Source of the DNA: Salipaludibacillus sp. LMS25
GTDB taxonomy: Bacteria > Bacillota > Bacilli > Bacillales > Salisediminibacteriaceae
DNA: 64,000 bases
Assembly (NCBI RefSeq): GCF_024362805.1
Contig: NZ_CP093299.1
Coordinates: 1,240,001 to 1,304,000 of the forward strand
Direction: 5' to 3'
The notes under the pieces were generated by a model, which saw only the letters and a program-made list of their open reading frames with translations, was not told the DNA's origin and did no database searches. Position 1 is the stretch's first letter. Each line of letters begins with the position of its first letter. The position numbers and the translations under genes were made by a program. Of this stretch, positions 1 to 64,000 are shown in pieces.

Positions 1-85
1 AGATTGAAATAACGAGAAATATTCCCAATAATACATACATGCCAACCTTACCGAACATCACTTGTGTTTTCGTTTTTTGCTTCAT
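1..85 (-). CDS. Carbohydrate ABC transporter permease, MalG type (partial, N-terminus only)
   Basis: Only the first 28 codons lie in the window; the gene runs off the left edge. The visible part has a short basic N-terminus (MKQKTK...) and then the start of a hydrophobic segment (YVLLGIFLVISI), as in second permeases of sugar ABC importers. The ATG overlaps the stop codon of the preceding permease by 4 nt (ATGA), and a GGGTGAT ribosome binding site lies just upstream, so the two are translationally coupled. The third-gene position after a lipoprotein and a MalF-type permease supports the call. Family membership is inferred mostly from context. Confidence 0.75.
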   Translation of the reverse strand, partial: MKQKTKTQVMFGKVGMYVLLGIFLVISI

Positions 86-936
86 GACTTATCACCCGTA
101 AATTTGAATTGGACAAACGATAACACGGCTACTAATACAACGACCACATATGCCACTGCACTGCCATAACTGAAGTCAAAATACTCAAAACCATTCTCAT
201 AAATATAAAGCCCAAGTGTCATCGTCGCATTACCTGGTCCACCACTCGTCAAGTTAAATGGTTCATCAAATAATTGTAATGTCCCAATGGTTGATAAAAT
301 ACCGGCAAATAGAATGATAGGTTTTAAATTTGGTATTGTAATAGAGAAAAACTGTCTTATTTTTCCTGCTCCATCAATAGACGCAGCTTCATACATTTCT
401 TCTGGAATATTCTGAAGTGCTGCAAGAAAAATAATCATATTATATCCTGTCCAGCGCCATGTCATCGCCATAATAATGGAGACTTTTGCCCATGTGGCAT
501 CTGATAGCCACGGGATGGGACCTATGCCTATATAACTTAAAAGCTCGTTAAACAGGCCATTATCTTGTAGCATCACAGAAAACAAGAGAGAATAAGCAAC
601 AAGGGATGTAACCGCAGGTAAGAAAAACGATACTCGAAAAAATCCTTTCAACTTTAACAACTGACTATTTAAAACACTCGCCAATATCATCGCTAAAATT
701 AACATAATCGGAACTTGGAAAATAAAGATAATAAACGTATTACTTAAGGCGGTCCAAAAAATGGAATCCCCCATTAATCGACTATAATTAGCGAGACCTA
801 CAAACGAGTAGCTCCCCCCCTCATAACGTTGAAAACTTAAATAAAGGGAGGCTAATATAGGGTAAGCTGTAAATACTAAAAATAAAATAACAGCTGGTGC
901 TATAAAAAAGTATGGCGCTCTGTTCGTCTGATTCAT
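82..936 (-). CDS. Sugar ABC transporter permease, MalF/UgpA type
   Basis: Inner subunit of a CUT1-type sugar importer. The 284-residue protein has about six membrane segments (first around residues 11-33). Near residues 183-205 it carries the cytoplasmic EAA loop, seen as EAASIDGAGKIRQFF followed by IPNLKP, which docks on the ATPase. It lies 3' of the lipoprotein gene ending at 1132 and overlaps the next permease by 4 nt. A type A repeat separates it from the lipoprotein gene. No ATPase gene is present, so a shared MsmX-type ATPase elsewhere is likely. Family is clear; the substrate, probably an alpha-galactoside or related oligosaccharide, is inferred from neighbours. Confidence 0.93.
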   Translation of the reverse strand: MNQTNRAPYFFIAPAVILFLVFTAYPILASLYLSFQRYEGGSYSFVGLANYSRLMGDSIFWTALSNTFIIFIFQVPIMLILAMILASVLNSQLLKLKGFFRVSFFLPAVTSLVAYSLLFSVMLQDNGLFNELLSYIGIGPIPWLSDATWAKVSIIMAMTWRWTGYNMIIFLAALQNIPEEMYEAASIDGAGKIRQFFSITIPNLKPIILFAGILSTIGTLQLFDEPFNLTSGGPGNATMTLGLYIYENGFEYFDFSYGSAVAYVVVVLVAVLSFVQFKFTGDKS

Positions 937-972
937 TTTTTCACCCAGCCTTTTTAATGACGTTTACTTAAC

Positions 973-1127
973 ACGAACCTTCAATCAGTGGGCGTTTTCG
1001 TTCTTCTCCCACTGATTGGTAGTTTAACTTACGGGACCTTTAGGGGCAGTTTATCCCCCCACCTAAAATTTTCGACCTTCTTAAGTTTTCAGGTAGGGGT
1101 TTTACTGCCCCTTAAGAGTGGGATAAA
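973..1127 (+). repeat. Type A structured repeat, copy 1 (chimeric left hairpin)
   Basis: Left hairpin arms CAATCAGTGGG / CCCACTGATTG, then the long nested hairpin ending GAGTGGGATAAA. The left hairpin carries the TTTTCGTTCTTC loop and GGTAGTT flank of type B, while the right part is type A, so the copy is a hybrid. Its right end lies 4 nt beyond the stop codon of the minus-strand lipoprotein gene. Confidence 0.9.
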
Positions 1128-1131
1128 CTTC

Positions 1132-2415
1132 TTAGTTTATACGATTATCCAGTTGATTTGCCGCTCGTTCTAGCGCCTCCTCAACTGAACGCCCTCCGAT
1201 TGCTTCCGCTTGAGCTGTTTCTGCTTCATCTCTTGCAACTGCATAATTTCCAGTGTAATTAGCGTACGGAATATCATCCATCATTGCTGCAAACATGTCC
1301 CAAATCGGTTGATCATTAAAGTAAGTAACTGGTTCTGAGAAAATATCCTCATCATAAATCGTATTTAAAGATGGGAATAAGCCACCTTCCATTGCAGCAA
1401 GTTGAACCTCTTCAGATGTGGAGAAAAAAGCCATAAAGTCGTAAGCAAGATCTGGATTTTCTGAATTTGCCGAAACCATATAGTTACTTCCTCCAAGGTT
1501 AGCTGCACGGTTCCCTCCTTCTTCAAAGGCTGGCAGTGGCATCACATCCCAATCCCCTTCTAAGTTAGGCGCCTGCTCAGTCAATGACCCCGTTAACCAT
1601 GCACCTGAAGGCGCCGTGGCCACATTTCCATTAGCCAGTCCCCCAAGCCAGGCATCCCATCCTACAAGATTTTCATTCAAGCCTTCTTCATGAAGCCGTT
1701 TGACTACTTCCATGGCTCTAATAGATTCTTGTGAGTCTATATCGATTTCCCCGTCTTCATTGAAATAAAAGGTCCCTTGCTGATTCAACATCATTCTGTA
1801 AACGCCATCATCATTGTTAATGTCAATTCCCGTTAGAGCGATATCTAGCTCATCTCTTAACGTGTGACCAGCTTCTATGAAATCATCCCACGTTTCTATT
1901 TGATCCGCCGCAATCCCTGCTTCTTCAAATAAATCTACTCTGTAAAAAACACCTGCTGGCCCCGCATCAAACGGCACGCCGTATATGGTGTCATTTAACG
2001 TTAATAACTCTGTTTTAAATTCTGGGAATTTATCGCCATGCTCATCATCAAAACCATATTTTGATAAATCTAAGAAAGCTTCTGGGAATGAATTTAAGTA
2101 ACCTTGAACCCGATCATCTTCTATGAGCATAATGTCCGGAAGCCCTTCGCCCCCTGCCTGAAGCCCTGTTGTAATCTGTTGATAAACATCCGGTGTTCCT
2201 TGCTCGACAATGTCTAATTCAAAGCCTGGATTCTCTTCAGCGAATCGCTCCGCCGCCTCTTCCAATACAGGAATATTAATATTCCACGCCCATGCTGTTA
2301 GAGTCTGAGTTTCTCCCCCACCATTACCATCGGTGACGTTGTCATTCGTTTCTTCATTTCCACAAGCGGCAAGCATCATTACCATGGCAGAACACAACAA
2401 AACTGTTTTTTTCAT
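1132..2415 (-). CDS. Sugar ABC transporter substrate-binding lipoprotein (importer 1)
   Basis: Extracellular sugar-capturing subunit, 427 residues. The start is the ATG at 2415 because it follows AGGGGGA and gives a proper lipoprotein signal, MKKTVLLCSAMVMMLAACG, with lipobox LAAC. Reading further upstream would add 26 residues without a ribosome binding site. After the lipidated Cys comes a Gly/Asn-rich linker, then a family 1 solute-binding fold typical of MalE/MsmE-like proteins (FFSTSEEVQLAAM and WDVMPLPAF stretches). The protein is strongly acidic, as is usual in halo/alkaliphiles. It has its own promoter and a cre-like site, separating it from the sucrose phosphorylase gene upstream. 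Ligand is inferred from the cluster. Confidence 0.93.
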   Translation of the reverse strand: MKKTVLLCSAMVMMLAACGNEETNDNVTDGNGGGETQTLTAWAWNINIPVLEEAAERFAEENPGFELDIVEQGTPDVYQQITTGLQAGGEGLPDIMLIEDDRVQGYLNSFPEAFLDLSKYGFDDEHGDKFPEFKTELLTLNDTIYGVPFDAGPAGVFYRVDLFEEAGIAADQIETWDDFIEAGHTLRDELDIALTGIDINNDDGVYRMMLNQQGTFYFNEDGEIDIDSQESIRAMEVVKRLHEEGLNENLVGWDAWLGGLANGNVATAPSGAWLTGSLTEQAPNLEGDWDVMPLPAFEEGGNRAANLGGSNYMVSANSENPDLAYDFMAFFSTSEEVQLAAMEGGLFPSLNTIYDEDIFSEPVTYFNDQPIWDMFAAMMDDIPYANYTGNYAVARDEAETAQAEAIGGRSVEEALERAANQLDNRIN

Positions 2416-2441
2416 GCTTAAAATCCCCCTAAGAAATTTTA

Positions 2442-2455
2442 TGAAAACCCTTTCA
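2442..2455 (-). promoter_or_regulatory. cre-like operator of importer 1
   Basis: TGAAAACCCTTTCA is an inverted repeat one base away from the catabolite-responsive element TGAAAACGCTTTCA. It lies just downstream of the predicted -10, a usual place for CcpA repression. Binding by CcpA or a LacI-family repressor is inferred. Confidence 0.55.
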
Positions 2456-2461
2456 TAACAA

Positions 2462-2490
2462 ATGATAAATCCTGCAACTCTATTAGTCAA
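2462..2490 (-). promoter_or_regulatory. Sigma-A promoter of importer 1
   Basis: On the minus strand TTGACT (2485-2490), 17-nt spacer, TATCAT (2462-2467), about 50 nt upstream of the ATG at 2415. Good match in sequence and spacing. Confidence 0.65.
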
Positions 2491-2493
2491 CAC

Positions 2494-2521
2494 ATTTAGT
2501 AAATTATTTAGTAAATAATTT
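2494..2521. promoter_or_regulatory. Tandem TTTAGTAAA boxes / palindrome upstream of the -35
   Basis: TTTAGTAAA occurs at 2495-2503 and 2507-2515. The second sits inside a 21-nt palindrome (2501-2521: AAATTATTTA, G, TAAATAATTT). The same 9-mer lies just downstream of the lacI-type promoter at 12718-12726. The position just upstream of the -35 suggests a cluster-specific regulator site; which regulator binds is not known. Confidence 0.5.
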
Positions 2522-2588
2522 ACCGACTAGTGTATTTAGAGGGTGTGTACTCTGCAAGGAACACGTTAGTACAAATATAGAATAGTCA

Positions 2589-2645
2589 CTTTATCCCACT
2601 CTTAAGGGGAAGGAAAACTCCCACTGATTGAAACTTAGCTTTATA
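2589..2645 (-). repeat. Type A repeat remnant, inverted and internally deleted
   Basis: TTATCCCACTCTTAAGGGG is joined directly to the left hairpin arm and AAAGCTAAGTTT flank of type A, all on the opposite strand to other type A copies. The large right hairpin has been lost. Only the two ends remain. Confidence 0.8.
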
Positions 2646-2710
2646 AGGACCCTGAAAATCCTTATATTTTTAAAAAATTTACATCCTTTTCGTGTTAATA
2701 AACTTCACAC

Positions 2711-2749
2711 AAAAAAACGAGACAGGGCTACTACCACCTTGTCTCGTTC
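2711..2749 (-). terminator. Rho-independent terminator after sucrose phosphorylase
   Basis: AACGAGACA and TGTCTCGTT-type arms flank a roughly 14-nt loop, with seven A on the plus strand (T run on the minus strand). It lies 34 nt beyond the stop codon at 2783. Confidence 0.85.
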
Positions 2750-2782
2750 ATTTTTATGAAGCTTTATCTCAGCTACTCATGA

Positions 2783-4252
2783 TTAAACATGATACTTAAT
2801 AACGTCACCATTTTCATCAAGATACTCGATGATCGTCTGGTTTTTATTTAAGTCAATGGACAATGTACACTGTTTTTCATCTTTCTTCCATGCCATTATA
2901 ACTTCATGCTCCGCTGACTTTCGTACACTGAAGTCTCCATTAAATGCTTCATAGTCATTTCTAAAGTCGATTAATTTTAATAATCGCTGTACGACGTCTT
3001 TTTCTAGTGACGCCTCGATGTCTTCAACACTAAAGTTTTGTCGATTTATTTCCCGTCCGTCACCTGTTTCTTCTATTTTCCGCTGATTATTTTCTCCTGC
3101 CAAAAGCCCTACATAGTAGACCTGTGGTATTCCTGGTGTGAAGAGTTGGATAGCTCTCGCTGCTAAGTAAGCATCATCATCACAGTTAAGAACAGAATAA
3201 TAAGAACACCTAACTTGGTGAACATCAAACCCATCCTCATCCTTGTGTTCATCAGACACGATCAAACTCAAGTTAGAGCCTCTCTCCAAACATACGTCCA
3301 CTAATTCTTTTGCTTCTTTCGTATCAATTAAGTCATCCATATCTGGTTTAACTGGAATACCGTCATGACAGTCTAACATCGTAAACTGCTTTTCCGGTCT
3401 TGTTTCAAGATAATCGTAAAGAGCGGTACTGTTTTTGTTAATCAATGTATCGAGAATTCTATAAGGTAGAATAAAATCATATATCCAGCAGCCATGTTCT
3501 GCTAGCTTATATTGAATCGTATAATGAGCATGGACTTCAGGTAATAATGCAATATCTAAAGAATCAGCCAGGTCTTTAATCCAATCTAAAAACTCATAAA
3601 TGTCTGGTTCAACAAAGAAGCAGCTTGTACCGAGTTTTTTGATCACATATCCAACAGCATCCAACCTCACAATCTTCACATTGTTTTGTTTAAAGTTATT
3701 AAAGAAATCGTAAAAAAGCTGTTTAACTTTCTCCGACTTTATATCAAGGTCGATCTGTTCAGACGGGTCGGTTTTCCCAAACGTCGTCCAAACCTTTTCT
3801 TCCTCCCCCGTTTCTTCAATCGTGAACGTGGAGTATGGTAATGGGCGACGTAAAAACATTTTGTCAATATCTTCTTGAACGGGCTCCCCATCTTCCCATA
3901 TTTTATCCAGTGTAATAAAGTAATCTGCATATGCTGATTTTCGACCTTTTTTCAAAAAATCTTGAAAGTATTCTGATTTTCTAGAAATGTGATTAACCAT
4001 TAAATCTAACAAGACATCATACTTTTCGCCGATTATTTTAATATCATCCCAAGTTCCAAATTCAGGCTCAATGTCTAAATAAGTTAATGGCGCAAACCCT
4101 CTATCTCCTGATGACGGAAAAGGAGGGAGAATATGCACACCGCCTTGAAACGTTTTAGGAAAATAAGTCGAAAGCACATGGTTAAGAGCTTGCAAATTTC
4201 CTCCTAAAGAGTCTGGATAAGTAATGAGTTGTACTTTATTTTTTAATGCCAT
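2783..4252 (-). CDS. gtfA: Sucrose phosphorylase (GH13 subfamily 18)
   Basis: Cytoplasmic enzyme converting sucrose plus phosphate to alpha-glucose 1-phosphate and fructose; 489 residues, normal for the family. GH13 landmarks in order are LDLMVNH, VRLDAVGY with the nucleophile Asp198, LLPEVHAHY with the acid/base Glu239, and MLDCHDGI with the transition-state Asp; KKLGTSCFF is typical of sucrose phosphorylases. The start is taken at the second ATG (4252): the upstream ATG at 4258 is only 2 nt from AGGAGG, while 4252 is 8 nt away. It follows the fructokinase by 12 nt, so the products feed straight into glycolysis. Sucrose 6'-phosphate phosphorylase is an alternative, but no PTS is present. Confidence 0.92.
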   Translation of the reverse strand: MALKNKVQLITYPDSLGGNLQALNHVLSTYFPKTFQGGVHILPPFPSSGDRGFAPLTYLDIEPEFGTWDDIKIIGEKYDVLLDLMVNHISRKSEYFQDFLKKGRKSAYADYFITLDKIWEDGEPVQEDIDKMFLRRPLPYSTFTIEETGEEEKVWTTFGKTDPSEQIDLDIKSEKVKQLFYDFFNNFKQNNVKIVRLDAVGYVIKKLGTSCFFVEPDIYEFLDWIKDLADSLDIALLPEVHAHYTIQYKLAEHGCWIYDFILPYRILDTLINKNSTALYDYLETRPEKQFTMLDCHDGIPVKPDMDDLIDTKEAKELVDVCLERGSNLSLIVSDEHKDEDGFDVHQVRCSYYSVLNCDDDAYLAARAIQLFTPGIPQVYYVGLLAGENNQRKIEETGDGREINRQNFSVEDIEASLEKDVVQRLLKLIDFRNDYEAFNGDFSVRKSAEHEVIMAWKKDEKQCTLSIDLNKNQTIIEYLDENGDVIKYHV

Positions 4253-4264
4253 TGTCATGTCCTC

Positions 4265-5221
4265 CTAAATTCCATAAACCTGTTTTATGACAGGAAGCTT
4301 CGGCAGTTCAACAACAGCACCCTCATGCTTTAACTTATAAGCACTGACTGCAGAACCTAAATTTAACGCTTCTCTAATCGTATATCCTTTCACCACGGCT
4401 GTGTAAAACCCTGACCAAAAGGCATCCCCTGCCCCTGTCGTATCTACCACATCCGTGGCAAGCGATTTCAGTCTCACCGTCTCTTTTCCATTAGATACGA
4501 CAGCACCGTCCTTACCGAGTGTCATAATGACAAGCTTTGCTCCTAGTCTTAGAAAGTGAGCAATATGATTCTCATACGTGTCTTTTCCAAATAACCTTTC
4601 AGCATCATCTTCAGAAGGTTTGATAATATCAACTTTTTCAATGAGTGACTTAATATAAGCAACCCCATCTTCACCTTTTTGCCATATCATCGGATGATAA
4701 TTAGGGTCAAAACAAATTAATTTCCGCTCTTTTTTTGCTAAATCAATCAGTTTTTCAACCGTCTGTCTCACAGGCATCCTAGAGATAGGCCAACAAGAAA
4801 AGTGCATGATGTTAGACGCCATTAACGCCCGCTCTAATTCCGGGGTATACGATAAATGCATATCCGCCTCTCGATAGAAGATAGGGGTCGGACTCTTTTT
4901 ACTTTTAGTGACTAATACCATACTCGTCGCGTAATCCACTTCCTGAATATAGCTGGCATCCATTCCCGCTTGTTTTAAATGGTTAATTAAAAACCGACCT
5001 AACCCATCTTGACCAACAGCCGAGGCGACGATTGAATGCCCTCCTAACTTCGTGACATTCATGGCAATATTAGCTGGTGCTCCTCCAAAAAATTTATTAA
5101 ACGTCTTCCCAGCAAAATCCCCATCATAGTCAGCCGATATCATGTCAATAAGAAGCTCTCCGACAGCTAAAACATCATTTTCTTTATGGGGAAGCGCTAT
5201 TTTTTTGTCAAAATCCAACAT
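4265..5221 (-). CDS. PfkB-family fructokinase
   Basis: Phosphorylates the fructose released by sucrose phosphorylase to fructose 6-phosphate. The 318-residue ribokinase-fold protein shows the N-terminal GGAPANIAMNV substrate signature around residue 45 and the C-terminal DTTGAGDAFWSGF signature, which contains the anion hole and catalytic Asp. The CFDPNYHPMIW segment is typical of bacterial fructokinases. The ATG follows GGAGGAG at 6 nt. It lies between the alpha-galactosidase and sucrose phosphorylase genes, an order known from raffinose/sucrose operons. Another sugar substrate of the PfkB family cannot be excluded by sequence alone, but context makes fructose most likely. Confidence 0.9.
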   Translation of the reverse strand: MLDFDKKIALPHKENDVLAVGELLIDMISADYDGDFAGKTFNKFFGGAPANIAMNVTKLGGHSIVASAVGQDGLGRFLINHLKQAGMDASYIQEVDYATSMVLVTKSKKSPTPIFYREADMHLSYTPELERALMASNIMHFSCWPISRMPVRQTVEKLIDLAKKERKLICFDPNYHPMIWQKGEDGVAYIKSLIEKVDIIKPSEDDAERLFGKDTYENHIAHFLRLGAKLVIMTLGKDGAVVSNGKETVRLKSLATDVVDTTGAGDAFWSGFYTAVVKGYTIREALNLGSAVSAYKLKHEGAVVELPKLPVIKQVYGI

Positions 5222-5289
5222 GTTTACTCCTCCATTGAGTTAAAGTTAAAGCAACTCACTCCATGTCTCACTTAGTTGCATCTGTATGT

Positions 5290-7482
5290 TTAGGTCGTTG
5301 ATAACTTCCACATAATACTCTGAAAATCACCTTCTAATAATGGGATGTTTAACCCAATATTCATTAACTCATCACCGTTATAATGCTGATTAATCTCTTC
5401 AATGTAATAGCTTTTTCTTTCATCTAGCCCTATAAGTTTGATCTTTTTAAACGCTGGTGCTGGTTCTGCTAATATCGTCACATAAACAAACACAGCCTCT
5501 TCTTTGTTAGGTGAAACAAATATCCATGCGGCATCCTCCCCATTAAAAGGACTTTTTAAGCGATAAAAGTCGCCAAACTGGATTAACCCACGATTTCTTT
5601 TATAAAAAGCTGTTTGCTGAGAAACCTGCTTTCGCTCACTCTCTGTTAATTCTGTCACATCGAGTTCGTATCCAAAATTTCCAGACATGGCCACATGCCC
5701 CCTCGTCTTTAACGATGTGGTCCGATGTACTTGGTGATTTGGTACTGCTGACACATGTGCGCCCATTGTGCTAATAGGATAGACTAAGCTCGTGCCATAT
5801 TGTATCTTCAGGCGTGAGATAGCATCTGTATTATCACTCGTCCACACTTGTGGCATGTAATAGAGCATTCCCGGGTCAAAACGCCCTCCCCCACCTGAGC
5901 AACTTTCAAAAAGGATATGTGGAAACGCCGTTGTTAACTCTTCCATGACCTTATACAAACCAAGCATATAACGATGAGCTGTTTCTCTTTGTCTGTTAGC
6001 AGGCAAAGCAGCTGAACCGATTTCCGTCATGTGACGATTCATATCCCACTTCACATAACTGATCGGAGCATTTGAAAGAATGTCTGACAGTTGGCCGATG
6101 ATGTTTTGGCACACCTCTTCACGAGAAAGGTCTAAAATGAGCTGACTACGTCCAGTAGAAAGGCCTCTGTCAGGGACATGGATGCACCAATCAGGGTGTT
6201 CCCGATATAAGTCACTCTCTTCTGAGATCATTTCTGGTTCAAACCAAAGGCCAAACTGCATGTCCATCGCTTTAACTTTTTCAGCCAAATGTTTCATACC
6301 ATTAGGGAGCTTATCTCTATCTACAACCCAATCTCCTAACGATGTAAAATCGTCATCTCGTTTTCCAAACCAGCCATCATCAAGGACAAATAACTCAATT
6401 CCTAATGCCTTGCTCTGTTCTGCGATTTCCACTATTTTATCTTCCTTAAAATCAAAATAGGTGGCTTCCCAATTGTTTATTAATACAGGACGCTCTTTAT
6501 CGCGAAAATCCCCTCTACAAAGCCTTGTTCTGTATAGTTTATGAAACGTGTTCGACATGTCATTGAATCCGTTATCTGCATATACCATCACGACTTCTGG
6601 TGATTGGAAGGACTCTCCTGGCATTAAAAGCCATGAAAAATCAAATGGATTTATTCCCATGTTGACACGGGTTTGTTGAAACTGATCCACTTCAACTAAA
6701 CCTAAGAAATTTCCGCTATACACAAAGTTAAAGGCAAAGACTTCACCATGACATTCATCCGTGTTTTTTCGAACTAAAGCCATAAAAGGATTTTGTTGAT
6801 GACTGCTAGCTCCTCTGCGGCTTTCTATTGATTGCACACCTTCTCTAACTGGTGCCCGCGAAATATACCGTTCTCTAATATGGGCACCAGGCAATGTCAC
6901 CAAATCAAAATCCGCTTCGTGAAAATCAACATTCATGCTGGACACTTTCAATATTTTCAGATTTTCAGTCCCTTTATTGTGTAAACGAACGGATCTTGTG
7001 ATGGCATTAAAGTTAGAAAACACGGTATAAGCTACCGTTGCATGTAGACCAATGACTGCATCAGTTAGCAAAATTTCAAGCGTCCAAGCCTCATCTTCTG
7101 CCTCCACATAAGTCGAAGGTAAACCTTCTAACGCAGGCTTTCCCTTAATGATAGTGTGAGACTCGTATCGAAGGTCTGTAATCGTCGTACCATTTTCCAA
7201 TTGCACTTGAAAGGCAGGTGTGCGAAAATCGGTCGTCCCATAACTAGGGTACTCTTGTGGTAGCGTATCTAATGAGAAAGTACGATCTGTTCCTGCTCCC
7301 ACAGGGTTTGGAGAAAAGCCTCTATCAAAATAGCGAAGTGCATTCGAACCGTTATATTCTTCCACTTTTTTACCCCAGTACAAATGCGCCAGATAGCCAC
7401 CTTCTCGAACTTTAAAAATATAGCTAGTATCTTTAGCTTGCAAATGAAACGTGTGATCTTTTTCATTATAAGTTATTCCCAT
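5290..7482 (-). CDS. Alpha-galactosidase, GH36 (raffinose/melibiose hydrolysis)
   Basis: Retaining alpha-galactosidase of 730 residues, the normal size for bacterial group I GH36. N-terminal beta-sandwich about 1-330, TIM barrel about 331-640, C-terminal beta domain to the end. Active-site motifs: WEATYFDF, LDDGWFGKRDDD, KWDMNRH with nucleophile Asp480, ESCSGGGGRFDPGM, and WTSDNTDAI with acid/base Asp550. No signal peptide, so it acts inside the cell on imported sugar. The ATG follows GGGAGGAT. It would split raffinose to galactose and sucrose, the latter passing to the next two enzymes. No galactose kinase is in the window. Confidence 0.95.
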   Translation of the reverse strand: MGITYNEKDHTFHLQAKDTSYIFKVREGGYLAHLYWGKKVEEYNGSNALRYFDRGFSPNPVGAGTDRTFSLDTLPQEYPSYGTTDFRTPAFQVQLENGTTITDLRYESHTIIKGKPALEGLPSTYVEAEDEAWTLEILLTDAVIGLHATVAYTVFSNFNAITRSVRLHNKGTENLKILKVSSMNVDFHEADFDLVTLPGAHIRERYISRAPVREGVQSIESRRGASSHQQNPFMALVRKNTDECHGEVFAFNFVYSGNFLGLVEVDQFQQTRVNMGINPFDFSWLLMPGESFQSPEVVMVYADNGFNDMSNTFHKLYRTRLCRGDFRDKERPVLINNWEATYFDFKEDKIVEIAEQSKALGIELFVLDDGWFGKRDDDFTSLGDWVVDRDKLPNGMKHLAEKVKAMDMQFGLWFEPEMISEESDLYREHPDWCIHVPDRGLSTGRSQLILDLSREEVCQNIIGQLSDILSNAPISYVKWDMNRHMTEIGSAALPANRQRETAHRYMLGLYKVMEELTTAFPHILFESCSGGGGRFDPGMLYYMPQVWTSDNTDAISRLKIQYGTSLVYPISTMGAHVSAVPNHQVHRTTSLKTRGHVAMSGNFGYELDVTELTESERKQVSQQTAFYKRNRGLIQFGDFYRLKSPFNGEDAAWIFVSPNKEEAVFVYVTILAEPAPAFKKIKLIGLDERKSYYIEEINQHYNGDELMNIGLNIPLLEGDFQSIMWKLSTT

Positions 7483-7530
7483 ACATATCCTCCCAGATCC
7501 CTTATTAAACGTATCGAAGCCTTCCTATCA

Positions 7531-8352
7531 TTAGCCCTTTACAGCTCCAGAAGATAGCCCTGAAACGAAGTGCTTCTGCAGAAACAAAAATACTATAATC
7601 ATTGGTAGAGAAGCCATTAAGGCTGCCGCCGCAACTAAATTAAGATTATTTTGATTTTCTCCAAAGAAGTTTGATAACGTGACAGTTAATGTATGCACGC
7701 TACTATCTTGAAGGAAGAATATAGCGAATTGATAATCGTTCCATATATAGACAGATGAAATAATAAGTATCGTCGCTGTAATCGGTTTTAGTAATGGAAA
7801 GACGATTCGGAAAAAGAGTGTTACTGTCCCTGCTCCATCTATTCGTGCTGCTTCTTCTAACTCCTTAGGTATCGTTGACTTTATAAATCCTGCGTAGAGA
7901 AAAATGGTTAATGGTAAAAAGCTAGCAAAGTTATTTAATATAGCGATGGCATGGGTATTAATCAGCCCCATTTGAACAACCAAATTATAGAGAGGTACTA
8001 ATGCTGCTAAAGGTGGAATAACCATGATGGCAACAAAAAGACCAAATATGAATTGGTTTACTCTAGACTTTACTCTTGCTAACGGATAAGCAGCCATCGA
8101 ACCAAAGAAGATCAACAGTAAAGCTGCACCGACAGTTATAATGATTGAATTCATAAAGGCATTCGTTAAGTTTGCCCGTTCCCACGCATCAAAAAAATTC
8201 GCAAATGACAAATAATCTGGAAATAACCATCGTGAGCTAAAATCTGTTCGATCTTTAAACGCTGTCGTCATTAAAATATAAAACGGTACGAAATGAATAA
8301 GCGATATGATTAAAGCTAGAATGGATAACACCCATTTAGTGGTCGTTTTCAC
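7531..8352 (-). CDS. Sugar ABC transporter permease, MalG type (importer 2)
   Basis: 273-residue permease with six predicted membrane segments. The EAA loop (EEAARIDGAGTVTLFF...PLLKP) lies near residues 166-190. It begins with GTG, sharing one base with the stop codon of the upstream permease and preceded by GAGGTTGAGG; such tight coupling indicates equal expression of the two permeases. It ends 49 nt before the GH36 gene. The C-terminus LSSGAVKG is typical of MsmG/RafG-like proteins. Together with the genes at 8352 and 9419 it forms the second importer. No ATPase gene is adjacent. Confidence 0.94.
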   Translation of the reverse strand: MKTTTKWVLSILALIISLIHFVPFYILMTTAFKDRTDFSSRWLFPDYLSFANFFDAWERANLTNAFMNSIIITVGAALLLIFFGSMAAYPLARVKSRVNQFIFGLFVAIMVIPPLAALVPLYNLVVQMGLINTHAIAILNNFASFLPLTIFLYAGFIKSTIPKELEEAARIDGAGTVTLFFRIVFPLLKPITATILIISSVYIWNDYQFAIFFLQDSSVHTLTVTLSNFFGENQNNLNLVAAAALMASLPMIIVFLFLQKHFVSGLSSGAVKG

Positions 8353-9275
8353 TATGCCTCAACCTCTTTTCTCTTAAAGTATACAAGCGCAACCAAACTA
8401 ATGGCTAAAATCATAAACGTCATTAAAACCCCTTGTGTCGCCGCATATCCTGCATCTTCTCTTCTAAAATACAGTGTATACATAAAGGTGGACATAGACT
8501 GTGAGGCATTACCTGGTCCTCCTCCAGTAAGAGAAACGATAACATCGAAAAGCTTTAAGCCACCGATTAAGTTTAAAACGACGTTAATTGTAATTGAAGG
8601 CATTAATAAAGGAAGCGTAATTTTCTTAAATTGTTGAAATGCTGATGCTCCATCAATATCTGCTGCTTCATAGTAATCTTTAGAGATTCCTTGTAATCCT
8701 GCTAAATAAATAATCATGGAGATTCCCACAAATTGATACGTATTCACTAATACAATAATCCACGGATTTACACTAGGATTACCTAACGCATTAATAGGAT
8801 CAAAGCCAAGCCACATGACGATATCATTTAATGCTCCGCCTTGATAGGCAAAAAAGAATACCCAAATGTAACCCATAATTAATGGGCTAATAATAACAGG
8901 TAAATAAATAATCGTTCGTGTTAACGCTTTAAACTTAATACTCCGGTTCAAAAGTAACGCATATACAAGCCCTACTGTTAATTGCAAGAAAGTACTTCCT
9001 ACTCCGTATAGAAGTGTATTCCTTACGACCAACCACGTCAGCGGGTCTGAAAATAGTCGTTTGTATTGATCTAAGCCGACCCAATTTGACTCCTGGGAAA
9101 ATCCATTCCAATCTGTAAAAGATATTTGTATGCCATTAAGAAAAGGATAAATGATAAAAAGGGAAACAGCCGTAAGAGCTGGTATATACATCCACCACAA
9201 GGAGGATTCTTCCTTTGAAATTTTTCTTCTTTTCTTAGATATTGTAGCTTTTTGTTTGTCTATGAGCTCACTCAT
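8352..9275 (-). CDS. Sugar ABC transporter permease, MalF type (importer 2)
   Basis: 307-residue membrane subunit of a CUT1 importer. A basic N-terminus (residues 1-20, many Lys/Arg) precedes the first membrane segment (about 28-48). The EAA loop is visible as [23 protein letters not shown] around residues 202-224. The gene follows the lipoprotein gene (10750-9419) by 143 nt and overlaps the next permease by one base. The relation to MsmF/RafF is inferred from the operon, which also encodes GH36, fructokinase and sucrose phosphorylase. Confidence 0.94.
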
Positions 9276-9418
9276 AATCCCAACTCCTTAATAAGGCTTT
9301 TTTTAATAGAGCCTCATTCATCTTTGCTCCGTTCTTTTCTCTTTTGCTTGCCATTTATTAATATGGAGAATTAAAGAAGGGGAGGGGGATAAGATTATCC
9401 TCCCACCCTCATGACGAT

Positions 9419-10750
9419 TTAATTATCTTCATTCTCTTCATTCTCTTCATTTAATTCGTCAGTGTCATCCTCATTATTCTCTCTTCTTAGACGATTGTAT
9501 TCAGCTTCCATTATTTCGGATACTTCTTCTGGTGTAATGGATTCTGCTATAAGGTCTGACCCTGTTGTGGCGTAGACATCCCACATACCACCAGGAAGGT
9601 ACACTCTATCAAAGTAAGGCTGAATATCAATGTGAGACCATTTTTCGTAGAACTCAGCATAATAATTGTCTGCATCTACACCTGTAATACCTGCAGGAAG
9701 TGTCGTCCCTTCTGCCACTTTCTTTGCATTATCTGGGCGAGCCATAAATTCAATAAATAATTTGGCTTCTTCAAGATTTTCTGAGTTTTCAGAAGCCGCT
9801 ATCGTATGACGCTCTCCACCGATCCAGCTAGGCTCGTCTCCTTCATAAAACGCTGGCATTGGCATCGTTCCTACCTGGATGTCTGGATTTAGTTCATAGA
9901 CATCTCTTCCAAAGGCCCCATCTGCAAATGTAAAACCAATTAAGTTTTGTGCCATTAATTGAGCTCTTTGAGCTGGACTTGCTGTTAATGCGTCCACATT
10001 CATCAAATCTTTTTCTTTAATTTCCATCATCGTTTCAGGAAGTAACGTGTAATTCGACCAATCAAACGTACCATCTAACAATTCTTCTTCATAATTATTA
10101 TCCTCATCTGTTACTAATAAAGGCGTTGAGAATTGATCCAATATTTGCCCGATGGCATAAGGATCGTTTCCAGGAATCCACAGTGGTGACACATCATTAT
10201 CTGTTTCATCGCGTATGGTCTCCATCGCCTCTATCCACTCGTCAACCGTTTCAGGCAACTCAATACCTAATTCTTCCAACATCGTTGCGTTATACATAAT
10301 ACCGTCATTCGCTTGATTTAAAGGAAAGGCGTATACTTTTCCCTCGTCATCCTTTAATAAAGGTTCCATTGACTCATCAAAGTTTTCCGCCCAATCCATG
10401 TCACTTAAATCTGCCACATAATCACCATAGCGATTTTTTGCCCAACCATGCGTATCGAATAAATCAGGCAAGTCATTAGAAGCCATTCGAACGCGAATTG
10501 AATCTTCATAAGCGTCTGCCGGGAAATTAGCATCAATTGAGATATGAGGATATTCTTCTTCAAAATCCCCAATCACTTCTTCTACAGCATTTACTGCCGT
10601 TTCTTCAGTTAATGTTGAGAAAAATGATAACGTGACCTCGTTAGGAGAGTCTCCATTAGCATTGTTTCCATTGCCATTATCTCCATTGCCACAAGCAGTC
10701 AACACAGCGAACGTCAAAGGAACAGCCAGTACTTTAGAAAACGTTTTCAT
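9419..10750 (-). CDS. Sugar ABC transporter substrate-binding lipoprotein (importer 2)
   Basis: 443-residue extracellular binding protein. The ATG at 10750 is chosen because AGGGGGAT precedes it and the product starts with a clean lipoprotein signal, MKTFSKVLAVPLTFAVLTAC, with lipobox LTAC. The reading frame extends 11 codons further upstream without a ribosome binding site. A Gly/Asn-rich linker follows the Cys, then a family 1 solute-binding fold resembling MsmE. The C-terminus is an unusual Asn/Glu/Asp tail of about 18 residues that would extend from the folded lobe. It is first in the operon running to sucrose phosphorylase, under the promoter at 10878-10906. The ligand is likely raffinose, melibiose or stachyose, from context. 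Confidence 0.93.
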   Translation of the reverse strand: MKTFSKVLAVPLTFAVLTACGNGDNGNGNNANGDSPNEVTLSFFSTLTEETAVNAVEEVIGDFEEEYPHISIDANFPADAYEDSIRVRMASNDLPDLFDTHGWAKNRYGDYVADLSDMDWAENFDESMEPLLKDDEGKVYAFPLNQANDGIMYNATMLEELGIELPETVDEWIEAMETIRDETDNDVSPLWIPGNDPYAIGQILDQFSTPLLVTDEDNNYEEELLDGTFDWSNYTLLPETMMEIKEKDLMNVDALTASPAQRAQLMAQNLIGFTFADGAFGRDVYELNPDIQVGTMPMPAFYEGDEPSWIGGERHTIAASENSENLEEAKLFIEFMARPDNAKKVAEGTTLPAGITGVDADNYYAEFYEKWSHIDIQPYFDRVYLPGGMWDVYATTGSDLIAESITPEEVSEIMEAEYNRLRRENNEDDTDELNEENEENEDN

Positions 10751-10846
10751 TTTTAATCCCCCTAGATATTTTTTTATCATCACTCTCTTCGAGAAGATCG
10801 TGACTTAGAGAACGCGGTAAAACGAGTAAATAATAAATGGCGATTT

Positions 10847-10877
10847 TTTAACTAAAACAACCACTTATTTAACTAAA
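10847..10877. promoter_or_regulatory. Two TTTAACTAAA direct repeats just downstream of the importer 2 -10 box
   Basis: TTTAACTAAA at 10847-10856 and again at 10868-10877, exactly 21 bp apart (two helical turns). Both lie at and just after the expected transcription start, a classic repressor position. They resemble the TTTAGTAAA boxes at 2495, 2507 and 12718 but have one extra base. The regulator is inferred to be the LacI- or AraC-type protein of the cluster. Confidence 0.5.
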
Positions 10878-10906
10878 ATTATAGAAGTATTTTAATAAAA
10901 AAGCAA
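10878..10906 (-). promoter_or_regulatory. Sigma-A promoter of the importer 2 / alpha-galactosidase operon
   Basis: Minus strand TTGCTT (10901-10906), 17-nt spacer, TATAAT (10878-10883). Consensus -10 and ideal spacing. It lies 128 nt upstream of the ATG at 10750, leaving a long leader. Confidence 0.7.
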
Positions 10907-10921
10907 TAGTTTTTTTATTTT

Positions 10922-10936
10922 TTTTAACCGTTTTCA
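10922..10936. promoter_or_regulatory. Weak cre-like site upstream of the operon promoter
   Basis: TTTTAACCGTTTTCA matches the relaxed cre pattern WTGNAANCGNWNNCW except for the G at position 3. It lies about 15 nt upstream of the -35. Low certainty. Confidence 0.3.
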
Positions 10937-11240
10937 TTTCATGTACAATACTCCTACTTCATTACCATTACTTCTCCATGATCCTGTCGTGAAAAATAGA
11001 ACAACCAACTTAACCAGCGCTTCCCTTCTTAAGTTCCTTCATAATATGAAGCATAAATCAATTTTTTATACAAACGAATAAATGTTACAATTGCATTTTC
11101 AACACGAATAAGCGACAACAGTATCGTCTAGATCACATGTCCGTTTTTAAAAAAGGGCTGTTGTAAAGAACGCTTACTCCCAAAAGATTCGTGACCTCTG
11201 AAGAGCCCGTGATACGAATGGGTTAACCGCCTCATTCAGC

Positions 11241-11398
11241 ATAAAGCTAAGCTTCAATCAGTTGAGTTTTCCTGCATCCCCCACCGATTGTTCGTTTAAC
11301 TTATGGGACCTTTAGGGGCAGTTTATCCCACACCTAAACTTTTCGATCTTGTTAAGTTTTCAGGTGGGGGTTTTACTGCCCCTTAAGAGGGGGATAAA
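11241..11398 (+). repeat. Type A structured repeat, copy 2
   Basis: Begins ATAAAGCTAAGCTTCAATCAG and ends GGGGGATAAA. The left arm is slightly diverged (CAATCAGTTGA) so its small hairpin is weaker. The long nested hairpin is intact. Confidence 0.9.
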
Positions 11399-11518
11399 AT
11401 AAGCCTTCGGGAAAGCATCCGTCTGTAGCGGAATTTCAACGTCTGAGTGGCTTTTCACAAGTATTTTGTATAAAGAAATTGGTTCAAACTTCACAATTGC
11501 GGAGAGTAATTAAAAAAT

Positions 11519-11594
11519 GTGCACATAAACACAATGGGTTCTTTTTATCTTTTAGACGCTTCACGTCTATGATAAAGAGCATTGTGTGGTGCAC
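11519..11594. other. Large imperfect hairpin of unknown role
   Basis: Arms begin and end GTGCAC. Inner pairs are CACAATG/CATTGTG, TTTATC/GATAAA and TAGACG/CGTCTA around a 4-5 nt loop, giving a stem of roughly 30 bp with bulges. No T run follows, so it is not an ordinary terminator. It lies 59 nt 3' of the LacI-type gene. Confidence 0.6.
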
Positions 11595-11652
11595 ATTCGT
11601 ATCTTATACACGTATTAACTCTCAAGAAGGGAGCATATTTCGTTAACATCAT

Positions 11653-12684
11653 TTAGTTTGAACTTTTTTCGGCAGAACTTTCTCTTATAATTAATTTAGA
11701 GGGCATCACGGCTTTCACTGGTACGTCACGGCCAGCTAATCGATCTAGCAAGAGCTTTACAGCCATTTTCCCCATTTCCTCTGTATATATTTTAATAGTG
11801 GTTAAAGAAGGTTTAACAAAGCCTGCCATATCAATATCATTAAAACTCACTAAACTAATATCGCCTGGCACTTGACTATTGACTTCATGCAAGGCCCTAA
11901 TAGCTCCTATTGCCATGGCATCACTAGCGATAAAAAAAGCGCTAGGGCGATTGGAATCCTTCAATGCCTTTTTCATGGCTTCATAGCCATTACTCATAAA
12001 ATAATCGCAAACTTCATAAATATAGGTGGGATTATAGAGATTTTTCTCTTGTAAAATCTTCTGATAATAAAACTTCCGTGGATCTTCTTTTTGCTTTTGG
12101 ACATTATCATGATTACCACCGCCACCAATAAAGCCAATCTGTGTATGGCCAAGTGTAAGTAAATGGTCTAACGCTTTTTGTGTCGCTTGTTCATAGTCTA
12201 ATACAACTGAATCAAAGGTTTCGCAATCTGGTGAGTCATTAACAAATACAATATTTTTATGCATTTTTTCTCTCATCTTGATTTCCGTTTCTTCATCCGT
12301 TTCTCCTACCACAATTATGCCATCAATGTTGCCGATTTGCATATTGTTGGCATTGCCTAAATGAACGATTTTATTAACTAAAATACCTCTTTTATTACAC
12401 TCATTCTCAATCCCTTTACGAATTGAAAGAAAGTACGTATCTTCCCATTCGTATTCTTCAGAACACCACATGACAATCCCAATCTCAACTTTATTAACCA
12501 GGGGTTTTTTATTCTTCGTTTGCTGCCTTTGTCTGACAGGGATATAGTTTAGTTCACTGGCAATGCTCATAATGCGTTCCCTTGTCTCAGGAGCAACTGA
12601 AAGATTTTTATCGTTATTGAGTACTCTTGAAACCGTAGCTATCGAAACATCCGCTTGTTTCGCAATATCTTTTATCGTAACCAC
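11653..12684 (-). CDS. LacI-family transcriptional regulator of the alpha-galactoside cluster
   Basis: 343-residue repressor. The N-terminal helix-turn-helix (residues 1-50) reads TIKDIAKQADVSIATVSRVLN, the LacI signature. A basic linker (KNKKPL) leads to a periplasmic-binding-protein-like sensor domain (about 60-340). The start is assigned to GTG at 12684: GGAGGT lies 6 nt upstream, and an in-frame ATG 15 nt further up overlaps that ribosome binding site. Its own promoter has a TTTAGTAAA box just downstream, suggesting autoregulation, and the same box occurs in front of importer 1. The effector is probably an alpha-galactoside or a breakdown product, inferred from neighbours. MsmR/RafR-like. 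Confidence 0.93.
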   Translation of the reverse strand: MVTIKDIAKQADVSIATVSRVLNNDKNLSVAPETRERIMSIASELNYIPVRQRQQTKNKKPLVNKVEIGIVMWCSEEYEWEDTYFLSIRKGIENECNKRGILVNKIVHLGNANNMQIGNIDGIIVVGETDEETEIKMREKMHKNIVFVNDSPDCETFDSVVLDYEQATQKALDHLLTLGHTQIGFIGGGGNHDNVQKQKEDPRKFYYQKILQEKNLYNPTYIYEVCDYFMSNGYEAMKKALKDSNRPSAFFIASDAMAIGAIRALHEVNSQVPGDISLVSFNDIDMAGFVKPSLTTIKIYTEEMGKMAVKLLLDRLAGRDVPVKAVMPSKLIIRESSAEKSSN

Positions 12685-12717
12685 ATTGTGACCTCCCATA
12701 GTACAACAAGGTAAAAT

Positions 12718-12726
12718 TTTAGTAAA
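12718..12726. promoter_or_regulatory. TTTAGTAAA box in the lacI-type promoter
   Basis: TTTAGTAAA with flanking symmetry (AAATTT...AATTTA), about 10 nt downstream of the -10. Shared with the importer 1 promoter. Probable autoregulatory operator. Confidence 0.5.
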
Positions 12727-12735
12727 TTTATTAAT

Positions 12736-12764
12736 AGTGTATCATTGTAATAATTTGTTTACAA
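12736..12764 (-). promoter_or_regulatory. Sigma-A promoter of the LacI-type gene
   Basis: Minus strand TTGTAA (12759-12764), 17-nt spacer, TACACT (12736-12741). Confidence 0.55.
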
Positions 12765-12810
12765 GTTTTAAAATAGGTCGTCGTTACTTCATAGTCAACT
12801 ATCGAACTTA

Positions 12811-13701
12811 CTAATGAATCACTATCCGCTCAAACGGTATAGGGTTTTTATTTTTACGAAATTCTCCAGGAGGAATGCCAACTATTTTTTTAAACACTTT
12901 GTTAAAATAATTGTCATTAGAAAAGCCAACTTTTTCTGAAATCATCCTAATTGTAAAATTAGTATTTACCAATAATTCGATTGCTTTTTCAATTCTGACG
13001 TTAGTCACATATTGTCCCGGAGTGGTGTTTAAAGTCCTTTGAAAGATTTTGATTAAATAGTACTTTGATACATAAGCGGCATTGGAAATATCTTCTATCG
13101 TCACATCCTCGTGATAATGTTGATGAATAAAATTTAGCGCATCATGCATGCTCTCTGGAAAGGTTGATTGGGCTTTAACTGGTTGTAGTAATCGGTAACA
13201 TTCCATTAAAAAACCATAAGCTTCAGCTGAAGACATGTAAGCATCTTCGAAAGCCTTTTCAGTTGCACTAATATATATATCAAACACTTTATTAATAACA
13301 TTGGAATCTAAGGGAATATCTAAAATAGGGCCGTATCTTTGCGAAAGACGGTCCCAACATGCTTTTGCCGCCACCCCATTTAAAGTAATGAAAATAAATT
13401 CCCAATTAGGGCTATAGTCAGGAAGGTAGTAACAATGTTTTCCTGGTATCTCTACCATAAAAGCCTTTTGAGGTGTAAGTCTGAACGTTGATCCTTGAAT
13501 ATCAATAGCTCCTTCACCCGATAAAGTATATTGAAATACAAATGCATTTCCTCTTTTCCTTTCAAGGCCATGCCATCTATATTCTGTTGATACTCTTTTT
13601 TCCAAACCGATGATATCGAGGTCAACGACCGTTTCAAAGCGGCTACTTTGCCTAAAGGCAATCGTTTCTTTCTTTATATCGCTCCAATTATACATTGACA
13701 A
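12811..13701 (-). CDS. AraC-family transcriptional regulator
   Basis: About 296 residues. An N-terminal cupin-like sugar-binding domain (about 20-150, with FVFQYTLSGEGAI and PGKHCYYLP) is followed by a C-terminal AraC double helix-turn-helix (about 190-285) showing ISNAAYVSKYYLIKIF and ISEKVGFSNDNYFNKVFKK. The start is the TTG at 13701, 7 nt after AGGAGGG; an ATG two codons later (13695) is possible, and the frame extends upstream but overlaps the ribosome binding site. It is divergent from the GH4 alpha-galactosidase with a good cre-like site between them, and is probably an activator of one or both alpha-galactosidase units (RafR/MsmR-like). Inducer not determinable from sequence. Confidence 0.9.
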   Translation of the reverse strand: MSMYNWSDIKKETIAFRQSSRFETVVDLDIIGLEKRVSTEYRWHGLERKRGNAFVFQYTLSGEGAIDIQGSTFRLTPQKAFMVEIPGKHCYYLPDYSPNWEFIFITLNGVAAKACWDRLSQRYGPILDIPLDSNVINKVFDIYISATEKAFEDAYMSSAEAYGFLMECYRLLQPVKAQSTFPESMHDALNFIHQHYHEDVTIEDISNAAYVSKYYLIKIFQRTLNTTPGQYVTNVRIEKAIELLVNTNFTIRMISEKVGFSNDNYFNKVFKKIVGIPPGEFRKNKNPIPFERIVIH

Positions 13702-13733
13702 TATGTTACCCTCCTTCAACAACTTCTTACCAT

Positions 13734-13747
13734 TGTAAGCGCTAATA
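13734..13747. promoter_or_regulatory. cre site between the AraC-type gene and GH4 alpha-galactosidase
   Basis: TGTAAGCGCTAATA matches the cre consensus WGWAARCGYTWWCW at all but one position. It sits in the divergent promoter region and so may subject both genes to CcpA control. Confidence 0.65.
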
Positions 13748-13836
13748 CTTCATACTATCCTTAATGTATCACATCATTTGATTTTTTTCTCCAAACTTTT
13801 TAAGAAACAATAATATACCAAAGGGAGTGTTTTACA

Positions 13837-15153
13837 ATGCCAAAAATAACATTTATCGGGGCTGGGAGTACTATTTTTGCAAAAAATGTCCTTGGTGACT
13901 GCATGTTTGTAGATGCACTGAATGGGTCAGAATTTGCCTTACATGATATCGATGAAAAACGTTTAATGGAATCTGAACAAATGCTGAAACATTTAGCAAA
14001 TAAGTATAACAAAACAATTCAGATTGTATCTTATCTAGATAGAAAAGACGCTTTAGCAGGCGCCAAGTACGTCATTAATGCTATTCAAGTGGGTGGTTAT
14101 AAACCGAGCACTGTCATTGATTTTGAGATTCCTAAAAAATACGGTCTTCGTCAAACAATAGGGGATACCGTGGGGATTGGAGGTATATTCAGAACACTGC
14201 GGACAATTCCCGTCATGCTAGACATTGCCCATGACATGGAAGAAGTTTGTCCTGATGCTTGGCTATTAAATTATACAAATCCAATGGCGGCATTGACAGG
14301 GTTTATGCTCAAATACACAAACATCAAAACGATCGGCCTCTGCCACAGTGTTCAAGTCTGTACAAAGGAATTATTCGAAAAGCTAGATATGCCTCATGAC
14401 AATATTGAAGAAAAAATTGCCGGTATTAATCATATGGCATGGCTACTGGAAGTGAAAAAAGATGGGATCGACTTATACCCCGAAATAAAAAAGCGCGCTG
14501 AAGAAAAACAGTTGGAAAAACATGATGACATGATCCGATTCGAACTTATGGATAAATTCGGTTACTACATTACTGAGTCATCTGAGCATAATGCTGAATA
14601 TCATCCTTATTTTATTAAAAGTCAGTATCCAGAACTCATTGAAAAATTTAACATCCCATTAGACGAATACCCAAGACGTTGTGTAAACCAAATAAATGAC
14701 TGGGAAAAAATGCGGGAGAGCATTGTCCATAATTCAGAATTAAGCCATGAACGAAGCCATGAATATGGCTCGCGAATCATCGAAGCCATGGAGACGGATA
14801 TTCCATTTAAATTCGGTGGCAATGTGTTAAATACGGGTGGGCTGATTTCTAATCTTCCTGAAAAAGCATGTGTAGAAGTCCCGTGTGTCGCTGATCGTAA
14901 TGGTATTATGCCTTGCTATATCGGTGAATTACCAGAGCAATTAGCTGCTCTAAACAGAACGAATATAAATACCCAGCTATTGACGATTGAAGCTGCGGCT
15001 ACTCTCGACAAGCGGCGTATTTATCAAGCTGCTATGCTTGATCCACATACGAGTGCAGAGCTTTCTCTAGCTGATATTACAGCGATGTGTGATGAATTAA
15101 TCGAAGCCCACGGGTCGTGGCTTCCGGATTATCATGACTCATCATCAAATTAA
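13837..15153 (+). CDS. melA: Alpha-galactosidase, GH4 (NAD+ and Mn2+ dependent)
   Basis: 438-residue cytoplasmic glycosidase of family 4, which works by an oxidation-elimination mechanism with NAD+ and a divalent metal. The N-terminal dinucleotide-binding motif is ITFIGAGSTIFAKN. NYTNPMA, metal-ligand Cys169 in GLCHSVQ and His199 in INHMAWLLEV are all present. AgaL/MelA-like features separate it from the 6-phospho-glycosidases, and the importers are ABC type, so phosphorylated substrates are unlikely. It is transcribed alone and divergently from the AraC-type gene, and ends at a bidirectional terminator. This is the second alpha-galactosidase of the cluster and is unrelated in mechanism to the GH36 enzyme. 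Confidence 0.92.
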   Translation: MPKITFIGAGSTIFAKNVLGDCMFVDALNGSEFALHDIDEKRLMESEQMLKHLANKYNKTIQIVSYLDRKDALAGAKYVINAIQVGGYKPSTVIDFEIPKKYGLRQTIGDTVGIGGIFRTLRTIPVMLDIAHDMEEVCPDAWLLNYTNPMAALTGFMLKYTNIKTIGLCHSVQVCTKELFEKLDMPHDNIEEKIAGINHMAWLLEVKKDGIDLYPEIKKRAEEKQLEKHDDMIRFELMDKFGYYITESSEHNAEYHPYFIKSQYPELIEKFNIPLDEYPRRCVNQINDWEKMRESIVHNSELSHERSHEYGSRIIEAMETDIPFKFGGNVLNTGGLISNLPEKACVEVPCVADRNGIMPCYIGELPEQLAALNRTNINTQLLTIEAAATLDKRRIYQAAMLDPHTSAELSLADITAMCDELIEAHGSWLPDYHDSSSN

Positions 15154-15190
15154 GTAAACACCACACAACCAAACTATCTATTGGCAAATT

Positions 15191-15234
15191 AAAACACCAC
15201 CTGAAGATTACGTATAATCTCCAGGTGGTGTTTT
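15191..15234. terminator. Bidirectional terminator between GH4 gene and chemoreceptor
   Basis: CACCACCTGAAGATTA and TAATCTCCAGGTGGTG pair around CGTA, flanked by AAAA and TTTT. It serves the convergent genes on both sides. Confidence 0.9.
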
Positions 15235-15256
15235 ATTAAAAGACATTATTGTTACC

Positions 15257-16945
15257 TTAGTAAGTGAATCTACTTGCTTTAGTTTGCAAATCTTCGGCTA
15301 ATTGAGCCAGAGATTCGCTCGACCCTGCAATTTCCTCTATTGACGCTGTTTGCTCTTCTACAGCAGCAGACATTTGTTGGGTACTGGCTGCATTTTGCTG
15401 AGAGATAGCAGATAAGTTGTCGATCACCGCAATAATTTCCTCTTTCTTCATATCCATACTATTTCCTGATTCGTTTAACTGCGCTAACGTTACCTTCATA
15501 CTTTCTATGGCTGTAGCTACCCCTTCGAAAGTGGCACTAGTCGCTGTAACACTTTCCGTTTGCCGTCGTGATACTTCCTGTGATTCGCTCATTTTATTAA
15601 CAGCATGCATTGTTTTTTCTGCTAGTTTATGGATAATAGAGGTGATTTCTTCAGAAAATCGGTTCGATTGCTCAGCAAGTTTACGTATCTCATCTGCAAC
15701 AACAGAAAACCCTTTCCCCGCTTCTCCCGCTCGTGCTGCTTCAATTGAAGCATTCAAAGCTAATAAGTTTGTCTGTTCAGATATATTTTGGATCATACCA
15801 CTAGCATTTTCAATTTGTTCCGTGTTTTTATTCGTTTCCATAATAATATCATGAATTTGATCCGCCACATCATTGTTCGTTGTTGTTTTGTGTACAAGGT
15901 CGTTTACAAGTGCTAATCCCTCGTCTTTTAAACTCGTTACTTCTTCTGCGATTTGATTAAGATTATCGAGGTAACGCTGGTCTTGAATAATCAGTTTTCC
16001 TAATTCATTAACTTCTCCTGACCCTTTTTCCGTATCCGCTGCTTGGAGTGACGCACCACGTGAAATATTATCGATCGTTTTTGCTACTTCTTCCGCCGCT
16101 TTAGCCGATTGTTCACTGGTTGCCGTAAGCTCTTCTGATGAAGAAGCCAATTGTTCCGAAGCCGATGTCACATCCTGTAATAACTCTGACAAATTTTCTT
16201 TCATAATATTAAAACCTGTTGAAATTTCTCCTAATTCATCGCGACGATTATCATCATGATGACTACGAAAATCCCCTTCACCTGCTAATTTCAAGCTCTC
16301 TAAAATAGCTGTAACTCTTCCTTTTATTTGCTTTGTAAAAAACACGAGTAAAACGGTCATTAAACTGACAATAACAACAACTATAATGCCAACTTGATAT
16401 AAAATGTTTGACATGATCGTATTAATACTTTCTTGGGATGTAGCCGTAAACCACATGCCGATAATACTGCCATCCTCTGCGAAAATAGGTCGATAAGCTG
16501 TTTGCATGTCCACCCCAAGAATGTCTGCTTCGCCACCATAGGTTTCGCCATTTTCAAGTACACGTTCAGTCACTTCACCTTGCGCTGCCACGGAAACCGC
16601 CCGTTCATCAGCAATAATAAGGTTAGTAGAAATGGGTTGCCGATCATGGAAGATTGTAATGAGTCCACCGGTCATCTCTGCCAATTCGTCAGCTAAATCG
16701 TAATCTTCATTAAGACGATGATCACCTTTATAAAGATCTCCGTTGTGTTCACGCCACTCTCCCTCATACTTTTCATTAACATAATTGTAAGTTAAGTCTA
16801 AATCTGAATTTGCTTTATCTGCTGCAAAGCTCTCAATGCCACTTTTTACAGATAGAAAAGTCACCCCTAAAACAATTACTGATAGACTAATAATGGTAAC
16901 AAACATTAGTAACTGAAATTTAGTTAATATTTTCATATTTTTCAT
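15257..16945 (-). CDS. Methyl-accepting chemotaxis protein with extracellular Cache domain
   Basis: 562-residue chemoreceptor. First membrane segment about 10-32; extracellular single-Cache-like domain about 35-185 ([17 protein letters not shown] and [18 protein letters not shown] are typical); second membrane segment about 190-212; HAMP about 213-265; cytoplasmic signalling hairpin to the end. The highly conserved tip reads [20 protein letters not shown], followed by [16 protein letters not shown]. The ATG is preceded by AGGAGAG. It would report to CheA/CheW. Ligand is unknown; being next to the sugar cluster may hint at sugar taxis, but it is separated by a terminator and this is weak. Confidence 0.95.
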
Positions 16946-17057
16946 ATCTTCTCTCCTCTACTACTTTAGTACCTATACTAAAGTACCATTTATAGTAGAA
17001 ATATTTCAAGTTAATTAAAACCATTTTTGATTAAAAAATGTTAGGACTTTCGCCTTT

Positions 17058-17208
17058 ATTTTATTACAGATAGCCGTCCGCAAAAATCCCGCCTCAAAAT
17101 AGCGTGCGGAGATAACTCTATTTAGCAGGAGATAGTGGACGTTAATGTTCTAGTTAACTCAACTACCAATCAGTGGGAGAAGAACGAATACTCCCACTGA
17201 TTGAAAAG
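17058..17208 (-). repeat. Type B structured repeat, copy 1 (minus orientation)
   Basis: Reverse complement shows CAATCAGTGGGAG / CTCCCACTGATTG, then GGTAGTTGAGTTAACTAG, the inner CTCCTGCTAAATAGAG / CTATTTTGAGGCGGG hairpin, and the terminal CGGCTATCTGTAATAAAA. Full length with its left hairpin. Confidence 0.8.
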
Positions 17209-17343
17209 TCTTTTTATGTAATTGTGCTATTTTCCTTCTTTACAGCTTACAATCGCCCCGTTTTTTCTAGCTAGCAATGATTGTAACCGTTGTGATCGTG
17301 AAAAGAGACGTCCATAATCACATATAAAAAGATGGTGAAATGA

Positions 17344-17386
17344 ACAAAAAACGGATCCGACCATCACTAAGTGATGATCGAATCCA
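17344..17386 (-). terminator. Terminator of the large serine protease gene
   Basis: Near-perfect palindrome (GGATCCGACCATCACT ... AAGTGATGATCGAATCC), followed on the minus strand by GTTTTTTG. About 75 nt beyond the stop codon. Confidence 0.85.
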
Positions 17387-17461
17387 CTTTAAAATCAATC
17401 ACTTTCTGCTAATTTTTCCTCAGTTTTATAAAAACTGTTAGCAGTCATTCTAACAAAGGGG

Positions 17462-20400
17462 TTACTCAACATTTATAAACAGTTTACCATCTGCCACTGC
17501 TCTCACTTCGTTCTCAAAGTTATCTCGTGCAATAACTTCAACTTCTGCTCCATTTGCTTTCACATTAGATGTGGCTGTGTAGTAGCCCACATAATAGCCT
17601 GGTGATTTCTCTCGCATTGGTAATTCCGTTACATTATCAGTTCTATTTGTGGATGGCAAATTCGTTAAAGGCATTCTGATCACAAATGAGCTATCGAGAC
17701 CTTCTTCTGCGTGAAAGCTCACAAGTACCGTCTCACCTGCTTGAAGCTCTGTATCTTCTGCTGGTGTCACGTCGGTTAAAACATATTTGCCAAAGTTAGC
17801 ATTGATAGTCACCGTTTTCACTGTCTCATTACCTGCTCTATCGACTGCTTTAACGGTTATTTTATTTTCCCCTTCATCTAGCATCATTCTATGGGAGAAG
17901 AAGCCTTCATCGTCTATGTCTGTCTTTGCCCCATTGACCGTCACGATATCAAGATACTGATCTGTAACACTTCCTTCTACTCTAACTGTTTCACTGTTCA
18001 CTTTATCCCCATCTTTTGGGCTGACAATTTCCAGCTCTGGTGCCTCTTGATCAAGAATGACTGTAACCGGTTCAGATTCATCAGTGGTTCCTGACGGGGT
18101 TTGAGCTACGGCAGTTAATTTATTTTCGCCGTCATTTAGTGTGACATCAACTGAAAAAACCCCCTTGTCATCAGTTGTCGTGTTTCCAGCGTCTTCCCCC
18201 TGATTGTATATAGCCATATCCACGTTAGGTGAGCCACTTCCTTCTACTGTTACTATTTCTTTATTTGTTATATAACCGTCCTCTGGCGACGTAATCTCTG
18301 GGACTGTCACTTCATAATCAACTAATGCACGTATCATATAATTTCCTTCTTCAGCTGTTGTTTGTGAGAATTTACCTCCTGTAAATTCCCAATTACGTTC
18401 TGAAAAAGGCCCGTTTTCGTCTGTCGCTAAGCCTGGTGCATATGGATTGTCATCTGTCTGGATATAAACTAAATAAAAATCATTGTCGACTATAATGCCT
18501 TCCTCGCTTAGATCTACGTGAGTCCAAGACCCATCTCGCAATGCTTCTGCATTAATTGGTCCTGCAATTTTCTCACCTGGGGCACCGCCTTTACCTTGAG
18601 CATCATAGACCGCCAATTGAAAATCTGTCCCTCCTGGTTGTGGCCATTCAGTGTCCCAAAAACGCAATAGCCCACCTGTGAGAAGCGCTTTCTCTTGTCC
18701 ATCTTCAAGCGACATTCTGACTGCCCATCCATTGCCTGCTTCATAAAAAGCATGTGCATTTTCGGCTGTGCCATCATCATAGCCAATTTCACCAGGAAAT
18801 CCTATAAATGGTGTCAGAGCAATGTCTGCTATTGTCACATCCCCACCCTCAATGGTTACTTCTGTTTCATAACTATAATAGGACGGTGCCATAACTTTTA
18901 ACGTGTAAGTACCTTCATACGCTTCAATAGCATAATGGCCTTTTTCATCCGATTTTACTGTGGAAATTCGAGGGTCTTCCTTAAGCATTAAAGTAGCCCC
19001 TTCAACCGGTTCTTCCGTCACCTCATTTAAAACGGCTCCTGAAACAGAACCAAGACTCAGTTCATTCAACATAAAGTGTACAGCTGTGGTATCATCAGCT
19101 TCTAGTGATACTTCTTTTTCAGAAGGCTGGAACCCGTATGCTTCCGCTCTCACCGTGAAATGACCAGCTGGGTGTGTCAATGAGAATGCTCCGTTCGCAG
19201 GATTTGTTTGTGTTCGGCGCCCTGTTTCGTTCACTTTCACAGTCGCTGCAAGTGGTAATCCAGCAGTCGTTTTTTTATCACCTGAACTGTCTTTATCTTT
19301 CTGTCGCTGATCCGTTGTCTGTTCAGGAGCATTCAATTCCACCTCTTTTCCTTGTGGAGGAACATGCTCAGCAGGGTTTGTAGGTGTTCGTCCTAAATGC
19401 AATCCATTTGTAAGTCCAAGTCCATTTGTTCTGGAACCAATTGAGGAATACAAACTTAATCCGGAATCAATGATACCTAATTCCATTCTTCCATCATCTG
19501 TCTTTTCAACCTCATCCGTTAATGACACATCATCAATATACCAACCAGATTGAGTAATGAGAAAATCAGAATACGCATTAAATCCAACAATGATACGTTC
19601 CCCGGCATAATCACTTAAATCAACGTGTGCTGATTTCCATTCATCAGATACGCCATTCACTGTCCGCACAATATCCCAGGTTTCCATATCATCTGTAGAG
19701 ACAACGACATAGCCATAATCATAGTTCTCCTCAAACTCAAACCATTCATGATACTCAAGGAAAAACTCTCCTTTATCCGGCACTTGCACTGGCGGCAAAA
19801 TTAATGTAGCATCCATATCATCTGCATAGTCACCAGCCAAATTTGTCCCATATACATGGTCACCGGAATAGGCAGAGGAAGGACCAGCTTTCGGTCTTCC
19901 CCATTCCCAGCTGTTATGTTGTCCAAAACTTAGCCATCCAGCTGGATAGGTTTCAAAATCTTGAACATATCCTGTGGTAATAGAGTCGTGGACTTCTACC
20001 GTATAAACATCACTTTCAACCGTATGACCACCAAAATCTTCAACAACCCAATAATACGTTATTTCAGGGGCTATGATTGCGTCAGCAGGCATGTTCGCCT
20101 TATAAATGCCTGCCCGGTAATCACCACTTTTACGTTCTGCCTCTATCTCCTTCCATGCCCCATCGTTTTCATACATTAATTTAACGGATGTGACACTCAC
20201 ATTATCTTCTGCGTACACCTCAAGTGGAAGGGCAATTCCTTCGAATACCTCTTCGGGTGAGGTATGTTGGAGAACAGGTGGTTCAGAGTCTTCCCCCTCC
20301 TGTAAAACACTACCAGTCAGTTGACCAAGCCCATCACTAACAGCTGTAACTGCTTCATAAGCATTTATAATACCAGATCCGTACCCATTGTTAGGTGTCT

Positions 20401-21892
20401 CTGGGAATTGACTGTCTGTAGCCGGTGTTGCTGTCGTCATTATAATATCTTCAAGCTCGTCCACTGTCAGTGAAGAATCAGCCTGTAACAATAAAGCAGC
20501 TAATGCAGAGGTGTGAGGGCCAGCCATTGATGTGCCATTCCATCCGCCTTCATATCCTCCACCTGACACCGCAGAGCGAATATTGGCTCCTGGCGCACTC
20601 ACTTCCGGTTTAATTTCGTCATACGGGGAAGGCCCCTGCAAAGAGAAAGTAGCTAGTTCATTATTAGCGTTCGTCGCTCCTGTAGCAAAAGATTCTGGAT
20701 AGTTTGCTGGATTCGCTACAGACCCCGGACCACCAGGATTAGTTAAAGATGTATTACCTGCAGAGAACTCTGGAAAGATACCAGCCGCACGCCAATTTTG
20801 TACCATCGGTCGATACCATTCATCTAACCCAGGGCCTCCTCCCCAAGAGTTATTCACGATATCAGGGGCATATTCAGGATGAGGATTCCCATCTTCATCT
20901 GTTGGTGCAAGTATCCATTCACCTGCTGCTATTAAATCCATATCTGTGCCGCCATCGTCAGTAAATGCTTTAACACCAATCCATTGAGCACCTGGGGCTA
21001 CTCCTATTTTATTAGAACCATCTTCTTCTGCCCCTACCATCGTTCCTGTCACATGGGTGCCATGATCTAAATCATCATAAGGTATGTCTTCACCAACAGT
21101 AGCATCAAACCAATTAAATTCATGATTTACTTCCCCCGTGGCAGCGTCATAACCACGATATTGATTTATTAAAGCAGGGTGATCCCATTCCACGCCAGTA
21201 TCAATGGATGCTACAACAACACCCGAGCCGTCAATGCCCATCTCCCATACATCTGGTGCCTCTATTTGCTCAATATTCCATTCCAATTCTGGGTCCGACG
21301 TTTGTGGAAGTTGTGAAGGTGCATTGTCATCTTCCACGTGAGTACGAGTTGTTTCATGTAGTTCTCTCGTCTCATTAGGAAGAATTTTATCTATCTCAGC
21401 AAAAGATTCTAAAGCTGCAACAGTTTCTTTATTTGCTGTCACGGCTAAAGCATTGACAATATAAAAAGATTCTATCTCTTGAACATTACCATTCTCTTTC
21501 TCTTTTAATAAAAAATCTTTCACTTCAACTTGTGATTCTGTAGCCGTAGCACGGAGTTCTGAAACAATGGCTGTTCGCTGTGCAAGGGTTATATCTGTCG
21601 TACCAGCTACTTGAACATTATTTTCAGCTACATCCATAGCAACCTTGTCAGTATTCACTTGCTCTTTCATTTTTAATAAGAATGTCACATATTCCTCATC
21701 GTCAAATTCCTCCATAAGATGATCAGCCACTTCTACAGGTGCGTCTTGATCGATCTCATCTAAATAAGAAGTAGACAGTCTCTTATCGGTAGCACTCGCG
21801 ATTTGCGGCATGATCATCGACATGATCAGAACAACGATCATCATCCAAATAATCCCCTGCTGTCTCTGTTTATTTCTTGGCAAATTAACCAC
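17462..21892 (-). CDS. bpr: Large secreted subtilisin-like serine protease (bacillopeptidase F-like)
   Basis: 1476-residue extracellular protease. Signal peptide about 1-34 (ends QIASA), I9-type propeptide about 50-165, S8 catalytic domain about 205-520 with Asp231 (ASIDTGVEW), His277 (DHGTHVTG), the Asn loop NNSWGGG and Ser455 (GTSMAGPHT). Then an Ig/fibronectin-like segment, a jelly-roll domain about 640-790 as in immune inhibitor A (SGDHVYGTNLAGDY, WYIDDVSL), two carboxypeptidase-regulatory-like repeats (GSVSGAVLNEVTEEPVEGA...), a further beta domain, and two bacterial Ig-like repeats (ITSPEDGYI, IVSPKDGDK). Length and layout match Bpr (about 1430 residues). No cell-wall anchor seen. Single gene with its own terminator. 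Function in extracellular protein degradation follows from the family. Confidence 0.93.
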   Translation of the reverse strand: MVNLPRNKQRQQGIIWMMIVVLIMSMIMPQIASATDKRLSTSYLDEIDQDAPVEVADHLMEEFDDEEYVTFLLKMKEQVNTDKVAMDVAENNVQVAGTTDITLAQRTAIVSELRATATESQVEVKDFLLKEKENGNVQEIESFYIVNALAVTANKETVAALESFAEIDKILPNETRELHETTRTHVEDDNAPSQLPQTSDPELEWNIEQIEAPDVWEMGIDGSGVVVASIDTGVEWDHPALINQYRGYDAATGEVNHEFNWFDATVGEDIPYDDLDHGTHVTGTMVGAEEDGSNKIGVAPGAQWIGVKAFTDDGGTDMDLIAAGEWILAPTDEDGNPHPEYAPDIVNNSWGGGPGLDEWYRPMVQNWRAAGIFPEFSAGNTSLTNPGGPGSVANPANYPESFATGATNANNELATFSLQGPSPYDEIKPEVSAPGANIRSAVSGGGYEGGWNGTSMAGPHTSALAALLLQADSSLTVDELEDIIMTTATPATDSQFPETPNNGYGSGIINAYEAVTAVSDGLGQLTGSVLQEGEDSEPPVLQHTSPEEVFEGIALPLEVYAEDNVSVTSVKLMYENDGAWKEIEAERKSGDYRAGIYKANMPADAIIAPEITYYWVVEDFGGHTVESDVYTVEVHDSITTGYVQDFETYPAGWLSFGQHNSWEWGRPKAGPSSAYSGDHVYGTNLAGDYADDMDATLILPPVQVPDKGEFFLEYHEWFEFEENYDYGYVVVSTDDMETWDIVRTVNGVSDEWKSAHVDLSDYAGERIIVGFNAYSDFLITQSGWYIDDVSLTDEVEKTDDGRMELGIIDSGLSLYSSIGSRTNGLGLTNGLHLGRTPTNPAEHVPPQGKEVELNAPEQTTDQRQKDKDSSGDKKTTAGLPLAATVKVNETGRRTQTNPANGAFSLTHPAGHFTVRAEAYGFQPSEKEVSLEADDTTAVHFMLNELSLGSVSGAVLNEVTEEPVEGATLMLKEDPRISTVKSDEKGHYAIEAYEGTYTLKVMAPSYYSYETEVTIEGGDVTIADIALTPFIGFPGEIGYDDGTAENAHAFYEAGNGWAVRMSLEDGQEKALLTGGLLRFWDTEWPQPGGTDFQLAVYDAQGKGGAPGEKIAGPINAEALRDGSWTHVDLSEEGIIVDNDFYLVYIQTDDNPYAPGLATDENGPFSERNWEFTGGKFSQTTAEEGNYMIRALVDYEVTVPEITSPEDGYITNKEIVTVEGSGSPNVDMAIYNQGEDAGNTTTDDKGVFSVDVTLNDGENKLTAVAQTPSGTTDESEPVTVILDQEAPELEIVSPKDGDKVNSETVRVEGSVTDQYLDIVTVNGAKTDIDDEGFFSHRMMLDEGENKITVKAVDRAGNETVKTVTINANFGKYVLTDVTPAEDTELQAGETVLVSFHAEEGLDSSFVIRMPLTNLPSTNRTDNVTELPMREKSPGYYVGYYTATSNVKANGAEVEVIARDNFENEVRAVADGKLFINVE

Positions 21893-22531
21893 TCCCTTTT
21901 AATAATGTGAATCATCATAACCTTGTCCATTGAAAGCTACCATTGTGAAAAACGGGTGCATGATGCTGGAAAGATATCATTCGTGGAGAAGAAAATTTAA
22001 AGTAGACTTTCTAGTTAATAAGTTACACAGACTTAATTTGGAGTAAATTTACCTTATATGAACACGTCATCTATCTTCCTCCTTTCAATCGTGTCCACTA
22101 TAGTGATAGCGTGTTTCTACCCTGCATTTTAACGATAAATAAACGAAAATTCACTATTTTCTGATAAAAATAAGTCCATAGTTCTCGTTATACAATTAAA
22201 TAGGGAATTTATGCCACTCAGTAAAAGGAGTTTTATAGAAACTTTGCTTTCTATCCCTTTTTATATACGTATCATTCGCTTCACACTAGAAAATAATGTC
22301 GAAATTTACCTATGTTTAAAATCGATAACTTCTTATTTTTATTTAAATAACGACTAATGTATGATTTTAAAAAGAACTATTAGCATTAAAACCCTTTTCT
22401 ACATGTCAATTTTTTGTCGAATTGATAGTCATAAAGAACTATCATTCTATTAAAATTATTTATTCACAATAAAACTAGGACTCCTTTCGCTGTCTAACTA
22501 ACCGAAAGAGCTACTCTGTTAGAGCTTTATC

Positions 22532-22691
22532 ATAAAGCTAAGCTTCACTCAGTGGGCGTTTTCCTTCATCCCCCACTGATTGTTCGTTTAACTTATGGGA
22601 CCTTTTAGGGGCAGTTTATCTCCTACCTAAACTTTTCGATCTTCTTAAGTTTTGAGGTGAAGGTTTTACTGCCCCTTAAGAGTGGGATAAA
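22532..22691 (+). repeat. Type A structured repeat, copy 3
   Basis: Full copy from ATAAAGCTAAGCTTCACTCAG to GAGTGGGATAAA. Followed directly by a type B element (22700-22797), giving an A-B tandem like that at 55285-55601. Confidence 0.92.
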
Positions 22692-22699
22692 CGCCCCTC

Positions 22700-22797
22700 C
22701 ATTCAGGACATTAGTGGCCGCTAGCTCCTGCCTAACTAGAGTTAGCTCTCCTCCTTATTTTAAGCCAGGAGGTTTACAGACGGTTATCTGTGATAAA
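22700..22797 (+). repeat. Type B structured repeat, copy 2 (no left hairpin)
   Basis: Begins ATTCAGGACATTAGTGGCCG, with inner arms CTCCTGCC.. / GCCAGGAGG, and ends GGTTATCTGTGATAAA. It abuts the preceding type A copy. Confidence 0.8.
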
Positions 22798-22931
22798 AAA
22801 ATAAAACAAACCGTCACATTACTGACGATTTGTAATTTCTATCAATTATATAGATCATTTCGACTACATTTAGCGCATATATGATAGCATTCTCCCCACT
22901 GAAATGTTTAAACCCTACCACTTCAATCCTA

Positions 22932-23090
22932 ATAAAGCTAAGCTTCACTCAGTGGGAGTTTTCCTTCATCCCCCACTGATTGTTCGTTTAACTTATAGGA
23001 CCTTTAGGGGCAGTTTATCCCCCACCTAAACGTTTCGATCTTCTTAAGTTTTGAGGTGAGGGTTTTACTGCCCCTTAAGAGTGGGATAAA
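22932..23090 (+). repeat. Type A structured repeat, copy 4
   Basis: Full copy, ATAAAGCTAAGCTTCACTCAG to GAGTGGGATAAA; only 135 bp after the end of the preceding type B element. Confidence 0.92.
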
Positions 23091-23587
23091 CCGAGCGCTA
23101 ACTCATCTTCTTTTTGGACGCATTTGAATCATTATACGTTTTAGTTAAGAAGGCTTTTATTTTCCATTCAGTAGAGTTTTTTTACAAAACAACCTCTCAC
23201 CACCAATGAATTTAGCAGATAGCTTGGGGAAGAAGACCTCTAATAGAGAATGATAGGACATTTTTCCTACAATGAGATTCATCACCCATCCCAACACTTC
23301 TTCTCCATGGGCTGCAAAACCTCCATTATCTATTGCATGGTATCTTTATCCGTCACTAGTCTTATTAGAAACTATGATGATAGAATTTATATTAAACCCA
23401 TCACGTCACATAACTTTATTTATACCATATAAGCGGTTATTTTAGAGCCATATCATAATCTCTTTCAACCGACAGATCTAAGTGTTTTAAAAGTATAACG
23501 TTGTGACCGTCATAAGTGACACATACAAAACAAGATGTTGTATACAGAATTGTTCCCCAATGTGCATTCTTTATCTTATTTCTAAAT

Positions 23588-23650
23588 AAAAAAAACGCCT
23601 CACCCTTCATCGTGTAAGTAACAGATCAAACACTCAAGGAGACGTTTTTT
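23588..23650 (-). terminator. Terminator of the HesB-like gene
   Basis: AAAAAACGCCTC and GAGACGTTTTTT pair around a loop of about 35 nt, with a T run on the minus strand. About 50 nt after the stop codon. Confidence 0.6.
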
Positions 23651-23699
23651 GTTTTTATGGTAAAATCATGTTAGGTGCTTCCCACCACTATCATTCGCA

Positions 23700-23954
23700 T
23701 TAGTGTAATTTAATACAGTCACCTTTATCACAGAAGTCTAATGTTTTTCCATCAAACATCCATAAATCATCTTCTTTGACAAAAAAGCGCACACCGTTTA
23801 CAACTGTTTTCCAGTCAGATTCTTCAGATGTCTCTTTTTCTACACCTAAGAAAAAGCCTTCAGCTCCTCTTACGAATAAACGAACTTCTTCATTCGCTTG
23901 CACTTCCATATCCATTTTATAAATGTTTGCAGCCCGTTCTGTAATTTGTAACAT
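23700..23954 (-). CDS. HesB/IscA-like small protein (YneR family)
   Basis: 84 residues with the fold pattern of the HesB-like domain (iron-sulfur biogenesis domain superfamily): MLQITERAANIYK at the start, VRLFVRGAEGFFLGV in the middle and a C-terminal FCDKGDCIKLH with two Cys. The three conserved Cys of true A-type iron-sulfur carriers are not all present, as in the YneR subgroup, so a carrier function is doubtful. The ATG follows GGAGGAAT. Two palindromes that fit Rex or Fnr boxes flank its promoter, pointing to redox or oxygen control. Monocistronic. Confidence 0.85.
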   Translation of the reverse strand: MLQITERAANIYKMDMEVQANEEVRLFVRGAEGFFLGVEKETSEESDWKTVVNGVRFFVKEDDLWMFDGKTLDFCDKGDCIKLH

Positions 23955-23974
23955 GATTTATTCCTCCTCTAAAT

Positions 23975-23992
23975 TTGTGATAGTTTTCACAA
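23975..23992. promoter_or_regulatory. Rex/Fnr-like box in the leader of the HesB-like gene
   Basis: TTGTGATAGTTTTCACAA: one mismatch to the Rex consensus TTGTGAANNNNTTCACAA and a perfect TGTGA-N6-TCACA Fnr/Crp core. It lies immediately upstream of the ribosome binding site, where a bound repressor would block transcription. Confidence 0.65.
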
Positions 23993-24028
23993 AGAAAAAT
24001 AAAAATTATTGCCATTTAGATAAGTATG

Positions 24029-24034
24029 ATTATA
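24029..24034 (-). promoter_or_regulatory. -10 box of the HesB-like gene
   Basis: TATAAT on the minus strand. The -35 is poor (GAAAAC region) and lies within the second Rex/Fnr-like box. Confidence 0.5.
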
Positions 24035-24043
24035 AGATTATTT

Positions 24044-24061
24044 TTGTGAATGTTTTCACTA
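24044..24061. promoter_or_regulatory. Second Rex/Fnr-like box overlapping the -35
   Basis: TTGTGAATGTTTTCACTA: one mismatch to TTGTGAANNNNTTCACAA. Centre-to-centre distance to the first box is 69 bp. Confidence 0.6.
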
Positions 24062-24419
24062 AGTTGATAGTTATAATATAAATTAATTAAACAAGAAATA
24101 CAATAGAGTTCACAGAAGCGTCAATTTACATCGTTAAGATTATAAATATTTTGCGAACTTTCTTGTCAAATCACATAAACCAATCATTCACTAAGCTCGA
24201 CGTTATATCGATCAAATTATACTGAACCCACTTCATCATACCAAAACCACTTGTAAAAAAGCATCGTCTACTAAATCGATATACCCCCTCAACACGAGGA
24301 AAAAGCAAGGTAATGAGGGTGTCTAAACCACCCTTAGAATAGCGTTATCCTACAAAAAAACCCTTAGAATGGGATATCCTAGGGCGTTTCTGTCGATTTA
24401 TAAGCATTAATGACGGTCA
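24062..24419. other. Intergenic stretch between the penicillin-binding protein 3' end and HesB-like promoter
   Basis: No gene, promoter or strong hairpin recognised; AT-rich. Confidence 0.6.
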
Positions 24420-24579
24420 ATAAAGCTAAGCTTCACTCAGTGGGAGTTTTCCTTCATCCCCCACTGAGTGTTCGTTTAACTTATGGGACCTTTAGGAGCA
24501 GTTTATCCCCCTCCTAAACGTTTCGACCTTCTTAAGTTTTGAGGTGAGGGTTTTACGGCCCCTTAAGAGTGGGATAAAA
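24420..24579 (+). repeat. Type A structured repeat, copy 5
   Basis: Full copy. The right end (GAGTGGGATAAA) lies 4 nt beyond the stop codon of the minus-strand penicillin-binding protein gene, so its complement would be the first part of that gene's 3' untranslated RNA. Confidence 0.93.
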
Positions 24580-24583
24580 ATAA

Positions 24584-26647
24584 TTAGTCATCAATGGATG
24601 CCCAAAATGCGTTAGCTAAATCAACGACGTAACCACTGCCGCCTTTATCTTCAACGTTTTGAATCATCACGGTTGTCAGTAAGTCGTTACTTTCAACGTC
24701 ATAGCTAACATACCAGCCTATTTCTTCGCCGTCTTCCGTTGTTTGCGCTTCTTTCATTTCTGCTGTGCCAGTCTTGCCCGCCAATGAGCGACTATGACCT
24801 GGCTTTTCCCGATGAGCTGTCCCCTTTGCATCTTCCACCACACTCATTAATGTCTCATGAAGAACGGTCGCCGTTTCCGGTGCTACTACAGAACTAACTT
24901 CCATCTGATCTTCTCTATCCGTTTCCTCTTCTTGAATTAAAAACGGCTGAATCATTTCTCCCTCATTGAGAATAATCGTATAAAAAGCCGTTAAATGTAC
25001 AGGACTCATTTGGATTTCTCCTTGCCCGTAGCCTGAATCAGCAAGTAAAATGTCATTTTCTAGGTCATTATTAGTGATGGTTGATGAATCAATAGGAAAA
25101 TCGAATGCAAACCCTTCATCTCCAAAACCAACCTCTTCTGCCCAACCCATAAAACTATCTTCTCCTAATTCAAGTGCTTGTCTAGCAAAATAAATATTGT
25201 CTGATAATACCATAGCAGTTTGAAGGTCTACATTCGTTTCTTGGGAGTTCACGCGTGTAATCTCATAGCCACCCCAGCTATCATCCGGCTGCCATTGACT
25301 CCCTTCAATCGTTAAGTATTCTTCTGGATCGAGTGTTCCCTCTTCAATCCCTGCCATTGCAGTAAATGGCTTAAAAACTGAGCCAGGAGTATAAGTCCGT
25401 TGAAAACGTCGTTCGAATAGTATATCTGTCTCCACCAATTCTTCTGCCCTTGGATCAGGCAACTGTAAATACCTTAAATTTGGGTCAAAGGAAGGCAAAC
25501 TAAGCAATACTAGCGTCTCACCTGTGAGGGGATCGACTACAACTGCCGAACCAGAGTCTTCACTCATAATACCTGCCATCTTTTCTTGAAGTTCTATATC
25601 GATTGTTAAATAAATATCTTCACCGTCTACTGGATCAGAATTTATGAGGCGATCGCGTAAGTCCCCTTCTTCAGTCATAATAGATACTGTCACGCCAGCT
25701 GAGCCCCGTAGCTCATCTTCATACAAGAGTTCAATGCCGTTCTTTCCGATTTGTGACGCAGAAGAGTATCCTTTCCCCTCGGCTTCCTCTAACTCTTCTG
25801 CGCTAATAGCTCCGATATGTCCAACTAAATGGCCTGTCATTTCACCATAAGGATATTCCCGTCCCTCAATACGATTTAGCAGAACCCCAGGAATGTCTAA
25901 TAATGCCTCCACTCTATCATCGGTCAAAGCGATTGTTTGTACTGGAGCAAACCAGTCCGGGTTATCTGGATAGCGCCCCGCCATGTCAATGACCTTTTCT
26001 TCATCTAATTCTAGCACTGCAGCGAATCGCTCTGCCGATTCTTCAAGATCATCGGAACTTTCAGGAACGATCCCCGCTTCATATATCTCCCCATTGATAG
26101 CTAATTCTCGTCCTTCTCTGTCGAATACGCCTCCTCGAGTTGGTTGTACGACATCAACGCTTATCTGGTCATGCGGATCTTCCATGCCCATCATTAGGTG
26201 AGTTGGCTCCCACTCAACTTCCCATCTAGACTTTTCATTCTCCTCTTCAGCGTCTTCCGCTTTTGTTAAAAGGATGTTTGTCGTATAAGTCATTGTCCCG
26301 GCCACCGAATTCATCTCCATTGTGACAGGATATTCTGCTTCTGTTAAATCCTCTAAGTCGCTATTTTTTTCGTCGTAATCAACTGATTCAAACATCGGCT
26401 CAATCGCTGTTATCTCCAAATCACGATAGATTTTCTCGTACCTGTCAGTAAACTCCCAATCATAGGTAGCGATCTCTTGTTTACTTGTATCGCTTAGTAA
26501 TTCATACATGTCTGAGAAAGTTTGTTCACACCACGCTTCTAAATAAGCGTCTAATACTTCCTCTGGATGAGGCGGTTCCTCATTTTGACAAGCGGTTAAT
26601 GCTGGCGCAACTAGTAAAAAGCCTAGTATTGTTTTTGCTCTCCTCAC
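24584..26647 (-). CDS. pbpC: Class B penicillin-binding protein, PBP3/PBP2a-like lipoprotein
   Basis: 687-residue transpeptidase that cross-links peptidoglycan outside the membrane. N-terminal lipoprotein signal with lipobox LTAC, NTF2-like MecA_N domain about 25-145, dimerisation domain about 150-340 (QPTRGGVFDREGRELA), then transpeptidase with SVFK (Ser423), SDN (VLSDNIYFA) and KTG (Lys625 in AGKTGTAE). The start is taken as GTG at 26647, 6 nt after GGAAGGTG; an in-frame GTG 9 nt upstream overlaps that site. Size and layout match B. subtilis PbpC (PBP3) and staphylococcal PBP2a. Low beta-lactam affinity is a family trait and cannot be read from sequence. Monocistronic; a type A repeat follows the stop at once. 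Confidence 0.93.
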   Translation of the reverse strand: MRRAKTILGFLLVAPALTACQNEEPPHPEEVLDAYLEAWCEQTFSDMYELLSDTSKQEIATYDWEFTDRYEKIYRDLEITAIEPMFESVDYDEKNSDLEDLTEAEYPVTMEMNSVAGTMTYTTNILLTKAEDAEEENEKSRWEVEWEPTHLMMGMEDPHDQISVDVVQPTRGGVFDREGRELAINGEIYEAGIVPESSDDLEESAERFAAVLELDEEKVIDMAGRYPDNPDWFAPVQTIALTDDRVEALLDIPGVLLNRIEGREYPYGEMTGHLVGHIGAISAEELEEAEGKGYSSASQIGKNGIELLYEDELRGSAGVTVSIMTEEGDLRDRLINSDPVDGEDIYLTIDIELQEKMAGIMSEDSGSAVVVDPLTGETLVLLSLPSFDPNLRYLQLPDPRAEELVETDILFERRFQRTYTPGSVFKPFTAMAGIEEGTLDPEEYLTIEGSQWQPDDSWGGYEITRVNSQETNVDLQTAMVLSDNIYFARQALELGEDSFMGWAEEVGFGDEGFAFDFPIDSSTITNNDLENDILLADSGYGQGEIQMSPVHLTAFYTIILNEGEMIQPFLIQEEETDREDQMEVSSVVAPETATVLHETLMSVVEDAKGTAHREKPGHSRSLAGKTGTAEMKEAQTTEDGEEIGWYVSYDVESNDLLTTVMIQNVEDKGGSGYVVDLANAFWASIDD

Positions 26648-26937
26648 AGTAAACACCTTCCAATTTATAAAGAGTAACGTTCTATAATGACGCCTTCAAT
26701 AAGGGTAACAGGAATGTGAACATTCCTCAAAAAACGAGGAGTTACTCCACATTTCTCAAAAGAACTGGATTCAGCGGTAATTCAATGTTTTACCAAATCG
26801 CTAAACAGAGGAAAAGTATCATAGATCTTATGTAAAATAGCCTAGTTGTAGTATGTGATCAATCCAGTATGTAAATCGAATCAACTTGCCAAAAAAAGCA
26901 TGGGAATAGACCTTTCTTATGACTTTCGAAAGGCAAT

Positions 26938-27096
26938 ATAAAGCTAAGCTTCACTCAGTGGGCGTTTTCCTTCATCCCCCACTGAGTGTTCGTTTAACTT
27001 ATGGGACCTTTAGGAGCAGTTTATCCCCCACCTAAACGTTTCGACCTTCTTAAGTTTTGAGGTAGGGGTTTTACTGCCCCTTAAGAGTGGGATAAA
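26938..27096 (+). repeat. Type A structured repeat, copy 6
   Basis: Full copy with both hairpins, ATAAAGCTAAGCTTCACTCAG to GAGTGGGATAAA. Confidence 0.92.
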
Positions 27097-27258
27097 CAAA
27101 TTACATCCGTTATTAGAACAACATCTGAAATAGAATAACCTATCATTTCGGCTTATTATTTAAGTCTTTTTCTTTTGGAGAATAACGTTATCGTGGATAA
27201 AGACAGCGCAAACATCTTTATATTCGTCATAACCGTATCATTTCATAAGTAGACTTCT

Positions 27259-27342
27259 TTATCTCAGATAACAGACACTAATGTCCTGATTCACTCAACT
27301 ACCAATAGTGCGAAAAGAACGAAACTCCCTCTGATTGAAGGG
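27259..27342 (-). repeat. Type B repeat, copy 3 (minus orientation, inner hairpin deleted)
   Basis: The reverse complement runs from a TTCAATCAGAGGGAG hairpin through GGTAGTTGAGTGAATCAGG and ACATTAGTG straight into TCTGTTATCTGAGATAAA. The long inner hairpin present in other type B copies is missing. Confidence 0.7.
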
Positions 27343-27424
27343 ACGTTTTATATACAATTGTGGTTGACATCAGTTAAAAATGTCTTCCTTATAAAAAGTA
27401 TACAAGATAAACAGCACCTTTACA

Positions 27425-27940
27425 CTAAGTTGTGGGGATTTGTTTCCTTTTTTTTTCAACCCACTTCGTAATGTTTATCCATAGGGTGATCCCTAACACT
27501 CCTCCTACGCAATTAAGAATTACATCCTCAACCATTCCTGATCTTCCAGGATTCAAAAACTGACGGTACTCATCGAACGTGCTATACATGGCTACAAAAA
27601 TTACCGCTAGTAAGCTTGAAGAGGTGACATGTTTTAAAAAATATGAAAACAAACGGTAGCTTAATATACCTAGAAAAGCAAAAGTGACAACATGAGCACC
27701 TTTTCTTATGAAAAATTCGACAAATTCAGCAGGGGACCTTGTTTCTAAGCTGACGAGAGTATCACCATAGTAAAAGGAAACCCAACCAAAATAAGAGTGA
27801 ATATAAGATAGATTCACATCTAATAGTACCGGTTCCACTGTCTGTTCTTCAAACGTTTGCGAGGAAGAATAGTAAATTAGCCCCATCCACCCAATAAGTG
27901 GAACTAAATAAAATAAAATAAATTTATAACGTTCTCTCAT
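27425..27940 (-). CDS. VanZ family membrane protein
   Basis: 171 residues with four predicted membrane segments (about 7-24, 80-105, 110-128 and 140-160). VanZ-family motifs: FFIRKGAHVVTFAFLGILSY and, later, STFDEYRQFLNPGRSGMVEDVILNCVGGVLG. The ATG is preceded by GGGAGCG. Members are found widely in Bacillaceae, and the enterococcal VanZ gives low-level teicoplanin resistance; the role of most chromosomal members is unknown. It stands alone. Confidence 0.9.
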   Translation of the reverse strand: MRERYKFILFYLVPLIGWMGLIYYSSSQTFEEQTVEPVLLDVNLSYIHSYFGWVSFYYGDTLVSLETRSPAEFVEFFIRKGAHVVTFAFLGILSYRLFSYFLKHVTSSSLLAVIFVAMYSTFDEYRQFLNPGRSGMVEDVILNCVGGVLGITLWINITKWVEKKRKQIPTT

Positions 27941-28427
27941 TAATGAGCGCTCCCTTTTCTGTTAATAATGTTCTAATTCCGAACTCTCACCTACCCCCTT
28001 TAAAACGTTACTTAAAGATGGCGATTTAGGGGTGTACGTAAAGATTTTTATTATTACTTAGATGATCACGTCTATTGCTAGAAAGGTACCAACATACAGA
28101 GCTCTTTCCCTTTACACAACTCTGTTAGAGACAAGTTAATCCTAGGTCATGCCCATAATTGCGCTATACAGGAAATGACCTATCTCACCTTGTTCTACCA
28201 CATTTAACGGCCACTGCATCTTCACCTACTAAAAGAGGGTAGCCTAAATGTGGCACCCTCTTTTCTCATATATTAACTCTTGTAGGTGATATTCTTAGAT
28301 TTTTTTTTATTTGAGTAGGCTTTCCATCAGACCTAAGAAGACGTATTTATTTTTACGTAGCTTGATACTTCTCCTATCCTGCACTCAACTCAAGTGTATA
28401 CGGGAATCTCTTATCATGCTAGTGGGG
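27941..28427. other. Intergenic region
   Basis: Holds a bidirectional terminator at 28231-28264. No credible gene. Confidence 0.6.
28231..28264. terminator. Bidirectional terminator
   Basis: AAAAGAGGGTAGCC and GGCACCCTCTTTT pair around a short loop, with A and T runs on either side. Probably ends the minus-strand gene at 28428-28715. Confidence 0.75.
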
Positions 28428-28715
28428 TTAGTTCCCTGCCAAGCTTACCTTTTCCATCATTCTTTCATTGACCTTTATATAAAGATTAGATAAGTTGTTT
28501 CTTTCCACTTGAATGTTGACGAGCTCAAAGTAGCAAAACTCATCAAGTGTTGTTTCAGCTATTTTGTCATATTTAGTTGGGACACGCTTAAGATATAATT
28601 CTAATTTATTTCCTTCAGCTAAACCTTCTCCGTTAGCCAAACCTGCGATCGTTATAAACCCATTCTCATTAACTTGGGAACAAATCGTTAACTCGGCTGA
28701 TAACGTTTTGAGCAT
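28428..28715 (-). CDS. Hypothetical small protein (95 aa)
   Basis: I do not recognise this family. The 95-residue product has no signal peptide or membrane segment and a pattern of alternating hydrophobic residues suggesting a small beta-rich domain (LTICSQVNENGFITIAGL, KLELYLKRVP, NLYIKVNERM). The ATG at 28715 has AAAGGATGA upstream with a rather long spacing. A terminator lies about 165 nt downstream. Reported as probably real because of the ribosome binding site and the absence of a better frame. Confidence 0.55.
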   Translation of the reverse strand: MLKTLSAELTICSQVNENGFITIAGLANGEGLAEGNKLELYLKRVPTKYDKIAETTLDEFCYFELVNIQVERNNLSNLYIKVNERMMEKVSLAGN

Positions 28716-28930
28716 GAAGTCATCATCCTTTCTCTCACCCCTGTGAAAAGTTAAGCCGTTAATGCCAGCAAAACTTACCGGTTATTTATTATAGCAGGCT
28801 ACCTTCGTAAAAGAAACGGACTTTGTATTTATTATGCTCTACGTCATCGTCATGTTCAGTCGTAGCCAGCTCAACGTGTTTCTCTTTTTAGCTAAATAGG
28901 ATTAAATTTAAACCAATTTTGATTTACATA

Positions 28931-29155
28931 CTACCTACGTGGTGAGTGGTCTCTATTTAAAGTAAAGTGCCCTGCCACATGAAAGGCAGGACACAAGGTA
29001 TTGCAAGACGCCATCAGCTTAAATAAAGCAATTTCTTCCCTACCACAATCACCACAAATTACCTGGGGTTCTCTACTCGTCTTACAAATGAGAAAATTGC
29101 CAACAACATCGTCGTTCACTGCAATTTCAGGTAGAACAAATCCCTCACCTACCAA
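28931..29155 (-). CDS. Possible small Cys-rich protein (zinc-ribbon-like)
   Basis: A 74-codon frame beginning just after the nuclease stop. The product has five Cys: one in FLICK, a CGDCG knuckle and a CNTLC pair, which could bind zinc. It would start with TTG at 29155 or GTG at 29119, neither with a clear ribosome binding site, so it may be translated by coupling to the nuclease gene or may not be a gene. Function unknown. Confidence 0.3.
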   Translation of the reverse strand: MVGEGFVLPEIAVNDDVVGNFLICKTSREPQVICGDCGREEIALFKLMASCNTLCPAFHVAGHFTLNRDHSPRR

Positions 29156-29171
29156 TAGTCAAATGATCGGA

Positions 29172-32100
29172 TCATTTTTCAAGGGGTATCACATCACCCA
29201 CACCACAATCATAGTCAATATCTGGTATTTCAAGCTGAACCACCATTGGATCATGGTCGCTGGCACGCCCATGCGCCTCCATAAATTGAGAATTAATCGT
29301 CATAATATCTGTTTTTAATCCCGCTTGTAAATGCTCGGAAACGAGAATGGAATCTAACGACTGGGAACTGCCATTATAATTGTAAGTAAACTGCTGTTCT
29401 CTTGGCAGTTCATAAATGGTATTGTAAAGCATGTCATTACCTTCAAGTATTTGAAGAGGTGGTGACCATGGAAAATCATTAAAATCCCCTAGTACAACCA
29501 CATTGGCATCTTCATCGTAGCTTTTTAACTCTGACACAAAATCGTGGATAATTTCAGCTATGTCCTGTCGCTGATCTCGACTCCCTTGTACCGGTGGCTG
29601 TTCCATTCCAAAAGGAGCATCATCACCACGTTTAGAGTTCCAATGGCTTCCTATGACATACACAGATTCCCCTTTAAAAATAAATTCAGTCATTAAAGGC
29701 TTCCTAGACGATGTAAATGCGTCATTCGTTGGGTCAATTAAACCTGACACATAATTTAAGTCTCCATTTTCGTCAATTTTAATAGCATCCGTAGGACCAC
29801 CAATATCACCCTCGGCAATATGAACGCGATCCGTGCGATAAATATGGCCTACCCGAATATTTCCACCAGGGATACCTCCATCATTTCCATCAATTGGTGC
29901 CACATCCGTATAGGCATAGTCAGGTCCCCCTTGAGCAGCAATTTCATCAATGAGTGTTTGATAGCTTTCGCTTGCATCCGTATTTCCACTATCCACATCA
30001 CCATCATTATCCATAACTTCAACGAGTGTCATAATATCAGGTGCACCTAGTTCATTCGCCATGGAATTTGCCAGTCGTTCCGTTTTTTCTTCAGGTACAC
30101 CAGGATAATAATTTTCCACATTATAAGTAGCCACAGTTAACTTATCTTCTTCAAAAGCTATCGTTGTCTCTTCTCTACGCTCGGCATCCCCTTCTTGAAG
30201 ATCCGGTAACGGCCCTACTGGTTGTATTTTGTAATTTCCGTAGTTATAACCCACAACCCCTTCTATACTCTCTTCGAAAAAATCACCCGTCTTTGCAACC
30301 GTACTTCTCGGGACATTCATGAACATAACTTCCGTATTTAACTCCTGTTCTGTTAAATAAACACCGCCATCTTCTGTCCGATTGTCAAGACCCCATTCCT
30401 CAGATATGATAGTCACTTCATTATATTTCTGTGGGCCTGTGACAGTGATCTGTCCAGGGATTTCAATTAACATCCCTTCTAAACTTTCGTAAAAATCAAG
30501 AGCATTAGCAGTGGCATCGAACATTTCTGGATCAGTGATATCATAATTTTCTGGGTCCGCTAATAACACATCAGGTATGTCTCTATCTTCACCAATGATT
30601 ACTGGATCAGGTAAAGAGTTATCGCTAGACACCACATCAATGGAAGAGCCGACAATTTGGGTGGTCGTTAAATCATGATTATCGTCAAAACCCTGCTCTT
30701 CATACTCACTTACTTGACCATCAACAAGTACCGCATCACCTTCTGAAACGTCATGACCTGGCCGATACACATAAATGCCTTCAGAGGTGTTCACATCACC
30801 ATCAGATTCCTCACTTTGCATGTAAAAACCGTTATTTCGTGTATACGTCACAATACCAGGCACTTCACGCACTATCATATTTTCATAAGGAGAGACGTGA
30901 CTCGTCCCTTGAATATCATAAATATTCAAGGTGCCGGCTTCAGGGAGAATCGTATATTCAAAAGTAGTCACAACACTATCTGAAAGCCCTGTTTTAACAG
31001 CAAACGCTTTTATAGTAACATCTTCTGTGATCTCAATAGGTTCTTCATATCGCGTACTATTAACAGTTGGATCAGACCGATCAGTTGTATAATATATTTC
31101 CGCCTCATCAGTAAATGTACTTAAGCGAACGGTAGACCCTGCCACAACTTCAGAAGAGTTTGGTGTTGCTCTTACTGGTTGCACAACCGAGGCATCTTCA
31201 ATCACATCTTCATCAAAGCGAGGCATTAATTTCCATTCGTAAAAATGGTAGTTGACGACTCCTATCATATAATCATAGTCGATCGCTTCTTGTACGTGTG
31301 CTTCCGACCCGAGGACGATGAATTCCCCAATCTTATCAGTTGCTACGTAATTATCGAAATCTCTTAATTCAGTCACGGTCACTTCTTCAACCATGACAAG
31401 CTGCGCTTCAATCGTATCGCCATGCTTTTCAAAGTCTTCTGCGCTGACAAGCTTAGGTGCTGGAAGGCCAGCCTGATGCTGGACTAACTTTGTATTTCCT
31501 TCACTAATAAGTAGTTGAAGCATGTCTCTAAAATGATCTAACTCGCCTGTCACTTCTATTTTATCTCCACTATTATACAAGGTTCCTAAACCTGGGCCTC
31601 GCAATAAGATACCAGCAGACTCATCTTGAACATACATGTTTGTTTGCCCACCCGCTTCAAAGTGTGCCGTTATCACACCCTGAATGGTATAATTCGAACC
31701 AATCTCTCCATCCCTGACGTCCTCAATGGCTATCACTTTTTCATTATCTGTATAATCGAATTCAAGTAGTGTGTTGTTTACTTTTATCGTCCCACTTTCA
31801 CCTGACAAATCATCGGTTATATGCTCGATCGTGACGTGTGAGCCATCCTCCTCAGACACATAATAATCTGTTATATCAGGCACAATAACATCATCATCTT
31901 CTAAGTGAAATGACACACTTATTAGTCTTTCAATAGGCAATCCTTTTGGATACGTTTTGTCAAAATTAATTAAAAAGCTTGTAGAGTCAATGTCATTGAG
32001 TTCTTCAACACCTCTTTTCGGCCCTCGTTCTCCTACATGAGTTGGATTTCCTGCTGTTCCACTCACTAAGTAACTGCTAGCTGTACCATCGATCATACCG

Positions 32101-32198
32101 TTATGTCCTTTTACTGACGGTACAAAGGATGTCGCGACTAAAAAAAATGCCACACTCACTACAAATAATTGGCGGACCTGTTTAAAACCATTTTTCAT
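29172..32198 (-). CDS. Large secreted nuclease of the endonuclease/exonuclease/phosphatase family
   Basis: 1008-residue extracellular protein. Signal peptide about 1-32 (ends SVKG), OB-fold domain about 160-260 (IEDVRDGEIGSNYTIQGVITA), a chitobiase C-terminal-like beta domain about 345-420 (EIYYTTDRSDPTVNSTRY), a second OB-like region about 425-680, and a C-terminal DNase I-like domain about 700-1000 with YNVENYYP, LVEVMDNDG, GSHWNSKRGDD, GDFNDFPW and the terminal SDHDPM. Layout resembles ExeM/NucH nucleases and relates to YhcR in its OB part. No sorting signal or C-terminal membrane anchor, so it is likely released. Highly acidic. The ATG follows AAGGAGG. Likely role: degrading extracellular DNA for nutrients or biofilm turnover. 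Confidence 0.92.
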   Translation of the reverse strand: MKNGFKQVRQLFVVSVAFFLVATSFVPSVKGHNGMIDGTASSYLVSGTAGNPTHVGERGPKRGVEELNDIDSTSFLINFDKTYPKGLPIERLISVSFHLEDDDVIVPDITDYYVSEEDGSHVTIEHITDDLSGESGTIKVNNTLLEFDYTDNEKVIAIEDVRDGEIGSNYTIQGVITAHFEAGGQTNMYVQDESAGILLRGPGLGTLYNSGDKIEVTGELDHFRDMLQLLISEGNTKLVQHQAGLPAPKLVSAEDFEKHGDTIEAQLVMVEEVTVTELRDFDNYVATDKIGEFIVLGSEAHVQEAIDYDYMIGVVNYHFYEWKLMPRFDEDVIEDASVVQPVRATPNSSEVVAGSTVRLSTFTDEAEIYYTTDRSDPTVNSTRYEEPIEITEDVTIKAFAVKTGLSDSVVTTFEYTILPEAGTLNIYDIQGTSHVSPYENMIVREVPGIVTYTRNNGFYMQSEESDGDVNTSEGIYVYRPGHDVSEGDAVLVDGQVSEYEEQGFDDNHDLTTTQIVGSSIDVVSSDNSLPDPVIIGEDRDIPDVLLADPENYDITDPEMFDATANALDFYESLEGMLIEIPGQITVTGPQKYNEVTIISEEWGLDNRTEDGGVYLTEQELNTEVMFMNVPRSTVAKTGDFFEESIEGVVGYNYGNYKIQPVGPLPDLQEGDAERREETTIAFEEDKLTVATYNVENYYPGVPEEKTERLANSMANELGAPDIMTLVEVMDNDGDVDSGNTDASESYQTLIDEIAAQGGPDYAYTDVAPIDGNDGGIPGGNIRVGHIYRTDRVHIAEGDIGGPTDAIKIDENGDLNYVSGLIDPTNDAFTSSRKPLMTEFIFKGESVYVIGSHWNSKRGDDAPFGMEQPPVQGSRDQRQDIAEIIHDFVSELKSYDEDANVVVLGDFNDFPWSPPLQILEGNDMLYNTIYELPREQQFTYNYNGSSQSLDSILVSEHLQAGLKTDIMTINSQFMEAHGRASDHDPMVVQLEIPDIDYDCGVGDVIPLEK

Positions 32199-32963
32199 GC
32201 CTACTAGCCTCCTTGAAATAATGATGATGACCTACTTTATCTTTATTTTCCAGAGCGCTTTCATTATAGTCTGTCACATTGTTTAACGTAAACATCCGAA
32301 AAATCCATTCACTTGGGACACGCATCCATCTTCATAGGTAATATGACTCTCTTATGATAAAATGACTAGACTAATAGATGATAGTACTGAGTCTAATAAG
32401 ATGACAAGCTGAAAAACGTTCTCACTGTACAGAATAATGATCCTTTTATATGGTAAATAAAGGGTATCCACCTCATTAAAGAAGCATTTTTCATTTCCAC
32501 GTAGCTTCCACACTCTTCAATTAGGTCTAAACGCTTACATACAGACCCATAAATCAAACACGCAACAAAAAATAGGTCGAACGTCCAAAATCATTTGTCT
32601 TAGCTAACAGGTTCACCGTACATATAACAAACCTCCAATCAGTGGGAGTTTTCCTTCATCCCCACTGATTGTTCGTTTAACTTATGGGACCTTTAGGAGC
32701 AGTCTATCCCCCACCTAAACTTTTCGATCTTCTTAAGTTTTGAGGTGGGGGTTTTACTGCCCTTTAAGAGTGGGATAAACACCTACTAAAATGACCTATT
32801 TCATCATACAAAATACACCTGTAATAAGCGACTTATACATTAATCTTTCGCTACAGACGGACGCTTTCCCGAGGGCCCGTCTTCAGCTAAATGATCCGAT
32901 AAATCCTTTCGCATCATTGGATCTTCAGACGTCATTGATCCTCCAGGAGTCACCGCCCCTATT
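32199..32963. other. Intergenic region with type A copy 7
   Basis: Contains the repeat at 32627-32779. 32780-32963 holds no gene I can support. Confidence 0.65.
32627..32779 (+). repeat. Type A structured repeat, copy 7
   Basis: Starts ATAACAAACCTCCAATCAG, that is, with a type B-like left flank instead of AAAGCTAAGCTT; hairpins otherwise type A. Ends GAGTGGGATAAA. Confidence 0.9.
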
Positions 32964-34787
32964 TTACATTATTTTCTTATGATGATAAGGAATTGGAAGG
33001 GAAATTTGAAAACATGTCCCGTTTTCTGAGGAGGAAACAAGCGTTAGTTTTCCGTCATGAGTATCCATAATGCGTTGAGCAATTGTCAACCCAAGACCTG
33101 TACCGCTCTCTTTAGATGTTAAGAATGGGCTAAATATCTTCTTTTGTAATTTTTCTGGAATCCCAGGTCCATTATCTTCAATATAAATATGATAGGTCCC
33201 TCCATCAGCATCACTATAGATAGAAATTTCACCCTTTCCTTCCATCGCTTCTATACTATTTCTAATTAAATTATGAAATACTTGTTTAATTTGTTCCGCA
33301 TCCATATATAATGGAATTCGCTTAATGGATAGGTCAAACGTGATCTCCTCATGCCCGAGAGAATGAGTAATAAGCGGCAGGATATCGTTAATGATATCTT
33401 CAAGAAACGTGATTTCCATTTTCGGAGCGCTCGGTTTTGTCAGCATAAGCATTTCTTCGATAATAACATTAATTCTCTCTAGTTCTTTAATTAACAATGG
33501 AATATGAAATTGTTCTCGTTCCTTCGGTGATAATGATTTGTTCATCAATGATAAAAAACCATCTATCACAGCAAGCGGATTCCGTATTTCATGAGCAGCT
33601 CCTGCTGAAAGTTCTCCCACAAGGGCAAGTTTTTCTGTCTGCTGAATTTTTTTCTCAAGCTCTTCAGTTTCTGTAATATCTAAAAAGTAAAAAACCTTCC
33701 CAATGACGTCCGCCTGAAAGTCTTTTAGTTCAGACTGAGAAACGAGGAAATAATAGCCCTCTTTATTTGTGTAAAAGGGTATTTTAATATTTTGATAAAT
33801 TTCCGTAGAAGAAAGCATATGCCAAAAAGCCTTATTATCCATAAATGTGCCTTGATTAATAGCCTTTAGAATCTTTTCACTGTCATCTCCTAAAAATTTC
33901 TCCGCCGTTGCATTTAACGATAATTCTTCTGTCTTTTTTTCATAAGTGACGATCCCTAACGGCAAAGAATTTAAAATTTGCTCATGATAAACTTTATCGT
34001 TAACAATCGTGTTAAAGGATTCTTTTAAGCGAAGGGACATTTTGTTAATGGACGTTGTTAGTGACTGAAGTTCAATTTGAGCCCGATTTTCAAGGATTAA
34101 GCCATAATCCCCATTCGCAATCTGATCAAGCTTTCCTTCAATTTCGTCGACTGGCTTCGTAAGCCCGGCACTTATGCGATAAGACGCTATAATGCCTCCT
34201 AGAATAGCTAACGTCATGATCAACAAAAGTAACCAAAGTGCTTCATCGATAATGGACGAAACCCTATTAGTGTGCCCTTCTAATGAAACCATTACGTCAT
34301 CTCGTTTAGTATGAATCGTCGACTGTAATGCTTCTAGTTGTGGTAAATAATCTCCTTCAATAACATTGGCTGCTGCTGAATAATCGTTATAGTCGATTAA
34401 ACCCCTCACATTATTCGTGATTGTAAAGTCGAGTATATCAATCTCACGTTTTAAAGAATGAAGTGAATCAGGAATCTCGCCATGGGCATCACTCACTTTT
34501 TCTTGTGATTCTATTTGGTGTCTTTCATACGTGTCTAAAAAACCACAACAAAATTCAGTATTTAAAGCTGTGGCGATGATATATTCCTTAGCCGTCAATT
34601 CTTGTTCCCAGTGAGATAGCCAAAAGTGCTCAGGTAAACTTTGGTTTCTAAGGTCATCGCTAATCCGATTCATTTCGTCTAATGAGTGAATGACGACGAT
34701 TGAAAAGCTACCTAAAAATATCGTAATGATCAGGAGAACAGACAATATTTTACTTCTGAACGTCATATGACTAAACCATGCTTTCAT
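32964..34787 (-). CDS. Membrane sensor histidine kinase with PAS domain
   Basis: 607 residues. Membrane segment about 12-33, extracellular helical domain about 34-186, membrane segment about 187-208, HAMP about 209-262, PAS about 270-380, HisKA with phospho-accepting His399 (AGAAHEIRNPLAVIDGF), ATPase domain to the end with NLIRNSIEAM, EDNGPGIP and TGLGLTIAQ. The HEIRNP type of H box and the PAS placement resemble sporulation kinases that feed Spo0F. No response regulator gene is adjacent, which fits a phosphorelay kinase. It lies 12 nt after the BMP-like protein gene and the two are one operon, suggesting that protein senses or presents the signal. Signal unknown. Confidence 0.93.
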   Translation of the reverse strand: MKAWFSHMTFRSKILSVLLIITIFLGSFSIVVIHSLDEMNRISDDLRNQSLPEHFWLSHWEQELTAKEYIIATALNTEFCCGFLDTYERHQIESQEKVSDAHGEIPDSLHSLKREIDILDFTITNNVRGLIDYNDYSAAANVIEGDYLPQLEALQSTIHTKRDDVMVSLEGHTNRVSSIIDEALWLLLLIMTLAILGGIIASYRISAGLTKPVDEIEGKLDQIANGDYGLILENRAQIELQSLTTSINKMSLRLKESFNTIVNDKVYHEQILNSLPLGIVTYEKKTEELSLNATAEKFLGDDSEKILKAINQGTFMDNKAFWHMLSSTEIYQNIKIPFYTNKEGYYFLVSQSELKDFQADVIGKVFYFLDITETEELEKKIQQTEKLALVGELSAGAAHEIRNPLAVIDGFLSLMNKSLSPKEREQFHIPLLIKELERINVIIEEMLMLTKPSAPKMEITFLEDIINDILPLITHSLGHEEITFDLSIKRIPLYMDAEQIKQVFHNLIRNSIEAMEGKGEISIYSDADGGTYHIYIEDNGPGIPEKLQKKIFSPFLTSKESGTGLGLTIAQRIMDTHDGKLTLVSSSENGTCFQISLPIPYHHKKIM

Positions 34788-34799
34788 GCCTTTCTCCCC

Positions 34800-35816
34800 T
34801 CAATCTTCTTCAAACGATACTTGCCCTGCATTAAATTTATCAATCTCTGTCATAATATACTCCACTTCTTCATGAGTAAACATCGGACCCAAAGGGGCTA
34901 GTTGATAGACACCATCCTCTTCAGTTAATTCGTTAATCCCTGCCTTAATTCCTTTTTCACTAAGATAATCATTCATAATAGCGATATATGCTTCAGTGAC
35001 ATTATTAAGAAGGCTTGTCAATACAAGGTCTTTAGCCATGTATGATTGGTCATCTAAATAGCCAATAACATATACGCCTTTCTTTTTTGCATGATCAATG
35101 ACATCCTGATTAAATGCATTACCTTTAGAATAAATGACATCCACATCTTTTTGCAGTAATTGTTCCATTAATTCAACAGCTTTTCTGCCATCATCTCGAC
35201 TGTTTACTACTTGTGTGTGCACTTTAGCTTCAGGTGCATAGTGAGCTAATCCTTGTTTAAATTTAGAATGGCGTTTATCTTCTTTTGTGGATTCAAGAAC
35301 GCCAATTTTTTTCGTTTTAGATTTCATAGAAGCTGCTAAAGCTAAAAAATATTCTAAGTTTCTTTGATCATACGTGTAAACGGCTTGATTTTTGTGCTTC
35401 CCCATTCCATGCAATGTGACAAAAAAGACGTCAGGATGCTTTTCGGCTAAATAAGTGAATGACTCAGAAAATTCTCTACCATGACCGATAAACAAGGTCA
35501 CGCCTTCTCTAATCAGTTTTTCTGACGCCATTAGCATCCGCTCTTGTGTATTTAAGTCACTAACTAATAAGGTGGAAATATCAAATTCCTCTTCAATTTT
35601 AAGTTGGCCTCTATAAGCGAGACTTCCCCAACTTTGATCTCTAATCTTATCAGAAGTAAGTATGGCTACTTTTTGCATAGGTAGGTCTTCCGTTATATCA
35701 CTATCCTTCCCGAATAACATACCGCTAGATTGATAGAGCATAACAAAAATAAGCACAGCAGCCACGCATAGAGAAAAGATGAGTATATTTTTGGGCTGTC
35801 TGTCTGTTTTTCTCAT
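34800..35816 (-). CDS. Membrane-anchored BMP-family (Med-like) binding protein
   Basis: 338 residues. The ATG at 35816 follows AGGGGGAT; the frame extends 26 codons upstream without such a site. An N-terminal membrane anchor (about 10-32) lacks a lipobox Cys at the usual place. The rest is a type I periplasmic-binding-protein fold of the BMP/PnrA family: VAILTSDKIRDQSWGSLAYRG, FIGHGREF, HPDVFFVTLHG, KIGVLEST, DVIYSKGNAFNQDVIDHA. B. subtilis Med, a BMP-like protein affecting ComK, is the nearest named relative I can think of. No ABC permease or ATPase is present, and it is coupled to a histidine kinase gene, so a sensory rather than transport role is likely (inference). Confidence 0.88.
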   Translation of the reverse strand: MRKTDRQPKNILIFSLCVAAVLIFVMLYQSSGMLFGKDSDITEDLPMQKVAILTSDKIRDQSWGSLAYRGQLKIEEEFDISTLLVSDLNTQERMLMASEKLIREGVTLFIGHGREFSESFTYLAEKHPDVFFVTLHGMGKHKNQAVYTYDQRNLEYFLALAASMKSKTKKIGVLESTKEDKRHSKFKQGLAHYAPEAKVHTQVVNSRDDGRKAVELMEQLLQKDVDVIYSKGNAFNQDVIDHAKKKGVYVIGYLDDQSYMAKDLVLTSLLNNVTEAYIAIMNDYLSEKGIKAGINELTEEDGVYQLAPLGPMFTHEEVEYIMTEIDKFNAGQVSFEED

Positions 35817-36381
35817 GAGCACTATCCCCCTGTGGATAATTATAAATGATAAAAGATATCCTACTATATTCTGATAGCAGTGCCGGATTGGCAAGATGCT
35901 ATTTCATTACATGTGTTATGTATCTAATCTGCGCATATTTAGCAGTTATTGAAAGCTCACATACGTTCCTAACTGTTAAAATGAGCCTCTTCACTATAAT
36001 TTCTTTACGTCATAGTTAAATATAGCTATCTTCTTACTATAATCACAATTAAGAACTAGTTCTATCTTACATAAAATTATTTCGAAGGTCTATACATTCA
36101 GCTATCACTTTCTAGTTATTTCGACAAATTACGACTTTATCTTTAATAATTCTTCTAAAATAGCTATAAAGCTAAGCTTCCATCAGTGGCCGTTTTCCTT
36201 CATCCCCACTGATTGTTCGTTTAACTTATGGGACCTTTAGGGGCAGTTTAGTCCCCACCTAAACTTTTCGACCTTCTTAAGTTTTGAAGTGGGGGTTTTA
36301 CTGCCTCTTAAGAGTGGGATAAATAAAAACAGATCGTCATGTTTTACGTTCACAGACGATCTGTATCTTTTATTAAGTATG
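35817..36381. other. Intergenic region with type A copy 8
   Basis: Contains the repeat at 36166-36324. Other parts are AT-rich with no gene. Confidence 0.65.
36166..36324 (+). repeat. Type A structured repeat, copy 8
   Basis: Full copy; left arm slightly changed (CCATCAGTGG). Right end is 57 nt beyond the putP stop codon. Confidence 0.9.
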
Positions 36382-37869
36382 CTATAGGCGCTTCTTATCC
36401 ATCTCTTTTGCCCGATCAAATGTTTCTTTGATTTCAGAGGACGGTGGTGCCCCTAGATAACTAAATATGACAATCATGATAGAAGAAATGACGAACCCTA
36501 CGACTAATTCATATAGAGAAAAAAAGCCTGTTTCTGCCTTCAAAAAAGCAATCCATATAAATACGGTCGCACCTCCAGAAATCATGCCTGCAAGAGCTCC
36601 GTTTCGAGTCATCCGTTTCCAGAAAAGCGAGAATAAAATAAGCGGTCCAAACGTTGCACCTAGACCTGCCCAAGCATTGGCTACAAGGTCTAAAACGGTG
36701 TTATCAGGATTTTGTGCCAAGGCGAGTGCAATAATGGCAATGACTAAGACACCTATCCGACCTACTAAAACAAGCTCCTTATCGCTAGCATTTTTTCGAA
36801 TTATTCCTTTGTAAAAGTCCTCTGCCAGTGCTGATGAAGAGACGAGCAGTTGGGAATCGATAGTGCTCATAATAGCAGCTAACACAGCAGCAAGTAATAT
36901 CCCCGCCACTACTGGGTGGAATAACACTTGTGTGAAAGTGATAAATACCGTTTCCGGATTTTCAAGCGGTTGGTCAGCAAAATAGGCAATCCCTACAAGA
37001 CCTGTCATCACTGCCCCAAGCATCGAAAAAAGAACCCATGAAACACCGATTGCCTTCGCTTTAGGAATTTCTTTCATTGACCGAATCGCCATGAAGCGAA
37101 CGATAATATGAGGCTGACCAAAATAACCAAGTCCCCATCCTAATAACGAAATGATTCCTATGGCACCGCCCCCTCCTATTAAGTTAAGTTTGTCTGGATC
37201 CATGCTTCTTATTTGATCAAAAGTCGCACCGAAACCACCGTAATCCACAATAGCCACAATAGGTATTATGATAAGAGCTAAAAACATTAATATACCTTGA
37301 ACAAAATCTGTCCAGCTTACGGCAAGAAACCCACCCATAAACGTATAGCCAATAATAACAAGGGCGCCAATCCACAACGCCAATCCTTGATCCAGCCCAA
37401 AGGAGTTCTCAAATAATACAGCTCCTCCCACTAGTCCAGCTGATGTGTAAAATGTGAAGAAAATTAAGATGAGCAATGCAGATACAATGCGTAACGATTG
37501 AGACTTATCTGCAAATCTATTTTCAAAAAAGTCCGGTAGTGTAATAGCATCATTGGCTACTTCAGTATAAGCTCTCAATCTTCCCGCTACAAATTGCCAG
37601 TTGATAAATGCTCCAATTCCTAATCCAATAGCAATCCATGCTTCTACGAGTCCACTTGCATAAAGTGCACCAGGAAGCCCAAGCAATAGCCAGCTACTCA
37701 TATCTGATGCCCCAGCAGACAACGCTGCTACTCCTGCCCCTAGTTTTCGCCCTCCTAATACATAGTCTGATAAGTTTGTTGTTAATCTGTAAGCTATTAC
37801 GCCTAACATCATCATACCCACGAGATATACGATGAAAGTAATAATAATCGGTGTTAAATTTTCTACCAT
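36382..37869 (-). CDS. putP: Sodium/proline symporter
   Basis: 495-residue SSS-family transporter with about 13 membrane segments, taking up proline with sodium, as nutrient or osmoprotectant. The ATG at 37869 follows AGGAGAG and matches the usual PutP N-terminus; the frame runs 51 codons further upstream but that part is not PutP-like. Family features: YVLGGRKLGAGVAALSAGASDMSSWLLLGLPGA around residues 39-70, GGFLAVSWTDFVQGILM, and the LAAIMSTIDSQLLVSSSALAED region. Osmoregulatory OpuE is a close alternative and sequence alone does not separate them. Monocistronic, with type A copy 8 downstream. Confidence 0.93.
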   Translation of the reverse strand: MVENLTPIIITFIVYLVGMMMLGVIAYRLTTNLSDYVLGGRKLGAGVAALSAGASDMSSWLLLGLPGALYASGLVEAWIAIGLGIGAFINWQFVAGRLRAYTEVANDAITLPDFFENRFADKSQSLRIVSALLILIFFTFYTSAGLVGGAVLFENSFGLDQGLALWIGALVIIGYTFMGGFLAVSWTDFVQGILMFLALIIIPIVAIVDYGGFGATFDQIRSMDPDKLNLIGGGGAIGIISLLGWGLGYFGQPHIIVRFMAIRSMKEIPKAKAIGVSWVLFSMLGAVMTGLVGIAYFADQPLENPETVFITFTQVLFHPVVAGILLAAVLAAIMSTIDSQLLVSSSALAEDFYKGIIRKNASDKELVLVGRIGVLVIAIIALALAQNPDNTVLDLVANAWAGLGATFGPLILFSLFWKRMTRNGALAGMISGGATVFIWIAFLKAETGFFSLYELVVGFVISSIMIVIFSYLGAPPSSEIKETFDRAKEMDKKRL

Positions 37870-38155
37870 ATGTTTAACTTCTCTCCTTTTGGTCTGGCTG
37901 CCTCTGTTTCCCTTTACAAGTACCCCTGTTTTTTTATTAATCTGATTATAGATTTTTTTAATGACCTTGAAAAGGGGGAAAATGATTAACTTAGTTCTCA
38001 CAGCGATTGGTTGTGTGAACAAGGGTTGTCAGTTAGTTAAGTTTGGCTTCGGAAATTTCCGCCCCCTGATGACTGTTAAGCTTCATCAAACTCTTCTTAC
38101 CATTCATATTACAAAGAGATATCATTAATTACCTTATACCTTTATAAACGGATGA

Positions 38156-39034
38156 TTACACAGGGAATAGTTCCTTAATATTCGCTTTAATAATTTCCAC
38201 ATATTCATCATTATCCATAATTTCAAAAGTTAATTGCGCTTTATATAAATGAGTTCCCGACTTCTTTAATTGTTTCATATAAAAACAGTTCATACCAGCT
38301 TGAAAATGCAGTTCTCCTAATAAATATAAACTTTCAAGTTGAGTGCACAGTCGAATTCCCTTTTGAGCATAAGCAAATGAATCGCGGTGTCTCCCAAGCA
38401 ACGTTAACGATTTTGTTAACCCGTAATAAATCCTAATTTTCGTTAAATCCATTTTCTTTTGACATTTATGCATTTCTCCTAGTGCCCGCTCATAATATTG
38501 AACAGAAAGAGTCAGCTCCCCCTCTTCATTGAAAATAATTCCGATACTATTGAGTATCTCAATTTCCGTTGCTGAATAAGGAGTTTTCGCCTTTGAACGT
38601 GTTAAATGTAAAGATTTTAACAGAACATCAAGAGATCTACGAAAGCCTTTCTTTAGATAATAACCTGAAATCCCTTCATGCCACATTAAAAATTGCTGAT
38701 GCTCAAGAGATGAAAAAACAGCATTTCTTTTTTCACTCTTTACTATATCATAAACTGTCCGATAGTCTTTTAATCTTATAGCTTTCCGCAGTTCATTCTT
38801 CACCTCGTTAATATAATCAAATCGTTGATTATGGGCCATATTAAAGAAATCATTAATATCAATCTCTAGCTTTTTAGCTATTTGGTAGAGCGTCGTACTT
38901 AATGGAACCACTTCTCCTTTTTCGATCCGACTAATTTGTGCTTGAGAGCAAATACCTTCAGCCAAGTCTGTCTGTGACATACCTGCTTTTTCTCTGTACA
39001 TCTTTATATTTTCGCCGATCAACTCATAATTCAT
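38156..39034 (-). CDS. PlcR/NprR-like quorum-sensing regulator (XRE HTH plus TPR)
   Basis: 292 residues. N-terminal XRE helix-turn-helix (about 5-62: IKMYREKAGMSQTDLAEGICSQAQISRIEKG), then a helical TPR region to the end (for example ILNSIGIIFNEEGELTLSVQYYERAL). Length, layout and the SxAQISRIEKGxxxP stretch match PlcR (285 residues) of the B. cereus group, an RRNPP-family regulator that binds a short exported-and-reimported peptide. The ATG follows AGGAGGG at 8 nt. The divergent gene at 39257 encodes a small exported peptide with PapR-like layout, strong context for this reading. Target genes and binding site unknown; no PlcR-box (TATGNAN4TNCATA) is visible here. Confidence 0.88.
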   Translation of the reverse strand: MNYELIGENIKMYREKAGMSQTDLAEGICSQAQISRIEKGEVVPLSTTLYQIAKKLEIDINDFFNMAHNQRFDYINEVKNELRKAIRLKDYRTVYDIVKSEKRNAVFSSLEHQQFLMWHEGISGYYLKKGFRRSLDVLLKSLHLTRSKAKTPYSATEIEILNSIGIIFNEEGELTLSVQYYERALGEMHKCQKKMDLTKIRIYYGLTKSLTLLGRHRDSFAYAQKGIRLCTQLESLYLLGELHFQAGMNCFYMKQLKKSGTHLYKAQLTFEIMDNDEYVEIIKANIKELFPV

Positions 39035-39093
39035 TGTCGTTTCCCTCCTAATCCTTAATTAAATGAGAACGAAACGTTATAAAACGACTCTTC

Positions 39094-39186
39094 AATTAGG
39101 CACGTCAGTTATCTCCCGCCTAAATAGAATTTATCTCTCCTCTCTATTTTGAGGTGGAAGTTTTAAGGACGATTATCTGTGATAAA
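39094..39186 (+). repeat. Type B structured repeat, copy 4 (no left hairpin)
   Basis: AATTAGGCACGTCAGTTATC, inner arms CCCGCCTAAATAGA / TCTCTATTTTGAGG, and the terminal GATTATCTGTGATAAA. It lies between the divergent regulator and peptide genes, ending 71 nt upstream of the peptide start, so it sits within their shared promoter region. Confidence 0.75.
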
Positions 39187-39256
39187 TAGAGGCATTTTCA
39201 ACAAACTGGAAAATTGTAGGGTGAAACAATTAAATTATATAAAGGGGGTGACATTA

Positions 39257-39385
39257 ATGAAAAAATATTTTATGGTGTTAAGTGTCGTAACGATACTAGT
39301 TGGTGGAATCGTTTCATTTAGTGGAGGAGACGCCTTTGCGATAAGAGATTTACCTAACCAGCATAGTGTACCAGATTCCTTTTAA
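39257..39385 (+). CDS. Small exported peptide, candidate PapR-like signal precursor
   Basis: 42 codons starting at ATG 39257 behind GGGGGTG (6 nt). The product is a Lys-Lys start, a hydrophobic core to about residue 22, a signal peptidase site after DAFA (residue 28), and a 14-residue mature part, IRDLPNQHSVPDSF. The last seven residues, HSVPDSF, align with the PapR heptapeptide ADLPFEF of B. cereus (Leu/Val-Pro-x-x-Phe end). It is divergent from the PlcR-like gene and followed by a terminator. That it is the peptide ligand of this regulator is inference; a small secreted peptide of other function is possible. Confidence 0.75.
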   Translation: MKKYFMVLSVVTILVGGIVSFSGGDAFAIRDLPNQHSVPDSF

Positions 39386-39402
39386 GTTTAAAAATCAGTG
39401 GG

Positions 39403-39437
39403 GTCAAAGCTTACTTAGCTTTGACTTCTTTTCTTTT
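39403..39437 (+). terminator. Terminator of the small peptide gene
   Basis: GTCAAAGC / GCTTTGAC stem with a 6-nt loop, followed by TTCTTTTCTTTT, 18 nt after the stop codon. Confidence 0.85.
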
Positions 39438-40059
39438 CTGGTTAAGTTTAATTTTAAGACGCTAACGTGTTCTTTTGTAGAGATTGAAAGGTACTTAAGT
39501 TGTTATTTCTAAAGAGGTCTATTCACTGACATGCAGCACTACCAACTATTATACTATATTAGAAATAATTTGAATTCAATAAAAAAATTGAATGGACTCT
39601 TCTCTCATAGAATCTATACACATTATAAGGAAATATCTAAAAACTTATAGACGTATACAGTTAAAACTCACATCTAGTTACGATATACCATCTAAAAGAA
39701 TTCTAAGTTAATTGCTATTTCTCCATGCTAACAGCTTCTATATACCGTTTTTTATTACTTTTGGACAAACATTAAAACCGTTTTCTTTTACGAGACGACC
39801 TTTTATTGATTTAATGAATTCTTCGAGTGTTCCCTGTATAGTGACTTTTTAATATATGACCGCCTATGTCCTATTAAAAAGTAAAATAGCTCAATTCAAA
39901 ACCATCTAAAGGATGATTATTAAAAAAATTAACGTTTATCACTTTTCAAACAAAACGGTTAAAAGACAAGTCACCTATTAATCGACTGTCTCAAATAGAT
40001 TTTTCCTAAAAAATACCAAACACCCCAAAGGACAAGTCTATCAAATTTCGGATAATCAG
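39438..40059. other. Intergenic region between the two signalling modules
   Basis: AT-rich; no intact gene seen. A decayed transposase lies at its right end (40060-40212), so the rest may be remains of the same insertion. Confidence 0.55.
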
Positions 40060-40212
40060 GAACTTGCTAATTTATTCCATTGTAAATCATAGTAACCATA
40101 TCTAAGTGAACTTTGGCACGTTCCCCAGTTTTGTATCTCCCTTGATTTAACTAAAGTCTTCTTTTAAATAACCAATGACGCGTTCAATGGCGGTACGTTG
40201 TTTATATTTTAT
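40060..40212 (-). pseudogene. DDE transposase C-terminal remnant, frameshifted
   Basis: Minus-strand translation gives KYKQRTAIERVIGYLKEDFS, then, after a one-base loss, NQGRYKTGERAKVHLDMVTM and IYNGIN. The pattern (RxAIERxxGYLKE..., RYxTGxRAKVHxDxVTxIYN) is the C-terminal end of IS-type DDE transposases. No start, no inverted repeats and no catalytic N-terminal part remain. Confidence 0.7.
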
Positions 40213-40217
40213 GAAAT

Positions 40218-40253
40218 AGAAATAAACCCTTAGTATACTAAGGGTTTATTTCT
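40218..40253. terminator. Perfect palindromic terminator after the Rap/Phr genes
   Basis: A 36-nt perfect palindrome with half-site AGAAATAAACCCTTAGTA. GC core plus T-rich minus strand end; 36 nt beyond the Phr stop codon. It could act in both directions. Confidence 0.8.
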
Positions 40254-40288
40254 AAAAGATTATGCTCTTTTTCGTTACATTTTGGAAA

Positions 40289-40438
40289 TCAAACGATGAT
40301 AGCTTTACCTTGAATTTCAAAAACGGCGCCCTCTGACATTGAATGGACTTGTTCAGTTTCAGCAACTCCCCAAGATGATGCACAAACTGTAAACGCTAAC
40401 ACACCTAAAATAATCGAATTGCTAACTATTTTTTTCAT
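40289..40438 (-). CDS. Phr-like signalling peptide precursor
   Basis: 49 residues: MKKIVSNSIILGVLAFTVCA begins an export signal with probable cleavage near SSWGVA/ETE, leaving a mature tail ending EIQGKAIIV. The ATG overlaps the rap stop by 4 nt (ATGA) with GGGGGAGGTGATC as ribosome binding site, the arrangement typical of rap-phr cassettes. Phr pro-peptides are exported, trimmed to 5-6 residues and reimported by Opp to inhibit the partner Rap. Which residues form the active peptide cannot be read from sequence; the C-terminal GKAIIV is one candidate. Confidence 0.8.
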   Translation of the reverse strand: MKKIVSNSIILGVLAFTVCASSWGVAETEQVHSMSEGAVFEIQGKAIIV

Positions 40439-41562
40439 ATGATCACCTCCCCCATTTTGACGATTTCTACTTTTGCTTGATGGGCTCTTTTCAAATACAT
40501 AGACGCCTTCTCAAAACAACCTTTTTCCTCAAAATAGCACCCAATATTGTAAGAAATCTCTACAATATCTGTCCAAAGGTTTAATTTTTCTAACTCTGCT
40601 AACCCTGCATTAATTAATGGTAAGGAATCAAATCGATATACGGCATGCAATAATTTAAATTTAGTCATGTATTCCTTGTTTTTTTCATTGTACGCTCTAT
40701 CAAAACCCTTTTCAAAAAACTGTAAGGCGATCTCTTTACTATCATCTTGATATAATGAATAGGTTAATTCATATAAGGTTTCTACACCAAAAAATGAGTC
40801 ATTATGTTCAGGAATACTAAGTGACATTTTAAAATGATCAACAGCAAGATCGAATTCTTTTTGCTTTTGATAACATAACCCTAAATTGTGGTGTGCCATA
40901 CCTAATGTGATCGGAAAAGCCATTTTTTCAGCTTTTTTTAAGACTCTATAATAAAAAACTTTCGCCTTATCATAATCATCTAAATCAACTAAATTAGCGG
41001 CTAATAACATTTCAGAATTTAAAGCTTTTTCTGCATAATTTCCATAGCATTTAAAAATGTTTAATGCTTTCTCTCCGTGCGTTATTGAAAAGAAATGTTG
41101 ATCGATACGATAAAAAGCATTTCCTAACTGATAATGAAATTCAGCTTTTTCAATATCATCACAAATAAACTTCAATTTATCTTCAGCAGATTGATAATAT
41201 TTAACTGCTTTTATATAATTTCTATTATAAAATTCATGTTGCCCACCAAAAAAATAGAAATAGTATTGAATCATATCTTCTGTTCTATCATAGCTTTCTT
41301 TTTCGAGCTTATTAAAAATTTCAGTCGTCTCATTTAAATTTTTAAGCATTATTTTATGACGAAAATCTAACAGAGTAAAATAAATAATTAAATTTTGATT
41401 TTTTTCCATAAACGGCAAAGATTCTTCGATTTCACGCTTCATTTTTATAGCTTTATTAACCTTGTTCTGTCTAATCGCGTTATACCATTCATTGAGCATT
41501 TCGGCTACGTTTTCTGATGCTATTTCTTCTATCAAAATCCCGTCATCCTCTCTCCTCAACAT
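40435..41562 (-). CDS. Rap-family protein (response regulator phosphatase or regulator)
   Basis: 375 residues, all-helical: N-terminal three-helix bundle (about 18-75) and TPR domain to the end (SITHGEKALNIFK, GMAHHNLGLCYQKQKEFDLAVDHFKMSL). The segment NEWYNAIRQNKV...MEKNQNLIIYFTLLDFRHKIML is characteristic of Rap proteins. Gln56 in MEKNQ becomes residue 47 if translation starts at TTG 41535, matching the Gln47 of RapH used to dephosphorylate Spo0F. AGGAGAGAGG lies before that TTG, while the ATG at 41562 has only a weak site, so the start is uncertain. Likely acts on Spo0F or a response regulator; coupled with the Phr-like gene. Confidence 0.9.
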   Translation of the reverse strand: MLRREDDGILIEEIASENVAEMLNEWYNAIRQNKVNKAIKMKREIEESLPFMEKNQNLIIYFTLLDFRHKIMLKNLNETTEIFNKLEKESYDRTEDMIQYYFYFFGGQHEFYNRNYIKAVKYYQSAEDKLKFICDDIEKAEFHYQLGNAFYRIDQHFFSITHGEKALNIFKCYGNYAEKALNSEMLLAANLVDLDDYDKAKVFYYRVLKKAEKMAFPITLGMAHHNLGLCYQKQKEFDLAVDHFKMSLSIPEHNDSFFGVETLYELTYSLYQDDSKEIALQFFEKGFDRAYNEKNKEYMTKFKLLHAVYRFDSLPLINAGLAELEKLNLWTDIVEISYNIGCYFEEKGCFEKASMYLKRAHQAKVEIVKMGEVII

Positions 41563-42213
41563 GCACTTTCACATTTTTTTTATTTATTGTCATTTTACTA
41601 CATATCCTAACATTTACAACAGCTATTTGTATAATAAAAGTTTTACAATTATATGGCCTTTATAGCTTTTTTTATATAAAAATTTAACTGGCCATCTCAG
41701 GGTGTTTTTTTTATGTTTAGGATTTAATATGTAAATATTGGATAATGAGAAGAAAAAGTCTCGCGGCATAGAGGATAGATGTCAATGGTTGAAAATACCG
41801 CTTCAAAACGGTAGGTAGATTCTAAATCGAATAAACCTTTCAGGTCAAATAGGCTTGTCTTATACTAGTCATAAAGGGAGTCTTCCTCCAGTCTGAGAGT
41901 TTGTTTGGTCACTAACTCATTCGACTTTTTGGGGGGTCCTCATTTTTTCTTGTCTTGAAAACCTTGTGTGACTTAGGTTTGAAATTATGAAATTTACTCA
42001 AGTACATAAACAATTAAAAACTGAAAAGAAAAAGATACTTAAAGGGATAATTTCTGATTTTTCATAGTTCTTTAGTATAATATGTTCGAATATGATTGCA
42101 AAAAAAAGGACATGCCTATTGATTTATTATTAGGATTGGTTTTTTAAAGTTCCTCATGCCAATACTTCTAGGCAAAAAAAAATGCAGAGAGTCTCTGCAA
42201 AAAAGGGGGGTTA
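41563..42213. other. Intergenic region upstream of rap
   Basis: AT-rich. The left end should contain the rap promoter and the right end a terminator (42173-42206). No gene recognised. Confidence 0.55.
42173..42206. terminator. Terminator of the 167-residue membrane protein gene
   Basis: TGCAGAGA / TCTCTGCA perfect stem (42183-42199) with A run on the left and A then G on the right; T run on the minus strand. Confidence 0.85.
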
Positions 42214-42717
42214 TTATTTCCAAAAGGTAATGGGATTGTGTTTTAAACTGTCCGGTTCTTTTTTCTGCCTTAAATACTGAAATCGACAGAACATATATAC
42301 TCCAATGACTACTGCCATACTTAACTCTTCTAGAATCATAACAATTATGTGTTCAAAGTAGCGGAGAATGGGTGCTTTTGTGTCCGTGTCAGTCATGGCC
42401 GGTAATTGATACGGATAGACATTTTGCCAATGGTTATTAGAATTCGCGACTGCCTTACTGCTTCCAGTATGCACATGTACGTCTCCCTGTCTGTTAATAA
42501 CCACTGTTTCACGACTGTTCTCCTGCCAATGTTCAAAAGAAGGGTCACCATACACATCTTGTCTGTTGCTCATTGTCTTTAACTCACTTTCGCTGTCAGC
42601 CTGTAACAAAGGGTCCTGAAATCTCACCGAATGAACATCTGGAATGTAAGTGGTCACCTTGAACACATACAATGACACAAACAATACCCCGACGAACACC
42701 GACAGCCTTTTGGCCAT
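42214..42717 (-). CDS. Hypothetical membrane protein with two terminal membrane segments
   Basis: Not recognised. 167 residues with a membrane segment about 6-25, a roughly 95-residue polar and probably extracellular middle part (many Asp, Asn, Ser; VVINRQGDVHVHTGSSKAV), and a second membrane segment about 127-148 followed by a basic cytoplasmic tail. The ATG follows AAGGAGG. Clean terminator downstream, no operon partners. No Cys or catalytic motif visible. Confidence 0.75.
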   Translation of the reverse strand: MAKRLSVFVGVLFVSLYVFKVTTYIPDVHSVRFQDPLLQADSESELKTMSNRQDVYGDPSFEHWQENSRETVVINRQGDVHVHTGSSKAVANSNNHWQNVYPYQLPAMTDTDTKAPILRYFEHIIVMILEELSMAVVIGVYMFCRFQYLRQKKEPDSLKHNPITFWK

Positions 42718-43130
42718 TTTTAAAACCTCCTTTTTAGATTGATCTTCATCATAACGTATTTTACAAATTGCTGATTTGGGCTTTATTTCTCTCTAGAGCT
42801 TTTCCACTTCTAAATTTAGCCATTTCCTTCGTTTAGTCCGCTACTATATACATTTAAGAATAAGCTTTGAAACTCGTTAAACACCTTTAAAAAATTTCCC
42901 TTGCCAGCATCTTACTCATAAAGCTAAGCTTCAATCAGTGGACGTTTTCCTTCATCCCCCACTGATTGTTCGTTTAACTTATGGGACCTTTAGGGGCAGT
43001 TTATCCCCACCTAAACTTTTCGGCCTTCTTAAGTTTTGCGGTGGGGGTTTTACGGCCCCTTAAGAGTGGGATAAAAAACCCAGAAGATTTTCCCTCTGGG
43101 ACGTCACTATGTATGCGCTATGCTTAATAC
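42718..43130. other. Intergenic region with type A copy 9
   Basis: Contains the repeat at 42918-43076; nothing else recognised. Confidence 0.65.
42918..43076 (+). repeat. Type A structured repeat, copy 9
   Basis: Left hairpin CAATCAGTGG / CCACTGATTG (42932-42968). Nested hairpin outer arms TTAGGGGCAG / CGGCCCCTTAA and inner arms CCCCACCTAAACTT / AAGTTTTGCGGTGGGG (about 43005-43047). Right end 54 nt beyond the panF stop. Confidence 0.93.
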
Positions 43131-44579
43131 TTACGCAGACTTTAATGATCGCATCACTTTGTCTTTTCCTAACCAACTAGCAAGAACGAATGTCATGAAG
43201 GAAAAAATAACAGGGAAGACGACCGTGTGCACACCAAACATGTGCGGGTAGAAATTATGAATACATGCATAGGTAATAATTCCCGTTACCATAGCCGTCA
43301 CGGCACCGTATTTATTCGCTCCCTGCCAGTAAAGGCCCATTACGATCGGCCAAATAAAGGCAGATTGTAACCCTCCAAAAGCAAATAAATTCATCCAAAT
43401 AAGAAGGTCGGGCGGACTGAGAGCAGCTGCAAAAATAGCAACTCCTAAAATGGACGTGACTAAAAAGCTCATACGCCTTACCTGTTTTTCTTCTGCGTCC
43501 GGTTGTATATAGTTTAGATAGATATCTTTAACAACGGCTGAACTGACAATGAGTAATAGAGAATCTACTGTAGACATAATGGCGGCGAGAGGAGCTGCTA
43601 GTACCATGCCTGCCAACCAAGGCGGTAGAACTTCCATTGTAATTAATGGCATCACCGTATCAGGGACCTCAATTCCTGGCATCACCGCTCTTGCAAATAC
43701 TCCAATTAAGTGCATTCCAAGCATAATAAACCCTACGACACACGTCCCTACAATGAGTGCTCTATGCATGGAACGAGCATTTTTATACGACATAGCTCTT
43801 ACTGCCACTTGTGGTAAAGCGAGCACTCCTACACCAACTAAAATCCAGAATGAGGAAACGTAAGCAGGTGTTAAGGAGCCGTCATGCCCGAACGGAGAAA
43901 TTAAATTTGGGTTTTCTGTTGCCAAATCAGTGATAATGGCAGAGATACCACCTCCTGCCACAATCGTCCCAATTAAAATAATAAGGGTGCCAAACACCAT
44001 TACAATTCCTTGTATCATATCTGTTAAAGCGACTGCTCTAAAGCCCCCGATTATGACATAAATTAAAACCGTCACTGCAAATATAAATAATGCCGTTGTA
44101 TATTCTAGCCCAGTAAGTGATTCAATTAACCTAGCACCGCCTACCCACTGGGCCACCATCGCTGAAAACAAAAAAATAATAATACTTGCTGCTGATATAA
44201 AAACAACTGTTCTGCTATTTCCATAGCGCTTTCTTAAAAAATCGATTAACGTGACCGCATCATATTTCCGAGCGTAAATAGCAAATTTTTTTCCCAGTAC
44301 CATTAAAACAAAATAGCCTGTGGCTACTTGTGCCATAGCAAGAAGAACCCAGCCTAACCCTTGGGTGTAGGCTGCTCCAGGACCACCGATGAAACTACTT
44401 GCACTCCCATATGTTGCGATCATTGTCATCGCTAAAACGAAGCCACCTAACTCTCGACTACCAAGAAAATATTCATGTAAAAACTGGTTTGATTTTTTTA
44501 CAAACCGGAGTGACCAAAAGCCTGCCCCAAATATAATAAAGAAAAATGTCATTAATGGTATAACAACTGCCCAGTTCAT
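43131..44579 (-). CDS. panF: Sodium/pantothenate symporter
   Basis: 482-residue SSS-family transporter with about 13 membrane segments, predicted to import pantothenate (coenzyme A precursor) with sodium. Family features: FLHEYFLGSRELGGFVLAMTMIATYGSASSFIGGPGAAY at residues about 33-71 and LAAPLAAIMSTVDSLLLIVSSAVVKDIY later. Its ATG overlaps the stop of the upstream YhdT-like gene by 4 nt; the YhdT-PanF pair is also found in enterobacteria, which supports pantothenate over other SSS substrates. The small partner probably aids assembly. Confidence 0.9.
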   Translation of the reverse strand: MNWAVVIPLMTFFFIIFGAGFWSLRFVKKSNQFLHEYFLGSRELGGFVLAMTMIATYGSASSFIGGPGAAYTQGLGWVLLAMAQVATGYFVLMVLGKKFAIYARKYDAVTLIDFLRKRYGNSRTVVFISAASIIIFLFSAMVAQWVGGARLIESLTGLEYTTALFIFAVTVLIYVIIGGFRAVALTDMIQGIVMVFGTLIILIGTIVAGGGISAIITDLATENPNLISPFGHDGSLTPAYVSSFWILVGVGVLALPQVAVRAMSYKNARSMHRALIVGTCVVGFIMLGMHLIGVFARAVMPGIEVPDTVMPLITMEVLPPWLAGMVLAAPLAAIMSTVDSLLLIVSSAVVKDIYLNYIQPDAEEKQVRRMSFLVTSILGVAIFAAALSPPDLLIWMNLFAFGGLQSAFIWPIVMGLYWQGANKYGAVTAMVTGIITYACIHNFYPHMFGVHTVVFPVIFSFMTFVLASWLGKDKVMRSLKSA

Positions 44580-44878
44580 TCCTGTCCTCCTTCTGACTCA
44601 TTATCAGGTTCGTTATCCTCAAAAGATACGTATGTAAAAAAGCCTTTGACGACGATTAGAACTAGCACAGCCATTACGATAAATCCGAGGATACAGCTAT
44701 AAAAAAACCACGCGGGAAAGCCGAACACATATGTATAGTCTTCTACAGGACCTGAGCCAAGCCCATAAGCAAACCCGTACCACCAACCAAAATTTATAAG
44801 AACAAGTCCAACTCCTATCAATGCCTCTCTATTCGCTATTTTAAACCGAGGATCATTTTGATGATTGTCACGACTCAT
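44576..44878 (-). CDS. YhdT family (DUF997) small membrane protein
   Basis: 100 residues with two membrane segments (about 20-40 and 55-78). The family signature includes EALIGVGLVLINFGWWYGFAYGLGSG and the FGFPAWFFYSCI segment. Acidic C-terminal tail. Overlaps panF by 4 nt and so is translated with it; YhdT is the usual companion of PanF. Precise role unknown. The ATG follows GGGAGGT. Confidence 0.9.
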   Translation of the reverse strand: MSRDNHQNDPRFKIANREALIGVGLVLINFGWWYGFAYGLGSGPVEDYTYVFGFPAWFFYSCILGFIVMAVLVLIVVKGFFTYVSFEDNEPDNESEGGQE

Positions 44879-45188
44879 GGCAGAACCTCCCTTTCTTATC
44901 TCTATTAGCCATTTTCTCTACTCAAACTAAGTTCCCTATGTATCACTTCTAACTTCAAAAATAGTCCCGACTTCAGATCTACCCTCAGTCAGAATAGTAT
45001 CGGCTGGCTAACCGTGGCTAATGAGAGTCACGCCTTTTCTATTTTAACTCATTTTAGTTACTTATTCCTCAATTATCGTATAGAGGCGTACAGAGACGAT
45101 TTTAGGTAAAGTAGTTTATCCTTTGCTTCTACACGCAAAAGAACAGACGTCCATAGAAGGACATCTGTTCTTAATTAGTGGCTCACAA
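44879..45188. other. Intergenic region between ppc and the YhdT-like gene
   Basis: Only the ppc terminator (45138-45172) is recognised. Confidence 0.6.
45138..45172 (-). terminator. Terminator of ppc
   Basis: AAGAACAGACGTCC and GGACATCTGTTCTT pair around ATAGAA, with TTTT on the minus strand; 17 nt beyond the stop codon. Confidence 0.85.
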
Positions 45189-47945
45189 TCAACCTGTATT
45201 CATGAGTCCGGCAGCTACACCACTAATGGTAAGCAATACTTCTGTCAGTAATTCGTCTGACTTTTGTCCGTTTAACTCTCTCATCTTTTTAATGAGATCC
45301 ACTTGCAAATAGCTCAATGGATCCACATAAGGGTTACGTCGATAAACAGATTCTTGAATATTTGGTGTATGTCCCAATAAATCGTCATTTTGGGATATTT
45401 TCAATAATATATCTCTCGTAAGATGATACTCTTCTTTAATATCGTTAAAAATACGCTCCCCTATTGCTTTCTCTTCTACTAATCCAACATACTCCTCCGC
45501 TGTTTGCAAATCAGCCTTCATAAGGGCCATCTGAAGATTGTTAATCGTTGAGTGGAAAAATGGCCACTCTTGATACATCGTTTGTAACACGTGAAGGTGA
45601 TCCTCACTTTTAGAAGCGTAGGCTACTAAACCAGTTCCAGAGGCATACCATGCAGGGAGGTTTTGCCGGCATTGCGTCCATGCAAATACCCATGGAATCG
45701 CCCTTAAGTTCTCAAATTTATCACTATTTTTACGAGCCATCGGCCGCGAACCGATGTTTAGCTCTCTAAGTTCATTTAAAGGTGTCGTCTGCTTAAAATA
45801 GGTTAAGAAGTCTTTATCATTAAATACAAGGGCTTGATATTTTTTTAGAGAATGCTCTGAAATCATTTCCATCGCTTCTTCCCACTTTTCTTTCAACCCT
45901 GTCACTTTAACTGTCTCATTATGAACTTTTGACGATGAGGAAATTAACGCTGACGCAGCCTGCTCAAGGTTACGAAAAGCAATATCTCCTAATAAATAAC
46001 GAGAGGATAGGACTTCTCCTTGCTCCGTTATTTTTACACCATCCCCTAATGTTTCAGCTGGCTGGGATACGATACTTCTATTTAACGGTCCGCCCCCGCG
46101 CCCTAATGACCCACCACGGCCATGGAAGAACTTAAGACCGATGTTAAATTCACGAGCCATATCATGGATTTCTTGCTGAGCTTTAAACAGTTTCCAGTTA
46201 GCTGTTAAAGTTCCACCGTCTTTACTCCCATCGGAATAACCGAGCATGATTTCCTGATGATCTCCTCGCTCGCGGATGTGGTGACGGTAAACATCCATTT
46301 TAAATAAGCGTTTCATAATTGCTGGCCCGGCAATAAGATCGTCAATCGTTTCTAAAAGTGGTGCCACAGTTATATGGCTTTCAACTGATCCATCCGCATG
46401 AAGCTTATAAATGCCTGCTTCTTTTGCTAAAACGAGCACTTCGAGCAAATCACTTGACGATTTAGTCATACTAACGAGATAGACTTCAATTGCTCTAGGA
46501 CCAAATTCTTCATGCGCCTCTTTAATCATTTTAAAAACTTTAAAGATTTCTTGTGTCTCCTCTGAATAATCTTCATTTAACAACAGGAGTGGGCGAGGAT
46601 CCTGTAATACTTTTTGTAATATCGTCAGTTTCTCATCTTCGGAAAGAGACGCATAGTCATCACATACCTTGACAACTTTAAGCATCTCAGCAATGGCTAT
46701 TTCATGCTCACCACTATGGTTCCTCACATCTAATGTGGCTAGATGGAAGCCGAATAATTGTACTTGTCTAATTAATTTACCTAACTTTTTCAGTTTATGG
46801 CCTTGTTGCTGATGGCTCTGGGCACTTTTTTCGATAAGTTGGAGATCTGCTAATAACTCCTCAGCTGCTGAATAGCCATTTTTGGACTTCCCTACTTGAC
46901 GAAGGCGTTTTAGCATAATAGCAAATTTACGGCGATATACTTCAGACTTAATCGGCCAAGCCTCTGATTTTTTCAAATAGACTTTCTCTTCCTCTTCTAC
47001 TGTTGAGATAAGTGTATCATCCATGATCACTCGAGCCGAGGAATGACTGAACCGTCTCATAAGGTCAATGAGTGCTTCATCGTATTTTTTCAAGGCTAGT
47101 TCCCTTTGCAGCTTTAATGTTTCCCACGTCACTTCAGGAGTTACAAACGGATTTCCATCCCTGTCTCCACCAATCCAAGAGCCGAAAAAAAGGAAATTTG
47201 GAACGCGCCATTGGTTGCCAGGAAAATAGTCATCCAATTGATCTTCTAGTTCTGTATGAATGGCAGGTAAGACATCAAACAGTGTCTGATCAAAATAATA
47301 TAGCCCATTCTTTACCTCGCCAATAACAGATGGCTTTCTATGACGCAATTCATCGGTCTGCCATAAAGCTGTGACTTCATTGACAAGACTTTCTTCCAGA
47401 TCATCCCGTTCCTTCCTTGTAGGTAATGGACTGTCTAACTCCTGTAATATTTGTGAAATTCGTTTTTGAATTTCCAAAACCGTCCTCTTAGAAGCTTCTG
47501 TAGGATGAGCTGTCATAATAAGCTCTATAGATAGGTCATCTAAAATTTGTTGAATGACTTCTGGCGTATGATTATCATCCTTCAATGTTTTGACAGCACT
47601 TTCGAGTGAAATGGGCTGCACTGTGCCATCTTCATTCATGCGATATTGGCGTGACCGTCGAATACGATGATTTTGTTCGGCAATGTTAACGAGATGAAAG
47701 TAAGTTGAGAAAGCTCGAATGACATCTTGTCTTTCCGGAGATTTCAACTCATGAATTTTCTCCTTTAACCCTTCATATTGGGCTTGAGTGAACTCTTCAC
47801 GCAAGCCTTTTGCCATTTCGCGGATCTCTTCAACTACTTGAAAAAGCTCTTCTCCACCATGATTAGTTAAAACCTGTCCTAAAATATTACCAAGTTTTTT
47901 TACATCACTTCTTAAACGAGCGTTTGGGTCTTTTCTGTCAACCAT
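45189..47945 (-). CDS. ppc: Phosphoenolpyruvate carboxylase
   Basis: Adds bicarbonate to phosphoenolpyruvate to give oxaloacetate, refilling the TCA cycle; cytoplasmic, 918 residues as usual. Catalytic and substrate motifs in order: TAHPTEASKRT, GSWIGGDRDGNPFVT, GYSDGSKDGG, the Gly-rich loop FHGRGGSLGRGGGP, FAWTQCRQNLPAWYASGTG, and C-terminal TISGVAAGLMNTG ending in the conserved NTG. The start is taken at the second ATG (47945), 9 nt from AGGAGG; the ATG 9 nt upstream directly abuts that site. Monocistronic. PEPC rather than pyruvate carboxylase is found in only part of the Bacillaceae. Confidence 0.97.
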   Translation of the reverse strand: MVDRKDPNARLRSDVKKLGNILGQVLTNHGGEELFQVVEEIREMAKGLREEFTQAQYEGLKEKIHELKSPERQDVIRAFSTYFHLVNIAEQNHRIRRSRQYRMNEDGTVQPISLESAVKTLKDDNHTPEVIQQILDDLSIELIMTAHPTEASKRTVLEIQKRISQILQELDSPLPTRKERDDLEESLVNEVTALWQTDELRHRKPSVIGEVKNGLYYFDQTLFDVLPAIHTELEDQLDDYFPGNQWRVPNFLFFGSWIGGDRDGNPFVTPEVTWETLKLQRELALKKYDEALIDLMRRFSHSSARVIMDDTLISTVEEEEKVYLKKSEAWPIKSEVYRRKFAIMLKRLRQVGKSKNGYSAAEELLADLQLIEKSAQSHQQQGHKLKKLGKLIRQVQLFGFHLATLDVRNHSGEHEIAIAEMLKVVKVCDDYASLSEDEKLTILQKVLQDPRPLLLLNEDYSEETQEIFKVFKMIKEAHEEFGPRAIEVYLVSMTKSSSDLLEVLVLAKEAGIYKLHADGSVESHITVAPLLETIDDLIAGPAIMKRLFKMDVYRHHIRERGDHQEIMLGYSDGSKDGGTLTANWKLFKAQQEIHDMAREFNIGLKFFHGRGGSLGRGGGPLNRSIVSQPAETLGDGVKITEQGEVLSSRYLLGDIAFRNLEQAASALISSSSKVHNETVKVTGLKEKWEEAMEMISEHSLKKYQALVFNDKDFLTYFKQTTPLNELRELNIGSRPMARKNSDKFENLRAIPWVFAWTQCRQNLPAWYASGTGLVAYASKSEDHLHVLQTMYQEWPFFHSTINNLQMALMKADLQTAEEYVGLVEEKAIGERIFNDIKEEYHLTRDILLKISQNDDLLGHTPNIQESVYRRNPYVDPLSYLQVDLIKKMRELNGQKSDELLTEVLLTISGVAAGLMNTG

Positions 47946-49014
47946 TTTTATCATCCTCCTGTATAAAACTAGTCACTTAAAATGAGCAAGTGACTTTAGT
48001 ACGGGCATGACACGTTGTGCATGCAAGGAAGTGCAGATGAACCTGGCTAGAGTATCCTTTTTGATAGACTCATACCATAGCATTCCTGTTATAATGTCAG
48101 AAAATCCTTCAAGCGAAAAATCTCGCACTAATGTATTGTAAATGGGACAATTTGTGTCACCTTTGACATAAACTGTCCCACTCACAACAAAGATATGACG
48201 TGAGATTATGTTTAATAGTACCAAACACTATGCGGATTAATCAATTTTTTCTTACTTTTTTGTCTATTAATTACGAATTATTAAGATACATCTAGCTATT
48301 GAGAGGTCATACCTTTAGAACCGCATTATTGCCAGTATGATAAATTTCTTTCCAATTTATCACGTTTACCTCTTAAAGAATAGGGACAAAAGTATTTTAT
48401 ATTTCCCTTACATTGACAGTTTAGTTGAATTTCTTTTTCTCTATTATATTATTATATGAAAAATTCGATCGAAAGTACGTCAATCCCATGACTTTCCCGC
48501 CTATTTAAAAGCTATAGCGCTCATTAGCCATTAACTAATTTAATAAAGCTAAGCTTCAATCAGTGGGCGTTTTCCTTCATCCCCCACTGATTGTTCGTTT
48601 CAACTTATGGGACCTTTAGGGGTAGTTTATCCCCCACCTAAACTTGTCGATCTTCTTAAGTTTTGAGGTGGGTTTTACTGCCCCTTAAGAGTGGGATAAA
48701 AATGTCATTAATACACATCATCAAAAACACTAATAAGTGTCCGTTTAATAGACATGTGACGTTATCAAATTAACTAGTTTCCCTCTAAAATTACTCACCT
48801 CGTGATGGACGACTTCACACACGCTTTTTCTCTAACTTCTCAAATAGTACTTATTAATATAAATTTCCTAAAAACAAGTAAAAAGGTAATAGACAATTAT
48901 ACTCCTTTTTCATATATAATAGAAAAAGTGATACAGAAAATAAGTATATAATCTAATTTATTGTAATACTTTTAGGTCATTATAACTATTTTATAGAATT
49001 GGAGGGGTTACATC
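47946..49014. other. Intergenic region between divergent ppc and the 49015 gene
   Basis: About 1 kb. Contains type A copy 10. A minus-strand frame at 47973-48224 has only a TTG start without ribosome binding site and is not called. Otherwise AT-rich. Confidence 0.55.
48543..48700 (+). repeat. Type A structured repeat, copy 10
   Basis: Full copy from ATAAAGCTAAGCTTCAATCAG to GAGTGGGATAAA, with a two-base-shorter inner right arm. The only type A copy lying between divergent genes. Confidence 0.9.
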
Positions 49015-49509
49015 ATGAGAAGATATTTACATTCAATGGGCAAACCTCAATCTTTACATTTCGTTTACTTAACATCTTACCCAGTAAGAAATCAAAGCGA
49101 ATTAAAAGAAATGAATATTCTCAACTTAATACAGAATCCTATTATTTTTGTTATGAGAGGACCGATCGACATGAGAGGAGTCTTTGAACTGTTAGGAAAA
49201 GGGAATGGCATTATTTTTGATTATGAAAAAAAACACTTAGAAAATACCCTTAACATTGCCGTAAATATGTACCATTCATTTATCTCTCCAGGCATTCAAA
49301 ATTATATTAGACCAGAATTTGAAGAGATAAAATATCAAGGTAAACCATTTTCATGCCAGCTAAACTATAACAGCTTTATCGTGTGGCCCTGCACTCCTCC
49401 TTCTTTACGAGACATGTTAATTAACAAAACTTATTCAAATATTTCTCCACGCCCACATTTTCAATTCTTGCACGAGCCGCCGTCTTCACGTAAAAACCCC
49501 AATCAATAA
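49015..49509 (+). CDS. Hypothetical protein (164 aa)
   Basis: Not recognised. The ATG follows GGAGGGG at 7 nt, so translation is likely. The product has no signal peptide or membrane segment, is moderately basic, and reads like a small globular domain (NPIIFVMRGPIDMRGVFELL, GKPFSCQLNYNSFIVWPC) with a Pro-rich tail. A weak terminator follows. It is one of few plus-strand genes and lies next to type A copy 10; function cannot be guessed from sequence. Confidence 0.7.
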   Translation: MRRYLHSMGKPQSLHFVYLTSYPVRNQSELKEMNILNLIQNPIIFVMRGPIDMRGVFELLGKGNGIIFDYEKKHLENTLNIAVNMYHSFISPGIQNYIRPEFEEIKYQGKPFSCQLNYNSFIVWPCTPPSLRDMLINKTYSNISPRPHFQFLHEPPSSRKNPNQ

Positions 49510-49523
49510 AAGAAAGGGGCTTT
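49493..49523. terminator. Weak terminator between convergent genes
   Basis: AAAACCCC and GGGGCTTTT arms around a 15-nt loop, overlapping the end of the 49015 gene. Confidence 0.5.
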
Positions 49524-49540
49524 TAGGAAATATTAGTTAT

Positions 49541-52213
49541 TCAGTTATTTTTTAAAATACGTCGTGTGATCGTCTTTTCTATCTCAATGATAATAAATAC
49601 GACTATTCCCATTAAAATTGGCAGGACCCAATAGATGATACCTAACGGCTGTGTACCGAACGCCACATTCATAAATGGAAGATATAACAGCGCCAATTGT
49701 AACAAGATAAGAACGCCTGAAACGAGAAAAGCGACTTTATTTTTGAAGAAATTTTTATCAAAAGCATTCCCTAATTCATTTCTGCAATTAAACAAATGAA
49801 ACATCTGCATCATGACAATCGAGTGCAAAATCACACTATTAATCATATTGCCCTCTACTCCACGACTTAGTAACTCCACGTTTAAAAGCAGCGTGCCTCC
49901 CCCAATTAAGAGAGAGACGAAAAGGATTCGAAAAATGTAATAGGGGGTTAATAATGGTGTTTTAACTGGACGTGGCGGACGGGTCATGGCTCCCGTTTCC
50001 ACAGGTTCAAAAGCAAGAGCTAATGACACAGTTATGGCGATGACCATATTTACCCACAATATTTGAATGGGTGTAAGGGGCATCATCGTGCCGAGAAGAA
50101 TACTTGCCATAATAAGAAAGGATTGTGCACCATTAGTCGGTAGGATAAATAGAATGGTCTTTTTTAAGTTCGCATAAACCCGCCTTCCTTCTTCTACTGC
50201 ACCGACTATTGTTTCAAAATTGTCATCAGTAAGAATCATTTGAGACGACTCCTTCGCCACTTCTGTGCCTTTTATCCCCATTGCTACACCAATATCAGCT
50301 CGCTTTAATGCTGGCGCATCGTTGACCCCGTCTCCAGTCATAGCCGCAATTTTATCATGTTTTTGCAAAGCTTTAACGATACGTAATTTATTGTCGGGAC
50401 TCGTTCGCGCAAATACATCGTAAGTCATTATCGCGTCTGATAACGCTTCGTCTGACATGGCATCGATCTCTTTTCCTTCGAGACCCTTTTGCCCATCTCC
50501 AATACCCATTTTTTGACCAATTGCTAAAGCCGTGTCTTTATGATCCCCTGTAATCATTTTTACGTTAATTCCTGCTTTTGAACATGCCTCTACCGCTTTT
50601 ATTGCTTCCTCTCGCGGTGGATCAATAATACCTGTCAACCCTAGAAATATAACGCCCTCTTCTAAGTCCTCATGACGTATTTCAGTCACATGATCAGGAA
50701 CCTGTTTATACCCAGCACTTAATACCCTTTCTCCTTTTGTCGTTCGCGCTTTTACCTTCTCTTCCCACATATCTCTATCAAAATTATCATCACTTGCTTC
50801 AACCATATGAAAAAGACGATCAGGTGCCCCTTTAATATAAATAAATTTGCCTTCATCGTTTTCGGTTAAGACAGCCATATATTTATACTCCGAATCAAAT
50901 GGGATCATCGCCAAAGTTTCACCTTTCGGGATGCTGGCAGCAGCTTTTTCGGCTAATGTTAATAAACACCCTTCTGTGGGTTCACCTACCACATACCAGC
51001 TTTCATCCTCTTTTTTTAATGAGGCTGAATTACACGTTTTCATGACCGTTAATAAATCCATTAACGCAAGGTGATCGTTGACATCCACTTCTTTACCATG
51101 CTGTTGAATTTCTCCTTCTGGTGAATAACCTGTACCTGTGATCTTGTAATCATGTTCTTTCGTACTGACAGACGTGACGGTCATTTCATTTTTTGTTAAA
51201 GTTCCCGTTTTATCTGAACAGATAACTGATACAGCTCCTAATGTTTCAACAGAAGGTAAGTTTCGTACAATGGCTTTTCTATTGGCCATTGTTTGGACCC
51301 CAAGTGCAAGAATGATTGAAATAATGGCAGGCAATCCTTCTGGTATAGCGGCAACAGCTAACCCGATGATAGAAAGAAGCAACTCAGCAGCTCCGTAGTC
51401 CCTTAAGGAAATACCGAACAAGTAAATAAGACCTGACGCAGCAAGAATAAAAACAGCGACTGTTTTACCAAAACGGTCGGTCTGCTTCATAAGTGGTGTT
51501 TTCATTTCCTCAACTTCAGAGATTGACTCATTAATTTTACCAATTTCAGTATGTATCCCTGTAGCTGTCACGACACCGTGCCCACTACCTGAGGTAACCG
51601 TGGTGCCTGAAAATACCATGTTTAGTCGATCACCTAGCACTGTCTCTTCATCTAACGTCACAGGGTTTTTTTCGGTGGACGTTGACTCACCTGTTAAAGC
51701 AGCTTCTTCAGTTTTTAATTGATTAGCTGATATTAAGCGAAGGTCAGCTGGAACTTTATCACCAGAATTTAAATAGACAATATCTCCTGGCACAAGCTCT
51801 TTCGCATCAATTAACTGTTTCTCACCATCTCTCAGCACACTCGCTTCTAAAGAGAGCATATTTTTTATACCTTCTAACGCTTTCTCAGCTTTACTTTCTT
51901 GAAAATATCCAATAACGGCATTAATAACAGCCACTAAAACAATGACGATTGTATCTATATAGTGACCTAGGAAACCTGTAACGATCGCTGCCACCAACAG
52001 CACATAAATAAGGACATCATTAAAATGTTTCAGAAATTTAATAAACCGGTTTTCTGCCTCCTTTTCTGGTAGGGCATTTTCACCAAATTTGTTCAGCTGT
52101 TCACTAACCATGTCAGATGTTAACCCAGTAGTGTCGTCTGTGCCCAAATTTGCTAACACCTCATCAGCCTCTATGTTATACCATGCTTCTTCTAGCTTTT
52201 TTTTCTCACCCAT
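49541..52213 (-). CDS. P-type cation-transporting ATPase (P2 type)
   Basis: 890-residue ion pump. N-terminal cation-ATPase domain, actuator loop with TGES, phosphorylation motif DKTGTLT with Asp334, nucleotide site KGAPDR, TGDHKDTA and GDGVNDAPALK; about ten membrane segments. TM4 has AAIPEGLPAIIS as in calcium pumps of the SERCA type. TM6 reads WVNMVIAITVSLALAFEP and lacks the Asp found in calcium and sodium/potassium pumps, so the ion is uncertain (calcium, sodium or other). The ATG follows AAGGATG with fairly long spacing. Monocistronic. Broad family assignment is certain. Confidence 0.92.
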   Translation of the reverse strand: MGEKKKLEEAWYNIEADEVLANLGTDDTTGLTSDMVSEQLNKFGENALPEKEAENRFIKFLKHFNDVLIYVLLVAAIVTGFLGHYIDTIVIVLVAVINAVIGYFQESKAEKALEGIKNMLSLEASVLRDGEKQLIDAKELVPGDIVYLNSGDKVPADLRLISANQLKTEEAALTGESTSTEKNPVTLDEETVLGDRLNMVFSGTTVTSGSGHGVVTATGIHTEIGKINESISEVEEMKTPLMKQTDRFGKTVAVFILAASGLIYLFGISLRDYGAAELLLSIIGLAVAAIPEGLPAIISIILALGVQTMANRKAIVRNLPSVETLGAVSVICSDKTGTLTKNEMTVTSVSTKEHDYKITGTGYSPEGEIQQHGKEVDVNDHLALMDLLTVMKTCNSASLKKEDESWYVVGEPTEGCLLTLAEKAAASIPKGETLAMIPFDSEYKYMAVLTENDEGKFIYIKGAPDRLFHMVEASDDNFDRDMWEEKVKARTTKGERVLSAGYKQVPDHVTEIRHEDLEEGVIFLGLTGIIDPPREEAIKAVEACSKAGINVKMITGDHKDTALAIGQKMGIGDGQKGLEGKEIDAMSDEALSDAIMTYDVFARTSPDNKLRIVKALQKHDKIAAMTGDGVNDAPALKRADIGVAMGIKGTEVAKESSQMILTDDNFETIVGAVEEGRRVYANLKKTILFILPTNGAQSFLIMASILLGTMMPLTPIQILWVNMVIAITVSLALAFEPVETGAMTRPPRPVKTPLLTPYYIFRILFVSLLIGGGTLLLNVELLSRGVEGNMINSVILHSIVMMQMFHLFNCRNELGNAFDKNFFKNKVAFLVSGVLILLQLALLYLPFMNVAFGTQPLGIIYWVLPILMGIVVFIIIEIEKTITRRILKNN

Positions 52214-52559
52214 ACAGGGACATCCTTTCTATTTCAATTATGAAAGATTCTTTACAAGATTACTATTTTATTACACTTACAGCTTGGTCTGTTCTCTATT
52301 TAAGTTACATTATGGTACCATACGGATATCTTATGTTATATATTAACGCTCTCGTTCTAATGTAAACATCTTCTTTCAGCAGAACAGATAGTCATTTGAG
52401 AGTAAAATGCGTTACCTAACTATTGTCACACCGTTTTCTCCGTCCATTAAATAGACACACGTTATCTGCAAAATAATTCGTATAGCAACCAGGATAACAA
52501 ATTGACTTGTATGAATGGTGGATGTGTAGAGAAGCTTCATTATAAATGGAAGGAGTAGC
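52214..52559. other. Divergent intergenic region
   Basis: Must hold the promoters of the ATPase and the GGDEF-EAL gene; I see no operator or repeat. Confidence 0.6.
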
Positions 52560-55058
52560 ATGATGAGATCAGAACAGCAAAAAGCGATAACAAACGCATC
52601 TACCTATAGGGGTTATGACGATTATTCGATTTTTTATGATTTAAACCCTGAAGCAGCATTTATTCTTAAACATGATGGCGTATTTATCAGTTTAAACAAG
52701 GCTACTGAACAATTACTTGGTCATTCTAAAGAAGATCTCATAGGTACTTCACTTTATCAGTTTATTGATAGTAGTAACGTTAAAGAGACCATTGACAGCT
52801 TAAACACCTTAATGTTAGATCAAGATAGTCGTTCCATTTCCACCATTATAACAACATCTCGAAAGCAACGAATCCATATTATCTTGTACGTCACACCATA
52901 TTTAAGCGATAAAGGAACTCAAGCGCTCGCCTGTATAACTAAAAATATTGAGAATATCAAAAAATATAACACTAAATTACTGAAAATAAAAAATAGTCTA
53001 AACGAACTACAAACCATCGTGAAGGCTGGCATTTGGAATTATAACCCGCACACAAAAGAACTCCATTGGTCTAAACAAGTGTCTAAAATATTAGGCATTA
53101 AGAAACAGGTTACTGCTATCAATAAGATTGAGCAGTATCTGTATCTCTTTCAAGAGCAAGATCTTAAGCGCCTAAAATCCTCTATAGACAATCTGTATTT
53201 TAAGGGAAAAACCTTAGAAATTGCTTGCCCTATAAGGCGACTGGATGGATCAGTTGCTTATATTAGAATACTTGGGAAAATGATCAAGAAAGGGACTCAG
53301 CGAAGTGCATGGTTAACCGGTATCATCCAAGACACAACTGCTTACCACTCTATAAAAAAAGAGCTGTTAGAAAAAAACACGCAAGCAGAGCATCTCTACA
53401 ACCAAATAGAAGAAGTCGTTTGGTCTCTCGATATGACTACTCATAAAATCATTTTTTGTTCACACGATTTTGAAGAGATTACGGGATGGCCCCTATCAGA
53501 CTTGATCGGGCCTAATGAGCTTTGGAAGGACACGATCCACCCTAAAGACAAAGCTCACGTCACCGCAGCAATCAATCGTCTCCTTGATGGTACTCAAGCA
53601 TCCTTTCATTACCAATTTTATCATGCATCTGGCCAGCTGAGGTGGGGTCATTTTAAAGCGTATCCGATATTAGATGATCATAATCGGCTTATTCGATTGG
53701 ATGGTATCATTCAAGATATTACATGTCGCAAGGAAATGGAAAATAAGCTATTACATATCGCTTATCATGACCAAATTACAGGTTTGCCTAACCGCTTGCA
53801 TTTTGAAGCAACACTTCAAAAAACAATAGATTTAACCCAACAAGAAAACGGTACTTTTGCCATTTTTCATATTGATTTAGATCGTTTCAGACATATTAAT
53901 GAAATGCTTGGCTATGAAATTGGTGATGACTTATTACAATATACAGCCGTCCGTCTGAAAGAGCACTCTCGGTCAGATTGCTATATTTCACGGATAAGTG
54001 GAAACGAATTTGCTGTGGTCTTGGCAAACTGCGAGCTTGCAGAAGCTAAACAACAAGCAGTTAACTACCTTGAAAGCTTACGCCCTGTTTTTAACATCAA
54101 AAATTATGAGCTTTATATTACCGGAAGCATTGGAATCTCACTTTTTCCAAAACACGGAAATGATCTCGAACAGATTTTAAAAAATTCAGAGACGGCTCTA
54201 CATTATGCGAAGAGCTACGGCAAAAATACGTTTAAAGTGTATTGTTCAACGATGACGACAGATTCCAAACATCGCTATTTTTTAGAGAAAGAATTACGTA
54301 ATGCTTTACAGGCCAATCAATTATTTATTGAGTATCAGCCAAAGGTATCCCCAGAAACACAACTTCTTACTGGGGGAGAAGCGTTATTACGATGGGAGCA
54401 TCCACAATTAGGACGTGTTTCTCCAGGCGACTTTATCCCTTTAGCTGAAGAGAGTGATCTCATCTGTCACCTCGGAGACTGGGTAATAGAGAACGTTTGT
54501 AAGCAAATGCAAAAGTGGCAATCGGAGGGGCTACCTCTTATCCCTATTTCAATTAATATTTCAGCTCTGCACTTAACAAAAGCAGACTTAATTACGAAAG
54601 TTAAATGGGCGTTATCTCACTATCATATCCCGCCTCACCTATTTGAAATCGAAATTACAGAAACATCTCTTATCCAATCAGCTGAACTAGTCTTTTCTCA
54701 CTTAGAATCTTTGAAACAGCTAGGTGTCAGAATTTCTTTGGATGACTTCGGTGTCGGTTATTCTTCCCTCACGCACCTGTTAAATTTTCATCTAGATGCT
54801 TTGAAGATTGATAAATCGCTTATCGCCCACCTCCCATATAAAAAAGAGGACAGCATTATTATTTCCACACTTATAAAAATGGCAAAGGGGCTCGGCATCA
54901 GTCTAGTGGCAGAGGGGGTAGAAACGACTGCTCAGTTTAATTTTTTAAAGCAAGAGGAATGTCACTTTGTACAAGGTTACTTATTTAGTCAACCGGTCTC
55001 TCCTGTCCATTTCTCCCGCCTTGTGCAAAAAGGGATATTACCTATCCAAGCTCAATAA
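52560..55058 (+). CDS. PAS-PAS-PAS-GGDEF-EAL protein, probable c-di-GMP phosphodiesterase
   Basis: 832 residues, no clear membrane segment. Three PAS domains (about 20-135, 145-265, 275-395), GGDEF domain about 405-560, EAL domain about 575-825. The GGDEF motif is degenerate (Ser480-Gly-Asn-Glu-Phe), so cyclase activity is doubtful. The EAL domain keeps its active site: EALLRW (Glu607), NIS, EITE, DDFG, KIDKSL, EGVET and QGYLF. It therefore probably hydrolyses c-di-GMP, with GGDEF as a regulatory GTP-binding part. AGGAG precedes ATG 52560 by 4 nt and ATG 52563 by 7 nt; either may be used. Monocistronic. Confidence 0.93.
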   Translation: MMRSEQQKAITNASTYRGYDDYSIFYDLNPEAAFILKHDGVFISLNKATEQLLGHSKEDLIGTSLYQFIDSSNVKETIDSLNTLMLDQDSRSISTIITTSRKQRIHIILYVTPYLSDKGTQALACITKNIENIKKYNTKLLKIKNSLNELQTIVKAGIWNYNPHTKELHWSKQVSKILGIKKQVTAINKIEQYLYLFQEQDLKRLKSSIDNLYFKGKTLEIACPIRRLDGSVAYIRILGKMIKKGTQRSAWLTGIIQDTTAYHSIKKELLEKNTQAEHLYNQIEEVVWSLDMTTHKIIFCSHDFEEITGWPLSDLIGPNELWKDTIHPKDKAHVTAAINRLLDGTQASFHYQFYHASGQLRWGHFKAYPILDDHNRLIRLDGIIQDITCRKEMENKLLHIAYHDQITGLPNRLHFEATLQKTIDLTQQENGTFAIFHIDLDRFRHINEMLGYEIGDDLLQYTAVRLKEHSRSDCYISRISGNEFAVVLANCELAEAKQQAVNYLESLRPVFNIKNYELYITGSIGISLFPKHGNDLEQILKNSETALHYAKSYGKNTFKVYCSTMTTDSKHRYFLEKELRNALQANQLFIEYQPKVSPETQLLTGGEALLRWEHPQLGRVSPGDFIPLAEESDLICHLGDWVIENVCKQMQKWQSEGLPLIPISINISALHLTKADLITKVKWALSHYHIPPHLFEIEITETSLIQSAELVFSHLESLKQLGVRISLDDFGVGYSSLTHLLNFHLDALKIDKSLIAHLPYKKEDSIIISTLIKMAKGLGISLVAEGVETTAQFNFLKQEECHFVQGYLFSQPVSPVHFSRLVQKGILPIQAQ

Positions 55059-55284
55059 TGGTTGTTGCTATATTACTTACTTGACATTTGTCTGCCTCTA
55101 TAAGACGTCTCCTCTCACTTTCAAACAACCACGATTTTTATCAGCCGCAAAGGTCACGGAGACGCCTATTTTATTCTGAGTTACCTTTTACCCCACTGTT
55201 TGGTAACTCAGTTCCCCCTCCGAACATGTATCAGCATTTAGACAGTGAACTCGTTTCAGCAAGTTGAAACATCGAGATATCATG

Positions 55285-55443
55285 ATAAAGCTAAGCTTCA
55301 CTCAGTGGGAGCTTTCCTTTATCCCCCACTGATTGTTCGTTTAACTTATGGGACCTTTAGGGGCAGTTTATCTCCCACCTAAACTTGTCGACCTTCTTAA
55401 GTTTTGAGGTGGGGGTTTTACTGCCCCTTAAGAGTGGGATAAA
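55285..55443 (+). repeat. Type A structured repeat, copy 11
   Basis: Full copy, ATAAAGCTAAGCTTCACTCAG to GAGTGGGATAAA, immediately followed by a full type B copy. Confidence 0.93.
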
Positions 55444-55445
55444 AC

Positions 55446-55601
55446 GAACCTCCAATCAGTGGCGTTTTCGTTCTTGTCTCGCTGATTGGTAGTTGAGTCA
55501 ATCAGGACATTAAGGGGCCGTTACCTCCCGCCTATATAGAGTTAGCTTCTCCTCTCTATTTTGAGCAGGGAGGTTTACGGACGCTTATCTGTGATAAAAT
55601 G
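55446..55601 (+). repeat. Type B structured repeat, copy 5 (full length)
   Basis: Left hairpin CAATCAGTGGCG..CGCTGATTG, then GGTAGTTGAGTCAATCAGGA, the inner CCTCCCGCC / GCAGGGAGG stem and terminal GCTTATCTGTGATAAA. The best plus-strand reference copy of type B. Confidence 0.88.
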
Positions 55602-55649
55602 GCCTCCTATCCGATCCACCTGCCACCTTCCTATAAAGAGAAAAGATCG

Positions 55650-56702
55650 CTATTCAACCATCGGTGACTGAATATAATGCCAAAGCAAGGTGGACGTTTC
55701 TTTAATGGATGAGGTATGGGTCCGTTCATAAGCATGAGAAGAGTCAATCCCCGGTCCTACTAATCCGTGAATAATATCGTGTCCCGCGCGAATAGCAGCA
55801 GAAGCATCTGAATTATAGTATGGGTAAATGTCCAATTTATAAGTCACATTGTTGGCTTTAGCTAATTGGACAAGGTGTTGTCGTAAACCAAGATGATAAG
55901 GACCACTTGCATCCTTCACACAAATTGACACGGTATATTCATCCGTTGTCTGTCCATCTCCTATCGCCCCCATGTCAACTGCTAGATATTCCACTGTTTC
56001 TGGAGGAATATTTGAGTTTCCCCCATAGCCTATTTCTTCATTGTTAGATATTAAAAAATGCGTCGTATATGGTAACTCTATCTTTCCAAGAGACAGACTC
56101 TTTATGAGCTCAAGTAGAATGCCGACACTTGCCTTATCATCAAGATGCCGCGACTTAATAAAGCCATTGTCTAGCACTTGAACGCGAGGATCAAAGGAAA
56201 TAAAGTCCCCCACTTCGATGCCTAATTCCTTTACCTCTTCAGCAGAAGTGACTTTTTCATCAATTCTTACTTCAATATTTTCTGTGTTTCGTTCAGCCTT
56301 TCCAGCATCTTTATAGACATGTACTGACGTTTGATGCATGAGAATCGTACCGTTAAATACTTTACCATTCGAAGAAGTATGGATGGTGCAGTATTCCCCT
56401 TCAATCGCATTTAATCGGAAGCCTCCGATAGGCGTTAATTTAAGACGACCGCTCGGCTTAATTTCCTTTACCATCGCACCTAGTGTATCCACGTGAGCCG
56501 TAAGCATCCGATGTTTCTTATCATCCTTTCCAGGGAGTGTCGCTATAAGCGCCCCTTTATGATTTCGTTTCACATTTATATCGAATTGAGACAAATATTT
56601 TTCAACAAATGCGATAACCTCCTTCGTATTTCCTGATGGACTTGGAATTTTAACTAACTTTTCAATGACATTCACTATTTCATCAACAGACGGTACACCC
56701 AA
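55650..56702 (-). CDS. M42 family metallopeptidase (glutamyl aminopeptidase-like)
   Basis: About 350 residues; cytoplasmic di-zinc aminopeptidase or deblocking peptidase. Metal ligands and catalytic residues: TAHVDTLG, SRHLDDKAS, SNNEEIGYGG, VDMGAIG and SSHAYERTH. The start is TTG at 56702, 9 nt after AGGAG; an in-frame TTG 9 nt upstream abuts that site. No neighbours in operon. Substrate preference cannot be read from sequence; members are also annotated as cellulase M. Confidence 0.9.
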   Translation of the reverse strand: MGVPSVDEIVNVIEKLVKIPSPSGNTKEVIAFVEKYLSQFDINVKRNHKGALIATLPGKDDKKHRMLTAHVDTLGAMVKEIKPSGRLKLTPIGGFRLNAIEGEYCTIHTSSNGKVFNGTILMHQTSVHVYKDAGKAERNTENIEVRIDEKVTSAEEVKELGIEVGDFISFDPRVQVLDNGFIKSRHLDDKASVGILLELIKSLSLGKIELPYTTHFLISNNEEIGYGGNSNIPPETVEYLAVDMGAIGDGQTTDEYTVSICVKDASGPYHLGLRQHLVQLAKANNVTYKLDIYPYYNSDASAAIRAGHDIIHGLVGPGIDSSHAYERTHTSSIKETSTLLWHYIQSPMVE

Positions 56703-56961
56703 TCCTCTCAACTCCTGATTAATTATTTACCTCAAGTGTATCAAACTACTATATGACCTACCACTGAACAGTACTCAGGCGGAAAGGGACATTTATCTTT
56801 ACACTTCCCTTTCAGGCATGAGTACTATGTTAAGACTGTAAAAAGCTTATTCAGCTCTTAAGCAATCTGCAAATTCAAAAGAGGATATTCCTTCAAAAAG
56901 GCGACATTGTGTTAGTATTTTACATATAGCATTGGTAACAAAAAAAGGATGTGAATGATGT

Positions 56962-57714
56962 ATGAGAAAAATTTTTGACTCCCACCTTCATATCATTGAC
57001 CCACGATTTCCGTTAATAAAAAATCAAGATTTTCTTCCTGAGCCTTTTACTTGTCAGGATTATAAGGAGAGAGTTGATGATTTGCAAATTGTTGGCGGAG
57101 CCGTTGTCTCAGGGTCTTTTCAAGGTTTTGACCAAACCTATCTCATTGATGCCCTACAGGCATTAGGAAAAAATTTCGTTGGGGTAACGCAATTACCTTA
57201 TGGCATCTCAGATGAAGACATTCTAGAACTCAATAATGCTGGTGTTAGAGCCCTACGGTTTAATGTTCAACGAAGTGGAAACGACGTCCTATCTAAATTA
57301 AATGATGTGGCAAAGAGGGTATATGAATTAGCCGGCTGGCATGTAGAATTATATATTGATTCTAACTATTTGCCGGAAATAGTCACCACTTTAGAAAGTC
57401 TCCCGGCCGTTTCAATCGATCACTTAGGTTTATCTAAAGAAGGTCTTAAACACCTTTTCTACTTGGTAGATAAAGGGGTAAGAGTTAAGGCAACAGGTTT
57501 TGGTAGAGGGAACCTTGATATTGAGAAGACATTAAAATCCATTTATGCTATCAACCCTGCTGCTCTTATGTTTGGTACTGATTTACCATCCACAAGAGCT
57601 AAACGACCATATGATCATTCTGATATTGAATTAGTTTACAACGCTTTATCAACCTCACAAGCTGAGAACGTTTTATATAAAAATGCATTAGATTGGTATC
57701 TAACAAAAAGATAA
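56962..57714 (+). CDS. Amidohydrolase-2 family TIM-barrel hydrolase
   Basis: 250 residues. The N-terminal metal-binding motif SHLHIID, the VSIDHLG strand and the C-terminal MFGTDLPSTR place it with amidohydrolase-2 (2-pyrone-4,6-dicarboxylate hydrolase-like) proteins. AAGGATG lies upstream of the ATG with a long spacing, and an in-frame stop just upstream leaves this as the only start. Substrate unknown; no catabolic genes lie nearby. Confidence 0.85.
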   Translation: MRKIFDSHLHIIDPRFPLIKNQDFLPEPFTCQDYKERVDDLQIVGGAVVSGSFQGFDQTYLIDALQALGKNFVGVTQLPYGISDEDILELNNAGVRALRFNVQRSGNDVLSKLNDVAKRVYELAGWHVELYIDSNYLPEIVTTLESLPAVSIDHLGLSKEGLKHLFYLVDKGVRVKATGFGRGNLDIEKTLKSIYAINPAALMFGTDLPSTRAKRPYDHSDIELVYNALSTSQAENVLYKNALDWYLTKR

Positions 57715-57755
57715 TGTTTTTTATTACACCCCTTTTAACAGTCTCGTTGGGATAC

Positions 57756-57792
57756 AAAAAACGAGACAAAGAATCTATTGTCTCGTTTTAAA
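57756..57792. terminator. Terminator after the amidohydrolase gene
   Basis: AACGAGACA / TGTCTCGTT with a loop of about 9 nt and A/T runs on both sides. An upstream GTCTCGTT (57741-57748) could form an alternative pairing. Confidence 0.8.
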
Positions 57793-57977
57793 ATGATCAT
57801 TTCGTTTTTAAGTTAACACCTATGTTTTATTCCCTTATAGATCATTTAGTTAAAATGCGATAGTGCCTTAGGAAAAGGATCATACTCGACATAAAACCTA
57901 CCAGCCTATCGAAAATTATGTGTGGAAGGTTACTCCTCCCCCATGTTGACAGCTAGGCAAGATTAGGACCCACTTTT

Positions 57978-58565
57978 TTATGTGATTTTTCCAACGATTT
58001 CACTAACGCTCATTGTACTATCAAGCATAAATTGGCCTGATTTAATCGCTGATTCTAGGTCGTTATTTTCAATATAATCTCTAAAGTCACTGGCATTGCT
58101 TATAATATTCGTCTCTTCAAGGACTTCAGCTATTTCACCTGCACTCATTCCAGAACCAATAACTAAATACAGCCGATGTACATCGTCATCATCACTCGAT
58201 GAAGCTTCATCTGCTTCACCTTCATCGGCCTCATCTTCCTCAGACCCATTCTCCTCTTGCAAGTCAGCCAGTTCTTCTTCTAACTCAGATAAGCGGTCTA
58301 TATCAGCTTGAAGCTCTTCAAATTTATTTGAAGTTATGGCGACTAAATCGTTTTCTTCAATGTATTGAAGCATATCTTGTTCAGTCACAAGGACTTCAGA
58401 CTCATCTACTTCTTGTGATGCTTCTTTAGCTGTCTCCTTCTCAGTCCCTTTCCCTTCATCTGTTGCCGCTTCACTATTATCATCGGCAAAGATGATAAAA
58501 GGAGCTAAAGCGATTGTTGCAATGAGAAGACCTACTGCCGTACTTCGTAATTTGCTTCTTGTCAT
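57978..58565 (-). CDS. Membrane-anchored protein with MltG/YceG-like C-terminal domain
   Basis: 195 residues. Membrane segment about 10-28; acidic Glu/Ser/Asp-rich linker with a coiled-coil part (FEELQADIDRLSELEEELADLQEE); C-terminal about 60 residues (VIGSGMSAGEIAEVLEETNII...IKSGQFMLDSTMSVSEIVGKIT) resembling the LysM-like N-terminal part of the endolytic transglycosylase MltG. The catalytic domain of MltG is absent, so it may bind envelope partners rather than cut. The ATG at 58565 lies 1 nt after the upstream gene's stop with GAGGT in reach; a GTG 15 nt further up overlaps that gene. Function inferred only broadly. Confidence 0.8.
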   Translation of the reverse strand: MTRSKLRSTAVGLLIATIALAPFIIFADDNSEAATDEGKGTEKETAKEASQEVDESEVLVTEQDMLQYIEENDLVAITSNKFEELQADIDRLSELEEELADLQEENGSEEDEADEGEADEASSSDDDDVHRLYLVIGSGMSAGEIAEVLEETNIISNASDFRDYIENNDLESAIKSGQFMLDSTMSVSEIVGKIT

Positions 58566-58566
58566 C

Positions 58567-58926
58567 CTATACGACCTCACTTTTCTCTTCTTCTACCATG
58601 ACCTTTTCTACTTCTTCTAACGACATGTCGACAGCTTTAGCAATCTCTTCAATATCGTGGCCTTCAGCTGATAGACTTTCAATTTGTTTCTTGACCGCAT
58701 CAGTATCCTGAACAACGTGATTAAGAACTTTCTTATGTTTGTCTTCCTGAACCACTTTTTCAAGCTGTTTCAGTTTAGTATCTAATTGTTCCATTTCCTT
58801 CATGAGACTAATAGAAAAGTTTTCGATTTTTTGATCTACTTCAGGGTGTGAATCTTCCTTATAAAACGACATAATTAATAATATTATCGCCACCACTATT
58901 AAAGCTACAATGATAAATGTAGTCAT
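58567..58926 (-). CDS. SwrB/YlxL-like (DUF6115) small membrane protein
   Basis: 119 residues: one N-terminal membrane segment (about 3-20), a helical coiled-coil middle (IENFSISLMKEMEQLDTKLKQLEKVV) and a C-terminal helix-turn-helix-like part (GHDIEEIAKAVDMSLEEVEKVM), the layout of SwrB/YlxL-type proteins that promote flagellar assembly in Bacillus. Here it is outside a flagellar operon and coupled to the MltG-like gene (1 nt gap), so the role may be different. The ATG follows AGGAGGGG. Confidence 0.75.
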   Translation of the reverse strand: MTTFIIVALIVVAIILLIMSFYKEDSHPEVDQKIENFSISLMKEMEQLDTKLKQLEKVVQEDKHKKVLNHVVQDTDAVKKQIESLSAEGHDIEEIAKAVDMSLEEVEKVMVEEEKSEVV

Positions 58927-59009
58927 TTTTTCCCCTCCTTAAATAATTAAACGACATATTCTATTATTTTATACCATAAAATGACCAGCAAAAGTACCAT
59001 CTTACAAAA

Positions 59010-59055
59010 AATAAGCGGTTACTCCTCCATCAGAGGTCATGCAACCGCTCTTATT
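59010..59055 (-). terminator. Terminator after the 210-residue membrane protein gene
   Basis: AATAAGCGGTT and AACCGCTCTTATT arms, long loop, T-rich minus strand end. Confidence 0.7.
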
Positions 59056-59102
59056 GTCCTATATAACTAAGTCTATTGTCTATAACCTAAGTGTGTGTAA
59101 AA

Positions 59103-59735
59103 TTAAGAAAAAGTACGATAATTTTTCATGGAAGTCCCGCTGTCACTACTTTCGGAGATTTTTAACTGAAGACGTTCCTCAAACAAATTAGCGTCTTCCG
59201 GAGAAATTAGCAGTGTCTCATAGGCCATATGTATCAAAATACCTTCGTCGATCGTCGTCGAAAAAACAAAAAGAGTCGGATATTCTTGACTGGTGCCTGA
59301 ACTTAATCGCGGTGTCACCCAATATTTGCGGCCAAATAGCTGGACATTTTTCATGTTCGTCAGTGGGTCCCTCAATTTGCCAACCCGCTGCATGTCTCGA
59401 TAAGGAAATAACTTCAGCTTTTTATTATTAAAATAAATGGCAAGTCCTTCACCCTCAAGTACGTACCGCATTCTCCCATCAAATCGCTGATTCCATCCTA
59501 AATAAAAACTCCAATTCCATGACGTAGAGAATAAAATAAGAAAAAACAACCATACAAAGACAATGGGAAAGTCTAACACTGTGTACTGTGGATGACTAAT
59601 GAGGAAGATAAACGTTCCGAAAACCCCTAAAGCAAAAATCCGTTCAAACCGTGTCATAAACACATGTTGTTTATGGTAGCGTTTAGACTGTTTCTTCCTT
59701 GAAACAGCCTTAAAACTGTGTTTTTCGTTAACCAT
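59103..59735 (-). CDS. Hypothetical membrane protein with YcxB-like layout
   Basis: 210 residues. Basic N-terminus (1-30), two adjacent membrane segments (about 31-49 and 53-75), then a roughly 120-residue soluble beta-rich domain (RYVLEGEGLAIYFNNKKLKLFPYRDMQRVGKL) resembling PH-like domains attached to bacterial membrane proteins. Family not firmly recognised. The ATG follows AAAGGGGT. Own terminator; no operon partners. Confidence 0.75.
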   Translation of the reverse strand: MVNEKHSFKAVSRKKQSKRYHKQHVFMTRFERIFALGVFGTFIFLISHPQYTVLDFPIVFVWLFFLILFSTSWNWSFYLGWNQRFDGRMRYVLEGEGLAIYFNNKKLKLFPYRDMQRVGKLRDPLTNMKNVQLFGRKYWVTPRLSSGTSQEYPTLFVFSTTIDEGILIHMAYETLLISPEDANLFEERLQLKISESSDSGTSMKNYRTFS

Positions 59736-60327
59736 ACATAACCCCTTTCCGCATTTTAATGTTACCTAATTATACCATAATTTATAGAGGTTTATGATTA
59801 AGTTAGACATATAGTTGACGCGATTTTTTATAAGGTTGAAGTCAGATTGACGCATAATAAAGACTACTAAGAATGCGGGGGTGATGTGTTGCAAGTAAAA
59901 CGTATGCACAAAGGTTAACCTAGTAAGCTAAATGACTGTTTCTTTGAATTTAAAGAAACACGTTCTCACTTTACCCAACTAAGTTTCCTTATCATTCACA
60001 TATGGTGAACCTGCGGCTCTGGTTTCATTCAATTTCTCGAAATCCACCCATGATTAGTTAACTTACACCCTTATTCACGGCTACCTCTTACCCTTCCAGA
60101 TAAAGCAACTCCCTTTCAGTTTCTTATTTCCCATCGATCGAGAGACTCATTCCCGATTTTCACATAAAACCCCCCTTCAATCAGTGGGAGTTTTCCTTCA
60201 TCCCCACTGATTGTTCGTTTAACTTATGGGACCTTTAGGGGCCGTTTATCCCCCACCTAAGCTTTTCGACCTTCTTAAGTTTTGAGGTGAGGGTTTTACT
60301 GCCCCTTAAGAGTGGGGTAAAATAAGA
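59736..60327. other. Intergenic region with type A copy 12
   Basis: Contains the repeat at 60166-60321; otherwise no feature recognised. Confidence 0.65.
60166..60321 (+). repeat. Type A structured repeat, copy 12
   Basis: Left flank ATAAAACCCCCCTTCAATCAG (no AAAGCTAAGCTT), hairpins intact, ends GAGTGGGGTAAA, 6 nt beyond the stop codon of the minus-strand protease gene. Confidence 0.92.
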
Positions 60328-61182
60328 TTAATTAGATATAATATCATCGATAATGTGTCCAATTTTATAAAGAGGAACACTGTACCCAATTGATGGGTTA
60401 TTTACATTTTTTGCTGCATTAATGCCGATGATTGTTTCAGCATTTTTCGATAGGAGCGGCCCGCCGCTTATGCCTTCCTGAATGCTAGCCGTCATTTCAT
60501 ACATATCTTCATAGATGTAAGTCCCAATCACCAAATCTCTCTCCGAATGAGTGATCTCACCACTTGCAGCAGAATTACTAACACCGTTAGGGCTTCCTAA
60601 AGCGATCACTTCTTCACCAGCGAAAAAAACGTTTTCCTTATCCAACGGAAAAGGGGCAATCCCTTCTAATTCTTCTACATATAATACTGCCACATCCATA
60701 TACTCGGAAAACCCTTCCACCACCGCCACATATTCATTACCCTCATTTGTAGTTAGCAACGCCGTCGAATGCCCATCAACAACATGGGCACTTGTTACCA
60801 CAAACCCTTGTTCATTATAGAGAAACCCTGATCCCTGTTCATCTTGCGTGACGACCGTATACACACATTTTTGTGCTTCTGCAATCATTTCTGACAAGTC
60901 TCGTGATACTTCTCGTTCTTTAACACTATATGGAATTGGGAACGTGAGCTCTTCTCTCGTTTTTTCACGCTCATATAAAAATGTGGAGGTGACGTCATCA
61001 GCAGTCAACCATTGAGAAGTAGCCAATAACGTAAAAAAAACTGCTCCAATTCCAAGTAACACACACACACTTATAATAAGATAGATATGCTTACGACCTG
61101 GCCGAGACTTAGCCTTAGCGTGACATGTTGGACAGTTTGTATCTGTAAGCATGAGTTCTTCTCCGCATCTATGACAAAACAT
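60328..61182 (-). CDS. Zinc-ribbon, membrane-anchored HtrA-like serine protease
   Basis: 284 residues. N-terminal zinc ribbon (CHRC...CPTC, residues 3-20) in the cytoplasm, membrane segment about 33-54, then an extracellular trypsin-like S1C domain with His133 (TSAHVVDG), Asp163 (MDVAVLYVEE) and Ser239 (GISGGPLL). No PDZ domain, unlike HtrA/DegP, so substrate recognition must differ. The fusion of a cytoplasmic zinc ribbon to an outside protease suggests signalling or tethering, which is an inference. Monocistronic, upstream of and divergent from htpG. Type A copy 12 follows the stop codon at once. Confidence 0.88.
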   Translation of the reverse strand: MFCHRCGEELMLTDTNCPTCHAKAKSRPGRKHIYLIISVCVLLGIGAVFFTLLATSQWLTADDVTSTFLYEREKTREELTFPIPYSVKEREVSRDLSEMIAEAQKCVYTVVTQDEQGSGFLYNEQGFVVTSAHVVDGHSTALLTTNEGNEYVAVVEGFSEYMDVAVLYVEELEGIAPFPLDKENVFFAGEEVIALGSPNGVSNSAASGEITHSERDLVIGTYIYEDMYEMTASIQEGISGGPLLSKNAETIIGINAAKNVNNPSIGYSVPLYKIGHIIDDIISN

Positions 61183-61316
61183 CTTCTGTACCTCTCTTTA
61201 GCTGAAAATAATATAACTACATTATACATTATTTATTGGCTCGGTCATTTGAAAGTCGCCACTACACATCACACCACTCTTTTTCCAATTTAGTGATAGA
61301 TTCGGAGCTGATAATA

Positions 61317-61344
61317 TTGACAAGTCCATTTTTTTAAGTACAAT
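61317..61344 (+). promoter_or_regulatory. Sigma-A promoter of htpG
   Basis: TTGACA (61317-61322), 16-nt spacer, TACAAT (61339-61344). Confidence 0.8.
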
Positions 61345-61354
61345 AAAAATTAAA

Positions 61355-61381
61355 TTAGCACTCTTCACCAACGAGTGCTAA
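61355..61381 (+). promoter_or_regulatory. CIRCE element (HrcA operator)
   Basis: Perfect TTAGCACTC-N9-GAGTGCTAA, beginning about 10 nt after the -10 of htpG. CIRCE is the HrcA binding site, normally found before groESL and dnaK operons. Confidence 0.97.
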
Positions 61382-61446
61382 TAGTGAGGATAATCCTATA
61401 GATGAAATTTTTGTAATTTCAAACGACATATAAAGGAGACATGATG

Positions 61447-63333
61447 ATGGTAAAGAAAGAATTTAAAGCAGAGTCAAGACGCCTCCTGCAAATGATGGTT
61501 AATTCCATCTACTCACAGAAAGAGATTTTTATTCGGGAATTAATTTCTAATGCAAGTGATGCGATTGACAAAATGTATTATAAGGCATTAACGGATGAGT
61601 CAGTTGCATTCGACAAAGACAATTTTTACATTAAACTTACAGCAAACAAGAATGAACGTACCTTAACGATTGAGGATACTGGAATCGGGATGACGAAAGA
61701 TGAACTTGAAAAAAACCTTGGAACCATCGCAGAAAGTGGCTCATTCGCATTTAAGAAGGAAAACGACATGAAAGATGGGCACGACATTATCGGGCAGTTT
61801 GGTGTAGGCTTTTACTCTGCCTTTATGGTGGCTGATTCTGTCACAGTCTTAACAAAAGCCTTCGGTGAAGAAACTGCTTTCATTTGGGAATCTGATGGTG
61901 TTGATGGTTATACAATTGAGGAAGCAGAAAAGTCTCAAACAGGGACAACGATTACGATTAAATTGAAAGAAAATGCTGATGAGGAAAACTATGATCAGTT
62001 CCTTGAAGAATATGAACTAAAGTCCATTGTAAAAAAATACTCTGACTTTATTCGTTACCCAATAAAAATGGATGTCACTGTCCATAAGCCCATTGAAGAC
62101 AGCGAAGATAATGAAACAGAAGAAGTTTTAGAAGAGCAAACGATTAACAGCATGGTACCGATTTGGCGCAAAAATAAATCGGAACTTACAGATGATGATT
62201 ACAACAATTTTTATCAAGAAAAACGTTACGGTTTCGATAAACCACTGACGCATATTCATATTAGTGTGGACGGCACAATTCGTTATAATGCCATTTTATT
62301 TATTCCGGAAACGATGCCTTTCGATTATTATTCAAAGGAATTCGAAAAAGGACTTGAGCTTTATTCCAGCGGTGTTATGATTATGGAAAAATGCTCTGAG
62401 CTACTTCCTGATTACTTCAGTTTCGTTAAAGGAATGGTTGATTCAGAAGACCTTTCATTAAATATTTCAAGGGAAATTCTCCAGCATGACAGACAACTGA
62501 AAACGATCGCTAAAAATATTAAATCCAAAATAAAATCACAACTTAAGACACTTATGAAAAATGATCGAGAAAAGTATGAGACATTTTACAATGCCTTTGG
62601 TCGTCAGCTCAAATACGGTGTTTACAGTGATTTTGGTGCTAACAAAGATGACTTGCAAGATTTACTTATGTTCTATTCATCTACGAAAAAAGGGCTTGTA
62701 TCTCTTTCTGATTATGTTGAGCGTATGCCTGAGGACCAAAAATTTATCTATTATGCCACAGGGGAATCCTACGACCGAATAGAAAAGTTACCACAAACTG
62801 AAATGGTTGCTGATAAAGGCTACGAAATCCTTTACTTCACTGAAGATGTAGATGAGTTTGCGATTAAAATGCTGCGTGACTATAATGAAAAAGAATTTAA
62901 GAATGTGTCTAGCGGGGACTTAGGACTTGATACTGATGAGGAGACAAAAGAAGCTGAAGACAGTACACCAGCTGAACATAAGGAACTGTTTGATGAGATG
63001 AGAACAGTACTAGGAAATAAGGTTAGTGATGTGCGAATCTCTAAGCGTCTTAAATCCCATCCTGTTTGTTTAACAACTGAAGGGGAAGTTACCATTGAAA
63101 TGGAAAAAGTCCTTCAAGCAATGCCAGATAACCAAAACGTCCAAGCAGAAAAAATCTTAGAAATAAATGCAAACCACGGTATTTTTAATGCGTTAGAACA
63201 TGCTTTAAAGAACGACAAAGAAAAGTTAAAGCTATACACAAACGTCCTGTATAACCAAGCTCGTCTCATAGAAGGACTTCCTGTTGAGGATCCTGTTGAG
63301 TTCACTAACGATATATGCAAAATTATGGCTTAA
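61447..63333 (+). CDS. htpG: Molecular chaperone HtpG (Hsp90)
   Basis: 628-residue ATP-dependent chaperone. N-terminal ATPase domain (about 1-230) with [14 protein letters not shown], the DTGIGMT motif and [13 protein letters not shown]; middle domain about 235-500 with the [12 protein letters not shown] segment; C-terminal dimerisation domain to the end. Three ATGs stand in a row (61441, 61444, 61447); the third is chosen for its 8-nt spacing to AGGAG and the usual N-terminus, [10 protein letters not shown]. Controlled by a perfect CIRCE, so by HrcA. Monocistronic with a strong terminator. Confidence 0.97.
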
Positions 63334-63347
63334 ATAGTCATTTTACA

Positions 63348-63376
63348 GTCAGCCTATAGGAGGCTGGCTTTTTTTT
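63348..63376 (+). terminator. Terminator of htpG
   Basis: GTCAGCCT / AGGCTGGC stem with a short loop and a run of T, 15 nt after the stop codon. Confidence 0.9.
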
Positions 63377-63406
63377 ACTACATAAAGTTAACAAAACAGT
63401 ATAAAA

Positions 63407-63436
63407 ATGAGCTCGCATAACATTATCCGAGCTCAT
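63407..63436. terminator. Terminator of the Spo0E-like gene
   Basis: ATGAGCTCG / CGAGCTCAT around a 12-nt loop, with TTTTT on the minus strand. Confidence 0.85.
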
Positions 63437-63467
63437 CTTTTATTCAATATTGACTGACAAGAGTCGA

Positions 63468-63635
63468 TTAATACGCTGGAGAGGGTTGTTGTTTTTTGGC
63501 TAATTGCATCCTCTGATAAGCGATAATCATATCATCAAGCTCTTGGCTACATTTTATAGTAGGCGTAGAGTTAAGCCCATTCTTTACAGCTAGTTCTAAA
63601 AGTTCTTTACGTTTTTTAAAGATGGCATCTGACAT
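63468..63635 (-). CDS. Spo0E-family aspartyl-phosphate phosphatase
   Basis: 55 residues, the normal size of the family. Two helices with the signature SQELDDMIIAYQR (SxELD), needed to dephosphorylate Spo0A-P and so delay sporulation. The ATG at 63635 follows GAGGGGAT; the frame extends 14 codons upstream without a site. The role as Spo0A phosphatase follows from the family; some members act on other response regulators. Confidence 0.88.
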   Translation of the reverse strand: MSDAIFKKRKELLELAVKNGLNSTPTIKCSQELDDMIIAYQRMQLAKKQQPSPAY

Positions 63636-63677
63636 AAGTAATCCCCTCTTAATTTTCTTAGATAGATTATAACACAC

Positions 63678-64000
63678 GAACCCCTAATTTTAGAAATAAA
63701 ATAAATTTATGACATAAGATCTCATTATGCGTGTTTTTTTGCAGCGTCTCGTTCAAAGTTAACGATTACGAATTTCTTTCTTAAAATGTTCTTACACTTT
63801 TTAGGCTCAAAAATATTTCTTTTGATCCAATTTCATCACTTGTAAAAAACGACTAATACATGGCTTCCGCTACAAATGAACGCTTTCTCGAAGTTCATCT
63901 TTTACTGCAGTCCTTTTTAAAAACACTCATTTGATACAGACTATTTAGTGTCGTTCGTTTATTCGTGTTGAAATTTAAATTGTGATAGTCCGTCACTCTA
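63678..64000. other. Right-end intergenic stretch
   Basis: No gene, repeat or hairpin recognised in the last 320 bases. Confidence 0.55.

Follow-up and report, generated by a model that had tools for sequence, protein, structure and literature searches.

A PlcR/PapR-like regulator and propeptide pair in Salipaludibacillus, with DLPNQH as the likely signal

In the 64,000-nucleotide stretch analysed here (the window) from the chromosome of Salipaludibacillus sp. LMS25, a halophilic and alkaliphilic bacterium, a regulator gene stands back to back with a very small gene whose product looks exported, which raises the question of whether the two form a signalling pair and which residues of the small product would be the signal. 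The gene pair resembles a cell-to-cell signalling switch in which the regulator probably senses the exported peptide. We hold with good confidence that it is a quorum-sensing pair of the PlcR/PapR type within the RRNPP family, with DLPNQH as the pheromone and a tail that has to be removed.

The regulator gene (38156–39034, minus strand) encodes 292 amino acids and is preceded by the ribosome-binding site AGGAGG (39044–39049, minus strand), which is aligned in the orthologs. The protein has an N-terminal HTH and a C-terminal TPR domain, matching Pfam HTH_3 with 49.7 bits (cut-off 23) and RNPP_C with 80.3 bits (cut-off 26.5), in agreement with the sequence-only reading, which had described an XRE-TPR regulator of PlcR layout. 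Its best solved relative is PlcR (28% identity), with which it shares domain layout and, in a structure model, the fold. The matches ranking below PlcR in VIA-align are mostly generic TPR and Rap proteins, which carry no functional information. The glutamate of PapR is contacted in PlcR by Lys89, Gln237 and Tyr275, according to the accessible part of PMC6568020. The regulator retains Lys89 and Tyr275 and differs from PlcR in having Glu in place of Gln237 and Gly in place of Asn201 (PlcR numbering).

The small gene (39257–39385, plus strand) has 42 codons and lies divergent from the regulator, with a product ending in HSVPDSF as had been reported. Its ribosome-binding site GGGGG (39244–39248, plus strand), a strong one, is 8 bases from the ATG and reads AAAGGGGGT or AAAGGAGGT in 7/7 orthologs. 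A longer reading with a GTG start at 39179 (68 amino acids) was dropped, as an ATG or GTG behind the G-rich ribosome site aligns in all seven orthologs. Residues 1–28 (39257–39340, plus strand) resemble a Sec-type signal sequence in residue pattern, with a KK pair, a hydrophobic core and A-F-A at residues 26–28, and suggest that the propeptide is exported. No Pfam or NCBIfam family matches the 42-residue peptide. When the 520 bases before the regulator gene were dinucleotide-shuffled 1000 times, a small ORF passing the same criteria arose in only 2 shuffles. For the regulators examined, such an ORF is found in 84 of 156 real upstream regions versus 6 of 1560 shuffled ones, and an ORF with a proline-containing core in 73 of 156 versus none of 1560. 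The pN/pS of the peptide ORF, taken over all pairs among the seven orthologs, is 0.257, so the ORF evolves like a gene. The gene is followed by a terminator-like hairpin and T-rich run (39400–39428, plus strand), which taken alone is weak evidence for a terminator, the hairpin scan having found one such site in 2.3 kb versus 1.1 expected from shuffles.

Conservation of the pair in relatives, which had been named as a check, is borne out within the genus. Regulator matches at E ≤ 0.001 occur in 49 of 60 relatives, and matches of at least 68% identity are confined to 7 of the 8 Salipaludibacillus genomes, the window's own included. The peptide gene is present in the same seven genomes, divergent from the regulator in each, and both genes are missing from the eighth (G004); a small propeptide gene is in this way conserved next to the regulator. 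A peptide match in another relative (G030, E 0.007, within a 351-residue frame) was taken as chance. The neighbouring genes for a histidine kinase, a Bmp protein, PutP, a 167-amino-acid protein, a second symporter and Ppc are largely retained across the genus, apart from single losses. The 167-amino-acid protein (42214–42717, minus strand) has no known family and lies beside the pair in 7/7 genus loci, in four of which it is only about 26–27% identical; it is a possible target or partner. Also adjoining the pair, at 40289–41562 (minus strand), is a Rap-like gene (RapH_N, TPRs) that overlaps a Phr-like ORF of 49 codons. In the stretches examined from six relatives, one of them a short contig, no Rap match occupies the corresponding place; copies lie elsewhere in the same genome (83% identical) and in two relatives (54–55% identical).

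Within the propeptide, the strongest constraint falls on residues 31–36, DLPNQH (39347–39364, plus strand), which are invariant in 7/7 orthologs although their codons vary. The pN/pS is 0.028 for residues 30–36, compared with 0.32 for the signal part and 0.28 for the tail, so that (R)DLPNQH is under strong selection. The tail SVPDSF (residues 37–42; 39365–39382, plus strand) has this form in three orthologs and reads SVPDQG, SVPDFQ and SVPNFQ in one each, while the propeptide of G007 ends exactly at DLPNQH where the other six orthologs carry six more residues. In addition, at least 12 distant PlcR-like regulators, 36–45% identical, lie beside propeptides ending in LPNQH (L008, L066, L067, L068, L070, L071, L073, L074, L076, L077, L141 and L160), five of them divergent and seven on the same strand downstream. 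Because DLPNQH is invariant, the tail variable or missing, and the distant propeptides end in LPNQH, the earlier alignment of HSVPDSF with ADLPFEF of PapR is probably wrong, being out of register by six residues; it is DLPNQH that matches DLPFEF, both beginning with DLP. The likely signal is thus DLPNQH inside the propeptide and not its extreme end. The PlcR/PapR-like module proposed from sequence is partly supported: the two genes are as described, and the C-terminal HSVPDSF is probably not the signal.

Among other accounts of the peptide, the one that survives best, although improbable, is that of a two-signal propeptide, in which SVPDSF is a diverged copy of DLPNQH and the two are perhaps read by different receptors. 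The two segments are alike in pattern, sister propeptides contain tandem cores such as ELPPQH-SIAK-ELPPQH (L117), and dissimilar copies in PlcR-subfamily propeptides are described in the accessible text of PMC9765709. Against this, G007 lacks the SVPDSF segment, the end of which varies in the other orthologs, and spacers after internal cores in sister propeptides often start with S, so that the tail may be mere spacer; the residue after an internal core is, as in the window, most often S (19 of 38 listed cases), a count that includes six from Salipaludibacillus and some other near-copies. The tail resembles either a spacer that has been left behind or a second copy of the core in decay. Tandem core copies are seen in the propeptides of L151, L106, L075, L131, L155 and L117, with about seven copies of ELPPIHM and five of ELPPVH as examples.

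Lower still is the probability that the C-terminal heptapeptide HSVPDSF is the pheromone and is recognised by the receptor in the way that PlcR recognises the PapR C terminus. This would fit the position of the mature PapR signal (C-terminal in the portion of PMC4147580 consulted), the loose core pattern x-[LV]-P-x-x-[HYF], to which SVPDSF conforms, and the retention of SVP in 6/6 orthologs that possess a tail. It is opposed by the tailless ortholog of G007, whose regulator is nonetheless 68% identical to that of the window, by the last two residues, which vary among SF, QG and FQ with a tail pN/pS ten times that of DLPNQH, and by the distant pairs that end in LPNQH. That the small gene encodes a real secreted peptide to which the regulator is deaf, sensing something else, is very unlikely given strict co-occurrence in the genus, preserved adjacency and the recurrence of the same peptide–receptor signature in other families, even though binding is assumed by analogy, 48 of 159 PlcR-like regulators have no propeptide passing the filters and the genome holds a second PlcR-like regulator with a divergent propeptide of its own. 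This second regulator (L037, C1:1712000–1724000) is accompanied by a propeptide ending in APPRYTHG.

Several observations count against the reading as a PlcR/PapR-type pair with DLPNQH as the signal. Trimming alone leaves the partial conservation of the tail (SVP in 6/6) unexplained. In the receptor–peptide comparison, DLPNQH was assigned to the window clade by rule; the automatic rule had differed in four orthologs, choosing SVPDSF or SVPDQG because these also fit the loose pattern. The non-significant receptor-side covariation and the negative operator scans, described below, also fall on this side.

Receptor and peptide were compared over 98 of 111 pairs, those with a readable core. LPNQH is found beside PlcR-type receptors in 19 pairs from 10 genera and 8 families among the matches listed. 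In these pairs, position 201 is Gly in 18 and Ser in one, whereas Asn, the residue of PlcR, occupies it in 68 of the 79 other pairs. Tested on a 112-row tree from which columns 87, 89 and 201 had been left out, the covariation falls short of significance, with about three independent contrasts on supported branches (p 0.5); on average 1.8 of these agree, 1.2 show no difference and almost none oppose. A single clade of LPNQH receptors is rejected (p-AU 2.2e-59, 16 LPNQH rows among 50 chosen), so LPNQH is either ancestral with losses or of multiple origins. Both the few contrasts and the scattered receptors weigh against this reading, and the link of LPNQH to Gly or Ser at 201 is a lead and not proof.

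The divergent intergenic region is 222 bp in the window (39035–39256), about 120 bp longer than in six orthologs (approximately 87–101 bp). The PlcR box TATGNAN4TNCATA, scanned for in the seven intergenic regions of the window clade only, is absent from all of them at one mismatch or fewer, in difference from PlcR/PapR; one of the seven has it at two mismatches, and the best site in the window's own region has four. The box is not enriched in the other divergent regions, where 2 of 63 carry it with no more than one mismatch versus 1.2 expected, and on the PlcR side of the tree one of seven carries it (L049) versus 0.08 expected. L049 is another PlcR-like gene from a genus relative and falls on that side of the tree, where B. 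cereus PlcR also lies; its divergent propeptide ends in DLPHEF, and its PlcR-box-like site has a single mismatch.

Other divergent PlcR-like loci contain a strongly conserved 22-bp inverted repeat, AAATAT-k-CCTAnAgTTATATTT, 11–27 bp upstream of the regulator start. It occurs with at most one arm mismatch in 39 of 82 loci (20 distinct sequences) and with exact arms in 23 of 63, a number that never exceeded 3 in any of 20 shuffled sets, and is probably the operator of these loci. Loci with the repeat include L087, L093, L101, L104, L106, L122 and L134. In seven other genomes, the repeat matched the promoter of its own pair with zero to one mismatch. A second site recurs in five of the seven (1–2 mismatches), beside the gene of a 418-amino-acid HTH protein in the three inspected, and other two-mismatch sites are at control level. 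Scored with the sister-clade operator matrix, none of the seven window-clade regions reaches the 95% null level, and exact gapped inverted repeats compared with shuffles gave no convincing shared operator in this clade, a 5-base arm pair being common to G002 and G003 only, which are near-identical loci. The lack of a PlcR box and of the sister-clade operator at the locus counts against this reading of the pair as well.

The gene arrangement bears on how the pair relates to known systems. A small exported-looking propeptide adjoins the regulator both here and in PlcR/PapR, and papR is placed 70 bp downstream of plcR in the available part of PMC4147580; the divergent peptide gene of the window differs from the same-strand downstream position given earlier for the B. 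cereus group. The divergent layout is not unusual, being the commonest arrangement among PlcR-like pairs passing the filters: of 111 propeptide genes, 82 lie upstream and are divergent, and those downstream number 15 on the regulator's strand and 14 on the opposite one. These figures come from 397 genomes drawn from the order, with up to six candidates scored per genome and further loci taken by rank among the matches listed; 155 loci gave 159 unique regulators, of which 48 had no passing candidate. Three of the 48 (L022, L040, L042) show divergent candidates under looser rules, and a few kept pairs are doubtful (L063, L124, L060, L015). B. cereus PlcR shares its branch of the tree (support 99, with long branches) with eight other rows, seven divergent and one doubtful.

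If DLPNQH is taken as the pheromone, its position in the propeptide also differs from that of PapR, whose pheromone is at the extreme C terminus, with a tail after the core in six of seven orthologs and none in G007. In this respect the pair is like PlcRa/PapRa of Bacillus cereus, in which, as far as the accessible part of PMC3519770 goes, papRa precedes plcRa and the active peptide PapRa7 (CSIPYEY) comes from inside the propeptide; PapRa has 93 residues versus 42 here, and the likeness is drawn from gene position and the internal peptide. The RRNPP candidates of RRNPP_detector and FoldTree (PMC10075063; PMC12700828, both in accessible part) likewise combine an HTH-TPR receptor with a small secreted peptide on either side. 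As gene orientation is mapped in the figures of both, pairs of this type may already be in their data.

By analogy with these systems, we infer a pathway of export, trimming, import, binding and activation. The N-terminal signal would direct export of the 42-residue propeptide, cleavage behind residue 28 would leave about IRDLPNQHSVPDSF, and the tail SVPDSF would be trimmed off, as reported for PapRa. DLPNQH, possibly extended by one or two preceding residues, would be imported by an oligopeptide permease and bind the groove of the regulator's five TPRs, and the regulator dimer with bound peptide would show altered DNA binding and so alter gene expression.

The analysis assigns a PlcR-type signalling pair to a genus that does not belong to the B. 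cereus group, and it changes the residues to synthesise for peptide tests from HSVPDSF to DLPNQH. In the literature searched, the strings LPNQH, DLPNQH and ELPPIH are absent, and Salipaludibacillus with quorum sensing returned one protease review and nothing on this pair. The mostly divergent peptide genes among the PlcR-like pairs found in the order run contrary to the generalisation in the accessible text of PMC9765709, where Bacillales systems including PlcR are said to encode the pheromone immediately downstream, and this matters for automatic searches. Taken as a rule of peptide specificity, the pairing of LPNQH with receptors that have Gly or Ser at position 201 is simple and testable. 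A more speculative proposal, which we regard as possible but rather doubtful, is that LPNQH is a pheromone word shared across Bacillales and masked in Salipaludibacillus by a tail needing prior removal. If true, tail removal would add a second stage of processing at which the signal could be gated, and widely different species could hear each other through LPNQH.
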